From contig CP022585.1 in NCBI GenBank assembly GCA_002243285.1, forward strand, positions 4,452,641-4,516,640: 64,000 nucleotides of DNA, written 5' to 3'. Below the pieces are notes generated by a model. It was not told the DNA's origin. It did not search any database and saw only the letters and a list, made by a program, of their open reading frames with translations. The position numbers and the translations under genes are program-made. This DNA comes from Candidatus Fluviicola riflensis (GTDB lineage: Bacteria; Bacteroidota; Bacteroidia; Flavobacteriales_D; Crocinitomicaceae). Positions 1 to 64,000 of this stretch are shown piece by piece. Position 1 is the first letter of the stretch; each line of letters starts with the position of its first letter.

Positions 1-785
1 TGTTGGTTCGGGAGTCATTAATGTAATTACAGCTGAGTTGATTCTCTCAAAATTTGAAACCCCAAATTGCTTTACTTCCCAACCTAAAAAGTCAGGTTCC
101 GAATAACCGTTTGGTGTAATTCCTAATTCAGCTTCAAGAGTATAACCACCGCAGTTAGGAGACTCACAAGGGAGAACTCTTCCACTACGATCAAGCCGCT
201 TTGATTTTATCCAACCCAGTTCATGTATGCGAAGTAATTCACCAAGTAATTTTGCTCTATTATTTGCCACTTCCGGCAATTCTATAACCTTAAATACGCC
301 GTGTTCTTGAATAGATACTATCTGATTAAACTCATTCGCTACTTCGGAGGTTGGGGAAGTAACATAGCCAAGCACAGTTCCATTTTTTGAGACTGAGAAA
401 AACAAAAGTCGGTCTGAAAGCCTTTGTGTCATTAATGCCGAAGGAGAAGCCTTACAGCCTGCAAGAAAACCTGAAAATCTTACTTCGGGGTACTTTAGGT
501 ATAGAATAAGCTGCGATTGGGGGGCTGGATAAATACTTCCTTCTTCTCCAATCCAAGCAAAGTTAATAGATGCTTTAAAACGTTCTTTTTTCCAGTCTCC
601 TGCCTCTACTGTTTGGATAGATAATATCGGAAGGATGTTTAATATTTCAAAACTACTACCAAAATAAACCTGATTCTTTGAGTTATTGTTTGGTGAAAGT
701 TTTCGACGTTATTTAAAGAGTCAAGCCATCCGCCATAAGTCCTCACTACGATGTACTTTGCTAAGGACTTTTCGTTTCTATCCAT
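1..785 (-). pseudogene. MvaI/BcnI-family restriction endonuclease, frameshifted and cut by the window edge
   Basis: Reading leftward from the ATG at 783-785, the protein begins with an N-terminal segment containing LAKYIVVRTYGGWLDSL. At a T4 run (700-703 on the plus strand) the frame breaks; adding one base there restores EKLSPNNNSKNQVYF and about 230 further codons that stay open to position 1. The restored protein contains GGYTLEAELGITPNG followed by EPDFLGWEVKQF, the T-L-E..L...PDF..E-x-K arrangement of MvaI/BcnI-type PD-(D/E)XK restriction endonucleases; the D and the E-x-K should be the catalytic residues. The start lies 9 bases beyond the stop of the HNH gene, so the two form one operon. 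The C-terminus is outside the window and no methyltransferase is visible. The frameshift could be a real inactivation or an assembly error. Family call is by motif recognition only. Confidence 0.72.
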
Positions 786-794
786 AACGCATTT

Positions 795-1568
795 TCAATA
801 CTTAAAACACATTTCATTGTGATACTTTAAAAACTCTATATCAGGAAAAAACCTTGATGGTAAAATAATATCTTGATTGTCAAGTTTCAGAAAGTAATCT
901 TCAATAGATTTTGACTTTTTTTGCTTGAATAGAATTGGAGAGATTTTGATCTTAAAATCGGTTGTGATTGTTATCAAACCTGTTTCAAACGCTTTATCGT
1001 GGAGTGCATTAATTGCAATTCCATTTTGAGGGTTTAATCTATTTTTCTCATCGATACTCCAAGGTTTGATGTGTCCGGCGATTAAACATTCTGGCTGTTG
1101 TATTCCTGTTATACAGCAAGTATTATTGTAAGAAGCTAAAATAGATTTTCTAAAAAATGATTGATTTACTCTAATTTTTACAATTTGTTCTCTTGTCTCA
1201 CCTTTTTTTAGTAATTCAAATTCTGGAATATGATTTAGTTGTTCGATAGTTGTGTGTTCAAAATTTGCTCGTAATTTTTCACTTTCAAAAGGCAGTATAT
1301 CCCAATTGTTAAAAAACTCATTCCAAATTTCAGCATCTAATTTACTTGAGTTTGATGCACCCTTAATTCCTCTTGATTTTAAACTTGGGTCAAGACTAGC
1401 AAAATTCACAAGTTTGTAAGCAACAGAACTTGATGTTCTTCCAATAAGATTGGCAAGATGAATTACTTCTGGATTTAAGCGATGTAATCTACCAAAGGGT
1501 AATTTACAGTATAAATTTACTGCTAATATTAATTCTTCTCTTGTCCATAACTTTTGTCCTTCTTTCAT
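795..1568 (-). CDS. HNH endonuclease, restriction-associated type
   Basis: A 257-residue protein. Its C-terminal half carries an HNH_2-like nuclease core: CCITG, then AGHIKPWS, an NPQNGIAINALHDKAF segment and GLITI. In this family the AxHIxPW histidine, the NG asparagine and the LHDxxF histidine form the metal-binding and catalytic site. The first ~80 residues (LWTREELILAVNLYCKLPFG, then SSSVAYKLVNF) look like a DNA-binding helical domain often found ahead of this nuclease. The start overlaps the stop of the upstream zinc-ribbon gene by an ATGA, so translation is probably coupled. The region is visibly more AT-rich than the rest of the window. Likely role: DNA cleavage in a restriction or defence locus together with the adjacent MvaI/BcnI-like gene; substrate unknown. 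Confidence 0.82.
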   Translation of the reverse strand: MKEGQKLWTREELILAVNLYCKLPFGRLHRLNPEVIHLANLIGRTSSSVAYKLVNFASLDPSLKSRGIKGASNSSKLDAEIWNEFFNNWDILPFESEKLRANFEHTTIEQLNHIPEFELLKKGETREQIVKIRVNQSFFRKSILASYNNTCCITGIQQPECLIAGHIKPWSIDEKNRLNPQNGIAINALHDKAFETGLITITTDFKIKISPILFKQKKSKSIEDYFLKLDNQDIILPSRFFPDIEFLKYHNEMCFKY

Positions 1569-1735
1569 ATTTCATCTTCGCTGCAAAATTCTAAAATGAA
1601 CTGAAAATTGCAATCTTGAGAAAGACATTTATGCTGTTGAGAAGTATCAAATTCATTTACAATTTCTGTCCTATTACCACATTTCGGGCAACTTGTCGGC
1701 TGGTCTGAACTCAAAAATATCTCTAAATCTTTCAT
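1565..1735 (-). CDS. small zinc-ribbon protein ahead of the HNH nuclease
   Basis: A 56-residue reading frame starting MKDLEIFLSSDQ. It has four cysteines in a zinc-ribbon layout: CPKCG at residues 16-20, then C37 and C42 (KCLSQDC). It ends in a TGA that overlaps the ATG of the HNH gene (ATGA), a strong sign of co-translation. The frame stays open for about 27 codons upstream of this ATG but without another ATG, so this start is the best visible one. Small Zn-ribbon proteins often accompany nucleases as DNA-binding or scaffold partners; the role here is inference. Confidence 0.6.
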   Translation of the reverse strand: MKDLEIFLSSDQPTSCPKCGNRTEIVNEFDTSQQHKCLSQDCNFQFILEFCSEDEI

Positions 1736-1806
1736 TATACAACTTGTTTTATGTCGGAATATTTTTTGCTCATTTGGATTGTAAGGTCGGAAAAAATGAT
1801 GGTTAA

Positions 1807-1953
1807 CTTGTCAATAATCCGGCTAAATTGTCAACATGGGGTGTTAGTAATCCAGATATTGATCCAATTAAAGCTTCCATAGCACAGTTCAAAAGAGTCA
1901 CAAATGGATTCTTTTTGTTCAGATTAGCAAAAGATATGCCTGAGTTTTTTTAA
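1807..1953 (+). pseudogene. orphan C-terminal gene remnant
   Basis: An open stretch of about 48 codons without a start, ending in TAA at 1951-1953. It reads as protein (NPDIDPIKASIAQFKRVTNG, then FLFRLAKDMPEFF) rather than as random sequence, and is preceded by a stop at 1804-1806. It looks like the tail of a gene whose upstream part has been replaced, possibly when the restriction island arrived. I do not recognise the family. Confidence 0.35.
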
Positions 1954-2002
1954 GCTCCACAGAAAGATGTACTGATCCGAAAATTCCGACAGACTGAAAT
2001 CC

Positions 2003-2035
2003 ACAAAAAAAACCCTCCGTAAACACGAAGGGTTT
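2003..2035 (-). terminator. hairpin with T-run on the minus strand
   Basis: AAACCCT (2010-2016) pairs with AGGGTTT (2029-2035), and on the minus strand the stem is followed by a run of eight T. This is the form of an intrinsic terminator reading leftward, but no minus-strand gene lies immediately upstream, so it may be a relic. The rest of 1954-2279 shows no gene. Confidence 0.4.
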
Positions 2036-2279
2036 AGCTATTAATCGAAAAAACAAGAGCACCCCTACTCCTGTACTCAAACGAGTCTTTTTAATGGTCA
2101 AACAAAAACAAACATTGCGTTGTTTTAACTCAACAAAACAAAGGTGTTCATTGCATTCGTGTACCGAAAACCAATCTTTTGTACTTTTACGATACCCAAA
2201 CCCATTTCTGCGTCTCAGATGGAAGGGCTTTGCTTTGATTTCCAATATGTTATATTGATTTTTGAATTAGAAAATTACA

Positions 2280-3848
2280 ATGTCCACAGGTACTACAGAC
2301 AGTTTGGTTCGCTTGATTCATTCCCTTACGAAAGCTGAAAAGCGCAGTTTTAAGCTGTATGCCAATCGCAATTCTTCCGGCGATGAAGAGTTGAAGTACC
2401 TGCAATTGTTCGATTTTATTGATAAAACCGATCCGTATTCCGACGAACAGGCGCTACAGAAAATCAAGGGAATTAAAAAAAGTCAGCTTTCGAATATCAA
2501 AGCGCATTTATATAAACAGGTGCTGACGAGTTTGCGATTGCAGCACGCGCATCATCTGCCCAAGATCGAAATTCGCGAGTCGATTGACCACGCTTTGATT
2601 TTGTACCAAAAAGGATTTTACTTACAAGCATTACGCATTCTCGAGAAAGCGAAACAACACTCGCAACGTATTCAGGCCCCAATTCTGAACCTGGAAATCC
2701 TGGAGTTTGAGAAAATCATTGAATCACAATACATTACCCGGAGTATCGGTTCACGCGCCGAACAACTGACTTCTGAAAGTCGTTCGTTGCAGCACCATAT
2801 TGCTACATCCATCGATTTTTCGAATCTCTCGCTGCAATTGTATGCGCTGTATGTGAAAGTAGGATTTGTGCGAGACGAAAAGGACTACCGTTTTGTGAAG
2901 GAATTTTTCACTTCGCGCCTGCCCCATTACGACCTGGCAGAATTAGGATTCGAAGAAAAAATGCACCTCTACAACGCCAACGTTTGGTACCACTACATCA
3001 CGCAGGAATTCCTGATGTGTTTCAAGTACGCCAAACTGTGGGTCGATTTGTTTGAGGAATACCCGTTTGTGAAAGAACAGCACCGCGAAATGTATCTGAA
3101 AGGTTTGTACAACCTCCACAATGCGTTGTTTAATCTGCGAAGTTACGAACGGCTGACCGAGACGCTGAAACTCATTGAGAACCTTGATATGGGTGATCGC
3201 GACAACGAGAATGTATTGCTCTTACAGCGCTTGTACTGGCTCACAGGAAGGATCAACAAGTTCTATTTGGGTGGAACCTTTACCGAAGGCTTGTCGATTG
3301 TGGAAGAAGTGGAAGAATTTATCCGCGACAACAGTGATTTGCTCGACAATCACCGGACGATGGTCTTGTATTATAAAGTAGCATGTTTATACTTTGGCAG
3401 CGGTGATAATAAATCGGCGATTCGTTATTTGAACAAGGTGATTCAAATGAAAGACGTGTCGTTGCGGGAAGACATTCAGTGCTTTGCCCGCATCCTGAAC
3501 CTCATCGCTCACTTTGAATTGGGCACCGCCGATCTGCTGGACTACCAGATTAAATCGGTTTACCGTTTCCTGAGCAACATGGGCGATTTGCACGGTGTGC
3601 AGCGTGAAATCTTAAAGTTCTTGCGCCAGTTGCCGTTTTCGGATGAAAAATCGTTGCTGCGCGCGTTCCGTGTGTTACATGCCAAACTGGTGAAACTGAG
3701 TCAGCTTCCGTATGAAAAGCGCCCGTTTTTGTACCTCGATATCATCTCGTGGCTGGAATGTAAAATTGCCGGAAGAACAGTACAGTCGGTGATCCGCGAG
3801 AAATTTGAGCTGGAACAGGAAACAGGGAAAAGGGTTTATTTTCCGTGA
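2280..3848 (+). CDS. conserved helical-repeat (TPR-like) protein
   Basis: A 522-residue, predominantly alpha-helical protein with no signal peptide and no membrane segment, so probably cytoplasmic. The start MSTGTTDSLVRLIHSLTKAEKR is followed by a short charged segment and then irregular TPR-like helix pairs (for example YQKGFYLQALRILEKA and SAIRYLNKVIQ). Proteins of this length and N-terminus are common conserved hypotheticals in Flavobacteriales; no enzymatic motif is visible. The last 22 codons occur a second time, degenerate, at 4961-5026. The function is unknown. Confidence 0.8.
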   Translation: MSTGTTDSLVRLIHSLTKAEKRSFKLYANRNSSGDEELKYLQLFDFIDKTDPYSDEQALQKIKGIKKSQLSNIKAHLYKQVLTSLRLQHAHHLPKIEIRESIDHALILYQKGFYLQALRILEKAKQHSQRIQAPILNLEILEFEKIIESQYITRSIGSRAEQLTSESRSLQHHIATSIDFSNLSLQLYALYVKVGFVRDEKDYRFVKEFFTSRLPHYDLAELGFEEKMHLYNANVWYHYITQEFLMCFKYAKLWVDLFEEYPFVKEQHREMYLKGLYNLHNALFNLRSYERLTETLKLIENLDMGDRDNENVLLLQRLYWLTGRINKFYLGGTFTEGLSIVEEVEEFIRDNSDLLDNHRTMVLYYKVACLYFGSGDNKSAIRYLNKVIQMKDVSLREDIQCFARILNLIAHFELGTADLLDYQIKSVYRFLSNMGDLHGVQREILKFLRQLPFSDEKSLLRAFRVLHAKLVKLSQLPYEKRPFLYLDIISWLECKIAGRTVQSVIREKFELEQETGKRVYFP

Positions 3849-3944
3849 GGATTTTCGGGTTCAAATTGAGATTGGAAAAACAGATTTCAAACCTCAGTGC
3901 AGTGAACCATTCTTTTCAACTAGCTGTATCACAACACTGAGGTT

Positions 3945-3960
3945 AATTAACGTGAGTTCG
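3945..3960. repeat. solo end of the MITE-like repeat
   Basis: The 16 bases AATTAACGTGAGTTCG match the outer end of the repeat copy at 32838-33044 (inverted there at its right side) and resemble the terminal repeat of the full copy at 60489-60756. The match stops after TTCG. It sits just 3' of the helical-repeat gene. Confidence 0.4.
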
Positions 3961-3979
3961 TTATTTAGTAAAAGTCCGG

Positions 3980-4588
3980 TTATCTGTTACCAAATTTGTC
4001 GACTTTACAGTCTGTGCTATGATCTGTAGAGTGAATATGACCCTTTTTCTTCTCGAATTTAAAGTCTATTCTAGGGTGTTGATCCCGTGGGTCAAAGTGC
4101 ACCCAATTCTCCATTAAGACATCTCCGTCTTTGCTATTGAACAGGTGATCAATGAGTTTATCCGTTGCCTTTTGAAGCACCAGTGTTGTTACTTCGTCAT
4201 CTGCTACATCGAAAACGTCAATTGCCGCATCACAAACGCCTTTCACAACATCCTCACCAAGTTTTTCCCAAAACCCTTCCGTCTTTGTGAGATACTCTAC
4301 ATAGTTGTTGTTTTTTCTTTGCAGTGCAACAGCCCAAACATCGTGCATATGCTTATTTATCATCACTACATTGTTTGCCCACCACTGATTACCGTTTTGT
4401 TTGAATTGGTATGACTCTTTTTTAGTCCATTTATACAAACTAAAAGGCTCCTTGCTGCTCGTATCCGGATTCGCATACACTCCTTTACTTACGATGCTTG
4501 TGTGCAGTATCACAAGGCTAATGATTGGATTACTGTTGGCTTCAGTATCTTCAAAATAAATACTTGCCATTCTTCTATCTCCACTCAT
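3980..4588 (-). CDS. hypothetical protein of unknown family
   Basis: A 202-residue soluble protein. MASIYFEDTEANSN near the N-terminus may be the true start (internal ATG at residue 7). It has aromatic-rich central sequence (SYQFKQNGNQWWANN), a helix with VVKGVCDAAIDVFDVADDE, and a charged, histidine-rich tail (KGHIHSTDHSTDCK). No family is recognised. It lies 19 bases downstream of another small minus-strand frame and both sit between the helical-repeat gene's 3' end and a decayed copy of that end, so the pair may be an inserted module. Composition is somewhat more AT-rich than the neighbours. Confidence 0.6.
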   Translation of the reverse strand: MSGDRRMASIYFEDTEANSNPIISLVILHTSIVSKGVYANPDTSSKEPFSLYKWTKKESYQFKQNGNQWWANNVVMINKHMHDVWAVALQRKNNNYVEYLTKTEGFWEKLGEDVVKGVCDAAIDVFDVADDEVTTLVLQKATDKLIDHLFNSKDGDVLMENWVHFDPRDQHPRIDFKFEKKKGHIHSTDHSTDCKVDKFGNR

Positions 4589-4607
4589 GATTATTAATAT
4601 TAAATCC

Positions 4608-4796
4608 CTACTCGTAAAGCTTTTCGGTTTCCGCTCCTGTTGTAAAACCCCTACAGAAAGGTTCGTTTTTTCTGAGTGGGTTCTGCTCCACTGTTTTGTT
4701 CTGGTCTGTCAACAACAATTGTTGATCACCCATAAATTCGCTTTGTAACATACCTGTGGAATTTTCCTTTCCATGTGCGATTTGGAGGATCATCAT
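4608..4796 (-). CDS. small hypothetical protein
   Basis: A 62-residue frame (MMILQIAHGKENSTGMLQ, ending GAETEKLYE) directly upstream of and co-directional with the 202-residue unknown gene, with a 19-base gap. There are no recognisable motifs. Arrangement and protein-like composition suggest a real gene or the truncated end of a larger one. The evidence is weak. Confidence 0.35.
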   Translation of the reverse strand: MMILQIAHGKENSTGMLQSEFMGDQQLLLTDQNKTVEQNPLRKNEPFCRGFTTGAETEKLYE

Positions 4797-4960
4797 CTGT
4801 TCTTAACATCATTTTTCTTTATCAGCTGAATTCAGAAAATAGTGTTGAATTAATCGTTGTGATTCTATTTTTCAAAGGTCAGGATACACCACAGGAAAAT
4901 TGTACTCGAAAATGGGTAAATGAATAACTACCCGGAAACAGGTATGCCTTTTTCGGGCCG

Positions 4961-5026
4961 CAATCGGTGATTTGGGAGAAGTTTGAATTGGAACAGGCAA
5001 TGGGGAAGCGGGTGTGTTTTCCGTGA
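4961..5026 (+). pseudogene. decayed second copy of the 3' end of the helical-repeat gene
   Basis: Twenty-two codons, QSVIWEKFELEQAMGKRVCFP then stop, align without gaps to the final codons (3783-3848) of the gene at 2280-3848, and the similarity continues a few bases past the stop (TGAGGATTTT). No start or upstream homologous frame remains. It is either the relic of a tandem paralogue or a duplicated flank left by insertion of the two unknown genes between the copies. Confidence 0.65.
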
Positions 5027-5122
5027 GGATTTTTTGAGGTGGGAATTTCCATAATCAGTCTGAACCTGACACAGTATTGCGGGATTTACTGAATTTTCGA
5101 GTGAAATTAGGTTGGAAACAGA

Positions 5123-5181
5123 CACGTAATATTGCAAATTTACGTGGGACTAACCGGCACGTAAATTTGCAATATTACGTG
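5123..5181. repeat. perfect 24-bp palindromic hairpin, GTAATATTGCAAAT family
   Basis: The arm 5123-5146 is the exact reverse complement of 5158-5181, with an 11-base spacer. The arm contains GTAATATTGCAAATTTACG. The same core occurs in hairpins at 46823-46883 and 61354-61417. It lies 3' of the glycosyltransferase gene that ends at 5208. Confidence 0.85.
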
Positions 5182-5207
5182 GAAGTAAATTTCTTGATTT
5201 CAGGCAA

Positions 5208-6191
5208 TTACATCCTTTTCAGCAAATCCGCCTGAATCGCCTTTTCATCCTGCATTTCCATACAGTTAAAATGCTTCTTCGGACATTCCTTGTACCCGAT
5301 TTTGGAGCAAGGCCTGCAGGAAAGGTTGTTCACTTCATGGATAGAATACAGCGATAGGTCCTGCGGTGCATACGGATACATCCCGAACGCCGGAACGGTA
5401 TTTCCCCAAACGCTCACAATCGGAATGCTGAACGCCGAGGCGATGTGCATCAATCCGGTATCTCCGGTAAGAATCGCTTTGGCCTGGCTCACCACAAATG
5501 CCGATTGGCGAAGCGTTATTTTTCCGCAGAAATCAACCACTTGTTGCGAAGAAAGCTGCTGTTTGAGTAAATCGGACCGTTCAAGATCTGTTGGTCCGCC
5601 CAGCAAAACTATTGGCAATTCAATTCCGGAAAGTATATCTGCCATCAGATGAATGGGCATTTGTTTCGTGGCAAATTGCGCTCCCATGGCAACAGCAACA
5701 AACCGTTTGGGTTGAAGATTATGTTCGGCTAAATTGACTTCGTCGGCCGGGGCTAAAAACAGCTCACAGGGCAAGCCGTCGTTTTTCACACCGATTGCTT
5801 TCACTGCTTCAAAATAACGGTCGACTACATGCACGTCCGGCATGCGGTTGATCTTAAAATTGGTGAGTAAAAACTTCTCGATGTTGCGTTTCGGAAAGGC
5901 GTATGATTTCACCCCGAGTGCGCGTTTCAAACGCAGGGTGCGCACGTTTCGATGCAGGTCAATGATCACATCATAGTTTTCAGCCTGCAATTCGGCTATC
6001 TTTTCGCTCACAGAAGACTCAATCGCAATGATCTTATCAATGTGCGGATTGCCTTCCAAAACCGGAAGAAATGCTTTTTTGGTAATGTAATGAATTTCGG
6101 TTTCGGGAAGTTGCTGCGCGATACAACGCACCACCGGTGTGGTCAACACCACATCACCAATAGAACTGAACCGTACCACCAACATCTTCAT
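5208..6191 (-). CDS. glycosyltransferase family 9 (heptosyltransferase-like)
   Basis: A 327-residue GT-B enzyme of the ADP-heptose:LPS heptosyltransferase type. It opens with the canonical MKMLVVRFSSIGDVVLTTP, has a DVIIDLHRN segment, and a C-terminal donor-site region with LLGGPTDLE, CGKITLRQ and LTGDTGLMHIASAF. Near the end it has a cysteine-rich stretch (LSCRPCSKIGYKECP) seen in many Bacteroidota members. The length is normal for the family. Expected role: sugar transfer in LPS core or other surface glycan assembly at the inner membrane. On the minus strand TACTTTTG at 6196-6203 matches the -7 box, which would give a nearly leaderless transcript. The exact sugar cannot be told. Confidence 0.87.
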   Translation of the reverse strand: MKMLVVRFSSIGDVVLTTPVVRCIAQQLPETEIHYITKKAFLPVLEGNPHIDKIIAIESSVSEKIAELQAENYDVIIDLHRNVRTLRLKRALGVKSYAFPKRNIEKFLLTNFKINRMPDVHVVDRYFEAVKAIGVKNDGLPCELFLAPADEVNLAEHNLQPKRFVAVAMGAQFATKQMPIHLMADILSGIELPIVLLGGPTDLERSDLLKQQLSSQQVVDFCGKITLRQSAFVVSQAKAILTGDTGLMHIASAFSIPIVSVWGNTVPAFGMYPYAPQDLSLYSIHEVNNLSCRPCSKIGYKECPKKHFNCMEMQDEKAIQADLLKRM

Positions 6192-6281
6192 GCAACAAAA
6201 GTAGCCGAAAGTTTGAATGAAGGTTGTATCCGGAGCTTACCTTCAACAAAAGACAAGCTCCGAAATAAATTTCGTGTGGAC

Positions 6282-6941
6282 TTAACGAATGGATTTTTTC
6301 TTTTTCTCTACATCACCGATTTTGGTGGTTTGCGTTGAAATTTCTTCCGTTTTCTTCGAAACACCGCTTTCGTTATCCTTGATTTTCTGCTCGGCTTCCT
6401 CAATGCGCTTTTTGTAATCTTCAATGTCTTTTTTCGAGCTTTCAATCGATTTTTCCATATCAGATTTTTCCTTTTCCATTTCCTTCAGGACTTTCTGTTC
6501 TGCTTCCAGCTCATTTTCTACTCCTGCAGTGGCTGTTTTTGTCGCAAATTTTTTCGCGCGCTCCTGAATGGCTTTGTATTGAGAACCATGCTGACGGCTA
6601 TCCATGTATGCACCGCCCAAATCAACGGCAAATGCTACTTTAATCACATCACCATTTTCAATAATTTTAGCGTATCCATCAAACGGTTTGCTACCCATCG
6701 ATTTCATAGTCGCCTGAACGGCAGTGTGTTCTCCTTTAGAGCTATTGTGTTTTCCACCCCAATCTTTCATTTCCGATTTCAATTCTTTTTCCACCACATC
6801 TTTGTTGGCAAACGGAATAGTTACAACAATCGCATTATGACTTCCGTTGGAAAAACTCACGGATTCTTCGGAAGTTTTGACTTCCTGGGCAAAAGAGAAT
6901 AAAGCTGTAAATAAGGTAGCAGCAAGCAGAATTTGTTTCAT
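6282..6941 (-). CDS. secreted protein with C-terminal coiled coil
   Basis: A 219-residue protein with a signal peptide (MKQILLAATLFTALFSFAQ). A small alpha/beta domain of about 130 residues follows (NAIVVTIPFANKDVVEKEL, then DVIKVAFAVDLGG), and then a long, highly charged heptad-like region from about residue 140 (EAEQKVLKEMEKEKSDME and on). It is probably periplasmic. Similar proteins are conserved hypotheticals in Flavobacteriales; no catalytic motif is visible. Confidence 0.7.
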   Translation of the reverse strand: MKQILLAATLFTALFSFAQEVKTSEESVSFSNGSHNAIVVTIPFANKDVVEKELKSEMKDWGGKHNSSKGEHTAVQATMKSMGSKPFDGYAKIIENGDVIKVAFAVDLGGAYMDSRQHGSQYKAIQERAKKFATKTATAGVENELEAEQKVLKEMEKEKSDMEKSIESSKKDIEDYKKRIEEAEQKIKDNESGVSKKTEEISTQTTKIGDVEKKKKSIR

Positions 6942-7027
6942 GTTCTAGTTTTTTGGAATCACAATTTACAAATTATCTGCCAGAATTGAGAGTTAGAGGA
7001 TTTTTTCGGGTGGAATTGACCTTTCAT

Positions 7028-7063
7028 AATACTTATCATCCACCATTGCGGATGATAAGTATT
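7028..7063. repeat. 13-bp-stem hairpin downstream of the GxxExxY cassette
   Basis: AATACTTATCATC (7028-7040) pairs perfectly with GATGATAAGTATT (7051-7063) around a 10-base loop. No long T-run follows on either strand, so it is not a typical intrinsic terminator. It lies directly outside the left inverted repeat of the GxxExxY cassette. Confidence 0.55.
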
Positions 7064-7069
7064 TAAAAA

Positions 7070-7611
7070 TTCCCACGAATACACGAATTTTAGCTCGCCT
7101 AATGGACTCGCTTAATTATGATTCATCGAACAAGTCTTTTGTAAACCAAGTTGGAAGACCTGAAATTAACAACTAACCCTAAATGTAAGTCAGACACACA
7201 TAAATAGTTGATTGTTTGTTCGATATGCTCCTTTGACAAGGCGGAAATGGCTTTAACTTCCAGTATGATTTTATCATCGACTAAAAAATCAGCATAGAAC
7301 CTATGTGGTAATATGATGTCTTTATAGTGTACTTGAAATTCCCATTCTCTATCAAAAGAAATATCTCGTCTTCTACATTCATATTCCAATGCGTCTTTGT
7401 ATACAATTTCAGAAAATCCGGAGCCTAATTCACGATGTACTTCCTTACACAACCCAATGATTTCATAGGCTTCTTCCTGGTAAATTAATGTTTTCATTCT
7501 ATTTAAGTTAGCTAAAAACATCATTTATTCAAACACCTGAACACAATTTATTCATTGCATTAAACAACAGCGAGTCCGCTAGGCGAGCTAAAATTTGTGC
7601 ATTCGTGGGAA
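7070..7611. mobile_element. GxxExxY cassette with 44-bp inverted terminal repeats
   Basis: The left arm 7070-7113 (starting TTCCCACGAATACACG) and the right arm 7568-7611 are near-perfect inverted repeats: about 39 of 44 bases pair. The only gene between them is the GxxExxY gene. No transposase is present. Related sequence, without a gene, is seen at 10580-10674 and 24182-24304. The structure suggests a non-autonomous or nuclease-linked mobile unit. Confidence 0.6.
7123..7497 (-). CDS. GxxExxY protein (PD-(D/E)XK-like nuclease superfamily)
   Basis: A short protein of about 124 residues from the ATG at 7497 (another in-frame ATG lies at 7524). It has the naming motif GFSEIVY (G-x-x-E-x-x-Y), preceded by EVHRELGSG, and a nuclease-like core YADFLVDDKIILEVKA, with D...E-V-K as the PD-(D/E)XK signature. 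The end is typical of the family (LGLVVNFRSSNL). Biochemical function in the family is not established; a DNA nuclease role is predicted. It sits alone between 44-bp inverted repeats, which suggests mobility. A second family member in this window is at 41125-41559. Confidence 0.85.
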   Translation of the reverse strand: MKTLIYQEEAYEIIGLCKEVHRELGSGFSEIVYKDALEYECRRRDISFDREWEFQVHYKDIILPHRFYADFLVDDKIILEVKAISALSKEHIEQTINYLCVSDLHLGLVVNFRSSNLVYKRLVR

Positions 7612-7719
7612 GAAAAAGTATGGCTTTTGATGAGACAAGCGTTAGCGCAGTAGTATATCGGCTAGCCGATATTGTATCATCAATACTTCCCAAACTAAAA
7701 TTAACCCTAATTTTAGGCC

Positions 7720-8835
7720 ATGCAATTTTCAGCGGTTATCGGGCAAGACGAACTCAAACACCATTTGCTTCACGAAGTAAAAGGCGGAAAGATTAGTCAC
7801 GCGCAATTGTTCCTGGGAAAACCCGGTTACGGTTCGTTGCCGTTGGCTCTGGCGTTTGTACAATACTTGTTTTGCGAAAACAGGTCAGAAACCGACAGTT
7901 GCGGTGAATGTCCCCAATGTAGGAAAGTGAGCGAATTGCAACATCCGGATTTGCATTTTTCGTTTCCTACCGTACTGGCGATTGCCAAAAAAGCGGATGC
8001 GTTTATTAGTGACTGGCGGGCGCAGATCAAAGAAAATCCATACTTCAACCTACACGACTGGACTAGGCGTATTGATTCTTCTGAGCGGAAGCCGATTATT
8101 GGTGTGGACGAAAGTTTGGAGATCATCAAAAAACTCAACCTCAAATCGTTTGAAGGCGGTTACAAAGTAATGGTGATCTGGATGGCCGAAGAAATGAACG
8201 CCGATTGCGCCAATAAGTTGCTCAAGATTCTGGAAGAACCGACTCCGAAAACGCTTTTTATATTACTGGCTGAAGCGCAGGATAAAATGCTTACGACCAT
8301 TCTTTCACGTACGCAAATCGTACGTGTGACAATGCTTCCCACAGATACCATTCAACAGGCCTTGGAACAACGTGGCATTACCAAAGCAACCGCAGCCAGT
8401 ATTGCCGGACGAAGTGACGGTGATTTCCTGGAAGCGCAGCATTTATTGGGCGACACCGAAGAAAGCGACTACAATCGTGAACTGTTCATTCAGCTCATGC
8501 GCGTTTGTTTCAAAAAGGATGTCAACGGAATGCTTGGCTGGACGGATGCCATTGCCACTCAAACCCGTGAAGGACAAAAGTTATTTCTGAAATACGCCAT
8601 GCACATCGTACGCCAGAGTATCCTGAAAAATTACACGCAGGAAATGCTCACCAAAGTTTCTGCCGAAGAAGCCGATTTCCTGAAAAATTTCGCGCGGTTC
8701 ATTACCAATAACAACGTCATGGACTTCATGCAACTCTTCAATGATTCGCATTATCATTTGGAGCGTAATGCACACGCCAAACTATTGTTTACACAACTAT
8801 GTTTCCAGGTAATGCGGTTCATCCATAGAGCCTAA
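7720..8835 (+). CDS. holB: DNA polymerase III delta-prime subunit
   Basis: A 371-residue clamp-loader subunit. The N-terminal AAA+ domain starts MQFSAVIGQDELKHHLL and has a degenerate P-loop (LGKPGYGSLPLA), as in delta-prime proteins that do not hydrolyse ATP. A zinc-binding CGECPQCRK follows, then the LLKILEEPTPKTLFILLAE segment and the SRTQIV sensor region. The C-terminal helical collar domain completes it. Length and motifs fit Bacteroidota HolB. It acts in the clamp loader during replication. It is followed 28 bases later by the TPR/LuxR gene. Confidence 0.92.
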   Translation: MQFSAVIGQDELKHHLLHEVKGGKISHAQLFLGKPGYGSLPLALAFVQYLFCENRSETDSCGECPQCRKVSELQHPDLHFSFPTVLAIAKKADAFISDWRAQIKENPYFNLHDWTRRIDSSERKPIIGVDESLEIIKKLNLKSFEGGYKVMVIWMAEEMNADCANKLLKILEEPTPKTLFILLAEAQDKMLTTILSRTQIVRVTMLPTDTIQQALEQRGITKATAASIAGRSDGDFLEAQHLLGDTEESDYNRELFIQLMRVCFKKDVNGMLGWTDAIATQTREGQKLFLKYAMHIVRQSILKNYTQEMLTKVSAEEADFLKNFARFITNNNVMDFMQLFNDSHYHLERNAHAKLLFTQLCFQVMRFIHRA

Positions 8836-8863
8836 AACGGTTTAGTATTAGTATATTAGCCCC

Positions 8864-10528
8864 ATGAAAAAATTCCTTTTTCTGGTCATTGCCTTTCTGT
8901 GCAGCGGTGTAATCATTGCGCAAAAAACGTCGTGTGCGTCATTGATCAAACGAATTAAAGCCGATTCGGAATGGAATGCGATTCACTATTTTCCCGAGAT
9001 CGACCGCGTGCTCACCGAATCGACCTGTGATGCTGAGTCAAAAGTGACCTTGTTGATGATCAAAGGACATTATTATTCCAATGTACAGCAATATGACCGG
9101 GCATTGGAACTCACGCATCGTGCACATAAGTTGCTGATGGCAAACAGTCAGGACGATAGCGTTCAGGCAGTTATCGCATTGCGCCAGGCAGGTTATTATG
9201 CCAATCTTCACCAATATTTCGAAGCGTACCGCGAATGGCTGAAGTGCAACAACTACTATTTGCTGAACAAAAACTACGAAGGACTTTCCTACACCCAGCA
9301 AGTGTTGGCGATCATTTACCTAAACCTTAATCAGAAAGAATCGGCCAAAAAAGCCTTTCTGAAAGCACGCAAATATGCTTTCGTCCGGCGAAATCCACGC
9401 GTACTCAACGACCTGTACGCTGGACTTTCCTCTTATTGGGGAATTTGCGGAAATTACGATTCGTCGTTGTATTACCTGCGCCTGAGCGAGAATTACGGGC
9501 CGCTGAACAAGGTTGACCTTTCTGCCGATTACAACAAAGGCGCCATCTATTTCAACATGGGTAACATGGAAAATGCCCGGCTCTATTTCCAGAAGACCAT
9601 CAACGATTCCTACAAAGCCAATTGCATCGGGTACGTCGGCGTGGGTAAATATGGTTTGGGTATTACCTACATCGACGAGGATAATCCGAAAGCGTTTCGC
9701 TATATGCAGGAAGCTTTGCAACTGATCGACCAGCACAATCCCGATTTGGGAATCAATATCTGCGAATGCATCCTGGACAATTTTACCGGAAAAGAATATG
9801 CCTCGCTTCGCCCGTTTTTCGAGAAACGAAAGCAGCAATTCAAGCTGAAGAAAGAAAACATGGACAATATTCAGGTCGGAAAATTGTTCAACATGAGCAG
9901 TTCGATGAACGACCAACTGATGAAAACCCAGCATCAGCTCGAGCGAAAACAGGTCGAGGAAAACAAACAAAAACAGTGGACCTCCTTTTTGTTGATTTTC
10001 GGGATCGGCGTACTGGTGATTCTCATCATTGTATTATATGCCTATACCGTTGTTTCCCGTTCGGGGAAAGCGCTGCGCCTGCAAAACGAACAGCAGAAAA
10101 AAGTGCTCAACAATTCCATCGTCACCATTTCCAACTACGATGCCATGACCGAAGGGTTGACCCAAAAACTCAAACAACTGGCTTTGCAGCAACCCAACAA
10201 AAAGCTCAGCGACGAACTCTACGACCTTTCGCGGAACATCACTGAAAAAGCGGTCGGCACCAAAAGCAAGGAACTGAAAGACCTCGATTTGGTGATTCAA
10301 TCCGTCAACGACGGTTTCGTAAAAGCGCTCTGCCGCAAATACACTAACCTCACTTCGAGCGAAGTAACGCTTGCCATTTACCTGCGAATGAATTTTTCGA
10401 CCAAACAAATCGCCGAATTGAAAGGAACCAGCGAAAACAGTATCGACGTTGCACGGTCACGACTGCGCACCAAACTCGGAATCAAGGGCGAAAACGTTGA
10501 TTTGACCAATTTTATGAATCAGTTGTAA
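8864..10528 (+). CDS. TPR sensor with transmembrane segment and LuxR-type HTH
   Basis: A 554-residue protein with a signal peptide (MKKFLFLVIAFLCSGVIIAQ). The periplasmic part is a TPR array (about residues 40-330), followed by a coiled coil, one membrane helix at about 372-395 (SFLLIFGIGVLVILIIVLY), another charged coil and a C-terminal LuxR/GerE-like helix-turn-helix (LTSSEVTLAIYLRMNFSTKQ, then RSRLRTKLGI). This one-component layout (periplasmic TPR sensing, cytoplasmic HTH) is common in Bacteroidota, usually without a dedicated kinase. The signal and target genes are unknown. The downstream T9SS pair at 10841 is a possible target but separated by 311 bases. Confidence 0.8.
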   Translation: MKKFLFLVIAFLCSGVIIAQKTSCASLIKRIKADSEWNAIHYFPEIDRVLTESTCDAESKVTLLMIKGHYYSNVQQYDRALELTHRAHKLLMANSQDDSVQAVIALRQAGYYANLHQYFEAYREWLKCNNYYLLNKNYEGLSYTQQVLAIIYLNLNQKESAKKAFLKARKYAFVRRNPRVLNDLYAGLSSYWGICGNYDSSLYYLRLSENYGPLNKVDLSADYNKGAIYFNMGNMENARLYFQKTINDSYKANCIGYVGVGKYGLGITYIDEDNPKAFRYMQEALQLIDQHNPDLGINICECILDNFTGKEYASLRPFFEKRKQQFKLKKENMDNIQVGKLFNMSSSMNDQLMKTQHQLERKQVEENKQKQWTSFLLIFGIGVLVILIIVLYAYTVVSRSGKALRLQNEQQKKVLNNSIVTISNYDAMTEGLTQKLKQLALQQPNKKLSDELYDLSRNITEKAVGTKSKELKDLDLVIQSVNDGFVKALCRKYTNLTSSEVTLAIYLRMNFSTKQIAELKGTSENSIDVARSRLRTKLGIKGENVDLTNFMNQL

Positions 10529-10579
10529 ATAGTCAATTCAACAGTAACTCAAAGATTGCTATTGAAAATGCTGAAAAGA

Positions 10580-10674
10580 TTCCCACGAATTTTTTGCACA
10601 CCTAACGGACGCGCTCTTATATTAACAACAGGCTTAAGCGAGTGTCCGCCTGAGGCGGAAGCTGTAATTCGTGA
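10580..10674. repeat. degenerate gene-less relative of the GxxExxY inverted repeat
   Basis: The left part starts TTCCCACGAATTTTTTGCA and continues CACCTAACGGACGCGCTC, closely resembling the arm at 7070-7113 (same TTCCCACGAAT and CCTAANGGACNCGCT). The right part (10633-10674) reads as a rough inverted copy ending GTAATTCGTGA, with an inner TCCGCCTGAGGCGGA palindrome. No gene lies between them. The rest of the 10529-10840 gap shows nothing clear. Confidence 0.5.
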
Positions 10675-10840
10675 TAAAAAATTTTATGTAATCAATTGTT
10701 TGATTTTTAATTAGTTACATACCAATGTAAGGTCTTGTAAGGTGCTAAATTCATCCTGAAAGAATTAGTATATTAAGGAATAATGTCCGACCGGTAAAGT
10801 TGAAATAATCTTGTGGTGAAAATTTACTCCCACACGAGCT

Positions 10841-12121
10841 ATGAAAACAAGTTACCTCTTGCTTGTCTTATTGGTTTCTGCCAAAGCGTTGTCACAATGC
10901 CCCGTTTATGGCCCGAACCTCATTCCGAACCCGAGTTTTGAATTGACCAATGCCTTTTGCACAGGCACTGATAATCAATTATATGTAGACCAAAGTCCGG
11001 TGCAGAACTGGATCGGTACCGATCCGCTTTCAAGCGGCGGAAGCACGCCCGACATTACCCGTAACGACGCAACTGTATGCGGTTCCATTGTCAATGCGGC
11101 CAATAACACCTGTTTTACCGGCACCAAAAAACTCGGACTTTTTGTATACACATCTTCCAGTGGCCGGGAGTATATTCAGGCACAGCTTACTTCTAACCTT
11201 GTGGCGGGAAGAACCTATTGCTTTTCCATGGACGTGCGTTCGCGCTACGGAGCAGCCGGAAACGTGTTGCTCAACACCGACGGTATCGGGGCGCATTTCA
11301 GAAATTCGGGGGCTATCAATATTCAAACCATGAATGGTGGTAACCAGTTCCTCGGGCCGGGATCAACCATCAACGCTACACCACAAGTGCAGCAGCCTGC
11401 CGGAATTGTCATTACAAATGCATGCACCACCGTTACCGGAACATTTGTAGCTGCGGGTGGCGAATCAAGAATCGTCATCGGCAATTTCAGAAACAATGCT
11501 TCCACTACCTTAAGCGGAGCGGGATCTTCAGCGTATATGTACGTTGACAATCTAACGCTTTACGAAGTCAATCCGTTGCCAATTGAATTGCTTTCATTTA
11601 ATGCAACCTGCGCTGAAGAAAAAGTGCAATTGGTCTGGACCACCGAATCGGAGCGCGACAATGATTTTTTCACCATCGAGAAAAGCTGCGATGGATTCAG
11701 CTTCGAAAAAGTAGCTACCATTCCCGGAGCGGGAAACAGTTCGGTTACACAACACTATAGTTTACCGGATCCGCAGCCCTGCCATGGAACCGGCTATTAC
11801 CGCCTGAGTCAAACGGATTACAACGGAAACAGGGAAGTCTTCGACCTTGTTACGGTCAGTTGCGGAAACGCCACCGAAGCATTGCTTTATCCCAATCCGG
11901 CTTCCACCAGCTTTTCACTCATGGGAAATCTGAACGCAAAAGATCAGCTGCAATTGTTTAGTTCGAACGGGGAGTTGGTCCGTGATTTCAGCAATCAGCT
12001 GGAAGGAGCGAAAACAATGTTGACCGTTGATGTCCGCGGAATCAGTCCGGGAGTTTACCTCTTGCGATTGGCCGGGGAAGGTTCCGATCCGATCATTTAT
12101 AAACTGGCCATTCAGCAATAA
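10841..12121 (+). CDS. secreted T9SS cargo protein, type A sorting tail
   Basis: A 426-residue protein. The signal peptide (MKTSYLLLVLLVSAKALSQ) is followed by a beta-rich N-terminal module (about 20-245; PNLIPNPSFEL, GREYIQAQLTS, INIQTMNGGNQFLG, YMYVDNLTLYEV) that is paralogous to the start of the next gene. Residues ~250-345 are a module often placed ahead of T9SS tails (ESERDNDFFTIEKSCDGF, then YYRLSQTDYNG). The C-terminus is a type A sorting domain (LLYPNPASTSFSL, then GVYLLRL). It should be exported by Sec, then by T9SS to the surface. It sits 2 bases ahead of the next gene, so they are co-transcribed. The ligand is unknown; the N-terminal module resembles carbohydrate-binding jelly rolls. 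Confidence 0.85.
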   Translation: MKTSYLLLVLLVSAKALSQCPVYGPNLIPNPSFELTNAFCTGTDNQLYVDQSPVQNWIGTDPLSSGGSTPDITRNDATVCGSIVNAANNTCFTGTKKLGLFVYTSSSGREYIQAQLTSNLVAGRTYCFSMDVRSRYGAAGNVLLNTDGIGAHFRNSGAINIQTMNGGNQFLGPGSTINATPQVQQPAGIVITNACTTVTGTFVAAGGESRIVIGNFRNNASTTLSGAGSSAYMYVDNLTLYEVNPLPIELLSFNATCAEEKVQLVWTTESERDNDFFTIEKSCDGFSFEKVATIPGAGNSSVTQHYSLPDPQPCHGTGYYRLSQTDYNGNREVFDLVTVSCGNATEALLYPNPASTSFSLMGNLNAKDQLQLFSSNGELVRDFSNQLEGAKTMLTVDVRGISPGVYLLRLAGEGSDPIIYKLAIQQ

Positions 12122-12123
12122 CG

Positions 12124-14808
12124 ATGAAAGCATTTCTGATTGTATTGATAGCCGGTTTTGGTCTGTCGGCAGCAACCTTTGGGCAATGTTCCAACACCTG
12201 TGGCTCAAATCTGCTAACAAACCCCGGATTTGAAACACCTACAGCTTCTTGTACGGTGAACGATATCCAATTGTACAATTCGCAATCGCCTGTAGCAGGT
12301 TGGTTCGGAACGGATGATTATCCCGGCGCGGGAAGTTCACCCGACTATTTCAGTCCATGTGCCGGTTCCACCAATTCTGCCAACTCTGTTTGCCTTACCG
12401 GCAATGCCCGTGTAGGTGTCTTCACCAAAACCAGTTTCAGTTCGGGCCGTGAATATGTACAATCACAATTGACTTCTCCGCTACAAGCCGGAAAAACCTA
12501 TTGCTTCAGCATGATGGTAAAATCAAAAGTAGGCGCTGCCGGAAACCTGCTTTCTTCCTGCGATGGTATCGGGGCATGGTTTCACAACCAGGGATTGATC
12601 AATATTCAAACAATGAACGGCGGTAGCCAATTTCTTGGGGCCGGTTCCACCATCAATGCAACGCCACAGGTAAGTAATCCGGCCGGAAACATGATCGGTG
12701 CCTCCTGCGTTACCGTTACAGGGACCTTTTGTGCGCAGGGTGGCGAAGACCGTATCGTGATCGGAAATTTCAGCACCGACGCAGCCACCCAGATCAGCGG
12801 ATCAAATCCGTCTAATTACATGTACATCGACGATGTTGTATTGTTTGAACTCTGCAACCCGACTATCGAGCTGACCGCTTCAGCCCAATCCATTGCCTGC
12901 GGCGGAAATACAACACTCACGGTCAATTCCACGTTCCCCGCCGGAACAACCTATACATGGGCAGCTCCCGCAGGAAATTCGTTGAATGGTTTGGGTCCGC
13001 ACAATGTAGCTCCGGACACAACGACTGTTTATATCATTACAGCCAGTTACACGAATAGCTGTGGTATTCAAACCGACACGTCGTCCGTTGAAATCACGGT
13101 TGGCCCATGCGGAATGGATGCTCTACTTTACGACAGCGTTCTGTGCGAAGGTGCCTGTCACAATTTACAAGCTTATAACCTTGACGGCGGAACAGCACCT
13201 TATTCCGTACAATGGACCGACGAAACGGGCGCAGTTATCGGGAACACTGCAGGTCCGGTTTCCGTTTGTCCACTCACTCATTCAACCTACTACTTTTCGG
13301 CGACCGACGCGGCGGGATCGACTTTTTTCGACAGTTTGATTCTTCAGGTAAATGCCTATCCCATCGTCAATGCAGGAGCTGATACGGTTATTTGTGCCAC
13401 AGAAATGGTGCAACTAACCGCTACTACCAATCTGGGGGCGGATCAATGGTTGGCACTTGGTTCAGGAAATAGTTTCCAGGTGTCACCATTGGTCAGCACC
13501 ACCTACATTTACCAGTCCGACAACGATGGCTGTGTCAGTTCCGACAGCGTTGTGGTGAACGTCAGCCAACCGGCACAAATCACCGCACAATCGACCGATA
13601 TCAGTTGTTTCGGTGCTGCTGACGGAACGATGAGCGTAACCGCAAGTGGCGCTTCTCCTTTCAGTTACAACTGGTATGCAACAAGTGGCGCTGATGCTCC
13701 GGCTATTTCAGGCTTGCCCGCGGGCTGGGAATGGGTCGAAATCACCGATGCGAACGGTTGTGTTTCCACCGATTCTGCATTCATTACACAGCCTGCTGTT
13801 TTACAAATAAGTCTTTCAGGCGATGTTGTTTTGTGCTCGGGCGAAACAACTTCTTTAACAGCCACCGCATCGGGTGGAACGCCGGGTTATACCTTCGACT
13901 GGAACAACGGACTCGTATCCGGGCAGAATTATACACTCATACCGAACGCAGCTACAACGGTCACCGGGAGCGTTACCGATGCAAATGGCTGCACCACTTC
14001 CTCAACCATAAACATCGAGGTCAATCCGTTACCGGAAGCCAATTTTACAGGTGGCATTCAATTGTGCGCCGGGGTCGACACCATCATTTCCAATACGTCA
14101 ACCGGAGCAACAACGTATCAATGGTTCGTCAACGGTCAGCCAAGCGGAAATGCACCAGATTTGTCGTTCAACGAAGTCAATTCAGGATGTTACGCTGTAG
14201 AGCTCATTGCCGGAAACCAATTCGGGTGCGCCGATACGACATTTCAGTCATGTGCTGTTGAGATTCAACCGACACCGCAATCGTTGGTTTATCCAGCTAA
14301 CAATCTACTTACGGTCGACAACCCAACAGTTCTCATCACCGATAATTCCACAGACGCCGGCAATTGTGCATGGTACCTTAACGGACAGCTTTTGTCGCAG
14401 CCATGTGGCGTTGATTTTACACAACCATTTCCGGGATTGGGCACCTACGAATTTGTTCATTATGCCTTCAATAATTTCGGTTGCCTGGATTCATCATCGT
14501 TTGTGATCGAAGTGCGCGAAGGACTCACTTATTACGTTCCGAATGCCTTTACGCCGGATGGCGATGAATTCAACAACGTTTTTCAGCCGGTTTTCACTTC
14601 CGGTTTTGATCCTTCCGACTTCCAATTACAAATCTTCAACCGGTGGGGTGAGCTGGTCTTTGAAAGTCACGATCACCAGGTTGGCTGGGATGGAACATAT
14701 CATGGAAAATTGGCCATAGATGGCACCTATACATGGACAATTAACCTGAAAGATCTGTATTCGGACAAACGTTACGAATTGGTCGGAATGGTCACATTAA
14801 TACATTAG
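12124..14808 (+). CDS. large secreted protein with SprB repeat and type B (gliding-associated) tail
   Basis: An 894-residue protein. The signal peptide MKAFLIVLIAGFGLSAATFG is followed by an N-terminal module (about 24-245) homologous to that of the preceding gene (GREYVQSQLTS, INIQTMNGGSQFLG). Ig/PKD-like domains come next, then a SprB-repeat-like segment at about 484-557 (ISCFGAADGTMSVTASGA, then TDANGCVSTDSAF), further PKD-like domains, and a gliding-motility-associated C-terminal domain from about residue 802 (YYVPNAFTPDGDEFNNVF, IFNRWGELVF, YTWTINL). That tail is the T9SS type B sorting signal. It is likely a cell-surface adhesin-like protein. It shares an operon with the type A-tailed paralogue upstream. 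Confidence 0.87.
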   Translation: MKAFLIVLIAGFGLSAATFGQCSNTCGSNLLTNPGFETPTASCTVNDIQLYNSQSPVAGWFGTDDYPGAGSSPDYFSPCAGSTNSANSVCLTGNARVGVFTKTSFSSGREYVQSQLTSPLQAGKTYCFSMMVKSKVGAAGNLLSSCDGIGAWFHNQGLINIQTMNGGSQFLGAGSTINATPQVSNPAGNMIGASCVTVTGTFCAQGGEDRIVIGNFSTDAATQISGSNPSNYMYIDDVVLFELCNPTIELTASAQSIACGGNTTLTVNSTFPAGTTYTWAAPAGNSLNGLGPHNVAPDTTTVYIITASYTNSCGIQTDTSSVEITVGPCGMDALLYDSVLCEGACHNLQAYNLDGGTAPYSVQWTDETGAVIGNTAGPVSVCPLTHSTYYFSATDAAGSTFFDSLILQVNAYPIVNAGADTVICATEMVQLTATTNLGADQWLALGSGNSFQVSPLVSTTYIYQSDNDGCVSSDSVVVNVSQPAQITAQSTDISCFGAADGTMSVTASGASPFSYNWYATSGADAPAISGLPAGWEWVEITDANGCVSTDSAFITQPAVLQISLSGDVVLCSGETTSLTATASGGTPGYTFDWNNGLVSGQNYTLIPNAATTVTGSVTDANGCTTSSTINIEVNPLPEANFTGGIQLCAGVDTIISNTSTGATTYQWFVNGQPSGNAPDLSFNEVNSGCYAVELIAGNQFGCADTTFQSCAVEIQPTPQSLVYPANNLLTVDNPTVLITDNSTDAGNCAWYLNGQLLSQPCGVDFTQPFPGLGTYEFVHYAFNNFGCLDSSSFVIEVREGLTYYVPNAFTPDGDEFNNVFQPVFTSGFDPSDFQLQIFNRWGELVFESHDHQVGWDGTYHGKLAIDGTYTWTINLKDLYSDKRYELVGMVTLIH

Positions 14809-14945
14809 AAAGACAGATAGAGTGTGAGAAATACGAGACTCCAATGAATATCATAAGCAGATAACAGTAGGTTAGGTTAAATTTTAAGCAGTGGTTAGGT
14901 AACAACCCGTCTCGTGTTTTTCCATTCTGTCTTCAACCATAAACA

Positions 14946-15011
14946 GGGAGGTTCGAAGTAAGTATGAGTAGTAAGTTAGGTATGTAGTAAGCTACGGATC
15001 TCCCTTTTTTT
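14946..15011 (+). terminator. intrinsic terminator with long loop after the T9SS pair
   Basis: GGGAGGTTCG (14946-14955) pairs with CGGATCTCCC (14995-15004) over ten positions including two G-U pairs, and a run of seven T follows. The 39-base loop is rich in GTAGTA/GTTAGG. It is placed to end the 10841-14808 operon. The 140 bases between the stop codon and this stem also contain an imperfect inverted repeat (14815-14841 with 14907-14933). Confidence 0.6.
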
Positions 15012-15144
15012 AATTTTGAGTGCTTAATTTTGAATGTTGAATGAGGCTTCAGGTAAAATGTGTAATTGTTTGTCCTTTGACTTCAAGGTGAGTAATCCGG
15101 AATGATTTACTGGCTCCTTAATTCAAAATCCAGCATTTAAAATT
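15012..15144. repeat. imperfect 24-bp inverted repeat in the gap before ricT
   Basis: The arms are 15012-15035 (AATTTTGAGTGCTTAATTTT and on) and 15121-15144; 20 of 24 positions pair. No gene lies between them. AT-rich paired repeats of this type are often intergenic in Bacteroidota; the function is unknown. Nothing else is recognised in 14809-15243 apart from the terminator. Confidence 0.45.
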
Positions 15145-15243
15145 CAACATTGGGATTATTCACAAACGGCTGTTTCCAAGTCCTTCAACCATCGCACCAA
15201 GCAACACTTCTTTTTCGTATTTTTACAACAAATTCAGAAAACT

Positions 15244-16671
15244 ATGGGATGTTCCTCATGTAGCAGCGGAGGTGGTACACCACGCGGCTGTAAAAATAAT
15301 GGAACCTGTAGTTCTGGTGGATGCAACAAACTAGGTGTGTTTGATTGGTTGGCGAATATGCAACTGCCTTCCGGACAAGCACCTTACGATATATTGGAAG
15401 TTCGTTTCAAAAACAGTAGAAAAGCGTTTTACAGAAATGCAAAAAACCTTTCACTGCAAGTGGGCGACGTCATCGTTGTAGAAGCAAGTCCGGGTTATGA
15501 CGTGGGAATTGTCTCCGTTGTAGGCGAACTGGCCAGAATACAGGTTAAGAAAAAAGCGCCGGGTTTAAAACCCATGGAAGTGCGCAAAATCAATCGGATC
15601 GCAACGCAGGAAGACATCGATAAGTGGATTCAGGCGCGTACGTTAGAGACAGAAGTGATGTTCCGTTCGCGGACATTGGCTGTTAATCTCAGTTTGGAAA
15701 TGAAAATCTCCGACGTTGAATACCAGGGCGATCTAAGCAAAGCAACTTTTTATTACACGGCTGAAGGTCGGGTTGACTTCCGTCAGCTAATCAAAGACAT
15801 GGCCGATCAATTCAAGATCCGCGTAGAAATGCGCCAGATTGGTTCACGCCAGGAAGCACAGCGTTTGGGCGGAATCGGCTCTTGTGGCCGCGAATTGTGC
15901 TGTTCTACCTGGTTGACCGACTTCCGTTCGGTTTCAACTTCGGCGGCGCGTTACCAGCAATTGTCATTGAATCCGCAAAAACTGGCAGGCCAATGCGGTA
16001 AACTGAAATGCTGCCTCAACTACGAGTTGGATATGTACCTGGATTCGATCAAGTCGTTTCCGTCAACAGATACCAAATTGCACACCGAAAAAGGTTCTGC
16101 TTATCACATTAAAACCGATGTTTTCAAACGGCAGATGTGGTATGCTTACGAAGGCGACGCTGGTGTTGGCACAGGTTTAACACCGCTTTCTCCGGAACGT
16201 GTGCGCGAAATTGTGCAAATGAACGTGGCAGGTAAAAAACCGGTCGATCTGAAAGCATACGAAGAAGCGGTCATTCGCCAGGAACCGGATTACGACAATG
16301 TAGACGGACAGGATTCATTGAACCGTTTCGATAGTACGTTTAAGAACAACAAAAAACGTAAAAAGAAACCAAAAGGTAAAGGTCCTCGTGCCGAAGGTGA
16401 AACCGCAGTAGCGGCACCACCACAACGCGATAACCGCCCGCCGCAGGCACAGGGAGCGCCGAAGCCAAAACCGCAACAACAACGTCGTCCGGAACGCGAC
16501 AACAGGCCGCAGGGCCAGCCACAGCAGCCAAAGCCAGTTGCTGAAGGCCAATCAACTGCACCTGAAGGAGCCGAAGGACAACCGAAAGCAGCAAATCCGA
16601 ACAAACGACGCAATAACCGTCGCAGGCCACCACGTCCAAATAAAGGTCCAAATGAAACAGCCGGCAGTTAA
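15244..16671 (+). CDS. ricT: PSP1-domain protein, RicT/YaaT family
   Basis: A 475-residue protein. A cysteine-rich N-terminus (MGCSSCSSGGG, then NGTCSSGGCNK) leads to the PSP1 domain (about 45-290), with YYTAEGRVDFRQLIKDMA, RIEM-type RVEMRQIGSRQEAQ, and the two conserved cysteine clusters CGRELCCSTWL and GQCGKLKCCLNYE that bind an iron-sulfur cluster in Bacillus RicT. The C-terminal ~120 residues are low-complexity, basic and Q/P/R-rich (KKRKKKPKGKG, RRPPRPNKG), suggesting RNA binding. It opens the conserved string that continues with gldH, whose start lies inside the last 20 bases of this gene. A near-consensus -7 box (TATTTTTA) lies about 25 bases upstream. A role in RNA maturation is known for Bacillus RicT; in Bacteroidota it is inference. 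Confidence 0.9.
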   Translation: MGCSSCSSGGGTPRGCKNNGTCSSGGCNKLGVFDWLANMQLPSGQAPYDILEVRFKNSRKAFYRNAKNLSLQVGDVIVVEASPGYDVGIVSVVGELARIQVKKKAPGLKPMEVRKINRIATQEDIDKWIQARTLETEVMFRSRTLAVNLSLEMKISDVEYQGDLSKATFYYTAEGRVDFRQLIKDMADQFKIRVEMRQIGSRQEAQRLGGIGSCGRELCCSTWLTDFRSVSTSAARYQQLSLNPQKLAGQCGKLKCCLNYELDMYLDSIKSFPSTDTKLHTEKGSAYHIKTDVFKRQMWYAYEGDAGVGTGLTPLSPERVREIVQMNVAGKKPVDLKAYEEAVIRQEPDYDNVDGQDSLNRFDSTFKNNKKRKKKPKGKGPRAEGETAVAAPPQRDNRPPQAQGAPKPKPQQQRRPERDNRPQGQPQQPKPVAEGQSTAPEGAEGQPKAANPNKRRNNRRRPPRPNKGPNETAGS

Positions 16672-17134
16672 GCTTTTCCTGGTCGTTGCACTCATTGGTT
16701 TTCTCGCTTCGTGCGGGGAAACGCCGTTGTACACGAAATCGTTTTCATTCAAAAATAACCAATGGAAACAGGACATGAAACCCGTTTTCAAGGTGAATAT
16801 TCCTGATACGACCAATTATTACAATATTACAATCACGCTGCGCACAACAACGGATTACGCTTACAGTAATCTGTGGTTTTTCCTGCATTCCAAAACACCG
16901 AAGGGTCAAACGGGGCGCGAACCTGTTTTGATGGAAATCGCGCATCCTGACGGATCGTGGGTAGGTGAAAAAGCCGGAACAATTGTCACCACAACAGCGG
17001 CATTCAATCACCGGAAATTTCCGCAAACAGGCTGGTATACCTTCACCTTTGAACAGGGAATCACGCAGGAAATTGCCAGCGAAATAATCGATATCAGTTA
17101 CACCGTTGAACGCGACGAAAATCAAGAACAATGA
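16652..17134 (+). CDS. gldH: gliding motility lipoprotein GldH
   Basis: A 160-residue lipoprotein. I take the ATG at 16652, which gives a lipobox-type signal ([16 protein letters not shown], Cys21) right after the start and overlaps ricT by 20 bases; an open frame further upstream is just ricT sequence in another phase. The body matches Gld[13 protein letters not shown], a conserved [25 protein letters not shown], and GWYTFTFEQ. GldH is required for gliding and T9SS function in Flavobacterium johnsoniae. It overlaps dut by ATGA. Confidence 0.9.
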
Positions 17135-17568
17135 TTTCAATCAATATCCGCAATCAATCGACCAACGAGTTGCCCGAATACGCCACCAACGGTGCTGCGG
17201 GCATGGACATTCGTGCTTATTTAACCGAAGCCGTTACACTTCAGCCGCTGGAACGACGCTTAATTCCCACAGGATTATTCCTTGAAATTCCATTGGGCTT
17301 CGAAGTACAGATTCGCCCAAGAAGCGGACTCGCTTACAAACACGGAATTACGGTACTCAACTCACCCGGAACCATCGATTCGGATTACCGAGGTGAAGTC
17401 GGCGTATTGCTTGTGAACCTTTCCAATGAAGCATTCGTGATCGAAAACGGTGAACGCATTGCCCAAATGGTTGTAGCAGCACACGAGCAGGCTTCGTGGA
17501 AAGAGGTCTCGGAATTATCGGATACCGATCGCGGTGCTGGCGGATTCGGAAGTACCGGAAAACACTAA
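17131..17568 (+). CDS. dut: dUTP diphosphatase
   Basis: A 145-residue trimeric dUTPase with all five motifs in order: [10 protein letters not shown] (motif 1), [11 protein letters not shown] (2), [18 protein letters not shown] (3), GERIAQMVV (4) and [10 protein letters not shown] (5). It hydrolyses dUTP to dUMP and pyrophosphate, keeping uracil out of DNA and feeding thymidylate synthesis. The start overlaps the stop of gldH (ATGA), so translation is coupled. The length is typical. Confidence 0.96.
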
Positions 17569-17598
17569 ACTTTAATTGACGCATTTACAGCTTATACT

Positions 17599-18606
17599 AT
17601 GAAAGTAATCGTACCCATGGCGGGCCGCGGAAGCCGACTCAGACCGCATACACTCACTGTTCCCAAACCATTGGTTCCCGTTGGCGGAAAGCCGATTGTG
17701 CACCGTTTGGTGGAAGATATTGCCGCTTTGTGCAGCGAACCGATTGAAGAAATCGGGTTTGTAATCGGTGATTTCGGTGCGGATATTGAGGCCGAACTGA
17801 TCAAGGTAGCTGAAAAATTAGGCGCAAAAGGCCGCATTTTTTACCAGGATAAACCGTTGGGAACCGCTCACGCTGTATTGTGTGCCGCAGCCTTGCTCGA
17901 AGGTCCGGTAGTGGTGGCTTTTGCCGATACGCTGTTCCGCGCTAACTTTAAAATTGATCCCAATGCCGACGGGATTTTGTGGGTAAAACAAATTGAAGAT
18001 CCAAGCGCTTTCGGCGTGATCAAAATGAACGACCAAGGCGAGATCATCGACTTTGTAGAGAAACCGAAGGAATTTGTTTCGGACCTGGCCATGATCGGAA
18101 TCTATTATTTCAAAGACGGTGAGGCGCTCAAGACAGAATTAAACTTCCTGGTTGAAAACGGCATCATCAAAAGTGGTGAATACCAATTACCGGATGCTTT
18201 GCGCCGCATGACCGAAAAAGGCAAACGTTTTAAACCGGGAGAAGTGCAGGAATGGCTCGATTGCGGAAACAAGGAAGTAACCGTAATCACCAATCAGCGC
18301 GTGCTGGAATACGATTACGAAAAAGGCATCGAAATGATGGACCCATCAGCAAAATTGCTCAACTCGGTGGTAATTCCACCTTGTTTTATCGGTAAAGATG
18401 TGATCCTCGAAAACTCGGTTGTTGGCCCGCACGTTTCGCTCGGAAAAGGCTCATTAGTAACCAATTCCATCATTAAAAACAGTATCTTGCAACAATATTC
18501 CATCATTGTGGATGCCAATTTAAAAGATTCCATGTTAGGTTCTCATTCCAAGTACAAAGGTTTGGCAAGGGATTTGAGCTTAAGTGATTATTCAATTATC
18601 AGTTAA
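17599..18606 (+). CDS. sugar-1-phosphate nucleotidyltransferase
   Basis: A 335-residue NDP-sugar pyrophosphorylase. The N-terminal Rossmann-like domain has the signature MKVIVPMAGRGSRLRPHT, then PKPLVPVGGKPI, a QDKPLGTAHAV segment and a catalytic-type VVAFADTLF. The C-terminal ~90 residues are left-handed beta-helix hexapeptide repeats (NSVVIPPCFIGKD, VVGPHVSLGKGS). This is the glucose-1-phosphate thymidylyltransferase/ADP-glucose-type fold; the exact sugar and nucleotide cannot be told. It is part of the ricT-envC string, with its stop overlapping the start of the next gene (TAATG). It likely supplies activated sugar for surface glycans. Confidence 0.88.
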   Translation: MKVIVPMAGRGSRLRPHTLTVPKPLVPVGGKPIVHRLVEDIAALCSEPIEEIGFVIGDFGADIEAELIKVAEKLGAKGRIFYQDKPLGTAHAVLCAAALLEGPVVVAFADTLFRANFKIDPNADGILWVKQIEDPSAFGVIKMNDQGEIIDFVEKPKEFVSDLAMIGIYYFKDGEALKTELNFLVENGIIKSGEYQLPDALRRMTEKGKRFKPGEVQEWLDCGNKEVTVITNQRVLEYDYEKGIEMMDPSAKLLNSVVIPPCFIGKDVILENSVVGPHVSLGKGSLVTNSIIKNSILQQYSIIVDANLKDSMLGSHSKYKGLARDLSLSDYSIIS

Positions 18607-20318
18607 TGCGTTTTTGGTTCATTTGTATACTATTGGGTGCGTTGGTTACCGCCTGCGGAACTTCCAAAGAGGTTGTGGCGCCAGCCAATGTGGTGGAAGC
18701 AACCGATTATCCGTACATCGAAAAGTTTCATGAAGGCGTTCGTTTTAAGGTAAAAGGCCAGTTACAGGACGCCGTTGACGCATTCCAGGTATGCGTAGCA
18801 CAGAAACCGAACGACGATGCCGTAGTCTTTGCTTTGGCGCAATGCTACCTCTTACTCAACGACCGTGCGAAAGCAGCCGAGTTTACCGAACGTGCAGCTA
18901 AAATCGACCCGAAAAACATTTGGTATACGCAGGAATTGGCCTACATGTACTACGAACAAAGCCGTTTTGAGGAATCAGCCGAATGCTTTAAGAAAATGGT
19001 GGCCAAAGAACCTAAAAATACCGATTGGTGGTTTGGTTATGCCGAAGTACTGAAACGCCTTAACAAACGCCAGGAAGCCATTGATGCCTATACGCAAATG
19101 GAGGATCAGCTGGGCGTAATTCCTGATTTATCAATCCAGAAATTTGACCTTTACCGTCAATTGAAACAGGACGAAAAAGGCTTGAAAGAACTCGAAAACG
19201 CCCGCAAAATGTATCCGGATGATATTAATCTACTGGGAACATACATCGATTATTACTTCGAAAAACGCGAGATTAATAAAGCCCGCGACATGCTGGCGGA
19301 ACTGGTAAAAGCCGATCCGAACAATGCAAGAGCAAACTTAGCTTTGGGTGAGTTGTACATGCGGGAAAATAAAAAAGCAGAAGCATATCCGTATTTCAAA
19401 GCAGCATTCAACGGTGAAGGAATAGATATTGATACCAAAATGGATGTGTTGTTGTCGTTCTACGAACAGCAAACCACAATTGATCCTGAAGTGTTTGAAC
19501 TGGCCGATCTGATGGTGATCAAACATCCGAATGATGCCAAATCGTATTCCATCCAGGGGGATTTATACCTGAAAAACGACCTGAAAGAAGAGGCACTTTC
19601 TTCGTACAGGGAAGCACTCAAATTCGACGAAAGCAAATATGCCATCTGGTACCAGGTGTTGATGCTGGAATACCAGCAAAGTCAATTTGCCGATTTGTAC
19701 AAAGATGCCCGTGCTTGCAGCGCGCTTTTTCCAACACTTTCGAATGTACAATTGCTTTACACGATTGCCTGCGTGCAAACCGGTCGTTACCAGGAGGCAA
19801 TCGACGCGGCCGACATCGGGAAAGAATTAGTGGTAAACGATCCGGTAACCGAAGCCGAATTTTATTCGCAGAAAGGTGAAGCGCTGTTCCTGCTGAAAAT
19901 GGTTCCGGAAGGCATTGAAAATTATGAGAAAGCCCTCAAACTTGATCCGACCAATCAGCTGGCAAAAAACAACTTCGCCATGCGTTTGGCATTGGCCAAT
20001 GTGCAGCTTGACCGAGCCATGCAAATGATCGACGAAGTGATTGCCCAATACCCAAAGCAAGCGCCGTTTTCCGACACAAAAGGAATGATCTTGTTTCAGC
20101 AGGGAAATTACACCGAAGCTTACAAATTCTTCGAACTGGCCAATCAATTGCAACCAAGTAACCGCAATTACGTAGAACATGTGGGTGATGTGCTCTTTAA
20201 AATGGGCGATGTACCGCAAGCGGTTGTGTTGTGGAAAGAAGCAAAATCATTGGGGTCTGCCAATCAGAACCTCGACAAAAAAATTCAAAATAAAACATAC
20301 TATGCGCCTTTATACTAG
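18606..20318 (+). CDS. TPR lipoprotein
   Basis: A 570-residue protein with a lipoprotein signal (MRFWFICILLGALVTACGTS, lipobox cysteine at residue 17). From about residue 45 to the end it is a regular array of tetratricopeptide repeats (for example DAVVFALAQCYLLLNDRAKA, ADPNNARANLALGELYM, QPSNRNYVEHVGDVLFKMG). It is probably anchored in the envelope as a scaffold. Its neighbours (nucleotidyltransferase upstream, DUF4292 lipoprotein and EnvC-like protein downstream) form a string conserved in many Bacteroidota, pointing to envelope biogenesis. It overlaps the next gene by 17 bases. Confidence 0.87.
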   Translation: MRFWFICILLGALVTACGTSKEVVAPANVVEATDYPYIEKFHEGVRFKVKGQLQDAVDAFQVCVAQKPNDDAVVFALAQCYLLLNDRAKAAEFTERAAKIDPKNIWYTQELAYMYYEQSRFEESAECFKKMVAKEPKNTDWWFGYAEVLKRLNKRQEAIDAYTQMEDQLGVIPDLSIQKFDLYRQLKQDEKGLKELENARKMYPDDINLLGTYIDYYFEKREINKARDMLAELVKADPNNARANLALGELYMRENKKAEAYPYFKAAFNGEGIDIDTKMDVLLSFYEQQTTIDPEVFELADLMVIKHPNDAKSYSIQGDLYLKNDLKEEALSSYREALKFDESKYAIWYQVLMLEYQQSQFADLYKDARACSALFPTLSNVQLLYTIACVQTGRYQEAIDAADIGKELVVNDPVTEAEFYSQKGEALFLLKMVPEGIENYEKALKLDPTNQLAKNNFAMRLALANVQLDRAMQMIDEVIAQYPKQAPFSDTKGMILFQQGNYTEAYKFFELANQLQPSNRNYVEHVGDVLFKMGDVPQAVVLWKEAKSLGSANQNLDKKIQNKTYYAPLY

Positions 20319-21222
20319 TGTTTTTACCTTCATTACCTTCCTGGCGCTGGTAGTTTCATGTTCACCTAAATTGCACCCCGAAGCGGAGCTGGAAAAGGTT
20401 GAACGTCGTAAAACGGACGTATTGGTCGCTGCTTTAGATACCATGTCGCAATTGCGGCCCACATATTTCTACAGCAAAATCAAATGCGCTTATTCCGACA
20501 CGAACCAAAACAAGAGTTTCAAAACATCGATCCGGATGGTGAAAGACAGCGCTGTAAATGCGCTCATTACTTTTGCTACTATTCCGATTATCAACTCGAT
20601 TGTTCGACCCGATTCGGTGATCATTACCAACCGTCAGGATAAATGTGTGATTCGCCGCGACCTCGATTTTATCAAGGAACAATTCGGCGTTTCATTTGAC
20701 TACCGCAATATCGAAGAATTGCTGTTGGGACTTCCAATCGGATTTGATACCACACAGAAATATTTTCAAATCCACGATCCGCACAACTACATTTTGTCAT
20801 CGCACAAAAAGCGGGAAATTCGCCGTGAAACACGCAACAAACCCGAGCGTGATCGTAACGGAAGGTTGATTCGGCGCGAAGACCGGGATAACCGTAACGG
20901 AGAGGAGGAAGGCGAAGATGTGATTTTGAAATATTACCTCACCAACGACCTTCGCACACTCAAAAGCATCTTTATCGATAGTCCGGATGATACAACTAAT
21001 ATCCAGATTGATTATCTTACACGTGATTCTATCGATCATTACCTGGTGCCGAATGAGGTGCAAATGGTGATTGTAACGCCTCGAAACAGGCTCGTTATAA
21101 CCCTGGATTATGAGCGCACCGAAGTAAATGTGCCACAAGAAATTCGTTTCGTAATACCTGAAGAATATGGCGAATGTAGTGAAACAGAAGCAAACAAACC
21201 AGAGGAAGAAGAACCTGAGTAA
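20302..21222 (+). CDS. DUF4292 family lipoprotein
   Basis: A 306-residue lipoprotein. I choose the ATG at 20302, inside the last codons of the TPR gene, because a lipobox signal follows at once (FITFLALVVSCSPK). The frame is open further upstream, but only as out-of-phase TPR sequence. The body has the DUF4292 look: TYFYSKIKCAYSD, then PDSVIITNRQDKCVIRRD and ELLLGLPIGFD, followed by a basic linker (REIRRETRNKPERDRNG) and an acidic tail. The fold is LolA/LolB-like beta sheet by family knowledge. It is probably an outer-membrane lipoprotein in envelope assembly. It overlaps envC by 56 bases. Confidence 0.82.
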   Translation: MRLYTSVFTFITFLALVVSCSPKLHPEAELEKVERRKTDVLVAALDTMSQLRPTYFYSKIKCAYSDTNQNKSFKTSIRMVKDSAVNALITFATIPIINSIVRPDSVIITNRQDKCVIRRDLDFIKEQFGVSFDYRNIEELLLGLPIGFDTTQKYFQIHDPHNYILSSHKKREIRRETRNKPERDRNGRLIRREDRDNRNGEEEGEDVILKYYLTNDLRTLKSIFIDSPDDTTNIQIDYLTRDSIDHYLVPNEVQMVIVTPRNRLVITLDYERTEVNVPQEIRFVIPEEYGECSETEANKPEEEEPE

Positions 21223-22507
21223 CTTGTTGTTGCTCGTTTTCCTGGTCTGTTCATTCATGGCGGCCGGTCAGAAGAAAAGCGATCAGCTGCAAGCAGAACA
21301 GAGCAAGCTCGAAAAGAAACTTTCCACCACCAAAAACCTGTTGGAGAAAGTGAAGTCAGGAACGCAGAATTCTATGAACGAACTCAAGCTGATCGATAAT
21401 CAGGTGAAGTTTCGTGAAGAATTGGTGCAGAATTTCGACAACCAGATTCGTGGTGCTGACCTTACTATTTCGTCCAAAGATTCGGAAGTAAAAGCCCTTG
21501 AATCGAAGCTGGAACGCTTAAAAGCACAATACAAAAAGCTTCTGATTTATGCCTACAAGCACCGCAATCGCTACGGCAAAATGATGTACATTTTTTCTGC
21601 ATCCAATTATTTCGAGGCGGTGAAACGCAATTCGTACCTAAAACGCATCAGCGAAATCCAGGAAAAACAGTTCCGGATTATTAAGCAGAACCAAGGCGCG
21701 ATCAAAACGGAAATCACGACGATTCGCTCGGAGAAAACCAAAAAAGAACGTTTGCTTTCAGAGAAAATCGTCGAGAAAGAAAAAATTCTGAAAGACAAAG
21801 AGCAAAAACAAAAAGCGCTTGACAATCTTCGGAAGGACGAGAAAAAACTCATGGCTGAACTCAAAAAAGCCGAGAAACAGAAAGATGAGTTGAAGCGTCG
21901 CATCAAACAAGCAATCGAGAAAGAATTGGCAGATGCCGAAGCGAAAGCCAAGAAGGAAGCTAAGAAAGCTGAAGCTGCCGGCAGCAAAAAAACCGAGACG
22001 AATAGCGGCGGTTCCAGTTCAGGAGCCACAACTGCCAAGAAAGAAGTTGCGCTCACCGAAACCAAGGAAAGTATCGCGATGGGCAAAAACTTCGAGTCGA
22101 ACAGAGGTAAATTGCCATGGCCGGTCGCCAAAGGAACTGTTACGGAAGGTTATGGTAAAAATCCGCATCCGACAATGGCGAACGTATACACCAACAACAA
22201 CGGAATCGATATCGGAGCGCCGAAAAATGCGCAGGTCCGGGCTGTATTTGAAGGTGAAGTGACGAGTGTTTTGAACATTCCCGGTGCCGGAAAAGTGGTG
22301 ATTATCAAACACGGAAATTACCGGACGGTTTACAGTAATTTACAGGATACATATGTTTCCGTTGGATCGAAAGTAACGACCAAACAAACTATCGGTTCGT
22401 TATTGCCCGACGGTGAAGGAAGTTTGTCGACCTCGCATTTTGAAATTCACCAGGTAGTTGACGGCGCGTTGGTGCGGATGAATCCTACGTTGTGGTTATC
22501 ACAGTAA
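21167..22507 (+). CDS. envC: EnvC-like murein hydrolase activator with degenerate LytM domain
   Basis: A 446-residue protein with a signal peptide (LLLLVFLVCSFMAAGQ), a long coiled coil (about 45-270; repeated K/E-rich heptads), a low-complexity AKKEAKKAEA linker and a C-terminal peptidase M23/LytM fold (LPWPVAKGTVTEGYG to PTLWLSQ). The zinc ligands are altered: the usual HxxxD reads NNNGIDIG (N for H), and the HxH near the end reads TSHFEI (first H lost). That is the pattern of EnvC-type non-catalytic LytM proteins that activate amidases during daughter-cell separation. It ends the ricT string. Its last 9 bases overlap the convergent hydrolase gene. Confidence 0.87.
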   Translation: MANVVKQKQTNQRKKNLSNLLLLVFLVCSFMAAGQKKSDQLQAEQSKLEKKLSTTKNLLEKVKSGTQNSMNELKLIDNQVKFREELVQNFDNQIRGADLTISSKDSEVKALESKLERLKAQYKKLLIYAYKHRNRYGKMMYIFSASNYFEAVKRNSYLKRISEIQEKQFRIIKQNQGAIKTEITTIRSEKTKKERLLSEKIVEKEKILKDKEQKQKALDNLRKDEKKLMAELKKAEKQKDELKRRIKQAIEKELADAEAKAKKEAKKAEAAGSKKTETNSGGSSSGATTAKKEVALTETKESIAMGKNFESNRGKLPWPVAKGTVTEGYGKNPHPTMANVYTNNNGIDIGAPKNAQVRAVFEGEVTSVLNIPGAGKVVIIKHGNYRTVYSNLQDTYVSVGSKVTTKQTIGSLLPDGEGSLSTSHFEIHQVVDGALVRMNPTLWLSQ

Positions 22508-23179
22508 AGTTTGAAGTTTTTTCGCCAATTCTTCCTTATTCACCCGTTCAATCGGATGTTGCCAGCCTTCAACTTGCTTAAAAGTTGCCTGCGGTAATTG
22601 CTGCTGAACAGCCATTGTTTCTTCCGGTGTAACCATTACATCTTCCGAACCGAGCAAAAGTGTCACTGGAATTTCAATCGACTTCAGTTCCTGTTTGGTC
22701 AGCGCCTGTTGATCACCCAAACCGAGCATCAGTTGCGCTGTTTTAGACATCACTTCTTTCCAGTCGAGCGGAGCGTGTAATTGAGCCAGTGCGGCAGCAA
22801 ATTTGGGTACTTTTTCTTCTATTTTCTGCGGATTGAGCATCGCGGTTTCTTTCACCGCAATTTCCGGCGACCAGCCAAATTTGGTTCCAAGGGTCACAAT
22901 TTCGTTCACCGTTCCGGTAAATTGAGCAGCCAGTTTCAGCGCCACATAACCGCCCATGCTGTACCCAAAAACCGAACATGAAGAAAGCTCATTTTCCTGT
23001 AGGTAATCACGCACATTCTGTACAAACAAATCAATAGAAAATTCACGATCGGAAGGCCGCCCGCCATGTCCCTCGAAATTGAGCGTGTGGACCGTGAACT
23101 CATTGCCGAGCAAAGACGCTAATTCTTCAAACTGTTGCTGAGCGCCCAATGCGCCGTGTAAAACCAAAAGCTGTTTCAT
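22499..23179 (-). CDS. alpha/beta hydrolase
   Basis: A 226-residue alpha/beta-hydrolase fold protein starting MKQLLVLHGALGAQQQF. The visible triad is: nucleophile Ser in GYSMGGYVAL, Asp in LLGSEDVMV and His in GWQHPIE. HG near the start forms the oxyanion-hole strand. No lid insertion or signal peptide, so it is a small cytoplasmic esterase/hydrolase; the substrate is unknown. It is convergent with and overlaps the envC-like gene by 9 bases, and the next gene upstream on its strand ends 9 bases before its start. Confidence 0.87.
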   Translation of the reverse strand: MKQLLVLHGALGAQQQFEELASLLGNEFTVHTLNFEGHGGRPSDREFSIDLFVQNVRDYLQENELSSCSVFGYSMGGYVALKLAAQFTGTVNEIVTLGTKFGWSPEIAVKETAMLNPQKIEEKVPKFAAALAQLHAPLDWKEVMSKTAQLMLGLGDQQALTKQELKSIEIPVTLLLGSEDVMVTPEETMAVQQQLPQATFKQVEGWQHPIERVNKEELAKKLQTLL

Positions 23180-23188
23180 GGTGCGAAC

Positions 23189-23947
23189 TTAACCGTTTTT
23201 TAGGATACGAATGATCTCGGCGACGTCCTTTTCTTCAAACCGTCGAATGAGGCGAATGGTTGATCGCAGCAACCAGCCTTTTGGTTTCCGGAATTCACCG
23301 CCGATGAGCGCAACGGCTTTGTCAGTAGATAAACGAACGGATTCTTTTTCGTGAGATCCGTGTGCGTTCCAGATTCTGTTAGCGGTAACCCACGAAAAAT
23401 CACGGGCTTTTTTGATGCTGAAATTGATGAGCAATTCATCGTTTCGTCGTCCCAGCCAACTAGCTAAAAAGAAAAGCCGCGACGCTTTTCCAAGATTGGA
23501 TTGCATTTCATGCGTGAGTGAAAACAAAATGGTGTTCACCCGCATAAAATCGGTTTTCAAATCAACCAGCGAGATGTGTTCGGCTTCGGTAGCGGCTGTA
23601 ACGCCCAAATCGAGGTTGATATGTACGTTCATTCCCAACACAATGTGTTGTACGATACACATCGGCTCTTTTGCCGACTCAAAAGCTATTTTCCATGACG
23701 CGCTGATCGGTTTATTGTTACGGTAATCGTGCCATGCTTCAATGTAATAATTGGCAAAACGCACGTCAAACTGCCCCATACGTTCATTGTCTTCAAACAC
23801 ACCGGCCAGCACATTCTTTTTGATCTCGGCTGTTGTTCGCCGGTAGACATACGCAAAAATCGCCATGGAACTGTTTTCCGCGACGGACACATCAATAATA
23901 TGATCAAGTTCAGCCAGAACCTCATCTATTGTAGTTGGTAAGTGCAT
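23189..23947 (-). CDS. DUF5995 family protein
   Basis: A 252-residue protein from the ATG at 23947 (MHLPTTIDEVLAELD); an upstream in-frame ATG at 23980 looks less likely. It is mostly helical with the conserved segment IVLGMNVHINLDLGV and a preceding RFANYYIEAWHDY, typical of DUF5995. The conserved histidine and aspartate suggest a metal or catalytic site, but no function is established. It has no signal peptide. It is probably in an operon with the alpha/beta hydrolase. Confidence 0.75.
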   Translation of the reverse strand: MHLPTTIDEVLAELDHIIDVSVAENSSMAIFAYVYRRTTAEIKKNVLAGVFEDNERMGQFDVRFANYYIEAWHDYRNNKPISASWKIAFESAKEPMCIVQHIVLGMNVHINLDLGVTAATEAEHISLVDLKTDFMRVNTILFSLTHEMQSNLGKASRLFFLASWLGRRNDELLINFSIKKARDFSWVTANRIWNAHGSHEKESVRLSTDKAVALIGGEFRKPKGWLLRSTIRLIRRFEEKDVAEIIRILKNG

Positions 23948-24116
23948 GTTTGTGTGTTCAGTGAATACTTTGAAGTGCAAACGTACTTATTTTCAGTTAT
24001 TCAGGCAACTTTTTAAACTGACGGGAATAATTAATAGGAGAATAAGTTCAAAACGCTTCAAGTTGCAGGATTTGATCCGTACTTGAGGTTTCTTAAGAGT
24101 AGTTTACTGTAAGCAG

Positions 24117-24157
24117 AATGCTGGTTTCGTCTTAGGCGGACCGGCATTTTGTTTTTA
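24117..24157 (+). terminator. intrinsic terminator, plus strand
   Basis: AATGCTGGT (24117-24125) pairs with ACCGGCATT (24140-24148) including one G-U pair, and TTGTTTTT follows. The loop contains CGTCTTAGGCGGA, similar to the loop of the terminator at 34102. No plus-strand gene is visible upstream, so it may end an unseen short transcript from 23950-24116. Confidence 0.5.
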
Positions 24158-24181
24158 GGCACGATTGACAACACAAACGTC

Positions 24182-24304
24182 TCCCACAGATGCGCAGATT
24201 TAGGCGCTCCTAATGGCAGCGCTTGAAAGGTTTATTCTTTGTTGGCAATTGGATATTAATCCGCGAGGGCGTTAGTCGAGCACAGAATCTGTGCATCCGT
24301 GGGA
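24182..24304. repeat. gene-less inverted-repeat element related to the GxxExxY repeats
   Basis: The outer arms 24182-24200 (TCCCACAGATGCGCAGATT) and 24286-24304 pair at 17 of 19 positions. The inner flanks keep the GCTC-CTAA-GC layout seen at 7070-7113. Only about 85 bases lie between the arms and they hold no gene, so this resembles a MITE-like deletion form. The rest of 23948-24320 has only the terminator at 24117. Confidence 0.5.
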
Positions 24305-24320
24305 AGTATTGCAGAAGTAA

Positions 24321-24755
24321 TTAATAATGCCCAAACTTCACCGGCAGGTTGAAATACGAATTTACGGGTTTTCCCTGGATCTTTGCGGGAGCGAAATCAG
24401 GTAGCAGTTTTACAACGCGCAGCACTTCTTCGTCAAATTTCGGACCGTCGGGCATGCCGCGCATAATTTCAGGAGCAACTACTTTTCCTTCTGCACTAAC
24501 AACAAACCGAACGTATACTGTTCCGGAATAACAAATGTCTCCCATTTTTGCCGGATATCGAATGTTCGCGACAAGGAATTTCATCAACGCGCTGTGTCCG
24601 CCGGGAAATTCCGCGTCTAAGTCACATCCTAAAAAGATTTCTTCCTTATCAGGAACGGCAAGTGCTCCTGTTTTTGAAGGTTCTTGTGACCAACTATTCT
24701 GATTACAGAGTACTGTCACCAAAAAAACAAAAGTATATCTCATCCGATTCATCAT
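24321..24755 (-). CDS. secreted protein with TonB C-terminal domain
   Basis: A 144-residue protein. I take the ATG at 24755, which overlaps the upstream stop (ATGA) and gives a signal peptide (RYTFVFLVTVLCNQNSWSQ). The rest is a TonB C-terminal domain: FPGGHSALMKFLVANIRYP, then GTVYVRFVVSAEGKVVAPEI and VVKLLPDFAPAKIQGKPVNS. There is no N-terminal membrane anchor or proline-rich spacer, so it cannot act as a classic energy transducer by itself. It is the second of two tandem paralogues. Confidence 0.78.
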   Translation of the reverse strand: MMNRMRYTFVFLVTVLCNQNSWSQEPSKTGALAVPDKEEIFLGCDLDAEFPGGHSALMKFLVANIRYPAKMGDICYSGTVYVRFVVSAEGKVVAPEIMRGMPDGPKFDEEVLRVVKLLPDFAPAKIQGKPVNSYFNLPVKFGHY

Positions 24756-25180
24756 TGCATTCCAAAATAAAAGGGTAATTGCAAAGTTGAACGCACGGGT
24801 TTTCCTTTTTCGGTAGCTGGAATCCACGGAGGCATGTTTTTTATAAAACGGATGGTTTCTTTATCACACTCCTGACAATCAGGAACACCGCGTAAGATCC
24901 TAACATCATTTATAGAACCATCGGTTTCGACAATAAATTGTATATGACATTTTCCCTGAATACCCAATTCTATAGCTTCTTGCGGATAGTGCATCTGTTC
25001 TTTCATCAGTGCTTTCAGCGCAACCATTCCTCCCGGAAATTCAGGCGATGTATTTACGACCGTCGAATCCGTTTGAGCCCGGCTTTCGAATCCCCAACAA
25101 AGACTTAGTAGTATGACGATTGTTTTTATCACACTGCAATATACTTGCTTCCTCCATTCAGAAAACGCAAATAATGCCAA
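24752..25180 (-). CDS. secreted protein with TonB C-terminal domain
   Basis: A 142-residue frame; an internal GTG at VIKTIVILLSLCWG may be the real start since it gives a cleaner signal peptide ending near ESRAQ. The mature part is a TonB C-terminal domain (SPEFPGGMVALKALMKEQMH, GKCHIQFIVETDGSI, RGVPDCQECDKETIRFI). It is translationally coupled to a paralogue downstream. Such stand-alone periplasmic TonB-C domains are common in Bacteroidota; the partner is unknown. Confidence 0.77.
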   Translation of the reverse strand: MALFAFSEWRKQVYCSVIKTIVILLSLCWGFESRAQTDSTVVNTSPEFPGGMVALKALMKEQMHYPQEAIELGIQGKCHIQFIVETDGSINDVRILRGVPDCQECDKETIRFIKNMPPWIPATEKGKPVRSTLQLPFYFGMQ

Positions 25181-25225
25181 CTGTCGGTTCGTTGTACTGA
25201 AAGTCGTATTCTGAAAATCAATCGG

Positions 25226-26704
25226 TTATCTTCCTACCACCAACTGCGCAGTCGTTTGTTCGCCTTTCTGGTTTTCCAGCGTAAGCAAATAAACACCATT
25301 TCCAACCGTTGGATCAAGGGTGATTTCCAATCCGTTTGGTTGTTTCACCAAGTTGCCTGCAACCGCTTTCCCGGAAAGATCAGTCACAGACCAATGTGCT
25401 ATTTCCGTTGAAAGTCCGTTGATCACAAACGTACCGGTCGCAGATGGATTCGGAGAAACGGAGATGTTTGAAAACGCATTTTCATTCGTTCCTGCAATAT
25501 CGCTTACTGTTCCTTTACGGTAAATTACATCGCCCGAAGCTGCATCCTGGTATACGATGTGCGCAAACCCGTTTTTGTAAACAATGTCAGGATTGGTCTG
25601 CACGCCGGTTGTTACTGTATTTACACGGGCTTTGTAATCAGCGAAACTGTTGATGTTTCCATTAGTAACCACCGCACAAAACACCTCCGGATTCGAAGTT
25701 TCTTTTTCTTCCCACACCATCACCATCGTATTGCCCTCGCCGCTGATGCGCGGATAATTTTGTGCTCCATTACTATTGTCAGGTGGAATAGGAGATGTTT
25801 GATTCACCAACGCAAGGTTTCCTCCCGTAAGATTTCCCGAACCGATGTAAATGCGGTAACTTCCGCTAACTCTACTGGCCGAAACCATAAACAAACTATC
25901 ACCAATAATAATGCCTTGCGGACCGGTTGAAGGACAAGAAGTAATGAACCAGCCCAGGTCTTCCATATCGGCTCCCGCTGAAAAGGAAACACCGCCATCG
26001 GTTGAACGTGCCACATGAATATCGCGTATGTTACTTTCGTTGTTTCGGAAAAGTAAGATCTGGTTCGTGCCGTCGGACACCATTTCAGCAGGACAGCAAT
26101 CGCACGCTTCACCGGTTACCGTTGATGAAGCAGCCACGGCCTGTCCGTAAGTTAAACCTGCATCTGCAGATTGGGCCACCACGTAGCGCGGATTGTCGTT
26201 CGGTCCGTCAAAGATCATGTAATCGACAATTGGATTTCCATTATTATCAATCGTCAATGCTGGAAGAAATGTTCTCCCCGTTTCGTGATCATCGATCCGA
26301 ATGGTGTCTGAAAAGGTGAGTCCACCGTCGGTTGAACGCACGGCGTAAATATCTCCGTCTTCAAACGGCAACGCTTTAAAAACAGCAATGATCGTATCGC
26401 CTTTTGCAGCGATATCCGGACCGGTCCAGTTTGCCAGGTAAGTTCCGAGGTTATCGGGTAAAATATCGACAGGCGTTCCAAATGTTCCGGCATTTCCTTT
26501 CGCAACGAAAAGTTTGCCAATTCCGCTTTTTCCGAAAATCACAATCGGTTCGTCACTGGTTGTCAATGCCATTCGTGGACGAATATTTCCATAAGTTGCG
26601 CCATCGGCAACACTGATTTCAGGCCCCCAATTGATGGTTTGTTGTGCAAACGAATTCAGGGAAAGGAGTAAAATGGCTGGTAAACTGGTAAAATAATGGT
26701 TCAT
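25226..26704 (-). CDS. secreted sialidase-like (BNR-repeat) T9SS cargo, type A tail
   Basis: A 492-residue protein from the ATG at 26704 (signal peptide YFTSLPAILLLSLNSFAQQ). The body is a beta-propeller with BNR/Asp-box motifs (RSTDGGLTF, QSADAGLTY, RSTDGGVSF), as in exo-alpha-sialidase-fold proteins, though such propellers are often non-enzymatic. A CDCC cysteine cluster precedes a PAEMVSDGTN segment. The C-terminus is a T9SS type A sorting domain (SVSPNPSATGTF, then VGNGVYLLTLENQ). It should be exported to the cell surface or medium. I cannot confirm the catalytic Arg triad of true sialidases. Confidence 0.8.
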   Translation of the reverse strand: MNHYFTSLPAILLLSLNSFAQQTINWGPEISVADGATYGNIRPRMALTTSDEPIVIFGKSGIGKLFVAKGNAGTFGTPVDILPDNLGTYLANWTGPDIAAKGDTIIAVFKALPFEDGDIYAVRSTDGGLTFSDTIRIDDHETGRTFLPALTIDNNGNPIVDYMIFDGPNDNPRYVVAQSADAGLTYGQAVAASSTVTGEACDCCPAEMVSDGTNQILLFRNNESNIRDIHVARSTDGGVSFSAGADMEDLGWFITSCPSTGPQGIIIGDSLFMVSASRVSGSYRIYIGSGNLTGGNLALVNQTSPIPPDNSNGAQNYPRISGEGNTMVMVWEEKETSNPEVFCAVVTNGNINSFADYKARVNTVTTGVQTNPDIVYKNGFAHIVYQDAASGDVIYRKGTVSDIAGTNENAFSNISVSPNPSATGTFVINGLSTEIAHWSVTDLSGKAVAGNLVKQPNGLEITLDPTVGNGVYLLTLENQKGEQTTAQLVVGR

Positions 26705-26940
26705 GTGTATAAGCTTTAGTATATTTTCAAACGTCAATAGTAAATTAAAGGTTGGGTTAACCGATTTTCCGTTAACTTTTCCCGGGATCCAATCAGGTAT
26801 CTCTGATTACCTCAAATATAACAGCTATTCCTTATTTGTTTCCCCCTTTTTACCTTATAGTCGCGTTGTTTTAGTAATCTGTCAGCTGATGATCATTGAT
26901 TGCCGGTATTGGTGAAGGCTTATTTCAATCGTTTGAACAA

Positions 26941-26992
26941 AATTCTCGAATTCGCGTGTTCGCAATATTGTGAACACGCGAATTCGAGAATT
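26941..26992. repeat. perfect 21-bp palindromic hairpin
   Basis: The arm 26941-26961 (AATTCTCGAATTCGCGTG and on) is the exact reverse complement of 26972-26992, separated by GCAATATTGT. The centre GTTCGCAATATTGTGAAC resembles the GTTCGTAATATTGC arm at 61358. It is in the gap between two divergent T9SS cargo genes; nothing else is recognised in 26705-27047. Confidence 0.85.
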
Positions 26993-27047
26993 TCATTTTC
27001 AGATTAACCCAAAAAGCCGTATTTTTTCACCTATCAAACAATCAATT

Positions 27048-28565
27048 ATGCGCATATTACTACTTACGTTACTCTCGCTAACAGCCTGTTTTTCGCTCAA
27101 AGCCGCCATTTGGTACGTTTCACCTTCCGGATCAGGTTCACAAAATGGTTCCTCCTGGACAAATGCTGCCCCAGGAAATGACCTGCAACTTATTATCGAT
27201 GGAGCGGCTGTTAACGACCAGATTTGGGTTATGTGCGGAACTTATTTCACAACCAATACTTCCGACCGCAGCTTTGCTTTTCACATGAAAACGGGCGTGG
27301 CGATTTACGGAAGTTTTGCAGGAACCGAAACCCTTCTTTCACAACGTGCGTTGACCTGCGGGCCATGCAGTACGCTTTCAGGCGAGATCGGGTCAGCAGG
27401 AAACTCCGACAACAGTTACCATGTAGTGAGCAATTCTACCGGAATTGATAACACAGCCATTTTGGACGGTTTTATCATTGAAAACGCCAACGATGACCGC
27501 GCTGCTGCAGGTAGTGAAGGCTTGGGCGGTGGTATTTTCAACAACGGAGAATTTGGCGGAAACAGCTGTAATCCAACGATTCGAAATTGTCTCATTCGGA
27601 ACAATGCTGCTCAATTCGGTGCAGGAATTTTCAATAGCGGCCATTCGGGCGGAACAGCTTCTCCAGTGATTTCCAATTGCATTATTACCGGAAATACGGC
27701 TTACTTAGGCGGTGGCGGAATCGATAATTTTGGTTTGGCCGGAAATGCCAACCCGACACTGACCAATTGTTTGGTTGTCAATAATACCGCTCTTGAGCGC
27801 GCCGGTGGGATGTATTGCTGGGGCGGAAATAACGGAAATGCCAATCCGATGATCATGAATTGTGTCTTTGCAAATAATATGGCCATTGATGGCGGCGGTT
27901 TGGTTTCCGACCGTGAGAACGCTCCTCCGGGTTCGTCTTCCGGTAACAGCAATCCGACTATTGTGAACAGCATTTTCTGGGGAAACACCGCTACAGGAAC
28001 CGGGGATCAGTTCTTTCTGATCGGAAATGCTACGTTCAATGCCACTTATTCGGATGTGGATCTCACAGATCAGACATCACCACATGAACTTACAGGTCCG
28101 GGAACCGGAAACTTGAATATCGATCCACTCTTTACAAATTCTGCTAATCCAATCGGAACAGATAATTGCTGGCTTACAGCAGACGATGGCTACAGCCTTC
28201 AAAATTTAAGTTTGCTGATCAATGCAGGAACATTGACGGACGCACCGTTGACGGATATTCGTGATTCGTTGCGAACAGGAAATCCGGATATTGGTGCTTA
28301 CGAATACCAAACTCCGTCAGTAGCTGCGGTGAATGAATTGAAAGCTCTTTCATTCGTTCTTTCACCCAATCCGGCTTCAGAGCAACTCACTGTTACCTTT
28401 CATGATGGCGAAATTCATTCACTTCAACTGGTCGATTTAACCGGAAAAATCATGTTTGCAACGTCGGTTCAGCAAAACGAAACAATAGATGTGAACACCT
28501 TAAAAAGCGGCGTTTACATCGTGCGAATTGATGGCATTTCTGTGGAAAGATGGATCAAAAAGTAA
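27048..28565 (+). CDS. parallel beta-helix (choice-of-anchor Q) T9SS cargo, type A tail
   Basis: A 505-residue protein from the ATG at 27048, which starts a signal peptide (RILLLTLLSLTACFSLKAA). A GTG-started longer frame would begin inside the palindrome and is rejected. The body is a right-handed parallel beta-helix with repeating NPTIRNCLIRNNAAQFGAG-like coils and GGGI turns, closed by the choice-of-anchor Q signature NPDIGAYEYQ. The T9SS type A tail follows (SFVLSPNPASEQLTV, GVYIVRIDG). It is probably a surface or secreted adhesin or polysaccharide-interacting protein. No lyase motif is visible. Confidence 0.84.
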   Translation: MRILLLTLLSLTACFSLKAAIWYVSPSGSGSQNGSSWTNAAPGNDLQLIIDGAAVNDQIWVMCGTYFTTNTSDRSFAFHMKTGVAIYGSFAGTETLLSQRALTCGPCSTLSGEIGSAGNSDNSYHVVSNSTGIDNTAILDGFIIENANDDRAAAGSEGLGGGIFNNGEFGGNSCNPTIRNCLIRNNAAQFGAGIFNSGHSGGTASPVISNCIITGNTAYLGGGGIDNFGLAGNANPTLTNCLVVNNTALERAGGMYCWGGNNGNANPMIMNCVFANNMAIDGGGLVSDRENAPPGSSSGNSNPTIVNSIFWGNTATGTGDQFFLIGNATFNATYSDVDLTDQTSPHELTGPGTGNLNIDPLFTNSANPIGTDNCWLTADDGYSLQNLSLLINAGTLTDAPLTDIRDSLRTGNPDIGAYEYQTPSVAAVNELKALSFVLSPNPASEQLTVTFHDGEIHSLQLVDLTGKIMFATSVQQNETIDVNTLKSGVYIVRIDGISVERWIKK

Positions 28566-28697
28566 TATCGTCATGAAAACCACCGTTTAATCTTATTTTT
28601 TGCCACAGATGTCTGGATTTTCACAGATATCCGACGATCCGCCAGCTAGGTCGAATTTTTTATTTTATTCCTTATCTTTAACGAAAACTCGTCTCCC

Positions 28698-31181
28698 ATG
28701 CACTATTACTTCAAAACGCTGGCTTTTGCCATCGGTTCTTTGTTGTTTTCCATTTCCGCCGCCGCGCAATGTCCAACATGCGGTAATGGTGTAATCGATT
28801 CCGGAGAAACCAATCTGAACTGCCCGCAGGATGTGAATCACGATGGAACATGTACTTCGCCCTGCGCACAGCCTGTGCCTTTTGAAGCAACTGCCGGTTT
28901 GAGACAAACGTACGATTTTACAGGAACAACAACTTACGCGGCATCAGCTTTACCGGTTGGCTGGAGCTTTGCCGGAGCACCGACAGCCACAACAGCCGGA
29001 GCATTGCCAGCAGCAGATGCTTATGGAGCAAAAGCAGGATTGGTTCAACCTAATTGTAGCGGTTCGTGTGTAGCTACTAATGGTTTTTGCATTGGTAATA
29101 TTGCCAACTCGGTAGCTGTGGGCGGAGGTGGTGTCGGTGGAAAACTGGGGGCCAATTTTGACGGCCGAACCAACATCAATCAAAATCTAAGCTATGCCGT
29201 TTTAAGAGGCCAAAGCAATCCTACGCTCGTTTCACCAACCTTCAATATGAGCGCGGTCGAGAGTTTTAAGATCCAATTCTGGCTCAATGCTTCTGAAACT
29301 TCCTGCGGACAAACCAACAGTTGGGGAAGCTGTGTCGGAAACAATGTTTTTCTTGATTTTTCTTCCAATGGCGGAACCAACTGGACGCAAATAATGACAC
29401 TCAACACCAGCAGCACCAACTCCGACATGGCTACCAATGCTACCTCCAACACCTTCTGGATCCAGGAAGGAACATGGTCGCGCGTATGTCTTACACTGTT
29501 CAAAACAACGTCCTCTGCCGGAAATTTTTACCCTGCCGCCAGCGCCACAACTGCTCCAAGCGGTATGATGGTCGATGCAACCTATTTTACAGCTAGTTTC
29601 AAATTCCGGATTCGTTATTCGCAAACGGCAAGTTGTACCGGAACGGCCACCACTACCAATCCGGGGCGTTACCTGGCTATTGATTATCCGATTATTACTT
29701 CTGGTGATCAGTGCATTCCATGCGGATTGTCGTTTATCAACATGTGCGGTTACGGCGCCGATAACAACGACGATGGTGTGGGCGGAAGCGGAACTACGAC
29801 CACAACTGTATTTGGGACTACCAGGCGCAGTATTAACAACGCCGAACGCGGAGTAGAAATTCTCACTTCTCAAACACCAGCATTCGTTTCACAGAATCTC
29901 ACGGGTTCAGCTTTTGCAACCAATTACGATCTCTGTAATGCCGAAGGTGGCGACCGACAGTGCATCGATTGGGAAACCAGTAACGGTTTTTACACGGCGG
30001 TTTACGAAGTTTTGGCGGACTTCGAAACATCCAATATCAACCTACAATACTATAAAGGAACTACTCCGCAGTCGACCACACTCAGTAAAGTAACTGCACT
30101 CGGAAAAACCGCCACTATAGGTTGGCGTTATTCGGGTAATCGCTTTGTTTCCTGTTCATCTACTTCTGATCTCAATCCGGGATGTAACGGTTATTCATTC
30201 ATCACACCCTCATTGCCCACACAATTCATCCGGGCATTTTATGCGCTGAACACCAATAATCTGGGACGGGCGTATTCCTATTACGGACCTTCCTCTGCCA
30301 CGCATTATTTTGCCGGGCCGATGTTTGCACCGATTAGCCGTCCGGATACGTTAACCGGTTCGGGGGATTACATTATCTGCAGCGGAACCGATCCTGTTTT
30401 TACCGGAATCGTTGATTATTGTTTTACTTCTACCGGCATGTCGGGAAGCCCCACCTTGACCATCACCGGTCCGAATGGTTTTTCGGAAACGATTGTAAGC
30501 GGTGCAGCAGGAGTAACTCCTGTTGTAGACGAGGGCGAATACATTATTACTTCCACTCCGCCAAACTCTCCTGCCCAGTGCCTCGATTGTTCCAAATCGG
30601 TATGCGTTACGCTCACAACGGCCGATCTCGTTATTTGCGATGGCGCACTTGGTGTTGATTTAAAAGCATTCGACGGTTATTGTGAAAACAGGAAAGCTTA
30701 CCTTAACTGGACAACCGAAACCGAAGAAAACAATGACTGGTTTGTGATAGAACATTCCTCAGACGGCCTGTCTTTTGAAGTCATTTCATCTGTAAAAGGG
30801 AACGGAAGCACCAATTCACCTACGAGCTATAATTACATCGATTTAAATCCGAATACCAATCAAATGAATTATTACCGCTTGCGCCAGGTAGATTTCGACG
30901 GCAAAGAAACCATCTTAAAAACGATTGCTATTGATTGTTCAGGTGACAATCATTTGGTGATTACTCCAATGGGATCGCACGGTGATTTTCTGCTGGTTGC
31001 CGGATCACATACATTGGCTGGAGCACCGTTTGCGGTGTTTGATTTATTAGGCGGCGAAATTGCTTCCGGAAATTTGAAAAACGGGCAAACTGTTTTGCAA
31101 TTGGGCCATAAAAAAGGGTTGGTTTTTGTGAGGGTATCAAGTGAGGAAATGACGTTGGAACAGCGATTGGTGATAGAGTAG
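28698..31181 (+). CDS. large secreted protein with divergent T9SS tail
   Basis: An 827-residue protein. The signal peptide (TLAFAIGSLLFSISAAAQ) precedes a cysteine-rich segment (CPTCGNGVIDSGETNLNCPQ), a reelin-like/jelly-roll module (about 60-330; SFKIQFWLNASETSCGQ, LDFSSNGGTNWTQI), further beta domains, and near 655-745 the same pre-sorting module as in the 10841 gene (TETEENNDWFVIEHSSDG, YYRLRQVDFDGKE). The last 80 residues align as a type A sorting tail but lack the usual PNP motif (VITPMGSHGDFLLVAG instead). A near-consensus -7 box TATCTTTA lies at 28673-28680. Surface function unknown. Confidence 0.8.
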   Translation: MHYYFKTLAFAIGSLLFSISAAAQCPTCGNGVIDSGETNLNCPQDVNHDGTCTSPCAQPVPFEATAGLRQTYDFTGTTTYAASALPVGWSFAGAPTATTAGALPAADAYGAKAGLVQPNCSGSCVATNGFCIGNIANSVAVGGGGVGGKLGANFDGRTNINQNLSYAVLRGQSNPTLVSPTFNMSAVESFKIQFWLNASETSCGQTNSWGSCVGNNVFLDFSSNGGTNWTQIMTLNTSSTNSDMATNATSNTFWIQEGTWSRVCLTLFKTTSSAGNFYPAASATTAPSGMMVDATYFTASFKFRIRYSQTASCTGTATTTNPGRYLAIDYPIITSGDQCIPCGLSFINMCGYGADNNDDGVGGSGTTTTTVFGTTRRSINNAERGVEILTSQTPAFVSQNLTGSAFATNYDLCNAEGGDRQCIDWETSNGFYTAVYEVLADFETSNINLQYYKGTTPQSTTLSKVTALGKTATIGWRYSGNRFVSCSSTSDLNPGCNGYSFITPSLPTQFIRAFYALNTNNLGRAYSYYGPSSATHYFAGPMFAPISRPDTLTGSGDYIICSGTDPVFTGIVDYCFTSTGMSGSPTLTITGPNGFSETIVSGAAGVTPVVDEGEYIITSTPPNSPAQCLDCSKSVCVTLTTADLVICDGALGVDLKAFDGYCENRKAYLNWTTETEENNDWFVIEHSSDGLSFEVISSVKGNGSTNSPTSYNYIDLNPNTNQMNYYRLRQVDFDGKETILKTIAIDCSGDNHLVITPMGSHGDFLLVAGSHTLAGAPFAVFDLLGGEIASGNLKNGQTVLQLGHKKGLVFVRVSSEEMTLEQRLVIE

Positions 31182-31227
31182 GATCAATTCATTCTCTAAA
31201 ACAAAATTCGATATCAGTAATGTTTTC

Positions 31228-32763
31228 CTAAAACTCCGCCCGCTCAAACTGGCTGATAAACAATAACCATTCGGTCGACTGATGTTTGTTCATTACCCGA
31301 GGGAATTTATTTTGCGAACCCAGTTTTCCTTTGGCCTCCATGAAATCGTAGAAAATTTTCATGCTCGTGCAATTCACAATCGGGTCGTTGAGCGTTTTGT
31401 AATTACGTACCGCGCGGTAATCATCGTTGAGTTCGCCCAGGATTCGATCTACGGTTTTCATCACCTTATCGCCATCCAGTATTTCAGAAGAACCAAAATA
31501 CCAACGGTGACATTGTTTTTCGGTATCGGCAAAAAGGCAGAATTCAGGAATATCGATTCCCAATTCTTCGCTTGCTTTTTGAACGGCCACATTGATATTA
31601 TCCAGCGACAAATGCTCGCCTACCAGGCTCAGGTATTGTTTGATCCGTCCGCTGATCTTGATTTCGCGTTGTTCCACATCGGTAAATTGCACCAAATCGC
31701 CGATCATATAACGCCATAAGCCGGCATTGGTCGAAATCACAAGCGCATAATCTTCATACGGATGCACTTCATTGATTGTGAGCGCATTGGCTCCTTCTTT
31801 GATGTTTCCGCTTTCGTCAAAATTCTCTCGGTTAAACGGTACGAATTCAAAGAAAATACCCGATTTAAGCAAGAGTTGCATGCCTTCGCTGGCTGTGTGT
31901 TTCTGGTAAGCAAAATAACCTTCGCTTGCCAGGTACGTATTGCGGGTATGGATCGGCCTTCCGCAAACTTTGTTCAAGCGGGATAAATAGGGTTCCACAT
32001 ACACCCCGCCGTGCATGTACAATTCGAGATTGGGCCAGATATCGTGAATGTTGTTGACCTTGTAATGCGCCACGATTCGTTCCATGAGCATAATACACCA
32101 GCTCGGAACTCCTGCAATGGTACTGATATCCCACGATGGCGCCATTTCCACCATGCGGTCGAGTTTTTTATTCCAGTCTTTAATGGCAGCTGTTTCGCCG
32201 TCGGGTTTGGTCAGCGGCAACAATACAATAGAAGTGTGTTTTTTGAGAATTCCCGACAAATCGCCTTCAATGTGATTGCCTACTTTTTCCAGTTTAGAAG
32301 AACCACCAACGGCCAGAAACGATTTTTGGTAAAATGCGTCGGGCAAATTGAGTTCAGCGATTGATGTAAATTGTTTGATGGATGTGCGTTGAAATGAACG
32401 GATCATTTGTTTGGTAACCGGAATGCGCTTGCTGGGTGAGCCGGTAGTTCCGGAAGACAACGCGTAGTATTTAACGACTCCGGGCCAGGCTACATCACGT
32501 TCACCGTCGATGGAACGGTGCAACCAACGGTCGTAAAACAGTTCATAATCGGTAATGGGAACCTGTTGCTGGAATGCTTCAACCATATCAGGCGATTCAA
32601 GCAACTGCTGGAAATGATGATGAAATCCGAATTGCGTTTTAGCGGCCATGCGCAACAATTTGTTGAGCGTTTTGAGTTGGTCTTTATAGTCCAACCCTTT
32701 GTGTGCCGTCCGTTTATAATTCAGCTCCGTTGTTTTCTTAAGCAATTTACCAATGATGGGCAT
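31228..32763 (-). CDS. GH3 family acyl-acid-amido synthetase-like protein
   Basis: A 511-residue protein from the ATG at 32763 (MPIIGKLLKKTTELNYKRT); the frame is open for 21 more codons upstream but that part is not protein-like. It belongs to the GH3/ANL adenylating superfamily: YYALSSGTTGSPSKRIPVT is the P-loop-like AMP-binding motif, followed by IAGVPSWCIMLMERI, the YLASEGYFAYQ motif and GLWRYMIGDLVQF with the adenylate-binding Asp. Plant members couple amino acids to jasmonate or auxin; the Bacteroidota substrate is unknown. It is monocistronic on the minus strand, followed upstream by a MITE-like repeat. Confidence 0.88.
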   Translation of the reverse strand: MPIIGKLLKKTTELNYKRTAHKGLDYKDQLKTLNKLLRMAAKTQFGFHHHFQQLLESPDMVEAFQQQVPITDYELFYDRWLHRSIDGERDVAWPGVVKYYALSSGTTGSPSKRIPVTKQMIRSFQRTSIKQFTSIAELNLPDAFYQKSFLAVGGSSKLEKVGNHIEGDLSGILKKHTSIVLLPLTKPDGETAAIKDWNKKLDRMVEMAPSWDISTIAGVPSWCIMLMERIVAHYKVNNIHDIWPNLELYMHGGVYVEPYLSRLNKVCGRPIHTRNTYLASEGYFAYQKHTASEGMQLLLKSGIFFEFVPFNRENFDESGNIKEGANALTINEVHPYEDYALVISTNAGLWRYMIGDLVQFTDVEQREIKISGRIKQYLSLVGEHLSLDNINVAVQKASEELGIDIPEFCLFADTEKQCHRWYFGSSEILDGDKVMKTVDRILGELNDDYRAVRNYKTLNDPIVNCTSMKIFYDFMEAKGKLGSQNKFPRVMNKHQSTEWLLFISQFERAEF

Positions 32764-32837
32764 TTCCGAGAATTTTACTCCGTTGTTATACCGGAGATCA
32801 ATTACAAAAATGAGAAAAATAAGCACGTCATCGAAGT

Positions 32838-33044
32838 AATTAGTGTGAGTTCGGGATAAGAATTCCAGTCAGAATTCATAAAAGTGTTTGGATACAAGGC
32901 GAATTACTGAGGAGTAGCGCGTTATCTCGAAGAAACTCAACGAAGTAGATGAATACTTTTAGGGATAGCGTTTTAATAAGGTCACTTGAAAACACTAATG
33001 TTCTTCCAGGAATCGCACTAACCTATCCCGAACTCACGTTAATT
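32838..33044. mobile_element. MITE-like repeat, short copy
   Basis: A 207-bp element whose ends are inverted repeats (left AATTAGTGTGAGTTCGGGAT; the right end pairs at 20 of 22). The interior matches the copy at 60489-60756 almost base for base from GGGATAAGAATTCCAG to CACTTGAAAACAC. Relative to that copy it lacks an internal segment of roughly 60 bases between two TATCCCGA occurrences. No gene is inside. The remaining bases of 32764-33261 hold only the usp promoter. Confidence 0.82.
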
Positions 33045-33222
33045 AGTGCATATCTGTGGCAAAAAATAATAAGCCTTAACGTCCTTCTTGTAAAATGCAG
33101 AATATTATCGGGCACTCATATTTTGAAGAATTCTCACGGAATTCTTCCTCGAAATCGTGTTAAATAACATTGAATTATTAATATTGAAAGGTATAAAACT
33201 GTTCTGACAAAATCGCTTTGCT

Positions 33223-33230
33223 TACTTTTG
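33223..33230 (+). promoter_or_regulatory. -7 box of the universal stress protein gene
   Basis: TACTTTTG matches the Bacteroidota -7 consensus TAnnTTTG. Transcription would start near 33235, leaving almost no leader for the ATG at 33241 but about 27 bases for the ATG at 33262. Confidence 0.55.
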
Positions 33231-33261
33231 TACACTAATTATGAAACCGAATTCTCTCCTT

Positions 33262-34077
33262 ATGGAAAAAAAGACGATTATCGTACCACATGATTTCACA
33301 CCGGTTGCAGATAACGCTCTGAATCATGCGATTAATACCGCTAAGATTACCGGCGCCGAAATTCATGTTCTGCATGTAGTTGCAAAAGAGAAGGGCATTA
33401 CCGAGGCCGAAGAAAAACTCAAACAAGTGTTGGCTGCTATTGACACAAACGTTGTTTTACATCCCGCTGTGCGTGTTGGAAATATATTTGATGACATTGG
33501 CGACTTTGCAAGCCAGGTGCATGCTGAGTTGATTTTCATGGGAACACATGGTCAACATGGCTGGCAGCACATTACCGGAAGCCACGCGCTTAAGGTGATT
33601 ACCCATTCCAACGTGCCATTTATTGTGGTACAGGAAAAAGAGATCAAGGAAAGCGGTTATGACGACATCGTTGTGCCGTTGGATCTGAACAAAGAGACGA
33701 AACAAAAACTGGCCTATGTTGCCAATATTGCTACCTATTTCAAATCGCGTGTACACATCATTACACCTGATGAATCGGATGAATTTTTACGTCACCAGGT
33801 AAAAGCGAATATTCAGTTCTCCGTACGCTTTTTCCAGGAAAGGGGTATAGAAGTAACTACTAAAGTAGCTCCAAACAGCGGTTTTGATAAAGAAGTGGTA
33901 AAACATGCGGTGATGCTTGATGCCGATTTAATTGCAATTATGAACCTCAACCGCAACAATATGCTTGGGGCAATTACGGCCAGCCATGAGCAGTATATTT
34001 TGACAAATGATGCCCAGATTCCTACGTTGATCGTGAATCCGGTTCAGGGTAAATACGGAAGCGTATTATTCAGTTGA
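33262..34077 (+). CDS. universal stress protein (tandem UspA domains)
   Basis: A 271-residue protein with two UspA domains (about 1-140 and 145-271). The first has KTIIVPHDFTPVADNAL and an ATP-type loop GTHGQHGWQHITGSHA, then NVPFIVVQ. The second is degenerate (YDDIVVPLDLNKETKQKL, then ITASHEQYIL and IPTLIVN). I prefer the ATG at 33262 because the -7 box leaves little room for the ATG at 33241. Such two-domain Usp proteins are linked to stress and stationary-phase survival. It is monocistronic and ended by a clear terminator. Confidence 0.87.
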   Translation: MEKKTIIVPHDFTPVADNALNHAINTAKITGAEIHVLHVVAKEKGITEAEEKLKQVLAAIDTNVVLHPAVRVGNIFDDIGDFASQVHAELIFMGTHGQHGWQHITGSHALKVITHSNVPFIVVQEKEIKESGYDDIVVPLDLNKETKQKLAYVANIATYFKSRVHIITPDESDEFLRHQVKANIQFSVRFFQERGIEVTTKVAPNSGFDKEVVKHAVMLDADLIAIMNLNRNNMLGAITASHEQYILTNDAQIPTLIVNPVQGKYGSVLFS

Positions 34078-34101
34078 TTTCAATAAAAATTAAGTAATAC
34101 T

Positions 34102-34138
34102 AAAGTCCCTTTCCGCCTTAGGTGGATGGGACTTTTTT
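34102..34138 (+). terminator. intrinsic terminator after usp
   Basis: AAAGTCCC (34102-34109) pairs with GGGACTTT (34128-34135), followed by a T-run. The loop holds CCGCCTTAGGTGGA, similar to the loop at 24126. Confidence 0.8.
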
Positions 34139-34168
34139 CTGAACTACAATTGTCAGAAGTGCTTCATT

Positions 34169-34399
34169 CTACTTTTTTCGAACCTCGTCGGCATCACCCT
34201 TGTCTGTTTCTTTCAAACATTCATGCAAACGCTTTATAGTGTTGATATTGTCATACATAGTGCGTAAATCTTTGTCCAGCACATACAGTGTGAAACCCTT
34301 TCTAATAAGTGTTTCTACTGCGTCGCGCGTAGTGGTATTAAATCCTCTTTGCATTTCACGCCAAACGGATTCTTCTACATTTATAATCAAACAGTTCAT
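34169..34399 (-). CDS. small hypothetical protein divergent from an XRE regulator
   Basis: A 76-residue frame, MNCLIINVEESVWREMQRGF to a lysine-rich end, with helical pattern and no signal peptide. It lies head-to-head with the XRE-family gene (118 bases between starts), an arrangement seen for regulator-target pairs. No family recognised. Moderate support from composition and orientation only. Confidence 0.5.
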   Translation of the reverse strand: MNCLIINVEESVWREMQRGFNTTTRDAVETLIRKGFTLYVLDKDLRTMYDNINTIKRLHECLKETDKGDADEVRKK

Positions 34400-34516
34400 T
34401 GCAAGGAAAGGGTCTAAATAATTTATTTCAATAATAACTTAAAATTTTGTAACTTTCGACAAATATATTCAAGTTTTTATCCATACTTCTTCTCTTCTGC
34501 ACCAATACTTTTGAAT

Positions 34517-34855
34517 ATGAAGGAGAGGGTTGCAGAAAAGATTCGGATATTGCGCTTATCCAAGAATTTAAGTCAGCAAAACATAGCGGACGAGTTGAAC
34601 TTAACCGTTGCGGCTTACTCGAACATAGAACGAGGTGTTTCAGATATTAACCTTGCTCGTTTGAGCGACATTGCGCGCATTTTAGATACGACACCCATTG
34701 AATTGCTTTCTGATGATTTGATTGTTCGCGAACCGAATTTACACTATCAAAACAACATCAATCAGCAATTGTTATTGATGATGAAACAATTAGAGCTGTT
34801 TCAAAATCAATTAGATGCCTTACAGCAAGAAATCATTCTTCTTAAAAGCAGGTAA
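34517..34855 (+). CDS. XRE-family transcriptional regulator
   Basis: A 112-residue protein from the ATG at 34517. The N-terminal HTH_3 domain (about 1-65) reads KIRILRLSKNLSQQNIADEL with recognition helix VAAYSNIERGVSDIN and ARILDTTPIELL. The last 40 residues are a glutamine- and leucine-rich coiled coil (QLLLMMKQLELFQNQLDAL), likely for dimerisation. It may control itself and the divergent small gene at 34169-34399. Upstream sequence is AT-rich. Confidence 0.87.
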   Translation: MKERVAEKIRILRLSKNLSQQNIADELNLTVAAYSNIERGVSDINLARLSDIARILDTTPIELLSDDLIVREPNLHYQNNINQQLLLMMKQLELFQNQLDALQQEIILLKSR

Positions 34856-34887
34856 TTTGTGCACAATCAAATTGTGATGAAAATACG

Positions 34888-34918
34888 TTGTGTTTTCATA
34901 ATGAATTAGTTAGATTTG
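34888..34918 (+). promoter_or_regulatory. promoter of the T9SS cargo gene at 34943
   Basis: TTG (34888-34890), a 20-base spacer, then TAGATTTG (34911-34918), a full match to the Bacteroidota TAnnTTTG -7 box at suitable spacing. The ATG follows 24 bases later. Confidence 0.65.
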
Positions 34919-34942
34919 CGACATATTTTAAAAACGCAATAA

Positions 34943-36877
34943 ATGCTACGCACAAATTACTACTTCTTAGCAGCGCTATCAGTGCTGTTTTGCACCAACC
35001 TTTGGTCACAGGGGATTCCAAATCCGGAAATTTTATACTACAAATTTGATGAGGTCGGTACAACAGTTACCAACTACGCAACCAATCCTCCTGCAGGAAC
35101 AGCTACAGCAACACTGCTGGGTGGTGTTACCCAAGGTTCAACAGGCCAGTGTAACGGAGCGATCATCGGATCAGGAACTGCTTCTTCAACCGATTATATG
35201 AACACCAATTGGGCACCCAGCCTGAACTCGGCAACTCCATGGACCCTTTCTTTTTGGACCTCCGACATTGGCGCTTCTTCTACATTGTTCTACATTTTTG
35301 GTGACGCCAACTCCAATTCTTTCCGATGCTTTACCAATGGTGTAGCAGGAGCCAGCAACTGGATTTTAAGATGTACCGGCATGACAGATGTATATATCAA
35401 CGGTGCTGCTATCGTTGCTCCTACCATGACAACGTTCACGTTTGATCCTACCACCATGAATATCAAAGGCTATGTGAATGGTGTACTCGTAACTACCGTT
35501 GCTCAAACGAATGTTCCCATTTCAGGTGTGGGCCCACTCAAAGTATGTGGATATGGTACCAATGTAGGTTTGCCTTCCGGTGGTAAGATGGATGAGTTCC
35601 GTTTATACGACCGTGTTATTTCCGATGCTGATATCATGCAGTTGTATACGCGAAGCACAATCGATACAGTAAATGTTCTTTCTTGTGGAGATTACACAAG
35701 CCCGAGTGGAAACTATACCTGGACAACCAACGGAACTTATTCGGATACCATTCCAAATTCATATTGCGGTGACAGCTTATTGACGATCAACTTAACAATC
35801 GCTCAGCCTAGTTTTGATACGATGGATGTTACTACATGCGATTCTTTCGACAGTCCGAGCGGTTTGTATAACTGGACAACTTCAGGAATGTATTACGACA
35901 CGATTCCAAATGCAGCAGGCTGTGATAGTTTGCTTACCATTAACCTGACAATCAATAATTCTACTTACGATACAATGGATGTGACGGCTTGTGAAAGCTA
36001 CGACAGCCCAAGCGGTTTGTATAACTGGACCACTTCAGGAATGTATTACGATACCATCCCGAATATGATCGGTTGTGATAGTTTGCTCACAATTAACTTA
36101 ACAGTCAATTACATGACATCAGATAGTATCGTGCTTACGGAGTGTGATTCCCTGGTAAGCCCAAGCGGCAATTATACCTGGACAACTTCCGGAATCTATT
36201 ATGACACAATTCCAAATGCTGCGGGTTGCGATAGTTTGATGACATTCAATTTAACGATCCTGGAAAGTACCGTTTCAACAATTACTCCTGCATCATGCGG
36301 CACGTATACAGCGCCTGACGGTACAGATTATAATGCCAGCGGAACATACATGGCTATTATTCCAAATGGAGCAGGTTGCGACAGTATAATCACGATTAAC
36401 CTGACTTACTGGAATATTGATACCAACGTGACGGTTTCAGGTGCAACACTTACATCTGCAAATGCCGGAGCTACAAGTTACCAATGGGTTGATTGTGCAA
36501 CGCAAACACCGATCGCCGGAGAAACAAACGCATCGTTTACAGCTACGGCAAATGGTGATTACGCGGTAATGATTGATAATGGTCCTTGCTCGTATATGTC
36601 TGAATGTACTACGATCAGTAATATTGGTATTGAAGAAAACGGCGTAGTGCTGGTAACTGCTTATCCGAATCCGGTTTCAACCAAGCTGACGGTTGTAAAT
36701 GCTGATGCAAAAGCATTGACATTGCGTTTATTGGATTATGCAGGAAAAGAAATTTCTTCGCGGGTTTCTTCGGAAGAAGAAATTACAATTGATATGAAAA
36801 ACCTGGCAACGGGAATGTACATTTTGAAAGTGTCGAACAATGGTTCGGAGCAAACGATCAAAGTGATTCGCGACTGA
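34943..36877 (+). CDS. LamG-like repeat T9SS cargo protein, type A tail
   Basis: A 644-residue protein. The signal peptide (YFLAALSVLFCTNLWSQ) is followed by a concanavalin/LamG-like domain (about 25-235; ILYYKFDEVGTTV, SFWTSDIGASSTLFYI, KMDEFRLYDRVISDAD). Residues ~241-490 are five tandem repeats of ~47 residues with the pattern SPSG-Y-WTTSG-Y-DTIPN-AGCDSL-TINLT. An Ig-like domain and a type A sorting tail (VTAYPNPVSTKLTV, then GMYILKVSNNG) end it. It has its own promoter at 34888 and terminator at 36897. It is probably a surface protein; the LamG domain suggests carbohydrate or protein binding. Confidence 0.85.
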   Translation: MLRTNYYFLAALSVLFCTNLWSQGIPNPEILYYKFDEVGTTVTNYATNPPAGTATATLLGGVTQGSTGQCNGAIIGSGTASSTDYMNTNWAPSLNSATPWTLSFWTSDIGASSTLFYIFGDANSNSFRCFTNGVAGASNWILRCTGMTDVYINGAAIVAPTMTTFTFDPTTMNIKGYVNGVLVTTVAQTNVPISGVGPLKVCGYGTNVGLPSGGKMDEFRLYDRVISDADIMQLYTRSTIDTVNVLSCGDYTSPSGNYTWTTNGTYSDTIPNSYCGDSLLTINLTIAQPSFDTMDVTTCDSFDSPSGLYNWTTSGMYYDTIPNAAGCDSLLTINLTINNSTYDTMDVTACESYDSPSGLYNWTTSGMYYDTIPNMIGCDSLLTINLTVNYMTSDSIVLTECDSLVSPSGNYTWTTSGIYYDTIPNAAGCDSLMTFNLTILESTVSTITPASCGTYTAPDGTDYNASGTYMAIIPNGAGCDSIITINLTYWNIDTNVTVSGATLTSANAGATSYQWVDCATQTPIAGETNASFTATANGDYAVMIDNGPCSYMSECTTISNIGIEENGVVLVTAYPNPVSTKLTVVNADAKALTLRLLDYAGKEISSRVSSEEEITIDMKNLATGMYILKVSNNGSEQTIKVIRD

Positions 36878-36896
36878 TTTTAGAATCGAACGAACG

Positions 36897-36930
36897 AAAG
36901 GCCATCGGATTCGGTGGCCTTTTCTGTTTT
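36897..36930 (+). terminator. intrinsic terminator after the LamG-like gene
   Basis: AAAGGCCA (36897-36904) pairs with TGGCCTTT (36915-36922), followed by TCTGTTTT. It lies between convergent genes. Confidence 0.8.
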
Positions 36931-37285
36931 ATAGTTTACTGAAAAAACCGACCGCGCTTTCCACGTCTTTTTTCGCATTTCCAATCCACACATTTTCATC
37001 ATAGATAATAAACGGGCGCTTTAAAAACGTGTATTCTTCGAGCATGTATTTGCGGTAATCCGCTTCGGTGAGGTTCATTTCATGCAACCCCATTCCACGA
37101 TATTTCAATGCCCGTTTCGAAAACAAGGCTTCATAAGAACCCACTTTATTTTTGATCCAATCCAAAGTATCGTCGTCGATGTTGCTTTGTTTGATATCGA
37201 TCAGTTCCACATTTTTTGGCGGATTTACTTTTCGAAGAATTTCCTGACACGTCGTGCAATTGCTCAAATGATAAATTCGTTTCAT
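36929..37285 (-). CDS. ArsC/Spx-like thioredoxin-fold protein
   Basis: A 118-residue arsenate-reductase-like (ArsC/Spx/MgsR) protein. The active-site-like NCTTCQEIL follows the first strand (MKRIYHLS), giving a CxxC pair. LKRPFIIYDENVWIGNA is the cis-Pro-containing substrate loop. It lacks the clear second catalytic cysteine of true arsenate reductases, so a regulatory or general reductase role is possible. It is translationally coupled to the DUF2079 gene (4-base overlap). Confidence 0.8.
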   Translation of the reverse strand: MKRIYHLSNCTTCQEILRKVNPPKNVELIDIKQSNIDDDTLDWIKNKVGSYEALFSKRALKYRGMGLHEMNLTEADYRKYMLEEYTFLKRPFIIYDENVWIGNAKKDVESAVGFFSKL

Positions 37286-38751
37286 GGTTGTTGTTTTTTC
37301 AGCAAGATAAATGTTTTGTTTTTAGTGACAATTTTCCAGGTGGAACTGTTCAACAAGCTGTCTTTTTTGTGCGTAAATTCTTCTGCGGTTAACGGATACG
37401 GATTTTCAACCGGGGACAATAAGATGTATTCGGCATTTCGGATAATCGGAAACTGGTACACCGATTCGCGCACCGCCAAATGAGGAACAAACGCCGATTG
37501 GGCACTTACGATGGCGTTTTCAGGAATCTGATTGAGAATCGTGTAAGCCTCGTCAACAGGAAATTCGCGGCTGTAATGTGCTTCCTTGTAAATCCGGATG
37601 CGGGCTTTTTCAGCATAAGCAATCGTATTGTCCATTACCCGAATGGCGCAGGCAAGTGAGCAAATAACCGCTGTAAAAGAAGCGATTCGTTTCCAGTGCA
37701 TATTCTGAAATTTGGAAATTGCTTCAAAAGTCCCGATGGTCAGTAAAGGCGCCAGTTCAATGGCGTAATGCTGATTGATTCCCCACATGGCTGTATTGTC
37801 GTGGAACAACTTTTGAGCAAAAACGGGAATCAGCATCAACAGGTAAATTGGTTTCCGGATGAGGCAAAAGATGCCACAAACCACGGTAACGATCCAAAAT
37901 TCGGCTTTCACGCCATTGTTTTCGGGAAAAGGAGTGTGGTTGATAAACAACAATTTACAACTGTCTATCGGATGAGAAAGCAACTGGATCAATGCTTCTC
38001 CGGCGCCGGTTCCCAGTACCGAATAATGGAAATGGGGATAGGTTCCCGAATTGGAAAGCGCAGGCATTACAACACCGGTAATCAGCACAAAATAGAGCAT
38101 CGAAAAACCGGAAATTCCGAGCGCCAGGTATCGCAATTGTTTGTCGCGGAAATAAGTGTAACACATTCCGAAACCGATGAAAATGACCCACAGCGACATG
38201 TTTTCCTTGGCAATCAGGATCAGGATGGTTAATACGACAATACTTCTGAATTTCCGTTTCGCGAAGGCTAGTAACAACCAAGGAACCAACATCGTTGCGA
38301 CAACATTGCTGTGGTAATCAAACGAAAAAGCAGCGAAAATTCCGAAGAATAACAGGAAATAAATCAGCGCAAAACGCTTGAGGTTGGTATTCGGAAAACG
38401 GTAATCGAAATAACGGTAAATGCCGGTTGCCCCGATCAATACTGCAACCAACTGAACAACCAGCAACGTGTAGGTCCCGAACAGGTAAACCAACGGCGAA
38501 AAGATGGGTAAATACAAATCAAAATGATCAGCCAGTAAGTTTTCGGGGACAGTTTTGAAGGTTGAACTGTCGTTGAAACTGAAATGTGCGTAATCGTGCA
38601 GTGCGTTTGTATAAGCGCCTAAATCCAGCGTATACGTACGGAAGCAGTAGTGATTGACAAACGAAATGAGTGCATAAACAAGAGCTGCAATTGCCAGTGA
38701 CGACCATAAAAACGGTTCGCTGCGAAAGCGGGAAATGAGCCTCTGGATCAC
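37282..38751 (-). CDS. DUF2079 membrane protein
   Basis: A 489-residue polytopic membrane protein with about ten hydrophobic helices (for example LFGTYTLLVVQLVAVLIGA, IVVLTILILIAKENMSLWVI). The first periplasmic loop has YTLDLGAYTNALHDY and LADHFDLYLPIFSPLVYL, and a DYHSN motif follows: the DUF2079 layout, distantly related to GT-C glycosyltransferases. No function is established. It sits between the ArsC-like gene and an outer-membrane-type gene. Confidence 0.82.
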   Translation of the reverse strand: MIQRLISRFRSEPFLWSSLAIAALVYALISFVNHYCFRTYTLDLGAYTNALHDYAHFSFNDSSTFKTVPENLLADHFDLYLPIFSPLVYLFGTYTLLVVQLVAVLIGATGIYRYFDYRFPNTNLKRFALIYFLLFFGIFAAFSFDYHSNVVATMLVPWLLLAFAKRKFRSIVVLTILILIAKENMSLWVIFIGFGMCYTYFRDKQLRYLALGISGFSMLYFVLITGVVMPALSNSGTYPHFHYSVLGTGAGEALIQLLSHPIDSCKLLFINHTPFPENNGVKAEFWIVTVVCGIFCLIRKPIYLLMLIPVFAQKLFHDNTAMWGINQHYAIELAPLLTIGTFEAISKFQNMHWKRIASFTAVICSLACAIRVMDNTIAYAEKARIRIYKEAHYSREFPVDEAYTILNQIPENAIVSAQSAFVPHLAVRESVYQFPIIRNAEYILLSPVENPYPLTAEEFTHKKDSLLNSSTWKIVTKNKTFILLKKQQP

Positions 38752-38754
38752 CGA

Positions 38755-39672
38755 TTATCGGTTCTGCATATATTCTTCGTTACGCTTGCGGTCTTCAGGC
38801 GTACCGGTGTTGCAACCATTTGATTTTTTGGTGAAATGATGAATCCACTTTACCTGCAAATGTACGGGCCAGTAATTGCTCGAAAACCATTGAACGGTCG
38901 GTTTCAAACGATTGGCTTCATATACTCCGATTGCAGGAAGGTAAAAACCAAACACTAAATAATCACCACGCCGTACGCGGTATTGAAATCCGAGATGTCC
39001 GTGGATTTGGGCCATGAAGTTTTTCTGGAATTTCTGTTCGGCAAACACCGGTTCCGAATATTCCTGCGAACCTGGGAGAATCATGTAATTGAAGTTCACC
39101 CCCAAACCGGTTTCCAGGTGCCATTTATCACTCAATAATGTGAAACGGTCAGCTGTAAATCGCCCGTAAAGATATCCGTTGTAGAATTTCCCTTTGCCTT
39201 CAGCTGTATTGATCACATTACCTGTAAGATCCAGGTAATTGGTTGTCGTTTTTTCGGTTCCGCCGATGTAATCAAAGCCCAGACCCCAATCTACACGGTG
39301 AATAAGATTGGCACCAATCCATTTGATTTCGCCTTTCTCGCCCCGCATTTTGTAAATCGCGCCCAACACACGTGATTTTTTGAAACGGTAATGCGCCATT
39401 CCAATATCGATAAAGCCGCCCACTCTTCCCGCTGGATCAATGGTGTAATCGATCGGGCGATTGAGATCGTCAACGCCGTCAACCGTTTCGTTTTTGAGAC
39501 GGCTCAGCGTATAATTCGGCCCGAATGAGATCTGTAACGCATTTTTGGAAATATCACGGTAGTCTTCAGCCCCGCCGAAAAAATCACTTCTGCGTTTTTT
39601 AGGTTTGTACTGCGCCATTGCACTATCTGCAATCACTACCGAAAGTAATACTCCAAGAAATAGTCGATTCAT
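38755..39672 (-). CDS. probable outer-membrane beta-barrel protein
   Basis: A 305-residue protein with a signal peptide (MNRLFLGVLLSVVIADSAMAQ) and a basic KPKKRR just after it. The rest alternates polar and hydrophobic/aromatic residues (NALQISFGPNYTLSRL, GFIDIGMAHYRFKKS, YLYGRFTADRFTLL, AQIHGHLGFQYRVRRGDY), as in outer-membrane beta-barrels. It ends with a charged tail (TGTPEDRKRNEEYMQNR). I do not recognise a family. It is 3 bases from the DUF2079 gene. Confidence 0.65.
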   Translation of the reverse strand: MNRLFLGVLLSVVIADSAMAQYKPKKRRSDFFGGAEDYRDISKNALQISFGPNYTLSRLKNETVDGVDDLNRPIDYTIDPAGRVGGFIDIGMAHYRFKKSRVLGAIYKMRGEKGEIKWIGANLIHRVDWGLGFDYIGGTEKTTTNYLDLTGNVINTAEGKGKFYNGYLYGRFTADRFTLLSDKWHLETGLGVNFNYMILPGSQEYSEPVFAEQKFQKNFMAQIHGHLGFQYRVRRGDYLVFGFYLPAIGVYEANRLKPTVQWFSSNYWPVHLQVKWIHHFTKKSNGCNTGTPEDRKRNEEYMQNR

Positions 39673-39711
39673 AACGAGCGTTTTTGTAAATATCCGAATA
39701 CTGACGTTTGG

Positions 39712-41049
39712 TTACAATACCAATGCCAACATTTTTTCCATAACAAACGGTTCATTCCAGTTTTCGTGAATGTTTTCCAGTTGCATTACCTGATCCATGA
39801 TCGTTTGCTGGTACTGTCCATTTTTCAGCGCATCGCTGTAGCGAATGTGGCTAAAGGTGACTTGTGAGTACAACGGCATCCATTTTTCGGGATAGAGATT
39901 CGAGAATTTCGCTTCGATTTTTTTACGCAATAAGAAATCCGGATCGGCCGTCAAATCACGCATTTCAACGTAATTAAAAAGTGCCAAATCCAAAATCGCA
40001 TTTCCATCGGGAACGCGTTGTTCCGAAAAACGATCCAGTAAGCCGTCCCAATTGCCGTTGGCTTCTTTGTACATTTCGTCGAAAACGGTGCAATCTTCAA
40101 ACCCGCAATTCATTCCCTGGCCGTAGAAAGGTACAATGGCATGAGCGGCGTCACCCAGCAACAATACTTTATCCTGGTAGTTCCACGGTGTGCAGCGAAC
40201 CATAATCAGCGACGAAGTCGGATTGTCAAAATAATCGTCTAATAAAGTAGGCATCATCGAAACTGCATCAGGGAATGTTTTTTCGAAGAAAGCAGCAACC
40301 TGTTCACGTGTTGTCAAACTTTCAAACGACGTTTCGCCTTTCATCGGGAAAAAGAGTGTGCAGGTAAAACTGCCGTCGAGATTGGCCAATGCGATCATCA
40401 TAAATTCACCGCGCGGCCAGATGTGCAGGCAGTTTTTATCGAGTTTGTGCGAACCGTCTTCGTTGGCAGGAATCACCAATTCCTTGTAACCGTGATCGAG
40501 GTATTTCTGCGAATAATCAAACAAGGTTGATTTCTGCATGCGCATACGCACCGCTGAAAAAGCGCCATCCGTAGCAAAAATGCGGTCGAAAGAATGTTTT
40601 TCGGTCGATTTTTCTTTGGTATTATTGAAGGTCAGTGTATTGGAGGCGAGTTCCAGGTCCTGGCATTTCCGGTCGAAAAAGTACTTGATATTCGGATAAT
40701 CATCCGCAAGGTTCATGAGTTTTTGGTTCAATCCACCACGTGAAACGGAGTAGATGGCCTGACCTTCCTTTCCGTAAGGCTGGTAGGATAACGATCCGTC
40801 CAGCGCATGCATACAACGACTGTGCATCGGGATGGAAATCGCGCGGATATCTTCCGCAATTCCGGCCAGTTCCAAGGCTTTCCAACCGCGATCAGACAAC
40901 GCAAGGTTGATCGATTTTCCGCTGATTAATTTGGCTTTTCGTAAATCTTCCCGACGCTCAAATACCGAGACATTGTATCCTTTCTGCGCCATAAGGATCG
41001 CCTGTAGGCTACCTACCAATCCTGCTCCGACTACTGCAACGTTTTTCAT
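39712..41049 (-). CDS. kmo: kynurenine 3-monooxygenase
   Basis: A 445-residue FAD-dependent aromatic hydroxylase. The Rossmann start has VAVVGAGLVGSLQAILMAQ, followed by FERREDLRK and the KMO-type SINLALSDRGWKAL. The second FAD motif is LLGDAAHAIVPFYGQGMN, with NCGFEDC typical of KMO. It converts L-kynurenine to 3-hydroxykynurenine using NADPH and O2. The kynureninase gene lies upstream on the same strand, with a GxxExxY cassette between them. Length is normal. Confidence 0.94.
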   Translation of the reverse strand: MKNVAVVGAGLVGSLQAILMAQKGYNVSVFERREDLRKAKLISGKSINLALSDRGWKALELAGIAEDIRAISIPMHSRCMHALDGSLSYQPYGKEGQAIYSVSRGGLNQKLMNLADDYPNIKYFFDRKCQDLELASNTLTFNNTKEKSTEKHSFDRIFATDGAFSAVRMRMQKSTLFDYSQKYLDHGYKELVIPANEDGSHKLDKNCLHIWPRGEFMMIALANLDGSFTCTLFFPMKGETSFESLTTREQVAAFFEKTFPDAVSMMPTLLDDYFDNPTSSLIMVRCTPWNYQDKVLLLGDAAHAIVPFYGQGMNCGFEDCTVFDEMYKEANGNWDGLLDRFSEQRVPDGNAILDLALFNYVEMRDLTADPDFLLRKKIEAKFSNLYPEKWMPLYSQVTFSHIRYSDALKNGQYQQTIMDQVMQLENIHENWNEPFVMEKMLALVL

Positions 41050-41104
41050 GTTTATATTTCTAATTACTTCAATGCTAAACTAAATGGTCAACCTTTCCTT
41101 GTGT

Positions 41105-41549
41105 CTTTGTGTCCTCGTGGTTAGCTAATCTTGAAGAACACCGTTAATTACTCTTTTGAATCCATTCTTTATTAGAGGAGCATTAAAGTTGATCAATAAC
41201 CCTAATTTACAATTTGTCAACTTGAGATAAGTTATTACTTGTGCTGTGTGAAGATTGTTCAAACATTCAACGGCCTTTAGTTCAATAACGACTTTATTAT
41301 CAATTAAAAAATCAAGCCTGTATCCAACTTCCAGTTCCAAATCATCATAAATGAGAGGTAATTTTTTTTGTCTTTCAACCAAAATATCATACTGCTCTAA
41401 TTCATAGTTTAGACAAGCTTCATAAGCAGATTCCAATAATCCGGGACCCAATTTCTTATGTATACACATACATGCTTTAAATACTATTTCTGCTATTTCG
41501 TTTTCTGTCGCCACAACTATTTCATTTTTAACCACACGAGGACACAAAG
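41105..41549. mobile_element. GxxExxY cassette between kynU and kmo
   Basis: The left end CTTTGTGTCCTCGTGGTTAG (41105-41124) and the right end (41528-41549) are inverted repeats, with a 2-base insertion in the right copy. The gene's stop codon (41125-41127) abuts the left repeat and its N-terminus is encoded through the right repeat. No transposase. It splits two genes of one pathway on the same strand. Confidence 0.6.
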
Positions 41550-41559
41550 AATTGGACAA
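41125..41559 (-). CDS. GxxExxY protein (PD-(D/E)XK-like nuclease superfamily)
   Basis: About 140 residues with the family core IHKKLGPGLLESAYEACLNYE (GLLESAY is the G-x-x-E-x-x-Y motif) and the nuclease-like GYRLDFLIDNKVVIELKAVE (D...E-L-K). It ends LGLLINFNAPLIKNG. There is no in-frame ATG near the start: the first codons available are a TTG at 41559 and GTGs inside the right inverted repeat, so the exact start is unsure. It belongs to the same family as the protein at 7123-7497 but is clearly divergent. Function in the family is unproven. Confidence 0.85.
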   Translation of the reverse strand: MSNSLCPRVVKNEIVVATENEIAEIVFKACMCIHKKLGPGLLESAYEACLNYELEQYDILVERQKKLPLIYDDLELEVGYRLDFLIDNKVVIELKAVECLNNLHTAQVITYLKLTNCKLGLLINFNAPLIKNGFKRVINGVLQD

Positions 41560-41611
41560 TAATTATTGATACAACTAATTTGCTCAGATCCTGCAACGCG
41601 CTGTTTGAATT

Positions 41612-42895
41612 TCATCCCAAAATCGCTTCTTCCATAAATTTCCCGAGGTAATACACATCCTCAAAGGAATTGTACAACGGCACGGGAGCCACACGAATCA
41701 CGTTCGGTTCGCGCCAGTCGGCCACTACACCATTTGCGCTCAATGCATCAAACAAGGCTTTTCCTTTTCCGTGAACGAGGATGGATAACTGTGCCCCTCT
41801 TCTATGTTTTTCACGCGGTGTAATGATTTCAAAACGACATTGGTCCTGGTATTTTGCTGTTAATTCATCCAGGATAAACTCCAGGTAACCGGTAAGCAGG
41901 ACGGTCTTTTCATTCAAACGTTCCATTCCCACTTCGTCGTAAATTTCCAGCGAAGCCCAATGAACGGCCATGCTGATTACTGGAGCGTTGCTCAACTGCC
42001 AGCCTTCAGCGCCTTCCATCGGTTTAAAACCTGGTTCCATCTGAAAACGTGTTGATTTATCGTAACCCCACCAACCGGCAAAACGTGGCAGATCAGGCCT
42101 GTTGGCAAAACGTTCGTGAACATACATTCCGGAAACACCGCCCGGCCCCGAGTTCAGGTATTTATATGAACACCACGCCGCAAAATCAACGTCCCATTCG
42201 TGCAATTTCAAGTGAATATTTCCAGCGGCATGCGCTAAGTCGAACCCAACAATGGCTCCAACAGCGTGGCCTGCTTTGGTAATGGCAGGCATATCCATCA
42301 ATTGTCCAGTATAATAATTCACACCGCCAATCATGACCAATGCGAGTGTATCGTCCAATTCGGCAATTTTTGCCAGCACATCTTCTTCGCGCAATAAGTG
42401 TTCACCATCACGCGGAGCGAGTGCTATCAAATCCACATCCGGATTCAAACCGTGAAAACGCACCTGCGATTCCAACGCGTATAAATCACTCGGAAATGCT
42501 TTTGCTTCGCAGAGGATTTTGGTGCGCGTTCCCGTAGGACGGTAAAACGACACCATCAATAAGTGTAAATTCGTTGTTAATGAATGCGTTACCACTACTT
42601 CTTTTGGTAAAGCTCCGACTACACGGGCCGCTTTTTCTGTCAGGAATTCATGGTACGAAAACCATGGATTTTTTCCGTGAAAATGGCCTTCAACGCCCCA
42701 TTTTGCCCAATCGTCCATTTCCTGCTGCACATAGGTTTGTGCCGATTTTGGCTGCAATCCCAATGAGTTTCCTGTGAAATAGCGTACTGCTTTCTCATGG
42801 AATGTTGGAATATAAAATCGATCACGGTATGACTTTAACGGGTCGGCAGCGTCTAGTGCCTGAGCGGCTGCGAGAGAATTCACAAATTCGGCCAT
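41612..42895 (-). CDS. kynU: kynureninase
   Basis: A 427-residue fold-type I PLP enzyme. Family marks: RYFTGNSLGLQPKSA near the start, THSLTTNLHLLMVSFYRP, FDLAHAAGNIHLKLHEW, and the PLP lysine in WCSYKYLNSGPGG. A C-terminal arginine-containing WREPNVIRVAPVPLYNSF binds the substrate carboxylate. It cleaves kynurenine or 3-hydroxykynurenine to (3-hydroxy)anthranilate and alanine. A minus-strand -7 box at 42958-42965 gives a leader of about 55 bases; hemL is divergent. Confidence 0.95.
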   Translation of the reverse strand: MAEFVNSLAAAQALDAADPLKSYRDRFYIPTFHEKAVRYFTGNSLGLQPKSAQTYVQQEMDDWAKWGVEGHFHGKNPWFSYHEFLTEKAARVVGALPKEVVVTHSLTTNLHLLMVSFYRPTGTRTKILCEAKAFPSDLYALESQVRFHGLNPDVDLIALAPRDGEHLLREEDVLAKIAELDDTLALVMIGGVNYYTGQLMDMPAITKAGHAVGAIVGFDLAHAAGNIHLKLHEWDVDFAAWCSYKYLNSGPGGVSGMYVHERFANRPDLPRFAGWWGYDKSTRFQMEPGFKPMEGAEGWQLSNAPVISMAVHWASLEIYDEVGMERLNEKTVLLTGYLEFILDELTAKYQDQCRFEIITPREKHRRGAQLSILVHGKGKALFDALSANGVVADWREPNVIRVAPVPLYNSFEDVYYLGKFMEEAILG

Positions 42896-42914
42896 GTTTA
42901 AACCTTATTTCTGC

Positions 42915-42922
42915 TAATTTTG
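42915..42922 (+). promoter_or_regulatory. -7 box for hemL
   Basis: TAATTTTG matches TAnnTTTG; transcription would start near 42930, about 57 bases before hemL. It is interleaved with the divergent kynU promoter. Confidence 0.5.
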
Positions 42923-42957
42923 TTTAATAATTGCGACGGTTGTTTAAAAACCGTTCT

Positions 42958-42965
42958 CAAAGATA
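42958..42965 (-). promoter_or_regulatory. -7 box for kynU
   Basis: On the minus strand TATCTTTG, a full match to TAnnTTTG, with a start expected near 42951. Confidence 0.55.
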
Positions 42966-42986
42966 CACATTTATAAGACAATCATC

Positions 42987-44276
42987 ATGAAGCAGACAGA
43001 ATCCCAAGCGTTGTACGAAACAGCAAAAAAGTACTTTCCGGGAGGAGTGAATTCACCGGTTCGGGCGTTCAAATCCGTTGACGGAACTCCCTTATTTATT
43101 AAGAAAGGAAACGGCGCGTATATCTGGGATGAAGACGATAATGAGTTCATTGATTTTTGTGGAAGCTGGGGTCCGTTGATTTTGGGCCATAATCATCCTG
43201 CGGTGTATTCCAAAGTAGTTGAGGCGCTTGGAAACGGTTCCAGTTTCGGCGCACCGACACGTTTGGAAAATGAGTTGGCCGAATTGATTTTGAGCCGAAA
43301 TAACTTCATCGATAAACTGCGTTTTACCAGTTCGGGAACCGAGGCAGTAATGTCAGCGATTCGTTTGGCACGTGGTTATACTGGCCGAAATAAAATCGTA
43401 AAATTTGAAGGTTGTTACCACGGCCATAGCGACGCTTTATTGGTGAAAGCCGGTTCAGGTTTGGTGACGTTTGGAAATTCTTCCAGCGCGGGTGTTCCCG
43501 AGGCATTTGTGAATGAAACATTGGTATTACCGCTCAATAATAAGGAGGCAGTAGAACAATGTTTTGCCGAGTACAAAGATCAGATTGCGTGTGTGATCAT
43601 TGAACCGATTCCTGCCAATAATGGATTGTTGCTGCAGGAAGAAGGATTTTTAACATTCCTGCGCGAAGTTTGTACAGCCAACGGAACGTTGTTGTTTTTC
43701 GATGAGGTAATCTCCGGATTCCGGGTAGCTTTTGGTGGTGCGACCGAGCATTACGGCGTCATTCCCGATATCGTTTCCTATGGAAAAATCATCGGTGGAG
43801 GTTTGCCGGTTGGTGCTTATGGTGCTAAGAAAGAAATCATGGCGCAAATTTCTCCCGACGGACCGGTTTACCAGGCAGGAACGCTTTCAGGAAATCCTGT
43901 GGCAATGGCTGCCGGAATTGCGCAACTGACAGAGATTTCCAAACCAGGATTCTACGAAGATCAGGAACGCAGAACGCTGTTGTTTACCGATAAAATCAAC
44001 GCGCACGCCCAGGCAAAGGGTTATCATTTTGAATTGGTGACCATCGGTTCCATTTACTGGATTTCCTTCGACGATTCCAAGCGCATTCGTCAGTCAGACG
44101 AGATCAATCCGGATATGACAGGTTTCAAACACTTGCACCGAGCGTTACTGGAACGTGGCGTTTACCTTGGACCGAGCGGTTACGAAGTTGGATTTATCTC
44201 GGCGGCACATACCGACAAAATCCTTGAAATTGCAGCTGCGCGTTTTATTGATGCACTGGATTCCATTATGAATTGA
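42987..44276 (+). CDS. hemL: glutamate-1-semialdehyde 2,1-aminomutase
   Basis: A 429-residue PLP-dependent aminomutase. It has YFPGGVNSPVRAFKSV at the N-terminus, GPLILGHNHPAV, FTSSGTEAVMSAIRLARG, LLFFDEVISGFRVAFGG, and the PLP lysine in SYGKIIGGGLPVGAYG. It makes 5-aminolevulinate from glutamate-1-semialdehyde in the C5 pathway of heme synthesis. It is followed 3 bases later by a small TPR gene, so the two are probably co-transcribed. Confidence 0.96.
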   Translation: MKQTESQALYETAKKYFPGGVNSPVRAFKSVDGTPLFIKKGNGAYIWDEDDNEFIDFCGSWGPLILGHNHPAVYSKVVEALGNGSSFGAPTRLENELAELILSRNNFIDKLRFTSSGTEAVMSAIRLARGYTGRNKIVKFEGCYHGHSDALLVKAGSGLVTFGNSSSAGVPEAFVNETLVLPLNNKEAVEQCFAEYKDQIACVIIEPIPANNGLLLQEEGFLTFLREVCTANGTLLFFDEVISGFRVAFGGATEHYGVIPDIVSYGKIIGGGLPVGAYGAKKEIMAQISPDGPVYQAGTLSGNPVAMAAGIAQLTEISKPGFYEDQERRTLLFTDKINAHAQAKGYHFELVTIGSIYWISFDDSKRIRQSDEINPDMTGFKHLHRALLERGVYLGPSGYEVGFISAAHTDKILEIAAARFIDALDSIMN

Positions 44277-44279
44277 TCC

Positions 44280-44888
44280 ATGGAAACGTTCCACAGCGGC
44301 GATGTGTTCTTTCTACAGGAAAACGATGATTACATTGTGTACAAAGCAATACAATCAGTTGAAAACAACCGGCTGTTTGTTAAAGTGTATTGGCCAACTG
44401 ATAGTGTGCCGACTGCCAAAAACTGGAAATCACTCGATCTGAGAACGGCTTGCGAGGCGATTCAACTCAGTGATAAACAAAAAATTACATTCCTGATAAA
44501 CGAAACTGTTTCTGCCGAAGAATTGGAAGAATGTGCCAATTTTAAACGCATTGAAACAGGATTAAAACAACGTGCTGAAAACCTGGTTGTGATCTTGGAA
44601 CACGGAGAAGCGTTGTTACAGGAAGGAAAAATGGAAGAAGCACTTTCGTTGTTTACCGAAGCAGCGAGCTATTCAAAATACGATCACCGGATCTTTGATT
44701 TGCGAGGTTATTGTTTGCTGAAACTTTGCCGTTATTCGGAAGCGATTGCAGATCTGGAGCATTCATTGACCATTCGACCCGAAGGAAAAGAGACGCTGCA
44801 TTATTGTGCGGAAGCTTACTCTAAAACAAAGCAATTTGAAAAAGCCGAAGCAAAAATGGAGCAGTTAAAAGCCATTGAAGACGAATAG
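44280..44888 (+). CDS. small TPR protein
   Basis: A 202-residue cytoplasmic protein. The N-terminal ~80 residues form a small beta-rich domain (FHSGDVFFLQENDDYIVYKA, then LFVKVYWPTDSV). The C-terminal half is about three TPR units (EALLQEGKMEEALSLFTEAA, IFDLRGYCLLKLCRYSEAIA, YCAEAYSKTKQFEKAEAKM). It follows hemL closely, so it is co-expressed; partner unknown. Confidence 0.75.
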   Translation: METFHSGDVFFLQENDDYIVYKAIQSVENNRLFVKVYWPTDSVPTAKNWKSLDLRTACEAIQLSDKQKITFLINETVSAEELEECANFKRIETGLKQRAENLVVILEHGEALLQEGKMEEALSLFTEAASYSKYDHRIFDLRGYCLLKLCRYSEAIADLEHSLTIRPEGKETLHYCAEAYSKTKQFEKAEAKMEQLKAIEDE

Positions 44889-44927
44889 ACGGAAGACTGT
44901 TTTTCAGAACCCGTCTTTTGTCTTTTA
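44887..44927 (+). terminator. intrinsic terminator after hemL-TPR
   Basis: AGACGG (44887-44892) pairs with CCGTCT (44911-44916), followed by TTTGTCTTTT. It sits between convergent genes. Confidence 0.6.
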
Positions 44928-44962
44928 GCGAAGCGGTCTCAAGTCTAATAGTCTCCTAAGCC

Positions 44963-45502
44963 TTACTTCCAGTGCTTACGAATGCGTTTCGGCAATTTTT
45001 TACGCAGTTTTTTCATCACACCTTCGCGTGAACTAATGGCTCCGATCTTTAATAAATCAGAACCTACGAGTTTACCGTTTCGGTAGAAGTGAAATTCAAG
45101 TGTTACCGAGACAATATCGTCTTTGTACAACGAAAACAGGTTGGCAGCGGACAAATCCTCGGCTAAAGTCAATTTCTTTTCAGAGCGTTTGAAACGTTTA
45201 TCGTAACCTCTGATCGAAACCAGCATAAGCGTGTTGATTCCTTTTGCGGCAAGAATTTGCGTGAGTGAATCAGTCATCAATACCTGCGGATCGCCACCTT
45301 GTTTTAAGATGTTGAGCGAAACGGCGTTTTTCACCTGGTTGGCGGTCAGCATTTCAGAAATAGCTACTTCCAGTGAATAACGGTCTTCCTGATTATCCAT
45401 GTGACTCACTACCAAAGCATTGGTGAGGTGAAGACTATCGGTTTGTGCGTTTGAAATTGATCCGAGACCAATTACTGCGATGAGTAAGATGAGCTGTTTC
45501 AT
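44963..45502 (-). CDS. secreted hypothetical protein
   Basis: A 179-residue protein with a signal peptide (MKQLILLIAVIGLGSISNAQ). The mature part is an alpha/beta domain (SLEVAISEMLTANQVKNAVS, AAKGINTLMLVSIRGYDKRF, DDIVSVTLEFHFYRNGKLVG) ending in a very basic tail (KKLRKKLPKRIRKHWK). The layout resembles periplasmic lipoprotein-like sensors of unknown role; no family is named with confidence. It starts 3 bases after the metF stop. Confidence 0.65.
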   Translation of the reverse strand: MKQLILLIAVIGLGSISNAQTDSLHLTNALVVSHMDNQEDRYSLEVAISEMLTANQVKNAVSLNILKQGGDPQVLMTDSLTQILAAKGINTLMLVSIRGYDKRFKRSEKKLTLAEDLSAANLFSLYKDDIVSVTLEFHFYRNGKLVGSDLLKIGAISSREGVMKKLRKKLPKRIRKHWK

Positions 45503-45505
45503 AGG

Positions 45506-46456
45506 TTAAAATATTTGGCTGGCTATTTTTTTCACGGTGTCGGAAGTCGACATGGTATAATAGTGAATGCACGGCACCTTAGCGGCTTTCAGTTCTTTTG
45601 ATTGTTGAATTCCCCATTCGATCCCTACCTGGTTTACGTCAGCACTGCTTTTGCATTTCAGCAATTCGTTGCTCAACGCTTCCGGAAAATCGATGTGAAA
45701 TACCTTCGGTAAAAACGCAATGTGATTCATGGTTTTGATCGGCTTTAATCCCGGAATGATCGGCACGGTAATTCCTGCCGCACGACAAGCATCCACAAAA
45801 TCAAAGTATTTCTGATTATCAAAAAACATTTGCGTCACAACATATTCGGCCCCGGCATCTACTTTTGCTTTCAAGTACTGTAAATCGGTTGAAAGGTTCA
45901 TGGCCTCGAAATGCTTCTCAGGATATCCCGCAGCACCCATACAGAAGTCGGTTGGCGCCAGCTGCACATCATCAACAAAATAACGGCCGTCGTTCATTTC
46001 GGCAATTTGCTGGATCAGTTCAACTGCATACCGGTGGCCTTCAGGATGTGGTTTGAAAGTCGATTCCGTTTTGATGGAATCCCCACGCAGGGCCAACACA
46101 TTATCGATTCCCAAAAAGTGAAGGTCGATGAGTGCATTTTCTGTTTCTTCTTTCGAGAAACCGCCACAGATCAAATGCGGAACGGCGTCGACCTGGTATT
46201 TGTTCATGATCGCCGCACAAATACCAACAGTTCCCGGACGTTTGCGAATGGCTATTTTTTCCAGCAACCCGTTTTCACGTTCTTTGTAGATAAATTCTTC
46301 GCGGTGATAAGTGACGTTGATGAATCGGGGTTTAAATTCCATTAACGGATCAATGCCGTCGTAAATGGATTGAATGGTTGCTCCTTTAAGCGGAGGAAGT
46401 ATTTCAAATGAAAAGAGCGTGTCTTTCGCCCGGTTAATGTGTTCGATAACTTTCAT
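45506..46456 (-). CDS. metF: methylenetetrahydrofolate reductase
   Basis: A 316-residue TIM-barrel flavoprotein from the ATG at 46456 (MKVIEHINRAKDTLFSFEIL); the 30 upstream codons are not protein-like and lie over the promoter. Marks: SFEILPPLKG (catalytic Glu region), FINVTYHREE, HLICGGFSKEETENAL, DNVLALRGDS, and YVVTQMFFDNQKYFDFVD. It reduces 5,10-methylene-THF to 5-methyl-THF for methionine synthesis. A -7 box lies at 46489. I see no SAM-type riboswitch in the short leader. Confidence 0.95.
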   Translation of the reverse strand: MKVIEHINRAKDTLFSFEILPPLKGATIQSIYDGIDPLMEFKPRFINVTYHREEFIYKERENGLLEKIAIRKRPGTVGICAAIMNKYQVDAVPHLICGGFSKEETENALIDLHFLGIDNVLALRGDSIKTESTFKPHPEGHRYAVELIQQIAEMNDGRYFVDDVQLAPTDFCMGAAGYPEKHFEAMNLSTDLQYLKAKVDAGAEYVVTQMFFDNQKYFDFVDACRAAGITVPIIPGLKPIKTMNHIAFLPKVFHIDFPEALSNELLKCKSSADVNQVGIEWGIQQSKELKAAKVPCIHYYTMSTSDTVKKIASQIF

Positions 46457-46488
46457 GTCGTCTGGACCTTGAGTTCTTGATAAGTGGG

Positions 46489-46496
46489 CAAAGATA
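46489..46496 (-). promoter_or_regulatory. -7 box for metF
   Basis: On the minus strand TATCTTTG, a full TAnnTTTG match; the leader to the ATG at 46456 would be about 27 bases. Confidence 0.6.
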
Positions 46497-46595
46497 AGGG
46501 AATAAAACAGTTTAGTAGTGTAACCCGAAAAAATCGCCTTCACCAAATTTTGTTAAAAACAAAGGGTTTGCAAAATACGATAACAAAACCTGCGT

Positions 46596-46603
46596 TATCT
46601 TTG
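46596..46603 (+). promoter_or_regulatory. -7 box of the candidate small RNA
   Basis: TATCTTTG, a full TAnnTTTG match, preceded by TTTG at 46567-46570 (25 bases upstream, somewhat far for the -33 box). It is divergent from the metF promoter. Confidence 0.5.
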
Positions 46604-46608
46604 TATTA

Positions 46609-46741
46609 CCTGATTACCAAAATCAATTTTCAAACTTTGGCGCGAATTTTGATTAACGATAATTAGAGGTTAGTTTTCATAAGTAGTAGTAGTTTAGGTT
46701 GGAACAAGAGAGAAACGCCCGTTTCTCTCTTGTTGTTTTTT
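46609..46741 (+). ncRNA. candidate intergenic small RNA of about 133 nt
   Basis: The segment starts after a -7 box and ends in a strong intrinsic terminator (46703-46741). It has no reading frame of note and no co-directional gene downstream (the next gene is on the minus strand). It includes a GTAGTAGTAG run at 46684-46692. This is a positional inference; no known RNA family was recognised. Confidence 0.5.
46703..46741 (+). terminator. strong intrinsic terminator
   Basis: AACAAGAGAGAAAC (46703-46716) pairs perfectly with GTTTCTCTCTTGTT (46721-46734) around GCCC, followed by GTTTTTT. A 14-bp stem with no mismatch. Confidence 0.88.
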
Positions 46742-46822
46742 AGGCCTGGGTGAAGTACTCTTTGTGAGAAAACACCGTTTTTCAAAACCGTTTTCAAGCA
46801 GTTGATTTTCATGTTTTTAATC

Positions 46823-46883
46823 CCACGTAATATTGCAAATTTACGTGTCAAAAGAACCCGCGTAAATTTGCAATATTACGTGG
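46823..46883. repeat. perfect 23-bp palindromic hairpin, GTAATATTGCAAAT family
   Basis: The arm 46823-46845 (CCACGTAATATTGCAAAT and on) is the exact reverse complement of 46861-46883, with a 15-base spacer. It shares a 22-base core with the hairpin at 5123-5181. It lies 3' of the membrane protein gene ending at 46933. Confidence 0.85.
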
Positions 46884-46932
46884 CTTACTTCACGGGACTT
46901 CTAAAACAAAAAATCCGATCACCCGCATTTGA

Positions 46933-47445
46933 CTAGAATGAAGAAGTTTTGTCCGGAGATTGTGGTGATTTTATTAAGCGTCGAATCTTTATTCCATCAA
47001 TGATGAACATCATACCCAATCCTATGAGAATGGCTGCGATGATTATAGGCAACAAAAATTCTAGCAATCTATTCATCGCAACATATTGCTGTATTGATAG
47101 AATTATTAGAAAAGCCCCAAGTCCAACAACTAATACACCAAATGATAGGTAAAATAGTATCCAAAAACGATGAGGCCCCTTCATTTCTACATCGTCAATT
47201 AATTCAGATTGGAAAATTCTCACGGAGGGATTTAACAATTTCCAATTAAAAATGATCGACGCATAACCAGTTAATGAAATTAACAATACGAAAAGCATAT
47301 AAATAACTACTCCATTTGTCAGGTTGTTCAAAATATCAATGATAAGGAATCTGAATTTGTTGCACACATCAATAAATTGATAGGTACTCAGTGTTGATAA
47401 TAACACGATTATTGTCACATATATTTTCCTTTTAGAGTTCATCAT
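46933..47445 (-). CDS. hypothetical membrane protein
   Basis: A 170-residue protein with four hydrophobic helices (IYVTIIVLLSTLSTYQFI, GVVIYMLFVLLISLTGYAS, FWILFYLSFGVLVVGLGAFL, LLPIIIAAILIGLGMMFII) and a basic C-terminal end (KIRRLIKSPQSPD). No family recognised. It is AT-rich relative to its neighbours. Just downstream (46905-46928) is a degenerate copy of the terminator at 47495-47531. Confidence 0.6.
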   Translation of the reverse strand: MMNSKRKIYVTIIVLLSTLSTYQFIDVCNKFRFLIIDILNNLTNGVVIYMLFVLLISLTGYASIIFNWKLLNPSVRIFQSELIDDVEMKGPHRFWILFYLSFGVLVVGLGAFLIILSIQQYVAMNRLLEFLLPIIIAAILIGLGMMFIIDGIKIRRLIKSPQSPDKTSSF

Positions 47446-47494
47446 TGCTACAAAAAGTCGGATTAGAAATCTGTTTACGAATGTATGCTATTCA

Positions 47495-47531
47495 AAACAA
47501 AAATCCTCCCACCCGCATTCGGATGGAAGGA
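47495..47531 (-). terminator. intrinsic terminator after the MopE-repeat gene
   Basis: On the minus strand TCCTTCCATCCG pairs with CGGGTGGGAGGA (47504-47515 with 47520-47531; two G-U pairs) around a 4-base loop, followed by TTTTTGTTTT. Confidence 0.85.
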
Positions 47532-47555
47532 CTTTCAAAAAAGGTATCGTATCGC

Positions 47556-50500
47556 TTATTGTTTCACCCAGCGAGCCACGGAAGTATGCGTTCCATCATT
47601 CACCCGGATAAAATAAACACTTGGTAACAATTGAGTTGTTGCTACAGTTACCGCTCCGTTTGAAGAGCCGGTTGATGTTTGAACCGTTTTACCGTCTACC
47701 GAAAGAATGGTAACGGTTACCTGCTGATCCCATGAACCATTCAATGTAATCGTTACGGCTGATGTTCCCGGATTCGGGAAGACATTAAACGTTGCAATTG
47801 CTGCGTCTGTCAAACCAAGATTCCCGTCAGTTCCGTCGCAGTTTTCATCAATGCTGTTTCCAAGCACATCTGTTCCGTTCGGGTTAATGGCATTATTGGT
47901 GTCATCACAATCTGTGCTGTCAGCAACATAACCGTTTGGCGCTGTACAATCTACAATCGTGCTGTTCGGGTTTCCAAAGCTGTCGTTGTCACCATCTTCG
48001 TAGAACGTTGATCCGAGTGTGATGCTATCATCATTGTCATCGCAATCATCTGCGTTTGAAACATAACCCGCCGGTTGAGTACAAGCAACTATCGTCACGG
48101 CAGTTGAACCAAATCCGTCGCTGTCCAGATCGATGTAGAACTCATCCGTAGCAATGGTAATTGCGCTGTTGCTGTCATCACAATCGTTTGCATTTAACAC
48201 ATATCCGACAGGTTGTGTACATGCTTGCGTGGTTGAAGCACTGTTTCCGTAAGTATCATTGTCGGCATCTTCGTAATAAGTAATCGAACCGCCAATGTTA
48301 TCATCGGTATCATCGCAATCGCTATTGTTATCTACATATCCAACCGGTTGCGTACACTGCGTCAATGTTACAGCACTGTTTCCAAAAGTATCATTATCCA
48401 AATCCTGGAACCAGACAGCGTTTGGATTTTCGTTGGCATCATTATCGTTGCAATCAGTGTTGTCGGTTACATAACCTGCCGGAGCTGCACAATCCATCGA
48501 ATCAACTGCCGGGTTACCGAATCCGTCGTTATCAGCATCAGCATAATACGTTTGTAGTGGCAAGGCATTGATGAAACCGGTTAATGACACATTATCATTG
48601 CGGTAAGTAGCACCTGATGTTCCCATACTTACAACATAGAAGCGGAAAGAAACAGGCCCCTGAATACTTGCAAACGGACCAGTCAACGGAACGGTTTCAA
48701 TGAAATCTGTTCCCGGCGCCGTAATTTGAGTGGTGAAAACATCCGATGCAAAATTATCTAAGCTTGATCGCACATGTACAAATGGTGTTCCACCAGTGTT
48801 ACTAACACGATGTAAAAAGGTCAATTGTGTTAATGACAATTCATAGCAGTTGTCCGGAGTAACGGTAAACTCGTAATATTTGGCAAGATCCAAGGTAGCA
48901 GCGGTGTTCCAATTACTGTAATTGATAATATTATTTCCTGCGGCACAAGTAAGGCTGTCGGAAGCCAGGTAATCACTAAACAGGGCATTTGCCGGTTGGG
49001 CCGTTACCCCAAGAACAGGTGTAGCGCAAAGGTTTCCGGTAAATACATATTGTGCCAATTGTGAACCCAATGTGTTTAAGTCGGAACCGTTACAATCTTC
49101 GTCAACACTGTTGTTCGGAATTTCAGTTGCTCCTGGATATTGATTCGGGTTGGCATCGTTGCAATCGGTATTGTCGGTCACATAATTAGCCGGAGGTGTG
49201 CAGGCAACCGTTGCACTTGCATTAGCATCTCCATAAGTATCTGAATCTACATCAGGATAGTAGGATAGCCCCGCACCTATGAGGTTGTCACTATCGTCAC
49301 AATCATCGGCATTTGAAACATACCCTGCAGGTTGTGTACAGGCAACCGAATCAATCGCAGCATCCCCGAAACCGTCGGTATCAGCATCAGCGTAATAAAC
49401 GGTTGTTGCCACACCAACAAGGTTGTCGTTGTCATCGCAATCATCATCGTTTAAAACGTAGCCAACCGGCTGAGCGCAATTGCTTTGTGAAACGGCAGGA
49501 TTTCCGAAACCATCGGTATCTGAATCAAGATACCATGTTTGCGATACCACATTATCATCGATTCCGCCGACACAGTTATTATCGATACCGTCGCACGTTT
49601 CTGTTGCTCCCGGATGGATTGCATTGTTGTTGTCATCACAGTCATCGCCGTTGCTCACATATCCTACAGGTTGAGTACAGGCGATAATCGTTGAACCACC
49701 ATCTCCATAGGTATCATTGTCGGTATCGGCATAGAAAACAGTAGTAGCCACACCAACAAGGTTGTTGTTATCATCACAATCATCATCGTTTGAAACATAA
49801 CCAACCGGTTGTGTACAGGCTGTTTGTGTAACTGCGGCATTTCCGAAACCATCCGTATCAAAATCCTGGTAATAAACGGTAGTCGCTACACCAACAAGGT
49901 TATTGTTATCGTCACAATCATCATCGTTTGTCACATAACCAACTGGTTGTGTACAGGCTGTTTGCGTGATAGCAGCATTTCCGAAACCGTCCGTATCAAA
50001 ATCCTGGTAATAGATATTTCCGGCACCAACAAGGTTGTTGTTGTCGTCGCAATCATCGGCATTTGCCACATATCCAACAGGTGTACAGGTGTTCACAAAA
50101 ACGGCAGCATTTCCGAAACCGTCACCATCCAAATCCTGGTAATAGTCCGCCAATGGATAAGCAGTTGCCGTTCCAATTAACTCAACGTTGTCGTGACGAT
50201 AAGTAGCGCCAGCGGAAAGAATGTTTACGACATAGGTACGAAAAGTAACGGCCGAAGTCAGTCCGTTAAAAGAAGCGGGTAAATCAATTCCCAGATTCAC
50301 GTTTGAATTAATCGCGGTGATAGGGGCATTGTGCAAATCAGCTGTAAAACCATCCAAACTGGAACGCAAGACAACAGTCACGGCACCAGCGGATGAACTT
50401 ACACGGTGTAAGAACTTCAGTGAGTCGAGGTTCATGACCGTACACGCATTCGGTGTAATGGTAAACTCGAAATACTTGGTAGGATCAAGCGCAGCACCCA

Positions 50501-50738
50501 ACGTCCAACCGTTTGAATTATACACAGCAGCAGCAGCAGTACAGGTGGCTCCTGTAAGCGAATAATCGGAAAACACGGCGTTTGCCGGTTGCGCGCTGAC
50601 CGCAGTTAATGGTGCCGCACAGGTGTGTCCTGTAAAGGTGTAAATACCAAGTTGCTGGGCAAACGTGTTTGTTGAAAACGACAACATTGCAATGAAGGCA
50701 ATGAACAGTCCGGATTTAGTGTATTTTTTTTGATTCAT
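47556..50738 (-). CDS. giant secreted T9SS protein with 12 MopE-like calcium-type repeats
   Basis: A 1060-residue protein from the ATG at 50738, where a signal peptide begins (SGLFIAFIAMLSFSTNTFAQ); an in-frame start further up lies ahead of the promoter. Layout: a beta-rich globular module (about 12-200), seven repeats of ~45 residues with the pattern YYxDxDxDGFGN...CTQPVGYV...DDCDDNN, a second copy of the globular module, five more such repeats, and a type A sorting tail (FNVFPNPGTSAVTI, PSVYFIRVNDG). The DxDxDxxG and DCDD clusters resemble the calcium-binding thrombospondin-3/MopE type. It should be surface-exposed or released. Promoter at 50763, terminator at 47495: monocistronic. Confidence 0.85.
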   Translation of the reverse strand: MNQKKYTKSGLFIAFIAMLSFSTNTFAQQLGIYTFTGHTCAAPLTAVSAQPANAVFSDYSLTGATCTAAAAVYNSNGWTLGAALDPTKYFEFTITPNACTVMNLDSLKFLHRVSSSAGAVTVVLRSSLDGFTADLHNAPITAINSNVNLGIDLPASFNGLTSAVTFRTYVVNILSAGATYRHDNVELIGTATAYPLADYYQDLDGDGFGNAAVFVNTCTPVGYVANADDCDDNNNLVGAGNIYYQDFDTDGFGNAAITQTACTQPVGYVTNDDDCDDNNNLVGVATTVYYQDFDTDGFGNAAVTQTACTQPVGYVSNDDDCDDNNNLVGVATTVFYADTDNDTYGDGGSTIIACTQPVGYVSNGDDCDDNNNAIHPGATETCDGIDNNCVGGIDDNVVSQTWYLDSDTDGFGNPAVSQSNCAQPVGYVLNDDDCDDNDNLVGVATTVYYADADTDGFGDAAIDSVACTQPAGYVSNADDCDDSDNLIGAGLSYYPDVDSDTYGDANASATVACTPPANYVTDNTDCNDANPNQYPGATEIPNNSVDEDCNGSDLNTLGSQLAQYVFTGNLCATPVLGVTAQPANALFSDYLASDSLTCAAGNNIINYSNWNTAATLDLAKYYEFTVTPDNCYELSLTQLTFLHRVSNTGGTPFVHVRSSLDNFASDVFTTQITAPGTDFIETVPLTGPFASIQGPVSFRFYVVSMGTSGATYRNDNVSLTGFINALPLQTYYADADNDGFGNPAVDSMDCAAPAGYVTDNTDCNDNDANENPNAVWFQDLDNDTFGNSAVTLTQCTQPVGYVDNNSDCDDTDDNIGGSITYYEDADNDTYGNSASTTQACTQPVGYVLNANDCDDSNSAITIATDEFYIDLDSDGFGSTAVTIVACTQPAGYVSNADDCDDNDDSITLGSTFYEDGDNDSFGNPNSTIVDCTAPNGYVADSTDCDDTNNAINPNGTDVLGNSIDENCDGTDGNLGLTDAAIATFNVFPNPGTSAVTITLNGSWDQQVTVTILSVDGKTVQTSTGSSNGAVTVATTQLLPSVYFIRVNDGTHTSVARWVKQ

Positions 50739-50762
50739 TTCTTTTTTTTTAGAAATCTGACG

Positions 50763-50770
50763 CAAAGCTA
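50763..50770 (-). promoter_or_regulatory. -7 box of the MopE-repeat gene
   Basis: On the minus strand TAGCTTTG, a full TAnnTTTG match, giving a leader of about 20 bases to the ATG at 50738. This supports that start over the in-frame codon at 50795. Confidence 0.55.
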
Positions 50771-50907
50771 TGAAAATGGTGTCTAGTAATCTCATTTTAT
50801 TTTGCAGCGACTGCTAAAAAAACAACATCCGGCATAAACATAACTAATTGAAATTCAGCTAATGAATGGATGCTAAATCGATTTTAACGGGAGATATTAT
50901 TAAACTG

Positions 50908-51495
50908 TTAAGCTTCCCGCTGCTCCATTAACCGCGCAACATATTTTCCGATAATGTCGAATTCAAGGTTGATTTTGGTGCCGACTTCAAACGTATGGAA
51001 GTTGGTGTGTTCGTAGGTATACGGAATAATGCAAACGGAAAACTGACCTTTTTCAGAATCGACGACAGTAAGGCTTACACCGTTAATGGTGATTGAACCT
51101 TTGGAAACGGTTGGGTAAGTTGCCTCGTAACGGAAGGTGTATTTCCAGCTTCCATTCAAATCTTCCACGCCAATGCATTCGCCTGTTGTATCTACATGGC
51201 CTTGCACGATATGTCCGTCTAAACGCGCGCCAAGCTGCATACAGCGTTCAAGGTTTATTTTGCTTCCGATGGTCCAATTGCCCAGGTTGGTTTTGTCTAA
51301 ACTTTCCTGGATAGCGGTAACAACATAGTTATTGTTTTCAATGGCAACTACCGTGAGGCAGCAACCGTTGTGGGCAACACTCTGGTCGATTTTCAATTCG
51401 TTGGTAATGGTCGATTTTACGGTAAAATGTACGTTGGTTTGTTCGCGTTCGATCGCGACGATTTCTCCTAAAGTTTCAATGATTCCCGTGAACAT
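50908..51495 (-). CDS. ribE: riboflavin synthase (alpha subunit)
   Basis: A 195-residue protein from the ATG at 51495 (MFTGIIETLGEIVAIER, the canonical start). It consists of two lumazine-binding domains; the first has NGCCLTVV and the inter-domain GHIVQGHVDTTGE, the second NGVSLTVVDSEKGQF and IPYTYEHTNF. It dismutates two 6,7-dimethyl-8-ribityllumazine into riboflavin. A -7 box at 51517-51524 places it under its own promoter. There is no room for an FMN riboswitch in the ~15-base leader. Confidence 0.95.
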   Translation of the reverse strand: MFTGIIETLGEIVAIEREQTNVHFTVKSTITNELKIDQSVAHNGCCLTVVAIENNNYVVTAIQESLDKTNLGNWTIGSKINLERCMQLGARLDGHIVQGHVDTTGECIGVEDLNGSWKYTFRYEATYPTVSKGSITINGVSLTVVDSEKGQFSVCIIPYTYEHTNFHTFEVGTKINLEFDIIGKYVARLMEQREA

Positions 51496-51516
51496 ATTGT
51501 TGGTGTTTTTGTGCTG

Positions 51517-51524
51517 CAAATTTA
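51517..51524 (-). promoter_or_regulatory. -7 box for ribE
   Basis: On the minus strand TAAATTTG, a full TAnnTTTG match, about 21 bases from the ribE ATG and inside the gap after the upstream O-antigen-ligase-like gene. Confidence 0.55.
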
Positions 51525-51560
51525 CGGGTAATTTGACGACTTCGAGTGTGTGATGGAAAA

Positions 51561-52997
51561 TTACTGCTTCACTTTTCCTGATCGCAAACGCGCATCCAGG
51601 GCAATGAATACGGCACACATTCCCCAGACAGGGATCGCTGCTTTGTCGGTGTCGAGGTAATTATTGAGCAAACCGTGAATAAAATAAGTGCTTAGCGCCA
51701 GGATCATTCCAAGGATCAGCGTACGCATTTCCCGGTCATTTTCCGGCCAGCGATGATAGAGTTTGATGGAAAAGTAGAATATGGCAAAAACCAGCGCAAA
51801 AACCAGCAGCATTCCGATCAATCCCATTTCGGCCAGCGGCCCAAGGTATTCGCTGTGGGCATTGCCCATCACTCCAAAATTGGTAGAGATGATTGTTGTG
51901 TTTTCCGGTTCCTGGAAGCGGGCATATTCAAAGGCATACGTTCCCGGGCCAAAACCAAACACCGGGCGTTCTTCAAACATATCGATGGCGCATGACCAGC
52001 GATTGATACGTTCCAGGTTGGAAGCATCGGTAGTGACATTGGTGGCGCTTTCCAAACGTTCACCGAATTCCTCGGTGGTGTGTTCAGACTTATTGCGTTC
52101 CAAATCCTGCTGAATGCCGTCCCAGGAATACCAGATAAATCCGAGGACTATTAAAGCGGCGGTTGAAAAGACACTGAAACGCACTTTAAAACGGATGAGC
52201 GCCCAAACTCCAAGCGCTAAAACAATACTCAGCCAGGCCGCCCGCGTGTACGAAAAGTACAATCCGATAAGGTTTACTACCATAAATCCGATGAGGATAA
52301 ACTGCACCAGCGGCGGATGTTTTTTGGAAAAATAAAGCGCAAAGATCAACGGCACGATCAAGGCGACGAGTGCCCCGTAAATGGTGTGATCTTTAAAAAA
52401 CGGCCACATCACCCAGTGGCTTTCCTTTTCGCCGAAACGGTAATAAGCATGGATTGTAAGCGTGTAACAGATCACAATGATCATTCCGGTAATAAAAAGC
52501 CACAGAAACCACCTGACTTTTTTCGGGTCGAAAAACAAGTTACTTCCATAGAAAAGTATCGGAATCACAAACCACAGGCGAGCGAGCAAATACTTAAATG
52601 AAATCACCGGTTGTTCTGAAGTAATAGAAGTGATGAAAATCCAGCACAGGTAAATGATCATGACGATCACAATCGGGTTTCGCCACAGATAATCAGGGAA
52701 AATTCGCGAATAAAGCGATTGCATCACCAACAATATCATGGTTCCGAATAGTAGCGGTTCGGTGGGCAGAAAGAGTCCGAAACCGTCGGTATATTCTTCA
52801 ATGTTCACCGAGAGCGGTGTCATGGCAATGATGAAGAAAAACGTGTATTCGGTGTAAAAGATAGCAACGAAAAGTACCGCCAGCGCATACGGAATCAGGT
52901 AAGCATACCAAAAGTCGACCCAGATAGAATAACCTGTGAACCCGATGAACAGCGCCGCGAAAAGCAGCAACCAGCTATGTTCGCGCAGAAAAGCCAC
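51561..52997 (-). CDS. O-antigen ligase/polymerase-like membrane protein (Wzy_C)
   Basis: A 478-residue polytopic protein with ten to twelve membrane helices. A large periplasmic loop between about 300 and 400 contains the Wzy_C/O-antigen ligase marks: RINRWSCAIDMFEERPVFGF, GPGTYAFEYARFQ and NAHSEYLGPLAEMGLIG, with the conserved H of NAHSEYL. Members join or polymerise undecaprenyl-linked glycans. The single-base overlap with the Wzz-like gene upstream (52997) ties it to polysaccharide assembly. Ligase versus polymerase cannot be told. Confidence 0.85.
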   Translation of the reverse strand: MAFLREHSWLLLFAALFIGFTGYSIWVDFWYAYLIPYALAVLFVAIFYTEYTFFFIIAMTPLSVNIEEYTDGFGLFLPTEPLLFGTMILLVMQSLYSRIFPDYLWRNPIVIVMIIYLCWIFITSITSEQPVISFKYLLARLWFVIPILFYGSNLFFDPKKVRWFLWLFITGMIIVICYTLTIHAYYRFGEKESHWVMWPFFKDHTIYGALVALIVPLIFALYFSKKHPPLVQFILIGFMVVNLIGLYFSYTRAAWLSIVLALGVWALIRFKVRFSVFSTAALIVLGFIWYSWDGIQQDLERNKSEHTTEEFGERLESATNVTTDASNLERINRWSCAIDMFEERPVFGFGPGTYAFEYARFQEPENTTIISTNFGVMGNAHSEYLGPLAEMGLIGMLLVFALVFAIFYFSIKLYHRWPENDREMRTLILGMILALSTYFIHGLLNNYLDTDKAAIPVWGMCAVFIALDARLRSGKVKQ

Positions 52998-53992
52998 TAC
53001 GCCAGTTTGCGAAGTTCTTTCAATTTATCTTGCAGCAACAAAGCAAACACCATGAAAATGAAGGTTCCGATCACGGAAAGCAACACAATGATCATGCGTT
53101 TCGGTTTGTCTTTTTTATCGGCGACAACGGCGCGCTCAACCACGAACTTGTGACTGAATTTGGTGTTAGCATCCGATTCGGCCTGTTCGTAAGAGACAGA
53201 GAAATCTTCCAGCTTCACGATCTTTTCATTCCGAATATATTCCAATCCGTCAAAAAGAGCTCCGTACTTATTGTTCGTGTCGATTTTATCCTTGATTTCT
53301 GCACGTTGTTCAGGACTGTTTGCATCTACATACGCCTGGAAAAGTCCCGCCCGGGAATCCAATGGTAGCACGCCTTTGGCGGCCAGGGAATCCAATTGGT
53401 CCAGAATGGCTTTCCGGTCAGCTTCCATCTGGTCTCTCTTTCGTTTGTTGATCTCGAATGCCGGCATGGTACGTGCAGCTACCATTTCGTTTTTCACCGT
53501 ATCGATGAGGTCAACGATTTTGTTGGCGATATCTGCGGCCAAAACCGGATCTCGGTCCAATACGTCAATCTGTATTGAACCATATCGGGTTCTCACGAAC
53601 AGGATGTTTTCGTTGTATTCCTTTACAAGTTTGTAATACTTGTTCTCGTCGTTTTCGTCAATTTCATAGTGTTTTTGCAGATCGAATTCCGCCACGATTT
53701 TGTCGCGAATGTTAGACGATTGCAAAATTTGGATCAATTGTTCGGCTTGTTCTTCTTCTCCGAAGTCCATCGACGACGCTTTGGCATTTCGTTGCTCGGA
53801 GAAAGAAACGGTGCTTGTTGCGGCAGGGAAAACAATGGCTGTGGAACGATAAATTGGGGTCATTAGAAACGCAATAACCGCTGACACAACGAATGCTGCT
53901 CCGGTGGTGATCAATAAAATTTTGCGTTTTCTCCAGATGGTTACCAGTAGGTTCATGCGTTGTTCTTGCATTACTGCAGTACTTTCTTCCAT
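52997..53992 (-). CDS. Wzz-type polysaccharide chain-length regulator
   Basis: A 331-residue protein with two membrane helices flanking a long periplasmic coiled-coil domain: TM1 at about 27-47 (ILLITTGAAFVVSAVIAFLM), followed by the Wzz hallmark PIYRSTAIVFP, and TM2 near 302-322 (MIIVLLSVIGTFIFMVFALL). No C-terminal kinase domain. It likely sets chain length for the polysaccharide made with the adjacent Wzy_C-type protein. It starts the two-gene operon. Confidence 0.87.
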   Translation of the reverse strand: MEESTAVMQEQRMNLLVTIWRKRKILLITTGAAFVVSAVIAFLMTPIYRSTAIVFPAATSTVSFSEQRNAKASSMDFGEEEQAEQLIQILQSSNIRDKIVAEFDLQKHYEIDENDENKYYKLVKEYNENILFVRTRYGSIQIDVLDRDPVLAADIANKIVDLIDTVKNEMVAARTMPAFEINKRKRDQMEADRKAILDQLDSLAAKGVLPLDSRAGLFQAYVDANSPEQRAEIKDKIDTNNKYGALFDGLEYIRNEKIVKLEDFSVSYEQAESDANTKFSHKFVVERAVVADKKDKPKRMIIVLLSVIGTFIFMVFALLLQDKLKELRKLA

Positions 53993-54210
53993 GTAGTGTT
54001 TGTTTTAGAGCTGCGAATTTACAGTTTGTGAGCCATTAACGGTAAAAAAGGCGTAAAATTATACGGAGGCCACTGAATTAAGCGTGAAGATTGAAGTCAA
54101 TCCTCTGACTGATGAGCGTTACTTTTTGCGCTAGAAACCACTATCAGATCACGCCCTGTTTATTACTCGTGGCAGATAAAGAAAATATACACCGCGGGAT
54201 ACACAAACTT

Positions 54211-54241
54211 AAAAAACCTCCGCAGACATATTCCACGGAGG
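54211..54241 (-). terminator. intrinsic terminator after the 1309-residue T9SS gene
   Basis: On the minus strand CCTCCG pairs with CGGAGG (54217-54222 with 54236-54241), followed by TTTTTT. The remaining bases of 53993-54210 show no gene. Confidence 0.82.
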
Positions 54242-54269
54242 CTTGCACTATGTAGTATTCAGCTATGAA

Positions 54270-57200
54270 TCAGTTTGTCTTTTCGATGCGGAAAACGTGT
54301 GTTTCGTTTCCTTGCTGCACACGCAACAGGTATGTTCCAGCAGCAACAGTACTCAAATCGATGGTTGTTTCCAATGACGTCAGCAAGATTTGTCCTGCGG
54401 TGTTCATCAATTCAACCTGCATAGGTGCAGCGCTGGAAGATTCGATGGTCAATAAACCGGTAGTAGGGTTCGGGAATAAAGCAAGATCAATTGCTTGTTC
54501 GTTCAACCCAAGACATGGATCAACTGTAACCACAATGGCGTCTGAGTTTTGACATCCGTTCTGATCAGTTACTGCAACAAAGTAGGTTCCGGTAGCGGTA
54601 GCAGAAAGAGTTGCGGTTGTAGCATTGTTGTTCCACAAATAAGCGGCAAAACCTGCTCCTGCGTTCAATACCACCGGCCCGTAATTGGCACAGGTTACGG
54701 TATCTTCACCCAAATCCACAACCGGCAAGGCATTTACTGCAACGGAAACCGTATCGTTGTCCTCACAACCGTTAGCATCCGTACCGGTTACTATGTACGA
54801 TTGTGTAGTAGTTGGGTTGAATACGGTATTATCGGTAACACCATTGTCCCAGGTGTATGAAACCGCACCGTTTCCGGTTAAGATGGTGTTTTCTCCGGCA
54901 CAAACTTCCTGATCAACACCAGCGTTAATCACCGGAAGTGCATTTACGGTTACCTGAACTGTATCGTTATCCTCACACCCATTAGCATCCGTACCGGTTA
55001 CAATATACGATTGTGTAGTTGCAGGATTAAAAACAGTATTATCGGTAACACCATTGTTCCAGGTGTATGAAACCGCACCGTTTCCGGCTAAGATCGTGTT
55101 TTCACCGATACAAATTACCTGATCAGGGCCGGCGTCAACCAGTGGAAGCGTATTTACGATTACCTGAACCGTATCGTTGTCTTCGCAACCGTTGACATCT
55201 GTACCAGTTACAATGTACAATTGTGTGGCAGCCGGCGTGAACGACGTATTATCCGTAACACCATTGTCCCATGTGTAGGCTTGTGCTCCCAATCCGGAAA
55301 GGGTAACAGACGTTCCCGCGCAAATGGATTGATCAGCACCAGCATCTACAACAGGAAGTGGGTTTAGTGTGATGGCTGTTTCAACGGTTGTATCGGCGCA
55401 ACTCAAAGCCGTGTTTGAAACATATACTTTATAGTCTCCTGCCTGGTTGACAGAAATGCTGTTACCTGTTTCTCCGGCAAGCTCCGTATTGTTGTAATAC
55501 CATTGCACAGTTGAATTTGCGTCACCGGTAATGGAAAGTGTGGTGGAAGTTCCTTCGCAGATGGAATCATCAGCGGCCGTAATGGTTGCCCCCGCCAGTT
55601 CAACACACGTGTTTACCTGGAATACCGAAAGGGTAGAACTCACTTCGTTGGCAAGAACCACTAGGGCATTGTTGTTAGGCGAAGCTTCTTTAGAAATGTA
55701 GATAATTCCTTCGGCTCCGCGATCCGGACCGTTGCCAGCCGCAAAGCGGTTGTTGTAGTAACCCGCATAAACAGGTGTGGCAGGTTGGTCGATATTGAAA
55801 ATCATAACACCGCCCACTCGTTCCAGTGAAACGAACAAGTAGTGGCTTCCGTTGATGAATGCAGTAGCAACCCCTTCCGGCTCAGGTCCTTTATCATCAC
55901 TTCTGTTTTTTGAAGTAGCTGCACCGGATGAATTGCTCGCGTTGAACAATCCGGCCAGGGCAGGGTGAGTAGCTGTAATTTGTTCGATCAAGTCTTTTGA
56001 ATCGAAAACCAACGCACCGGTAGCGGCATTCCAGATAGAGAATGAACGGGTTCCCAAAACATGAATCTCGTCTTTGTCACCGTCGTTATCCGTATCTCCG
56101 GTAGCTTGAAGTGCATTCAAACGGCCCAGGAACTGATTGTTTTTCAAAATAGTTTGATCAGGGAAAGCTGTTGGATCCAATGAAGTACCAGACAAACGCT
56201 CCACATCATTTACAGCTGCATATTCGCGTGCATCACCTTCATTGGCCGAGAAAATGTATTCCTGTCCGCCAATTGTTGCATGTGCCAATGCATCCGGCAT
56301 GAATGTACCTTTTACCGGGATAGAGCTGATTAGAATAGACGAAGTTTGATCCGACGCATCCAATCCGTTGTTCTCATTGGAGTAATCCATTAATCCAAGC
56401 GGACGGATATCCGTAACCGTTGCGGTGTTCAGACTCACGACAGCCATTGCATTGTTTTCCTGAAGGGAAACATAAGCCGTTTGGTTGTCATCTGCGATGG
56501 TAATGTATTCCGGCTCCAGATCCTGTGCTACCGAACTTCCCGGCCCGAAAATGCGAATTCCCTGGGCACGAAGTGTAACTTCTTGTCCGTTATAGGCCGT
56601 GAAATAAGCCATTGAAACATTGGCATTGGTCAAAGAAGCATAACCCGGTGCCAAATCAATAATACCAATTGAACCTTCCGGGTCTACTGAATAATCTGAT
56701 TTCGGTTCACCTTCGCAAGCTACTACGATTTTGGTGTGGTCGTTGTTGAACGTAATCATGTCGGGCATAGCACCAACCGTTACCTGGTTGATATAAACAC
56801 CGTCGCTGTCGAAAAAGACAACAGTACCATTTACCTGCGGATCAGCATTTTCCATCGCTACGGCTACCACACCGTTGTAAACGGCAAGGGAGTTGATGTT
56901 TCCGTAAGGCGTCATCGGAATCGAAGACAACAACACCGGCGTGTTTGGATTGGCGAAATCCACTATATCCAGTTTTGCTCCGATAGAATTGGCAATGTAT
57001 AAACGGTATGTAGTAGAATCGTAGGCTACAATTTCGGCCGAATTGGTTCCTTCTGCACCGTTGCTGAAGCTGGTAAGCAGGTTCATTTGTAATTCATTGG
57101 TCGGAGTAGGATTATGGTAATCGTTATCTGTTAAATAGATAATCTGGAAGCTGTTTCCAGCAATTCCGGCATTTACGGTTCCAACCAATTTTACGATGAT

Positions 57201-58199
57201 GCGTTCTGTGCGTTCGGCCAATAAGTCATCGCTCAGGTCGATGGTAAACGGGAATGTTCCGTTGGTGTTGGCCGGAATCACCAATGTGTCGTTCGACCAT
57301 GAGAAATCGGTGTTGAACGTGGCATTGGCATAGGTTGAAAGTCCGAACACGATTTCGGCAGGACTTGCATTCGCATTGGAAAAAGTCACGTTTACGGTAG
57401 CTGTTCCGTCTGCTTCATTTACGGTTTGCGTGATACCCGAAATAGCGGCAGATCCCGGAGGATCTACTGTCCCTAAAGTGATTGCAGTTAAGTTATCGTT
57501 TACGACAGTCTGTGTACTCCAGGCACGTTGTCCGAACCATTGGTTGGTTGCGGTATTATAAAAACCGGTTCCTTTGATCGTAACATTCGAACCCGGATCG
57601 TCTGCAAAGAAAGAAGTTGTTTGCAATTTTCCGCCTGCGTAGTGATCGTTGACTGGCAGCTGATAACCGTCGGCTCCTGCATTTACAAGCGCACTTCCGA
57701 TTCCTGTTCCGAAGAACAATGCATCAACCGGTACAGAACTATTGGTTAAACTCCCGATTGCCATATCAAATATGGCAACACCGTCGGCATTGCCGCCACC
57801 ATTTCCGATCACACCTGCTGCGGCATTTCCAAAACCGTCACCGGGAGTGGTTACTACATCTATTACGCGTAATTTTGTTCCGGTAGGAAGCATGGTTGAA
57901 CCACCCACATACACCACATCTCCGGTGTTTACCGTTCCGGTAGTAATGGAGAAACCATAGCTGAGCGATCCGCCCGAAACCCAACCGTTGGCAGTGGCGG
58001 TTCCGTTGTTGCAAACAACTACCGAATAAGGTGTTACCGAAAAATCAATGGGTTGGGTAGCAACCAATTCCACCCATTCGAATGAGTTGTCGGTGCTTGG
58101 AGGATTGGCTAACAATTCGCTGATTACCAATCCCGGATTTTGGGAGAAGGACGCGAATGCCTGAAATACAAATGCTAAAAGGATGTAGCTTTTTTTCAT
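54270..58199 (-). CDS. 1309-residue choice-of-anchor I T9SS cargo protein, type A tail
   Basis: The signal peptide SYILLAFVFQAFASFSQ is followed by a lamin-tail-type domain (about 22-235; LVISELLANPPSTDNSFEWV), a Calx-beta-like domain (about 250-360; VNEADGTATVNVTF), and a large choice-of-anchor I beta-propeller (about 370-890; MPDMITFNNDHTKIVVACEG, NEGDAREY, GPDRGAEGIIYI). Then come an Ig-like domain, three tandem 70-residue Ig/PKD-like repeats (GxxQxxC...YTWDNGVTDNT...VTGTDANGCEDNDTV), another such domain, and a type A sorting tail (LALFPNPTTGLLTI, GTYLLRVQQG). It should be located on the surface or secreted. Some choice-of-anchor I domains resemble phytase/phosphatase propellers, but I see no clear active site. 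Confidence 0.86.
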   Translation of the reverse strand: MKKSYILLAFVFQAFASFSQNPGLVISELLANPPSTDNSFEWVELVATQPIDFSVTPYSVVVCNNGTATANGWVSGGSLSYGFSITTGTVNTGDVVYVGGSTMLPTGTKLRVIDVVTTPGDGFGNAAAGVIGNGGGNADGVAIFDMAIGSLTNSSVPVDALFFGTGIGSALVNAGADGYQLPVNDHYAGGKLQTTSFFADDPGSNVTIKGTGFYNTATNQWFGQRAWSTQTVVNDNLTAITLGTVDPPGSAAISGITQTVNEADGTATVNVTFSNANASPAEIVFGLSTYANATFNTDFSWSNDTLVIPANTNGTFPFTIDLSDDLLAERTERIIVKLVGTVNAGIAGNSFQIIYLTDNDYHNPTPTNELQMNLLTSFSNGAEGTNSAEIVAYDSTTYRLYIANSIGAKLDIVDFANPNTPVLLSSIPMTPYGNINSLAVYNGVVAVAMENADPQVNGTVVFFDSDGVYINQVTVGAMPDMITFNNDHTKIVVACEGEPKSDYSVDPEGSIGIIDLAPGYASLTNANVSMAYFTAYNGQEVTLRAQGIRIFGPGSSVAQDLEPEYITIADDNQTAYVSLQENNAMAVVSLNTATVTDIRPLGLMDYSNENNGLDASDQTSSILISSIPVKGTFMPDALAHATIGGQEYIFSANEGDAREYAAVNDVERLSGTSLDPTAFPDQTILKNNQFLGRLNALQATGDTDNDGDKDEIHVLGTRSFSIWNAATGALVFDSKDLIEQITATHPALAGLFNASNSSGAATSKNRSDDKGPEPEGVATAFINGSHYLFVSLERVGGVMIFNIDQPATPVYAGYYNNRFAAGNGPDRGAEGIIYISKEASPNNNALVVLANEVSSTLSVFQVNTCVELAGATITAADDSICEGTSTTLSITGDANSTVQWYYNNTELAGETGNSISVNQAGDYKVYVSNTALSCADTTVETAITLNPLPVVDAGADQSICAGTSVTLSGLGAQAYTWDNGVTDNTSFTPAATQLYIVTGTDVNGCEDNDTVQVIVNTLPLVDAGPDQVICIGENTILAGNGAVSYTWNNGVTDNTVFNPATTQSYIVTGTDANGCEDNDTVQVTVNALPVINAGVDQEVCAGENTILTGNGAVSYTWDNGVTDNTVFNPTTTQSYIVTGTDANGCEDNDTVSVAVNALPVVDLGEDTVTCANYGPVVLNAGAGFAAYLWNNNATTATLSATATGTYFVAVTDQNGCQNSDAIVVTVDPCLGLNEQAIDLALFPNPTTGLLTIESSSAAPMQVELMNTAGQILLTSLETTIDLSTVAAGTYLLRVQQGNETHVFRIEKTN
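54722..55351. repeat. three tandem 210-bp coding repeats
   Basis: The landmark GTATCGTTGT (or close variant) recurs at 54751, 54961 and 55171, an exact 210-base period. The repeats encode 70-residue Ig/PKD-like units and the DNA is nearly identical in places, indicating recent expansion or homogenisation. Confidence 0.85.
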
Positions 58200-58373
58200 G
58201 AGTTAAGAACTTTGTGCAAAGGTCTCGTCATGACGTAACTATCAGGTCAGCTCAGGATCAAACAATAATGATTGTTTTGTTGCAGTAAGATTATCGGAAG
58301 ACGGTTTTGTTAATGATTTGGCAAAGTGGGTTTATGGGGAGTTTATGTTGAGGTAATGGAAGCTCGGGTTTTC

Positions 58374-58878
58374 TTACCTTAGATGGTGAGGAATATTAAT
58401 TGTTTCCAGGTATTTGAAGAATTGTTTTTTCCTGTAATCGGATGCTTTGACTTTAAAACGTCCTTTAACCGCAAGGCGCAAGGCGATTTCATATACATCA
58501 TCCATTCCGGTAATTCTGAATTCAGTGAAATAAGGGAATACGGAAAAGGTCATGCGAATGTATGGCCAACCTTCCGGTCCGTCGTGGGTTGGTTTGAACC
58601 GTTTAAGCTTGGAGATTTGAATTGTTCGATATTTTAAAAAAGGTCTGAAGGGGTAATAGAAAATAATCTGCTCTTCATTACCGCCCACTTGCTTGTAAAA
58701 CCGAAAAGCAAAAAGGAAGTTGACGATTAAAAGAGAAAGTGCGAAATAATAGTGCTGATAGATCAGGAAGAAAATGATTAATGCCCCAAAAATGATTAAC
58801 TGCCCAATTATGAATTGTTTTGATGTTTTACTCTTTATCCAGAATGTTTCGTCGCCATTAAAAATCTGTTGGTTTCAT
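58374..58878 (-). pseudogene. membrane protein gene with a single-base frameshift near its start
   Basis: The ATG at 58876-58878 starts MKPTDF and then hits TAA. Removing one base from the A5 run at 58860-58864 (T5 on the coding strand) restores MKPTDFNGDETFWIKSKTSK followed by two membrane helices (FIIGQLIIFGALIIFFLIYQ, FALSLLIVNFLFAF) and a beta-rich C-terminal domain to 58374 (GGNEEQIIFYYPF, RMTFSVFPYFTEFR). The repaired product is 167 residues. It is co-directional with 58927-59385. Either a real inactivation, phase variation, or a base-calling error. Confidence 0.7.
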
Positions 58879-58926
58879 TTTACGGATAGTTGGGCTTGGG
58901 CATTTGTGATTTTAAGTCGAAATTAT

Positions 58927-59385
58927 CTACCAAACCTTGTCAATTCCTATTCTTGCTGTATCCAGCGTAAAAAGCACTAAAATCAGCACATGTTCTTTAT
59001 GTTCAAGAGAGAATAACTTTCTTGAAAGGAGTAATGTAAGCATCAAAATGGGGATTAGCACCAGGATTATACTATTCTGATCGTAAACACCAAAACCATA
59101 AATCAGTAATAGTGTCATCAGAATTGAGCATTCATAAGTGTTCATTTGCTTGAGGAATCTTTGCCAAATAATGTAGAGGACTAAACTCAGATAAAACACT
59201 ATTCGCACCATTAATTGTATTTCAAAAGCCACAGCTCCTCTAAAGAAAAACTTGTACGAGGTTACTAAAATGTATGAAATGAATATCCCAATGACGAGTT
59301 TACCGAATCCTTTCGAAACATAAAAAACAAAGAGTATTGCCAGTACGATTTCTATGACCAGCATGCTTAATATCAGGCATTTCAT
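58927..59385 (-). CDS. hypothetical membrane protein
   Basis: A 152-residue protein with five hydrophobic helices (CLILSMLVIEIVLAILFVFY, LVIGIFISYILVTSYKFFF, IVFYLSLVLYIIW, ILMTLLLIYGFGVY, IILVLIPILMLTLLLS). It starts 15 bases after ispD ends and precedes the frameshifted membrane gene, so the three form one transcription unit. No family recognised; AT-rich. Confidence 0.6.
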   Translation of the reverse strand: MKCLILSMLVIEIVLAILFVFYVSKGFGKLVIGIFISYILVTSYKFFFRGAVAFEIQLMVRIVFYLSLVLYIIWQRFLKQMNTYECSILMTLLLIYGFGVYDQNSIILVLIPILMLTLLLSRKLFSLEHKEHVLILVLFTLDTARIGIDKVW

Positions 59386-59400
59386 TTGAACCCACGGCCT

Positions 59401-60066
59401 TTACTTACTCAAAAACAGCATCGCCACTGCCAAATCAGACGGAGTCGTAATCTTAATGTTCTCTTCGTTACCATCAACAAGATAGATTGCCTCCCCCGAT
59501 TCTTCTACCAAACTGGCGTCGTCGGTGATGGTATCATGAAAATCGATATTGTAAGCCTTGCGTATCACGGGCGCGTGAAACACTTGTGGTGTTTGAACAA
59601 TTCGGTAAGCTGATCGGTGCACGGCTTCGCTGCTGTTATTGGTGATGCGGCGCAGCGATTCTTTGATTTCCACTACCGGAATCACGGCTTTGTGTGAAAC
59701 TACGGCATCAAACAACCGTTCGATAGTGGCTTTTGACACCAACGGACGAACACCGTCGTGCACCGCAATAATGTCGCCGGTACATACCGCCAGCGCATTT
59801 TTGATGGAATGGTATCGTTCTTCTCCTCCTGCTACAATAAGGTGTTCGATGTGGCAATCGTATTGAGCGCACAATTCTTTCCAGTCTTCGATGTATTGTT
59901 CGGGAAGCGTGAGTACCAGCTGACTACCGGGTACAAAATGGTACAAGCGTTCCAGGGTATGGATCAACACAGGGCGGCCCAGCAATTCCAGGAATTGTTT
60001 TGGCTGATCGGCTCCCATTCGTTTCCCGATTCCTCCTGCTGTGATGATGATAGAACGTGTTTCCAT
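59401..60066 (-). CDS. ispD: 2-C-methyl-D-erythritol 4-phosphate cytidylyltransferase
   Basis: A 221-residue MEP-pathway enzyme. Marks: IITAGGIGKRMGADQPKQFL (CTP-binding signature), GGEERYHSIKNAL, IIAVHDGVRPLVS, IVQTPQVFHAPVIRKAY and TDDASLVE. It forms CDP-methylerythritol for isoprenoid synthesis. A terminator just upstream (60072-60098) separates it from the small membrane protein, so it may have its own promoter. Confidence 0.96.
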   Translation of the reverse strand: METRSIIITAGGIGKRMGADQPKQFLELLGRPVLIHTLERLYHFVPGSQLVLTLPEQYIEDWKELCAQYDCHIEHLIVAGGEERYHSIKNALAVCTGDIIAVHDGVRPLVSKATIERLFDAVVSHKAVIPVVEIKESLRRITNNSSEAVHRSAYRIVQTPQVFHAPVIRKAYNIDFHDTITDDASLVEESGEAIYLVDGNEENIKITTPSDLAVAMLFLSK

Positions 60067-60071
60067 GGCAT

Positions 60072-60098
60072 AAAAAAAGTCTCTACAGACGCAGAGAC
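60072..60098 (-). terminator. intrinsic terminator between the small membrane protein and ispD
   Basis: On the minus strand GTCTCT pairs with AGAGAC (60079-60084 with 60093-60098), followed by TTTTTTT. Confidence 0.8.
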
Positions 60099-60118
60099 CT
60101 TCGAATATGTTGATTCAA

Positions 60119-60307
60119 TTATTTCAGTTGATTCGGATCTTTCGCCGCTTTGTCGCTGAGTTTTTTCTGAACGATCAGCCAATAGAAAAGGCCGAAAAAC
60201 CCTAATCCGATTAACATCCAATTAAACTTATCGCCTACCCAGTCAAAAAACTGAAATGTCCACTGAAGAAAGTCTGCTATCGCCTGGAAGAATGGAGTAG
60301 AACTCAT
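60119..60307 (-). CDS. small one-helix membrane protein (DUF6341-like)
   Basis: A 62-residue protein. An aromatic N-terminal half (FFQAIADFLQWTFQFFDWVG) is followed by one membrane helix (WMLIGLGFFGLFYWLIV) and a lysine-rich tail (KKLSDKAAKDPNQLK). Small proteins of this design are conserved in Flavobacteriales; the DUF6341 label is by resemblance only. It has its own terminator. Confidence 0.65.
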   Translation of the reverse strand: MSSTPFFQAIADFLQWTFQFFDWVGDKFNWMLIGLGFFGLFYWLIVQKKLSDKAAKDPNQLK

Positions 60308-60488
60308 AACAATTAAATTTTATGCAACAAAGAAAGTAATTTATTCTTACAGCACAATTGATTCGGGTGCTTTTTCAACAAAAAAAGCCTGTTTTGCACA
60401 ATAAATCGTTGTACATTGGATGCTGAAAGACGCGAATGTTTTCTGTTGGTAAAAGATTTCCGCCATTTTTAACAGTAACTCAGCTAAA

Positions 60489-60756
60489 TAACGTGAATTC
60501 GGGATAAGAATTCCAGTCAGAATTCATAAAAGTGTTTGGATACTAGGTGAATTACTGGGGGATAGCGGGCTATCTCGAAGAAATTCAACGAAGTAGACGG
60601 ATGCTTTTAGGGATAGCGTTTTAATATGGTCACTTGAAAACACCAATCTTCTTCCTGAAAACCGCACCAACATATCCCGATATGTCACTGCGCTTCTCAG
60701 TCGAATCTCAGCATTTTCAAGCGATCTGACGAAATTCTTATCCCGAATTCACGTTA
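60489..60756. mobile_element. MITE-like element with perfect 24-bp terminal inverted repeats
   Basis: The left end 60489-60512 (TAACGTGAATTCGGGATA and on) is the exact reverse complement of the right end 60733-60756. The interior has no gene. Counting TA as the target, the element is flanked by TA on both sides. A 207-bp relative lies at 32838-33044 and a solo end at 3945. The remainder of 60308-60787 shows nothing else. Confidence 0.85.
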
Positions 60757-60787
60757 AATATTATATTTACTATATTTTGAAAGAGAT

Positions 60788-61339
60788 ATGAAAAAAGGAT
60801 TGGTAATAATAGGGGCAATGATCATGGGATTAACTGCTTGTTCACCCCGTACTTCTTCAGGTGGTATGGAAACAACAAATCAGGCGGATAGTTTAACAGT
60901 TGAAGAAACTACCACAGATTCGGATGTAACACCAAAAGATTCACTTTCTGTTTTTTACGGGACAATCCTCAATACCCAAAGTTATTGCGGTGGCGCCCGC
61001 CCGCCAGAGGAATTACTGGCCGAATTGGCTACTCCGAAACCCTATGGAAACCGCTCGCTGGTGTTTGTTCATACAAGTTCTCACAAAGAATATGGTTTTA
61101 TGACTGACGAGCACGGACATTACGAAGTTGAGCTGCCGTTGGGGAAATATGAACTTCGTCCGGGGAAACGGTTCAATACCGAAGAAGAGAGTTATAACTA
61201 CGATCCCAATTGTAAAACATGGTTGACACATGTATTTACGACGCTGGAAGTGCTTCCACCGTTGAGTGATCACACCAAAGATTTTACCATTCACATTCCG
61301 TGTGATCCGTGTGATCCGAATATTCGTTTACGGCCTTAA
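60788..61339 (+). CDS. lipoprotein with carboxypeptidase-regulatory-like domain
   Basis: A 183-residue protein with a lipoprotein signal (GLVIIGAMIMGLTACSPR, Cys18). After a Thr/Asp-rich linker, a beta-sandwich follows: YGTILNTQSYCGGARPPEEL, then HTSSHKEYGFMTDEHGHYEV and LPLGKYELRPG, typical of CarboxypepD_reg-like/Ig-like folds. Paired cysteines near the end (IPCDPCDPN). It starts 31 bases after the MITE-like element. Function unknown; envelope-anchored. Confidence 0.72.
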   Translation: MKKGLVIIGAMIMGLTACSPRTSSGGMETTNQADSLTVEETTTDSDVTPKDSLSVFYGTILNTQSYCGGARPPEELLAELATPKPYGNRSLVFVHTSSHKEYGFMTDEHGHYEVELPLGKYELRPGKRFNTEEESYNYDPNCKTWLTHVFTTLEVLPPLSDHTKDFTIHIPCDPCDPNIRLRP

Positions 61340-61353
61340 TTCTGATCAAACAA

Positions 61354-61423
61354 CTGTTCGTAATATTGCGAAATCACAACCGTTTATTTGATATGCCAAT
61401 TTGCAATATTACGAACGGTTTTT
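61354..61423 (+). terminator. hairpin terminator carrying the GTAATATTGCAAAT core
   Basis: The arm 61354-61373 (CTGTTCGTAATATTGCGAAA and on) pairs with 61398-61417, with one mismatch (C-T to C-C position) and one bulge, and on the plus strand TTTTTT follows. It terminates the lipoprotein gene and belongs to the same sequence family as the hairpins at 5123 and 46823. Confidence 0.75.
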
Positions 61424-61468
61424 TCACCCCAATTTCACATTGAATGAGCGGCCGCGACACCTAACCAA

Positions 61469-62116
61469 CTATTTGTCGTTTACAGCCATCACTTTTACGT
61501 TTTTCCTCCGCGTATATTTCCACGTCCAATACTGCATCAGCGGCACTCCCACCACGGTTGGCGCCAGCCACGGAATCCAGGCCGGTTCCACATTGCGGAC
61601 ATTCACCACAACAAACGCCGTAAACGTAGCAATATAAGCACCCATCATAAACCCGATATGACGTGCCAGCCAGGCCAGTTTTGGGATCTGTTTACCCGAA
61701 AAAACAGCATAATAAGTGCGCAAATCCAAAACGACCAGCGAAAAACAAATACATCCGAAAACGAGCAATACAATATTGAACGAAACAATCATAAAAACGC
61801 TCGTCACCAATCCCAAAACAGTTGCCGACCAATCGATCCAATTGGGTTTGAGCTGCTTGTTTTTCACCGAACGATAGCCTCCTATATTCTGGTAGGCAGC
61901 AAATCCGGCGATCAGGAGCAGAAATTCGTTGAGTTTAACGATTGAAATAATGGCTGCGGAACCTGCAATAATCAACATAAAATAAAAGAATGCCCGTCCG
62001 GTGAGTTTGTGCACTCGCTGTCCTTTTTTGGAAAGAATAGCGCCCAGCCCGACTCCCAAAGCAGCAAATCCGGCTACGACGTGAATGATCAATACGATTG
62101 TAATAAAGAGTTCCAT
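61469..62116 (-). CDS. DUF2306-like membrane protein
   Basis: A 215-residue protein from the ATG at 62116 (MELFITIVLIIHVVAGFAAL); the frame is open 52 codons upstream but that part is not protein-like and overlaps the divergent LytTR gene. It has six or seven membrane helices, a conserved histidine in the first (IIHVVAG) and VHKLTGRAFFYFMLI in the next, plus RHIGFMMGAYIATFTAF late, as in DUF2306. Possible heme- or quinone-linked role is speculative. Confidence 0.68.
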   Translation of the reverse strand: MELFITIVLIIHVVAGFAALGVGLGAILSKKGQRVHKLTGRAFFYFMLIIAGSAAIISIVKLNEFLLLIAGFAAYQNIGGYRSVKNKQLKPNWIDWSATVLGLVTSVFMIVSFNIVLLVFGCICFSLVVLDLRTYYAVFSGKQIPKLAWLARHIGFMMGAYIATFTAFVVVNVRNVEPAWIPWLAPTVVGVPLMQYWTWKYTRRKNVKVMAVNDK

Positions 62117-62303
62117 AAAATGTTTTTCCTGCAAACATGCGCTGTCTTGAACCGGCACGCAAGATCGGAGGGCTGAATGGAAGCTTTTGGGACGAAATGA
62201 CAAGATGTTTGGGTTCATTTTGAAGTGAAAGAAGAATGAACGCTTGTCAAAGTCAATCGTAGGCCGGCGCAATTTTCTATTTTTACCGGTAAAACAATTC
62301 GGT

Positions 62304-63149
62304 ATGTTCTCCTTCTTAAGCCGGCCTTATCCGCATGAAATGGTGCTTCGGCGTGTGTTGACGACAGCGCTGCTATTCGGTTTGTTTGTCGCGGCGTTTT
62401 TGTTTTTTTTCCAACCGTTCGGAATCCAGGTTTTGGGTGATAAAAAAGCGCTTGTTTGTGCCGGTTTCGGTGCGTGGTGTGCCTTGGCGATTGTGTTATT
62501 GAATGGAGTGATCCTGCCGCTTTTCCCGAAAGCATTTGAAGAACAAAACTGGACGGTCGGCAAGGAAATTCTTTGGTCGTTAACACATTGTGTGGTAATT
62601 GGCTTTGGCAATTCGCTCTACGTGGTTTGGCTCGGTTTGGGAGCGTGGACCTGGGAATTGTTCCTGACTTTTGAAATCTACACTGTAGCTGTCGGGTTGT
62701 TTCCCATTACGGTTTCTGTTTTGCTGCGCGAAGTTCGCCTCAGCCGTTTGTACCGCGAACAATCTTCCGAACTCACGACACATCTGCATCCGCTGGAAAC
62801 CACCCATACACCTGTAACACTTCCATCCGATAATAAAAACGAGGCCCTGACACTTGATCCCGATTGTTTGCTTTACATCGAAGCAACAGACAATTATGTA
62901 ACGGTTTTTTACCGGAAAGAAAACTTGGTGGCGAAAGTAATTTTACGTTCCACACTCAAAGCACAGGAAGAAGCGCTGGCAGAAATTCCGGCTATGTTCC
63001 GGGCACATAAAAGTTACATCGTTAATTGCAACTGCATCACGAAAGTTTCCGGCAACGCCCAAGGGTATAAATTGCAATTGGAAAGTATTGAGAAAGCGAT
63101 TCCGGTTTCGCGGAAGCAGAATGAGGAATTAAGGAGGAGAGTGTATTGA
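62304..63149 (+). CDS. membrane-anchored LytTR-family transcriptional regulator
   Basis: A 281-residue protein from the ATG at 62304 (MFSFLSRPYPHEMVLRRV). Four membrane helices occupy about 15-150 (ALLFGLFVAAFLFFFQPFG, ALAIVLLNGVILPLF, VVIGFGNSLYVVWLGLG, VAVGLFPITVSVLL). The C-terminal LytTR DNA-binding domain (about 185-281) has LLYIEATDNYVTVFYRKENL, LRSTLKAQEEAL, FRAHKSYIVNC and the final VSRKQNEELRR. There is no receiver domain, so it senses the membrane or a partner directly. Targets unknown; the divergent DUF2306-like gene is one option. Confidence 0.86.
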   Translation: MFSFLSRPYPHEMVLRRVLTTALLFGLFVAAFLFFFQPFGIQVLGDKKALVCAGFGAWCALAIVLLNGVILPLFPKAFEEQNWTVGKEILWSLTHCVVIGFGNSLYVVWLGLGAWTWELFLTFEIYTVAVGLFPITVSVLLREVRLSRLYREQSSELTTHLHPLETTHTPVTLPSDNKNEALTLDPDCLLYIEATDNYVTVFYRKENLVAKVILRSTLKAQEEALAEIPAMFRAHKSYIVNCNCITKVSGNAQGYKLQLESIEKAIPVSRKQNEELRRRVY

Positions 63150-63151
63150 AC

Positions 63152-63181
63152 CTTACTTTTTTCCGTAGCAAAAAAAGTAAG
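63152..63181. repeat. hairpin right after the LytTR gene
   Basis: CTTACTTTTTT (63152-63162) pairs with AAAAAAGTAAG (63171-63181). No T-run follows on the plus strand, but the stem itself ends in T's as some terminators do. Confidence 0.5.
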
Positions 63182-63194
63182 CAAAAATGCATTT

Positions 63195-63342
63195 GCGTCA
63201 TTCCCAGCCGCTCGTAAAAAAATGGCCCTTTCTGTGTTTTAAGGTCAAAAGTGGCAGATCAGGATCTGAAACGCAAGCGCTTTTGACAAAACACAACGAA
63301 ACAGCCATTTTTCTTACTTCGCTTCCTGAAATGACGTTCCTC
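63195..63342. repeat. 148-bp imperfect palindrome
   Basis: Nested inverted repeats: GCGTCATTCCCAG (63195-63207) with 63328-63340, and a longer inner pair 63216-63250 with 63280-63312, sharing AAAAATGGC, TGTGTTTT and TCAAAAG. No gene lies inside. The rest of 63150-63444 shows nothing else besides the hairpin at 63152. Confidence 0.6.
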
Positions 63343-63444
63343 CGCGATTATTAAATTTTAGAAAAAACGCAGGAATTCAGGTTACGAGATTTGAATGACA
63401 CCAACAACTGCTCACCCAGAACAATTGTCGGTGTCAAATTTTAA

Positions 63445-63756
63445 TTAGGAATTTGCTGCCACTACCATGAGCACAATAATAAGTGCAAATCCGGTCAGGG
63501 ACAATCCGATAATTCCGCAAATACGTCCCGCTTTGAGTTGTTTGAAAGAACTCTCGTCGTAACGCTCAGGATCTTCATGGTACATATACACCTTCTTACC
63601 TGAAGTGGCCAGTGTAATAATCCCCATAATCGGCCCCAAAAAACCCATGGAAAATACGATGCTTAAAATTCCCATCGCCAATACGCCGCCTGCTCCCGGA
63701 ATTTTTTCTCTTCTACCGGTGGTGTTCCAGTTATTTGAGTCAATAATGTCGCTCAT
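63445..63756 (-). CDS. small two-helix membrane protein (DUF4190/CCC-motif-like)
   Basis: A 103-residue protein with a glycine-rich first helix (GGVLAMGILSIVFSMGFLGPI, MGIITL), a polar loop (YMYHEDPERYDESSFKQLKAG) and a second helix (ICGIIGLSLTGFALIIVLMVV). The layout matches DUF4190-type and CCC-motif membrane proteins of Bacteroidota, though the CCC itself is absent. Function unknown. It is divergent from the gene at 63836. Confidence 0.68.
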   Translation of the reverse strand: MSDIIDSNNWNTTGRREKIPGAGGVLAMGILSIVFSMGFLGPIMGIITLATSGKKVYMYHEDPERYDESSFKQLKAGRICGIIGLSLTGFALIIVLMVVAANS

Positions 63757-63818
63757 AATTGTAGTTTAAATTAGTCCCGACTAAAATAAAGGAAATTAAT
63801 TGAAATTGCTCATTCCTC

Positions 63819-63826
63819 CTATCTTT
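63819..63826 (+). promoter_or_regulatory. -7 box of the last gene
   Basis: TATCTTTG, a full TAnnTTTG match, 9 bases before the ATG at 63836, so the transcript would be nearly leaderless. Confidence 0.55.
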
Positions 63827-63835
63827 GCGGTTCGC

Positions 63836-64000
63836 ATGAAAAAACGTAAAAAAGCAACCGGCAAACGAGCACTCGGCCTCCTGTTCATACTCATTATCGG
63901 GACGGTGGGTGCGTATTACACCTTTCAGCAAACGAAACAGATCAAGCGCCGGAAAGCGGAAGCAGCAATTTCCTTCACCCCGAATTTTAACCCGTTACCC
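63836..64000 (+). CDS. membrane-anchored protein, truncated by the window edge
   Basis: The first 55 residues: a strongly basic start (MKKRKKATGKRALG), one membrane helix (LLFILIIGTVGAYYTF), another basic stretch (KQIKRRKAEAA) and FTPNFNPLP at the edge. This looks like the N-terminal anchor of a larger periplasmic or surface protein. The remainder is outside the window, so no family can be assigned. Confidence 0.65.
   Translation, partial: MKKRKKATGKRALGLLFILIIGTVGAYYTFQQTKQIKRRKAEAAISFTPNFNPLP

Follow-up and report, generated by a model that had tools for sequence, protein, structure and literature searches.

Among described systems, those closest to the locus presented here are the REPIN-RAYT systems, in which, according to the available part of PMC3116915, repeats occur as hairpin-forming inverted doublets, the gene of the enzyme is flanked by the same repeats and the two co-evolve. 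The protein encoded at our locus belongs to the GxxExxY family, and in the accessible text of PMC8934634, a GxxExxY domain adjoins a reverse transcriptase at the position expected for a cas4 gene. Our literature searches found no description of the hairpin repeats of Bacteroidota and other phyla that are reported below.

The DNA analysed is a stretch of 64,000 nucleotides from Candidatus Fluviicola riflensis, henceforth the window, in which a preliminary description had noted a GxxExxY gene enclosed by inverted repeats between a kynU-like and a kmo-like gene (Table 1). Comparison with genomes of the same genus, the family and a broad set of species suggests that this insert may belong to a widespread class of inverted-repeat elements, of which it would be a gene-bearing member.

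The kynU-kmo cassette

The cassette is bounded by a perfect 16-bp inverted repeat that extends imperfectly to AACCAC(AC)GAGGACACAAAGA, the arms differing by two bases as originally described, and the left arm continues through a third 8-mer to read CACGAGGA CACAAAGA CACAAGGA (minus strand, 41097-41124). By a hand estimate assuming even composition, the chance of a perfect 16-mer pair within 700 nt is about 0.01 per 64 kb. Compared with flank pairs taken across genomes, a stricter test whose null shares the repeat grammar and has orthologous copies among its pairs, the copy reaches p 0.058. An Rfam search of positions 40500-42000 returned no family, and a strict two-unit pattern had no match within the 64-kb window.

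The single gene between the repeats matches PF13366 (E 2.9e-41, 140.9 bits against a curated cut-off of 22) and, as its sole NCBIfam match, TIGR04256, GxxExxY (144.6 bits, cut-off 35). It lies on the minus strand, as do both neighbours, and its TAG stop codon (41127-41125) touches the left repeat; both the co-directional arrangement and the abutting stop had been pointed out before. The preliminary description also had the reading frame run from repeat to repeat, with the N-terminus encoded through the right one. An open frame does extend over 41125-41559 and spans the right repeat, but that part is probably untranslated, since homology begins only around TENE and a GTG is found at 41514-41512, 15 nt from the repeat; in 50 of 80 named homologues, ATG directly precedes the matched part. 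GTG 41514 is the gene's probable start, so the N-terminus need not cross the right repeat, and a frame from repeat to repeat is unsupported as biology.

Read by eye, the arms face outward (GTGGTT-gene-AACCAC), which is the opposite of the other GxxExxY copy of the window (the 7070 copy) and of most copies with a scorable layout. Their units, again by eye, end in G; the class rule described below gave no label, and the protein falls in a supported set of 74 rows of the protein tree, comprising 59 AG and 15 unlabelled rows.

Table 1. Features of the two GxxExxY cassettes and their neighbours (window coordinates)
Feature	Position	Strand	Basis or remark
Left repeat, 3′ side of gene, CCTTGTGTCTTTGTGTCCTCGTGGTTAG; three iterated 8-mers, AACCAC end adjoins gene	41097..41124		perfect arm 41104-41119
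Right repeat, 5′ side of gene, AACCACACGAGGACACAAAGA; inverted copy plus 2 bases	41530..41550		perfect arm 41535-41550
GxxExxY / PDDEXK_3 predicted nuclease gene; probable GTG start 41514-41512, TAG stop 41127-41125	41125..41514	-	ORF and profile matches
kmo-like gene, downstream of cassette	39712..41049	-	name from preliminary description; adjoins kynU match in 12 other genus genomes
kynU-like gene, upstream of cassette	41612..42895	-	name from preliminary description
Arm of the other GxxExxY cassette, AT class, TTCCCACGAATACACGAATTTTAGCTCGCCTAATGGACTCGC...	7070..7112		
Inverted copy of the 7070 arm	7569..7611		
Second GxxExxY gene, inside its repeat pair	7123..7497	-	

All 14 genus genomes contain a kmo match, and in 13 of them, Ca. 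F. riflensis included, a kynU match lies directly upstream; in G003, no kynU match was found within the 1.5 kb examined beside kmo. Among the 13 genomes with the pair, only Ca. F. riflensis has a GxxExxY gene between the two, in a spacer of 562 nt as compared with 30 to 178 nt in the other 12, so the gene is far from being carried at this place by every relative. The insertion that had been proposed gains support from this absence in 12 spacers, whereas a clean empty site, sought in 13 genomes, could not be aligned because the spacers are too diverged.

In eight of the 11 other kynU-kmo spacers tested (the 30-nt spacer of G006 was left out), the best hairpin exceeded all 20 shuffles, only just so in G002 and G011; it failed to do so in G012 (a tie), G007 and G010. 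These hairpins include ACCACAAAGGCAC / ACCACGAAGGCAC in G001, with a similar one in G008, GACTTAAGAC and AATTGAAAA types in other spacers, and a CCTCC type in the closest genome, G009. The differing hairpin families indicate repeated turnover at this place, which leaves no clean junction to read. The encoded protein is closer to copies from other genera (61% within the family, 63% over 123-125 residues in Flavobacterium and Dyadobacter) than to any copy of its own genus (54%); an arrival from outside the genus would fit these values, which do not amount to proof.

The Ca. F. riflensis genome contains five GxxExxY genes, each flanked by an inverted repeat, with several different repeat sequences. 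By rule, the 7070 copy is of the AT class. Its cassette (7070-7611) sits at a synteny breakpoint relative to the sister genome G009, in which about 97 kb of one contig separate the two flanks; an arm was seen at neither junction. The window also holds two near-identical perfect hairpins around CACGTAATATTGCAAATTTACG, a further hairpin family (5123-5181 and 46823-46883), and, at 26940-26993, a 54-bp almost perfect palindrome without a loop, made of AAATTCTCGAATTCGCGTGTTCGCAAT and its mirror copy. Elsewhere in Ca. F. riflensis, four TIGR02436 four-helix-bundle genes (L095-L098; C1:384008, 1561404, 345058 and 164960) sit in inverted repeats of another iterated grammar, for instance AATTGAAAATGTAAAATTGAAAAGGGG (27 of 27 paired) and AATGTTGAATGCTTAATGTTGAATT (25 of 25), which were read without a shuffle control and suggest a parallel system.

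Repeat grammar and the GxxExxY protein

GxxExxY matches occur in 13 of the 14 genus genomes (0 to 13 per genome, fragments and broken copies counted) and in 88 of 150 family genomes. A scan of 84,980 species genomes, which leans to the clade of the kynU-kmo copy because its protein served as query, yielded 88 relatives, 80 of which were kept as named copies. In 68 of these 80, flank pairing beat each of 40 shuffles in 2-mer blocks; for copies with a broken frame, the downstream flank starts within the gene. The 68 paired copies include Flavobacterium, Dyadobacter, Nostoc and Calothrix as well as a single bin each of Roseiflexus and of a gammaproteobacterium; the records under the titles Rhizobium, Bdellovibrio and Porphyromonas come from metagenome bins and may be misassigned. 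Within the genus, the best flank pairing of 32 of 52 copies lies above the 95th percentile of 2450 cross-genome pairs, two of them (L033 and L043) being, by eye, of a grammar other than the one described here. No arm pair above the thresholds was found for 12 of the 80 named copies, among them a planctomycete copy that did not beat its shuffles, nor for 20 of the 52 genus copies, which include the kynU-kmo copy; the genomes compared include fragmented assemblies. Pairing can be complete, as for the arm TTTAACCGCAAGGTTCGCTAAGGTTTACGCAAAG in L175 and L178 (34 of 34 paired) or the 40-bp perfect pair of L004, which contains CCACAGATGCGCAGATTT. GxxExxY genes usually lie between inverted repeats of iterated C-R-C-N-N-A-(T/G) units.

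An arm is a short array of such units, spaced at about 8 to 12 nt, that follows a CCAC/ACCGC end; read by eye, arms begin with CCCAC/ACCGC. Of 98 elements with two or more units per side, 97 have the same unit class on both arms, and just five contain both last letters, T and G. Units are 0.911 identical within an element, compared with 0.797 between elements of the same class (the maximum of 300 draws being 0.828).

Arm class also follows the clade of the protein, which supports the earlier idea that gene and repeat type co-evolve. On a FastTree phylogeny of 181 proteins, it changes four times over 136 labelled elements, against a mean of 26.6 after shuffling; 60 class shuffles gave at least 24 changes, and none of 500 was as low as observed. 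The other 45 proteins, with the kynU-kmo copy among them, are unlabelled because their units are too few or mixed, and details of the tree are uncertain since only 39 of its 177 inner branches are well supported.

When 198 copies were scored by rule from their nearest motifs, 80 had the gene within the pair and seven had it between arms that face outward; the others have no motif, a motif on a single side, or two that point the same way. This rule misses the outward layout of the kynU-kmo copy. Of 304 control stretches of 350 nt away from the gene, 11 contained a forward motif and 14 a reverse one. A further arrangement is seen in L053 (G031:C10), in which the GxxExxY gene and hairpins are tandemly duplicated with a 699-bp period and a complete AG-class hairpin lies on either side of the gene.

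The predicted model of the GxxExxY protein has a pLDDT of 91. Foldseek returned no match at E 0.001 or better; its best match was SSO0001, a Cas4 protein (4ic1; E 8.7e-3, probability 1.00), and VIA-align gave Z 10.1 over 101 residues (rmsd 3.8) for the same pair. Restriction-type and Holliday-junction-resolvase folds come next at Z 6-9 (the restriction-type ones at Z 7-9), a likeness that may reflect a common arrangement only. In 38 sequences, E77 and K79 are invariant and D67 is present in 90% or more, and QxxxY-like residues are conserved as well. With its conserved catalytic D and E-x-K and the core fold of the model, the GxxExxY protein is predicted to be a conserved Cas4-like PD-(D/E)XK nuclease; fold and residues support nuclease chemistry and no particular substrate. 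A PDB sequence-profile search gave no match up to E 10, and PHROGs none either; PADLOC reported a weak partial match of the kynU-kmo copy to PDC-M36A (E 0.0043) and none for the 7070 copy.

Gene-free hairpins and the history of shared sites

A 64-base arm of one Ca. F. riflensis cassette has 66 matches in that genome, and the AT-arm pattern CCRCRRATNCRCRRAT has 144 there and 105 in the sister genome G009, compared with 0 and 1 for the reversed pattern. With both arms required to lie 50 to 320 nt apart, 29 loci read in Ca. F. riflensis comprised 24 distinct gene-free hairpins (median 122 nt) and five unpaired arms, and 20 loci read in G009 comprised 11 distinct hairpins (median 124 nt) and six unpaired arms. 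These 35 distinct hairpins in two genomes are dispersed, hairpin-forming inverted doublets of the kind that marks REPIN-RAYT systems. In G009, the first units are GAAT on both arms in three hairpins, AGAT on both in eight and mixed in none; in Ca. F. riflensis, 20 are GAAT/GAAT, one is AGAT/AGAT and three differ, a GAAT share that is biased because the loci were the best matches to a GAAT arm, and AGAT arms are also listed there by pattern search. Within AT hairpins, the two inner boxes (GCTCGGCTAACGCNCTCGC, GCGCTCCTAACGGCAGCGC and variants) differ from each other. The AG pattern, unfit for the 8-nt spacing of the kynU-kmo copy, is scarce in Ca. F. riflensis (three matches).

The hairpin sites that were aligned between species look intergenic. 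Inspection of hairpin ends by eye showed no target-site duplication, with no clean empty junction at hand. Gene-free hairpins of the GACTTAAGAC type are found in spacers of several species (L109/L110, L013, L015 and L016), and CCTCC...GGAGG-type hairpins (L008, L242, L309 and L007) occupy spacers that, in related species, contain a cassette or other hairpins.

The preliminary description missed two points: many of these repeats lack a gene, and some of the sites that do carry one are old, inherited vertically and subject to purifying selection. At site S1, presumably the Lrp-YtxH spacer, an orthologous cassette is shared by six species and inverted in one of them (G010); G004 and G012 retain remnants and G002 none, the neighbours are different in G000, G007 and G009, and a search at E 1e-40 had no hit in G003 or G006. 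Inverted cassettes at the same site were seen at three sites (L086/L089, L083/L091, and L030 versus five others), calls for which assembly could matter in the fragmented G004. Among five species, the S1 arms are 0.80-0.81 identical and the 40 nt before the ATG 0.83, as compared with 0.28 for the spacer from the left arm to those 40 nt and 0.56 for the 60 nt outside. Of 24 pairs tried for dN/dS, ten had saturated dS; 13 of the 14 computable pairs gave 0.02 to 0.13, and the near-identical L081/L084 gave 0.76. One species (L026) has an early stop in its GxxExxY frame. The gene is under purifying selection at several sites, and the arms are conserved at one.

Other sites have changed their content. 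Where Ca. F. riflensis has the L003 cassette, the hairpin of G009 lacks a gene and shares the two inner boxes with it but has other outer units on both arms, which either gene loss or gain would fit. In the two species that share the orthologous gene-free hairpin L255/L293, both arms are AGAT in one and both GAAT in the other; the L262/L271 hairpin has AGAT in both species. In a comparison of G004 with G012 (about 95% alike), one spacer has an AT hairpin in G012 and a hairpin of another family in G004; the stretches compared gave no clean empty AT-hairpin site, many of the other gaps being assembly N runs.

Candidate mechanisms and known systems

We favour, at about even odds, the view that these elements constitute a REPIN-RAYT-like system in which a predicted nuclease takes the place of the HUH transposase and drives the spread of the hairpins. 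The arms are found as gene-free hairpins of about 120 bp too, and a few pairs enclose one GxxExxY gene. The nuclease would recognise arms of its own class, as a duplex array or as a cruciform, and nick or cut there; repair from another copy would carry hairpins to new places, overwrite resident hairpins such that both arms change together, flip interiors and occasionally bring the gene along. By this route, the nuclease may move or convert hairpins. A more far-reaching version, which we hold tentatively and rate somewhat short of even, sees GxxExxY as the founding enzyme of a new hairpin mobile system, a PD-(D/E)XK counterpart of REPIN-RAYT whose class-specific arms would be cut, spread, converted and inverted by repair in at least Bacteroidota and Cyanobacteria and, judging from single records, Chloroflexota and Gammaproteobacteria.

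Mobility as such was not observed; neither a clean empty site with its junction nor a target-site duplication was seen. The outward layout of the kynU-kmo copy, being the rarer one, counts against the proposal, as do the scarcity of the AG pattern in its genome and the named and genus copies for which no arm pair above the thresholds was found. Among the 150 family genomes, two or more arms in excess of two per gene copy were counted in 36 of 88 with the gene and in 6 of 62 lacking it (p 1.8e-5). This association of spare arms and gene is not significant within genera (934 of 5000 permutations), nor, at threshold 1, does it hold outside the genus (30/75 versus 20/61); two genomes lacking the gene have many AT arms (G027, 15; G046, 17). 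Owing to the within-genus result and to such genomes with arms alone, the link between nuclease and hairpins draws mainly on the shared arms and the class code. A raw count of genomes with at least two arms (53/88 versus 6/62) was set aside, as it includes the genes' own arms.

Y1_Tnp matches are present in 11 of the 14 genus genomes, in a transposase survey that covered Y1 only, and small dispersed inverted-repeat elements are, in the accessible part of PMC3116915, typical of MITEs and REPINs. Both points would suit ordinary MITEs or REPINs moved in trans by a RAYT/IS200 Y1 or a DDE transposase, with GxxExxY as a passenger, an explanation we consider unlikely. Twelve Y1 loci were read among 23 matches listed, and none carries arms within 700 nt; G002, G003 and G004 hold 32, 38 and 13 AT arms and no Y1 match (G003 and G004 being only 83-84% complete), while G006 has three Y1 matches and no arms. 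Nor would a passenger be expected to show what GxxExxY shows, namely the same family in arms of the same grammar across several phyla, with arm class following the protein tree.

Just as doubtful in our eyes is a host origin of the arms, as terminators, mRNA stabilisers or nucleoid sites that are homogenised by template switching during replication and into which GxxExxY inserts as a freestanding homing-type nuclease. This would account for related genomes holding different hairpin families in the same spacer, as if these were wanted or targeted, for the joint change of both arms and for the gene lying inside the arm pair in the 80 copies scored so by rule. However, the left and right inner boxes of AT hairpins stay different, which plain arm-to-arm copying would erase, and the match of class and clade needs the nuclease to choose its hairpin.

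Quite improbable, finally, is an RNA stem around the transcript whose pairing is kept by selection on RNA processing, as in 23S rRNA intervening sequences: these likewise hold one ORF between terminal inverted repeats (PMC4990558, available part) and the four-helix-bundle genes of Ca. F. riflensis also lie in inverted repeats (read without shuffle control), but arm mismatches fall mostly in letters between units, uncompensated (by eye, uncounted), and cassettes flip relative to neighbouring genes at three sites.

Should the nuclease-driven system hold true, it would account for a large set of hairpin repeats found in Bacteroidota and in other phyla, and give a protein family whose function is unknown its first role. 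One claim open to test is that repeats can be spread by a stand-alone Cas4-like nuclease in the absence of a transposase, and the code linking nuclease clade and arm class yields direct predictions on binding.

With REPIN-RAYT systems, as far as the available account of these extends, the GxxExxY elements share many gene-free inverted doublets, a low-copy enzyme gene in the same repeats and co-diverging types. They differ in carrying a predicted PD-(D/E)XK nuclease instead of a Y1 transposase, in arms made of iterated units of variable class, in up to 13 matches per genome (fragments counted) and in the presence of both orientations at one site. Since no Y1 (HUH) transposase flanked by the same repeat was found among the 12 Y1 loci read, the elements fail the defining enzyme test and are not filed under REPIN-RAYT. 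Like the 23S rRNA intervening sequences, to judge from the part of the source available, GxxExxY cassettes hold one small ORF in terminal inverted repeats and no transposase, but the protein family is unrelated to the S23 four-helix-bundle ORF (the kynU-kmo copy matching only TIGR04256 in NCBIfam), the cassettes lie between protein genes and not within rRNA, and the four-helix-bundle genes of Ca. F. riflensis have another repeat grammar. Short terminal inverted repeats, high copy number and the lack of an internal transposase are shared with MITEs of DDE insertion sequences; in contrast to these, the hairpins described here gave no sign of a target-site duplication when read by eye, and their arm sequence varies among the elements of one genome while agreeing within most elements. 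Cas4 itself has an iron-sulphur cysteine set. GxxExxY proteins resemble Cas4/RecB-type PD-(D/E)XK nucleases in predicted fold, D-ExK and QxxxY-like residues, and differ from them as a single domain of about 125 residues.
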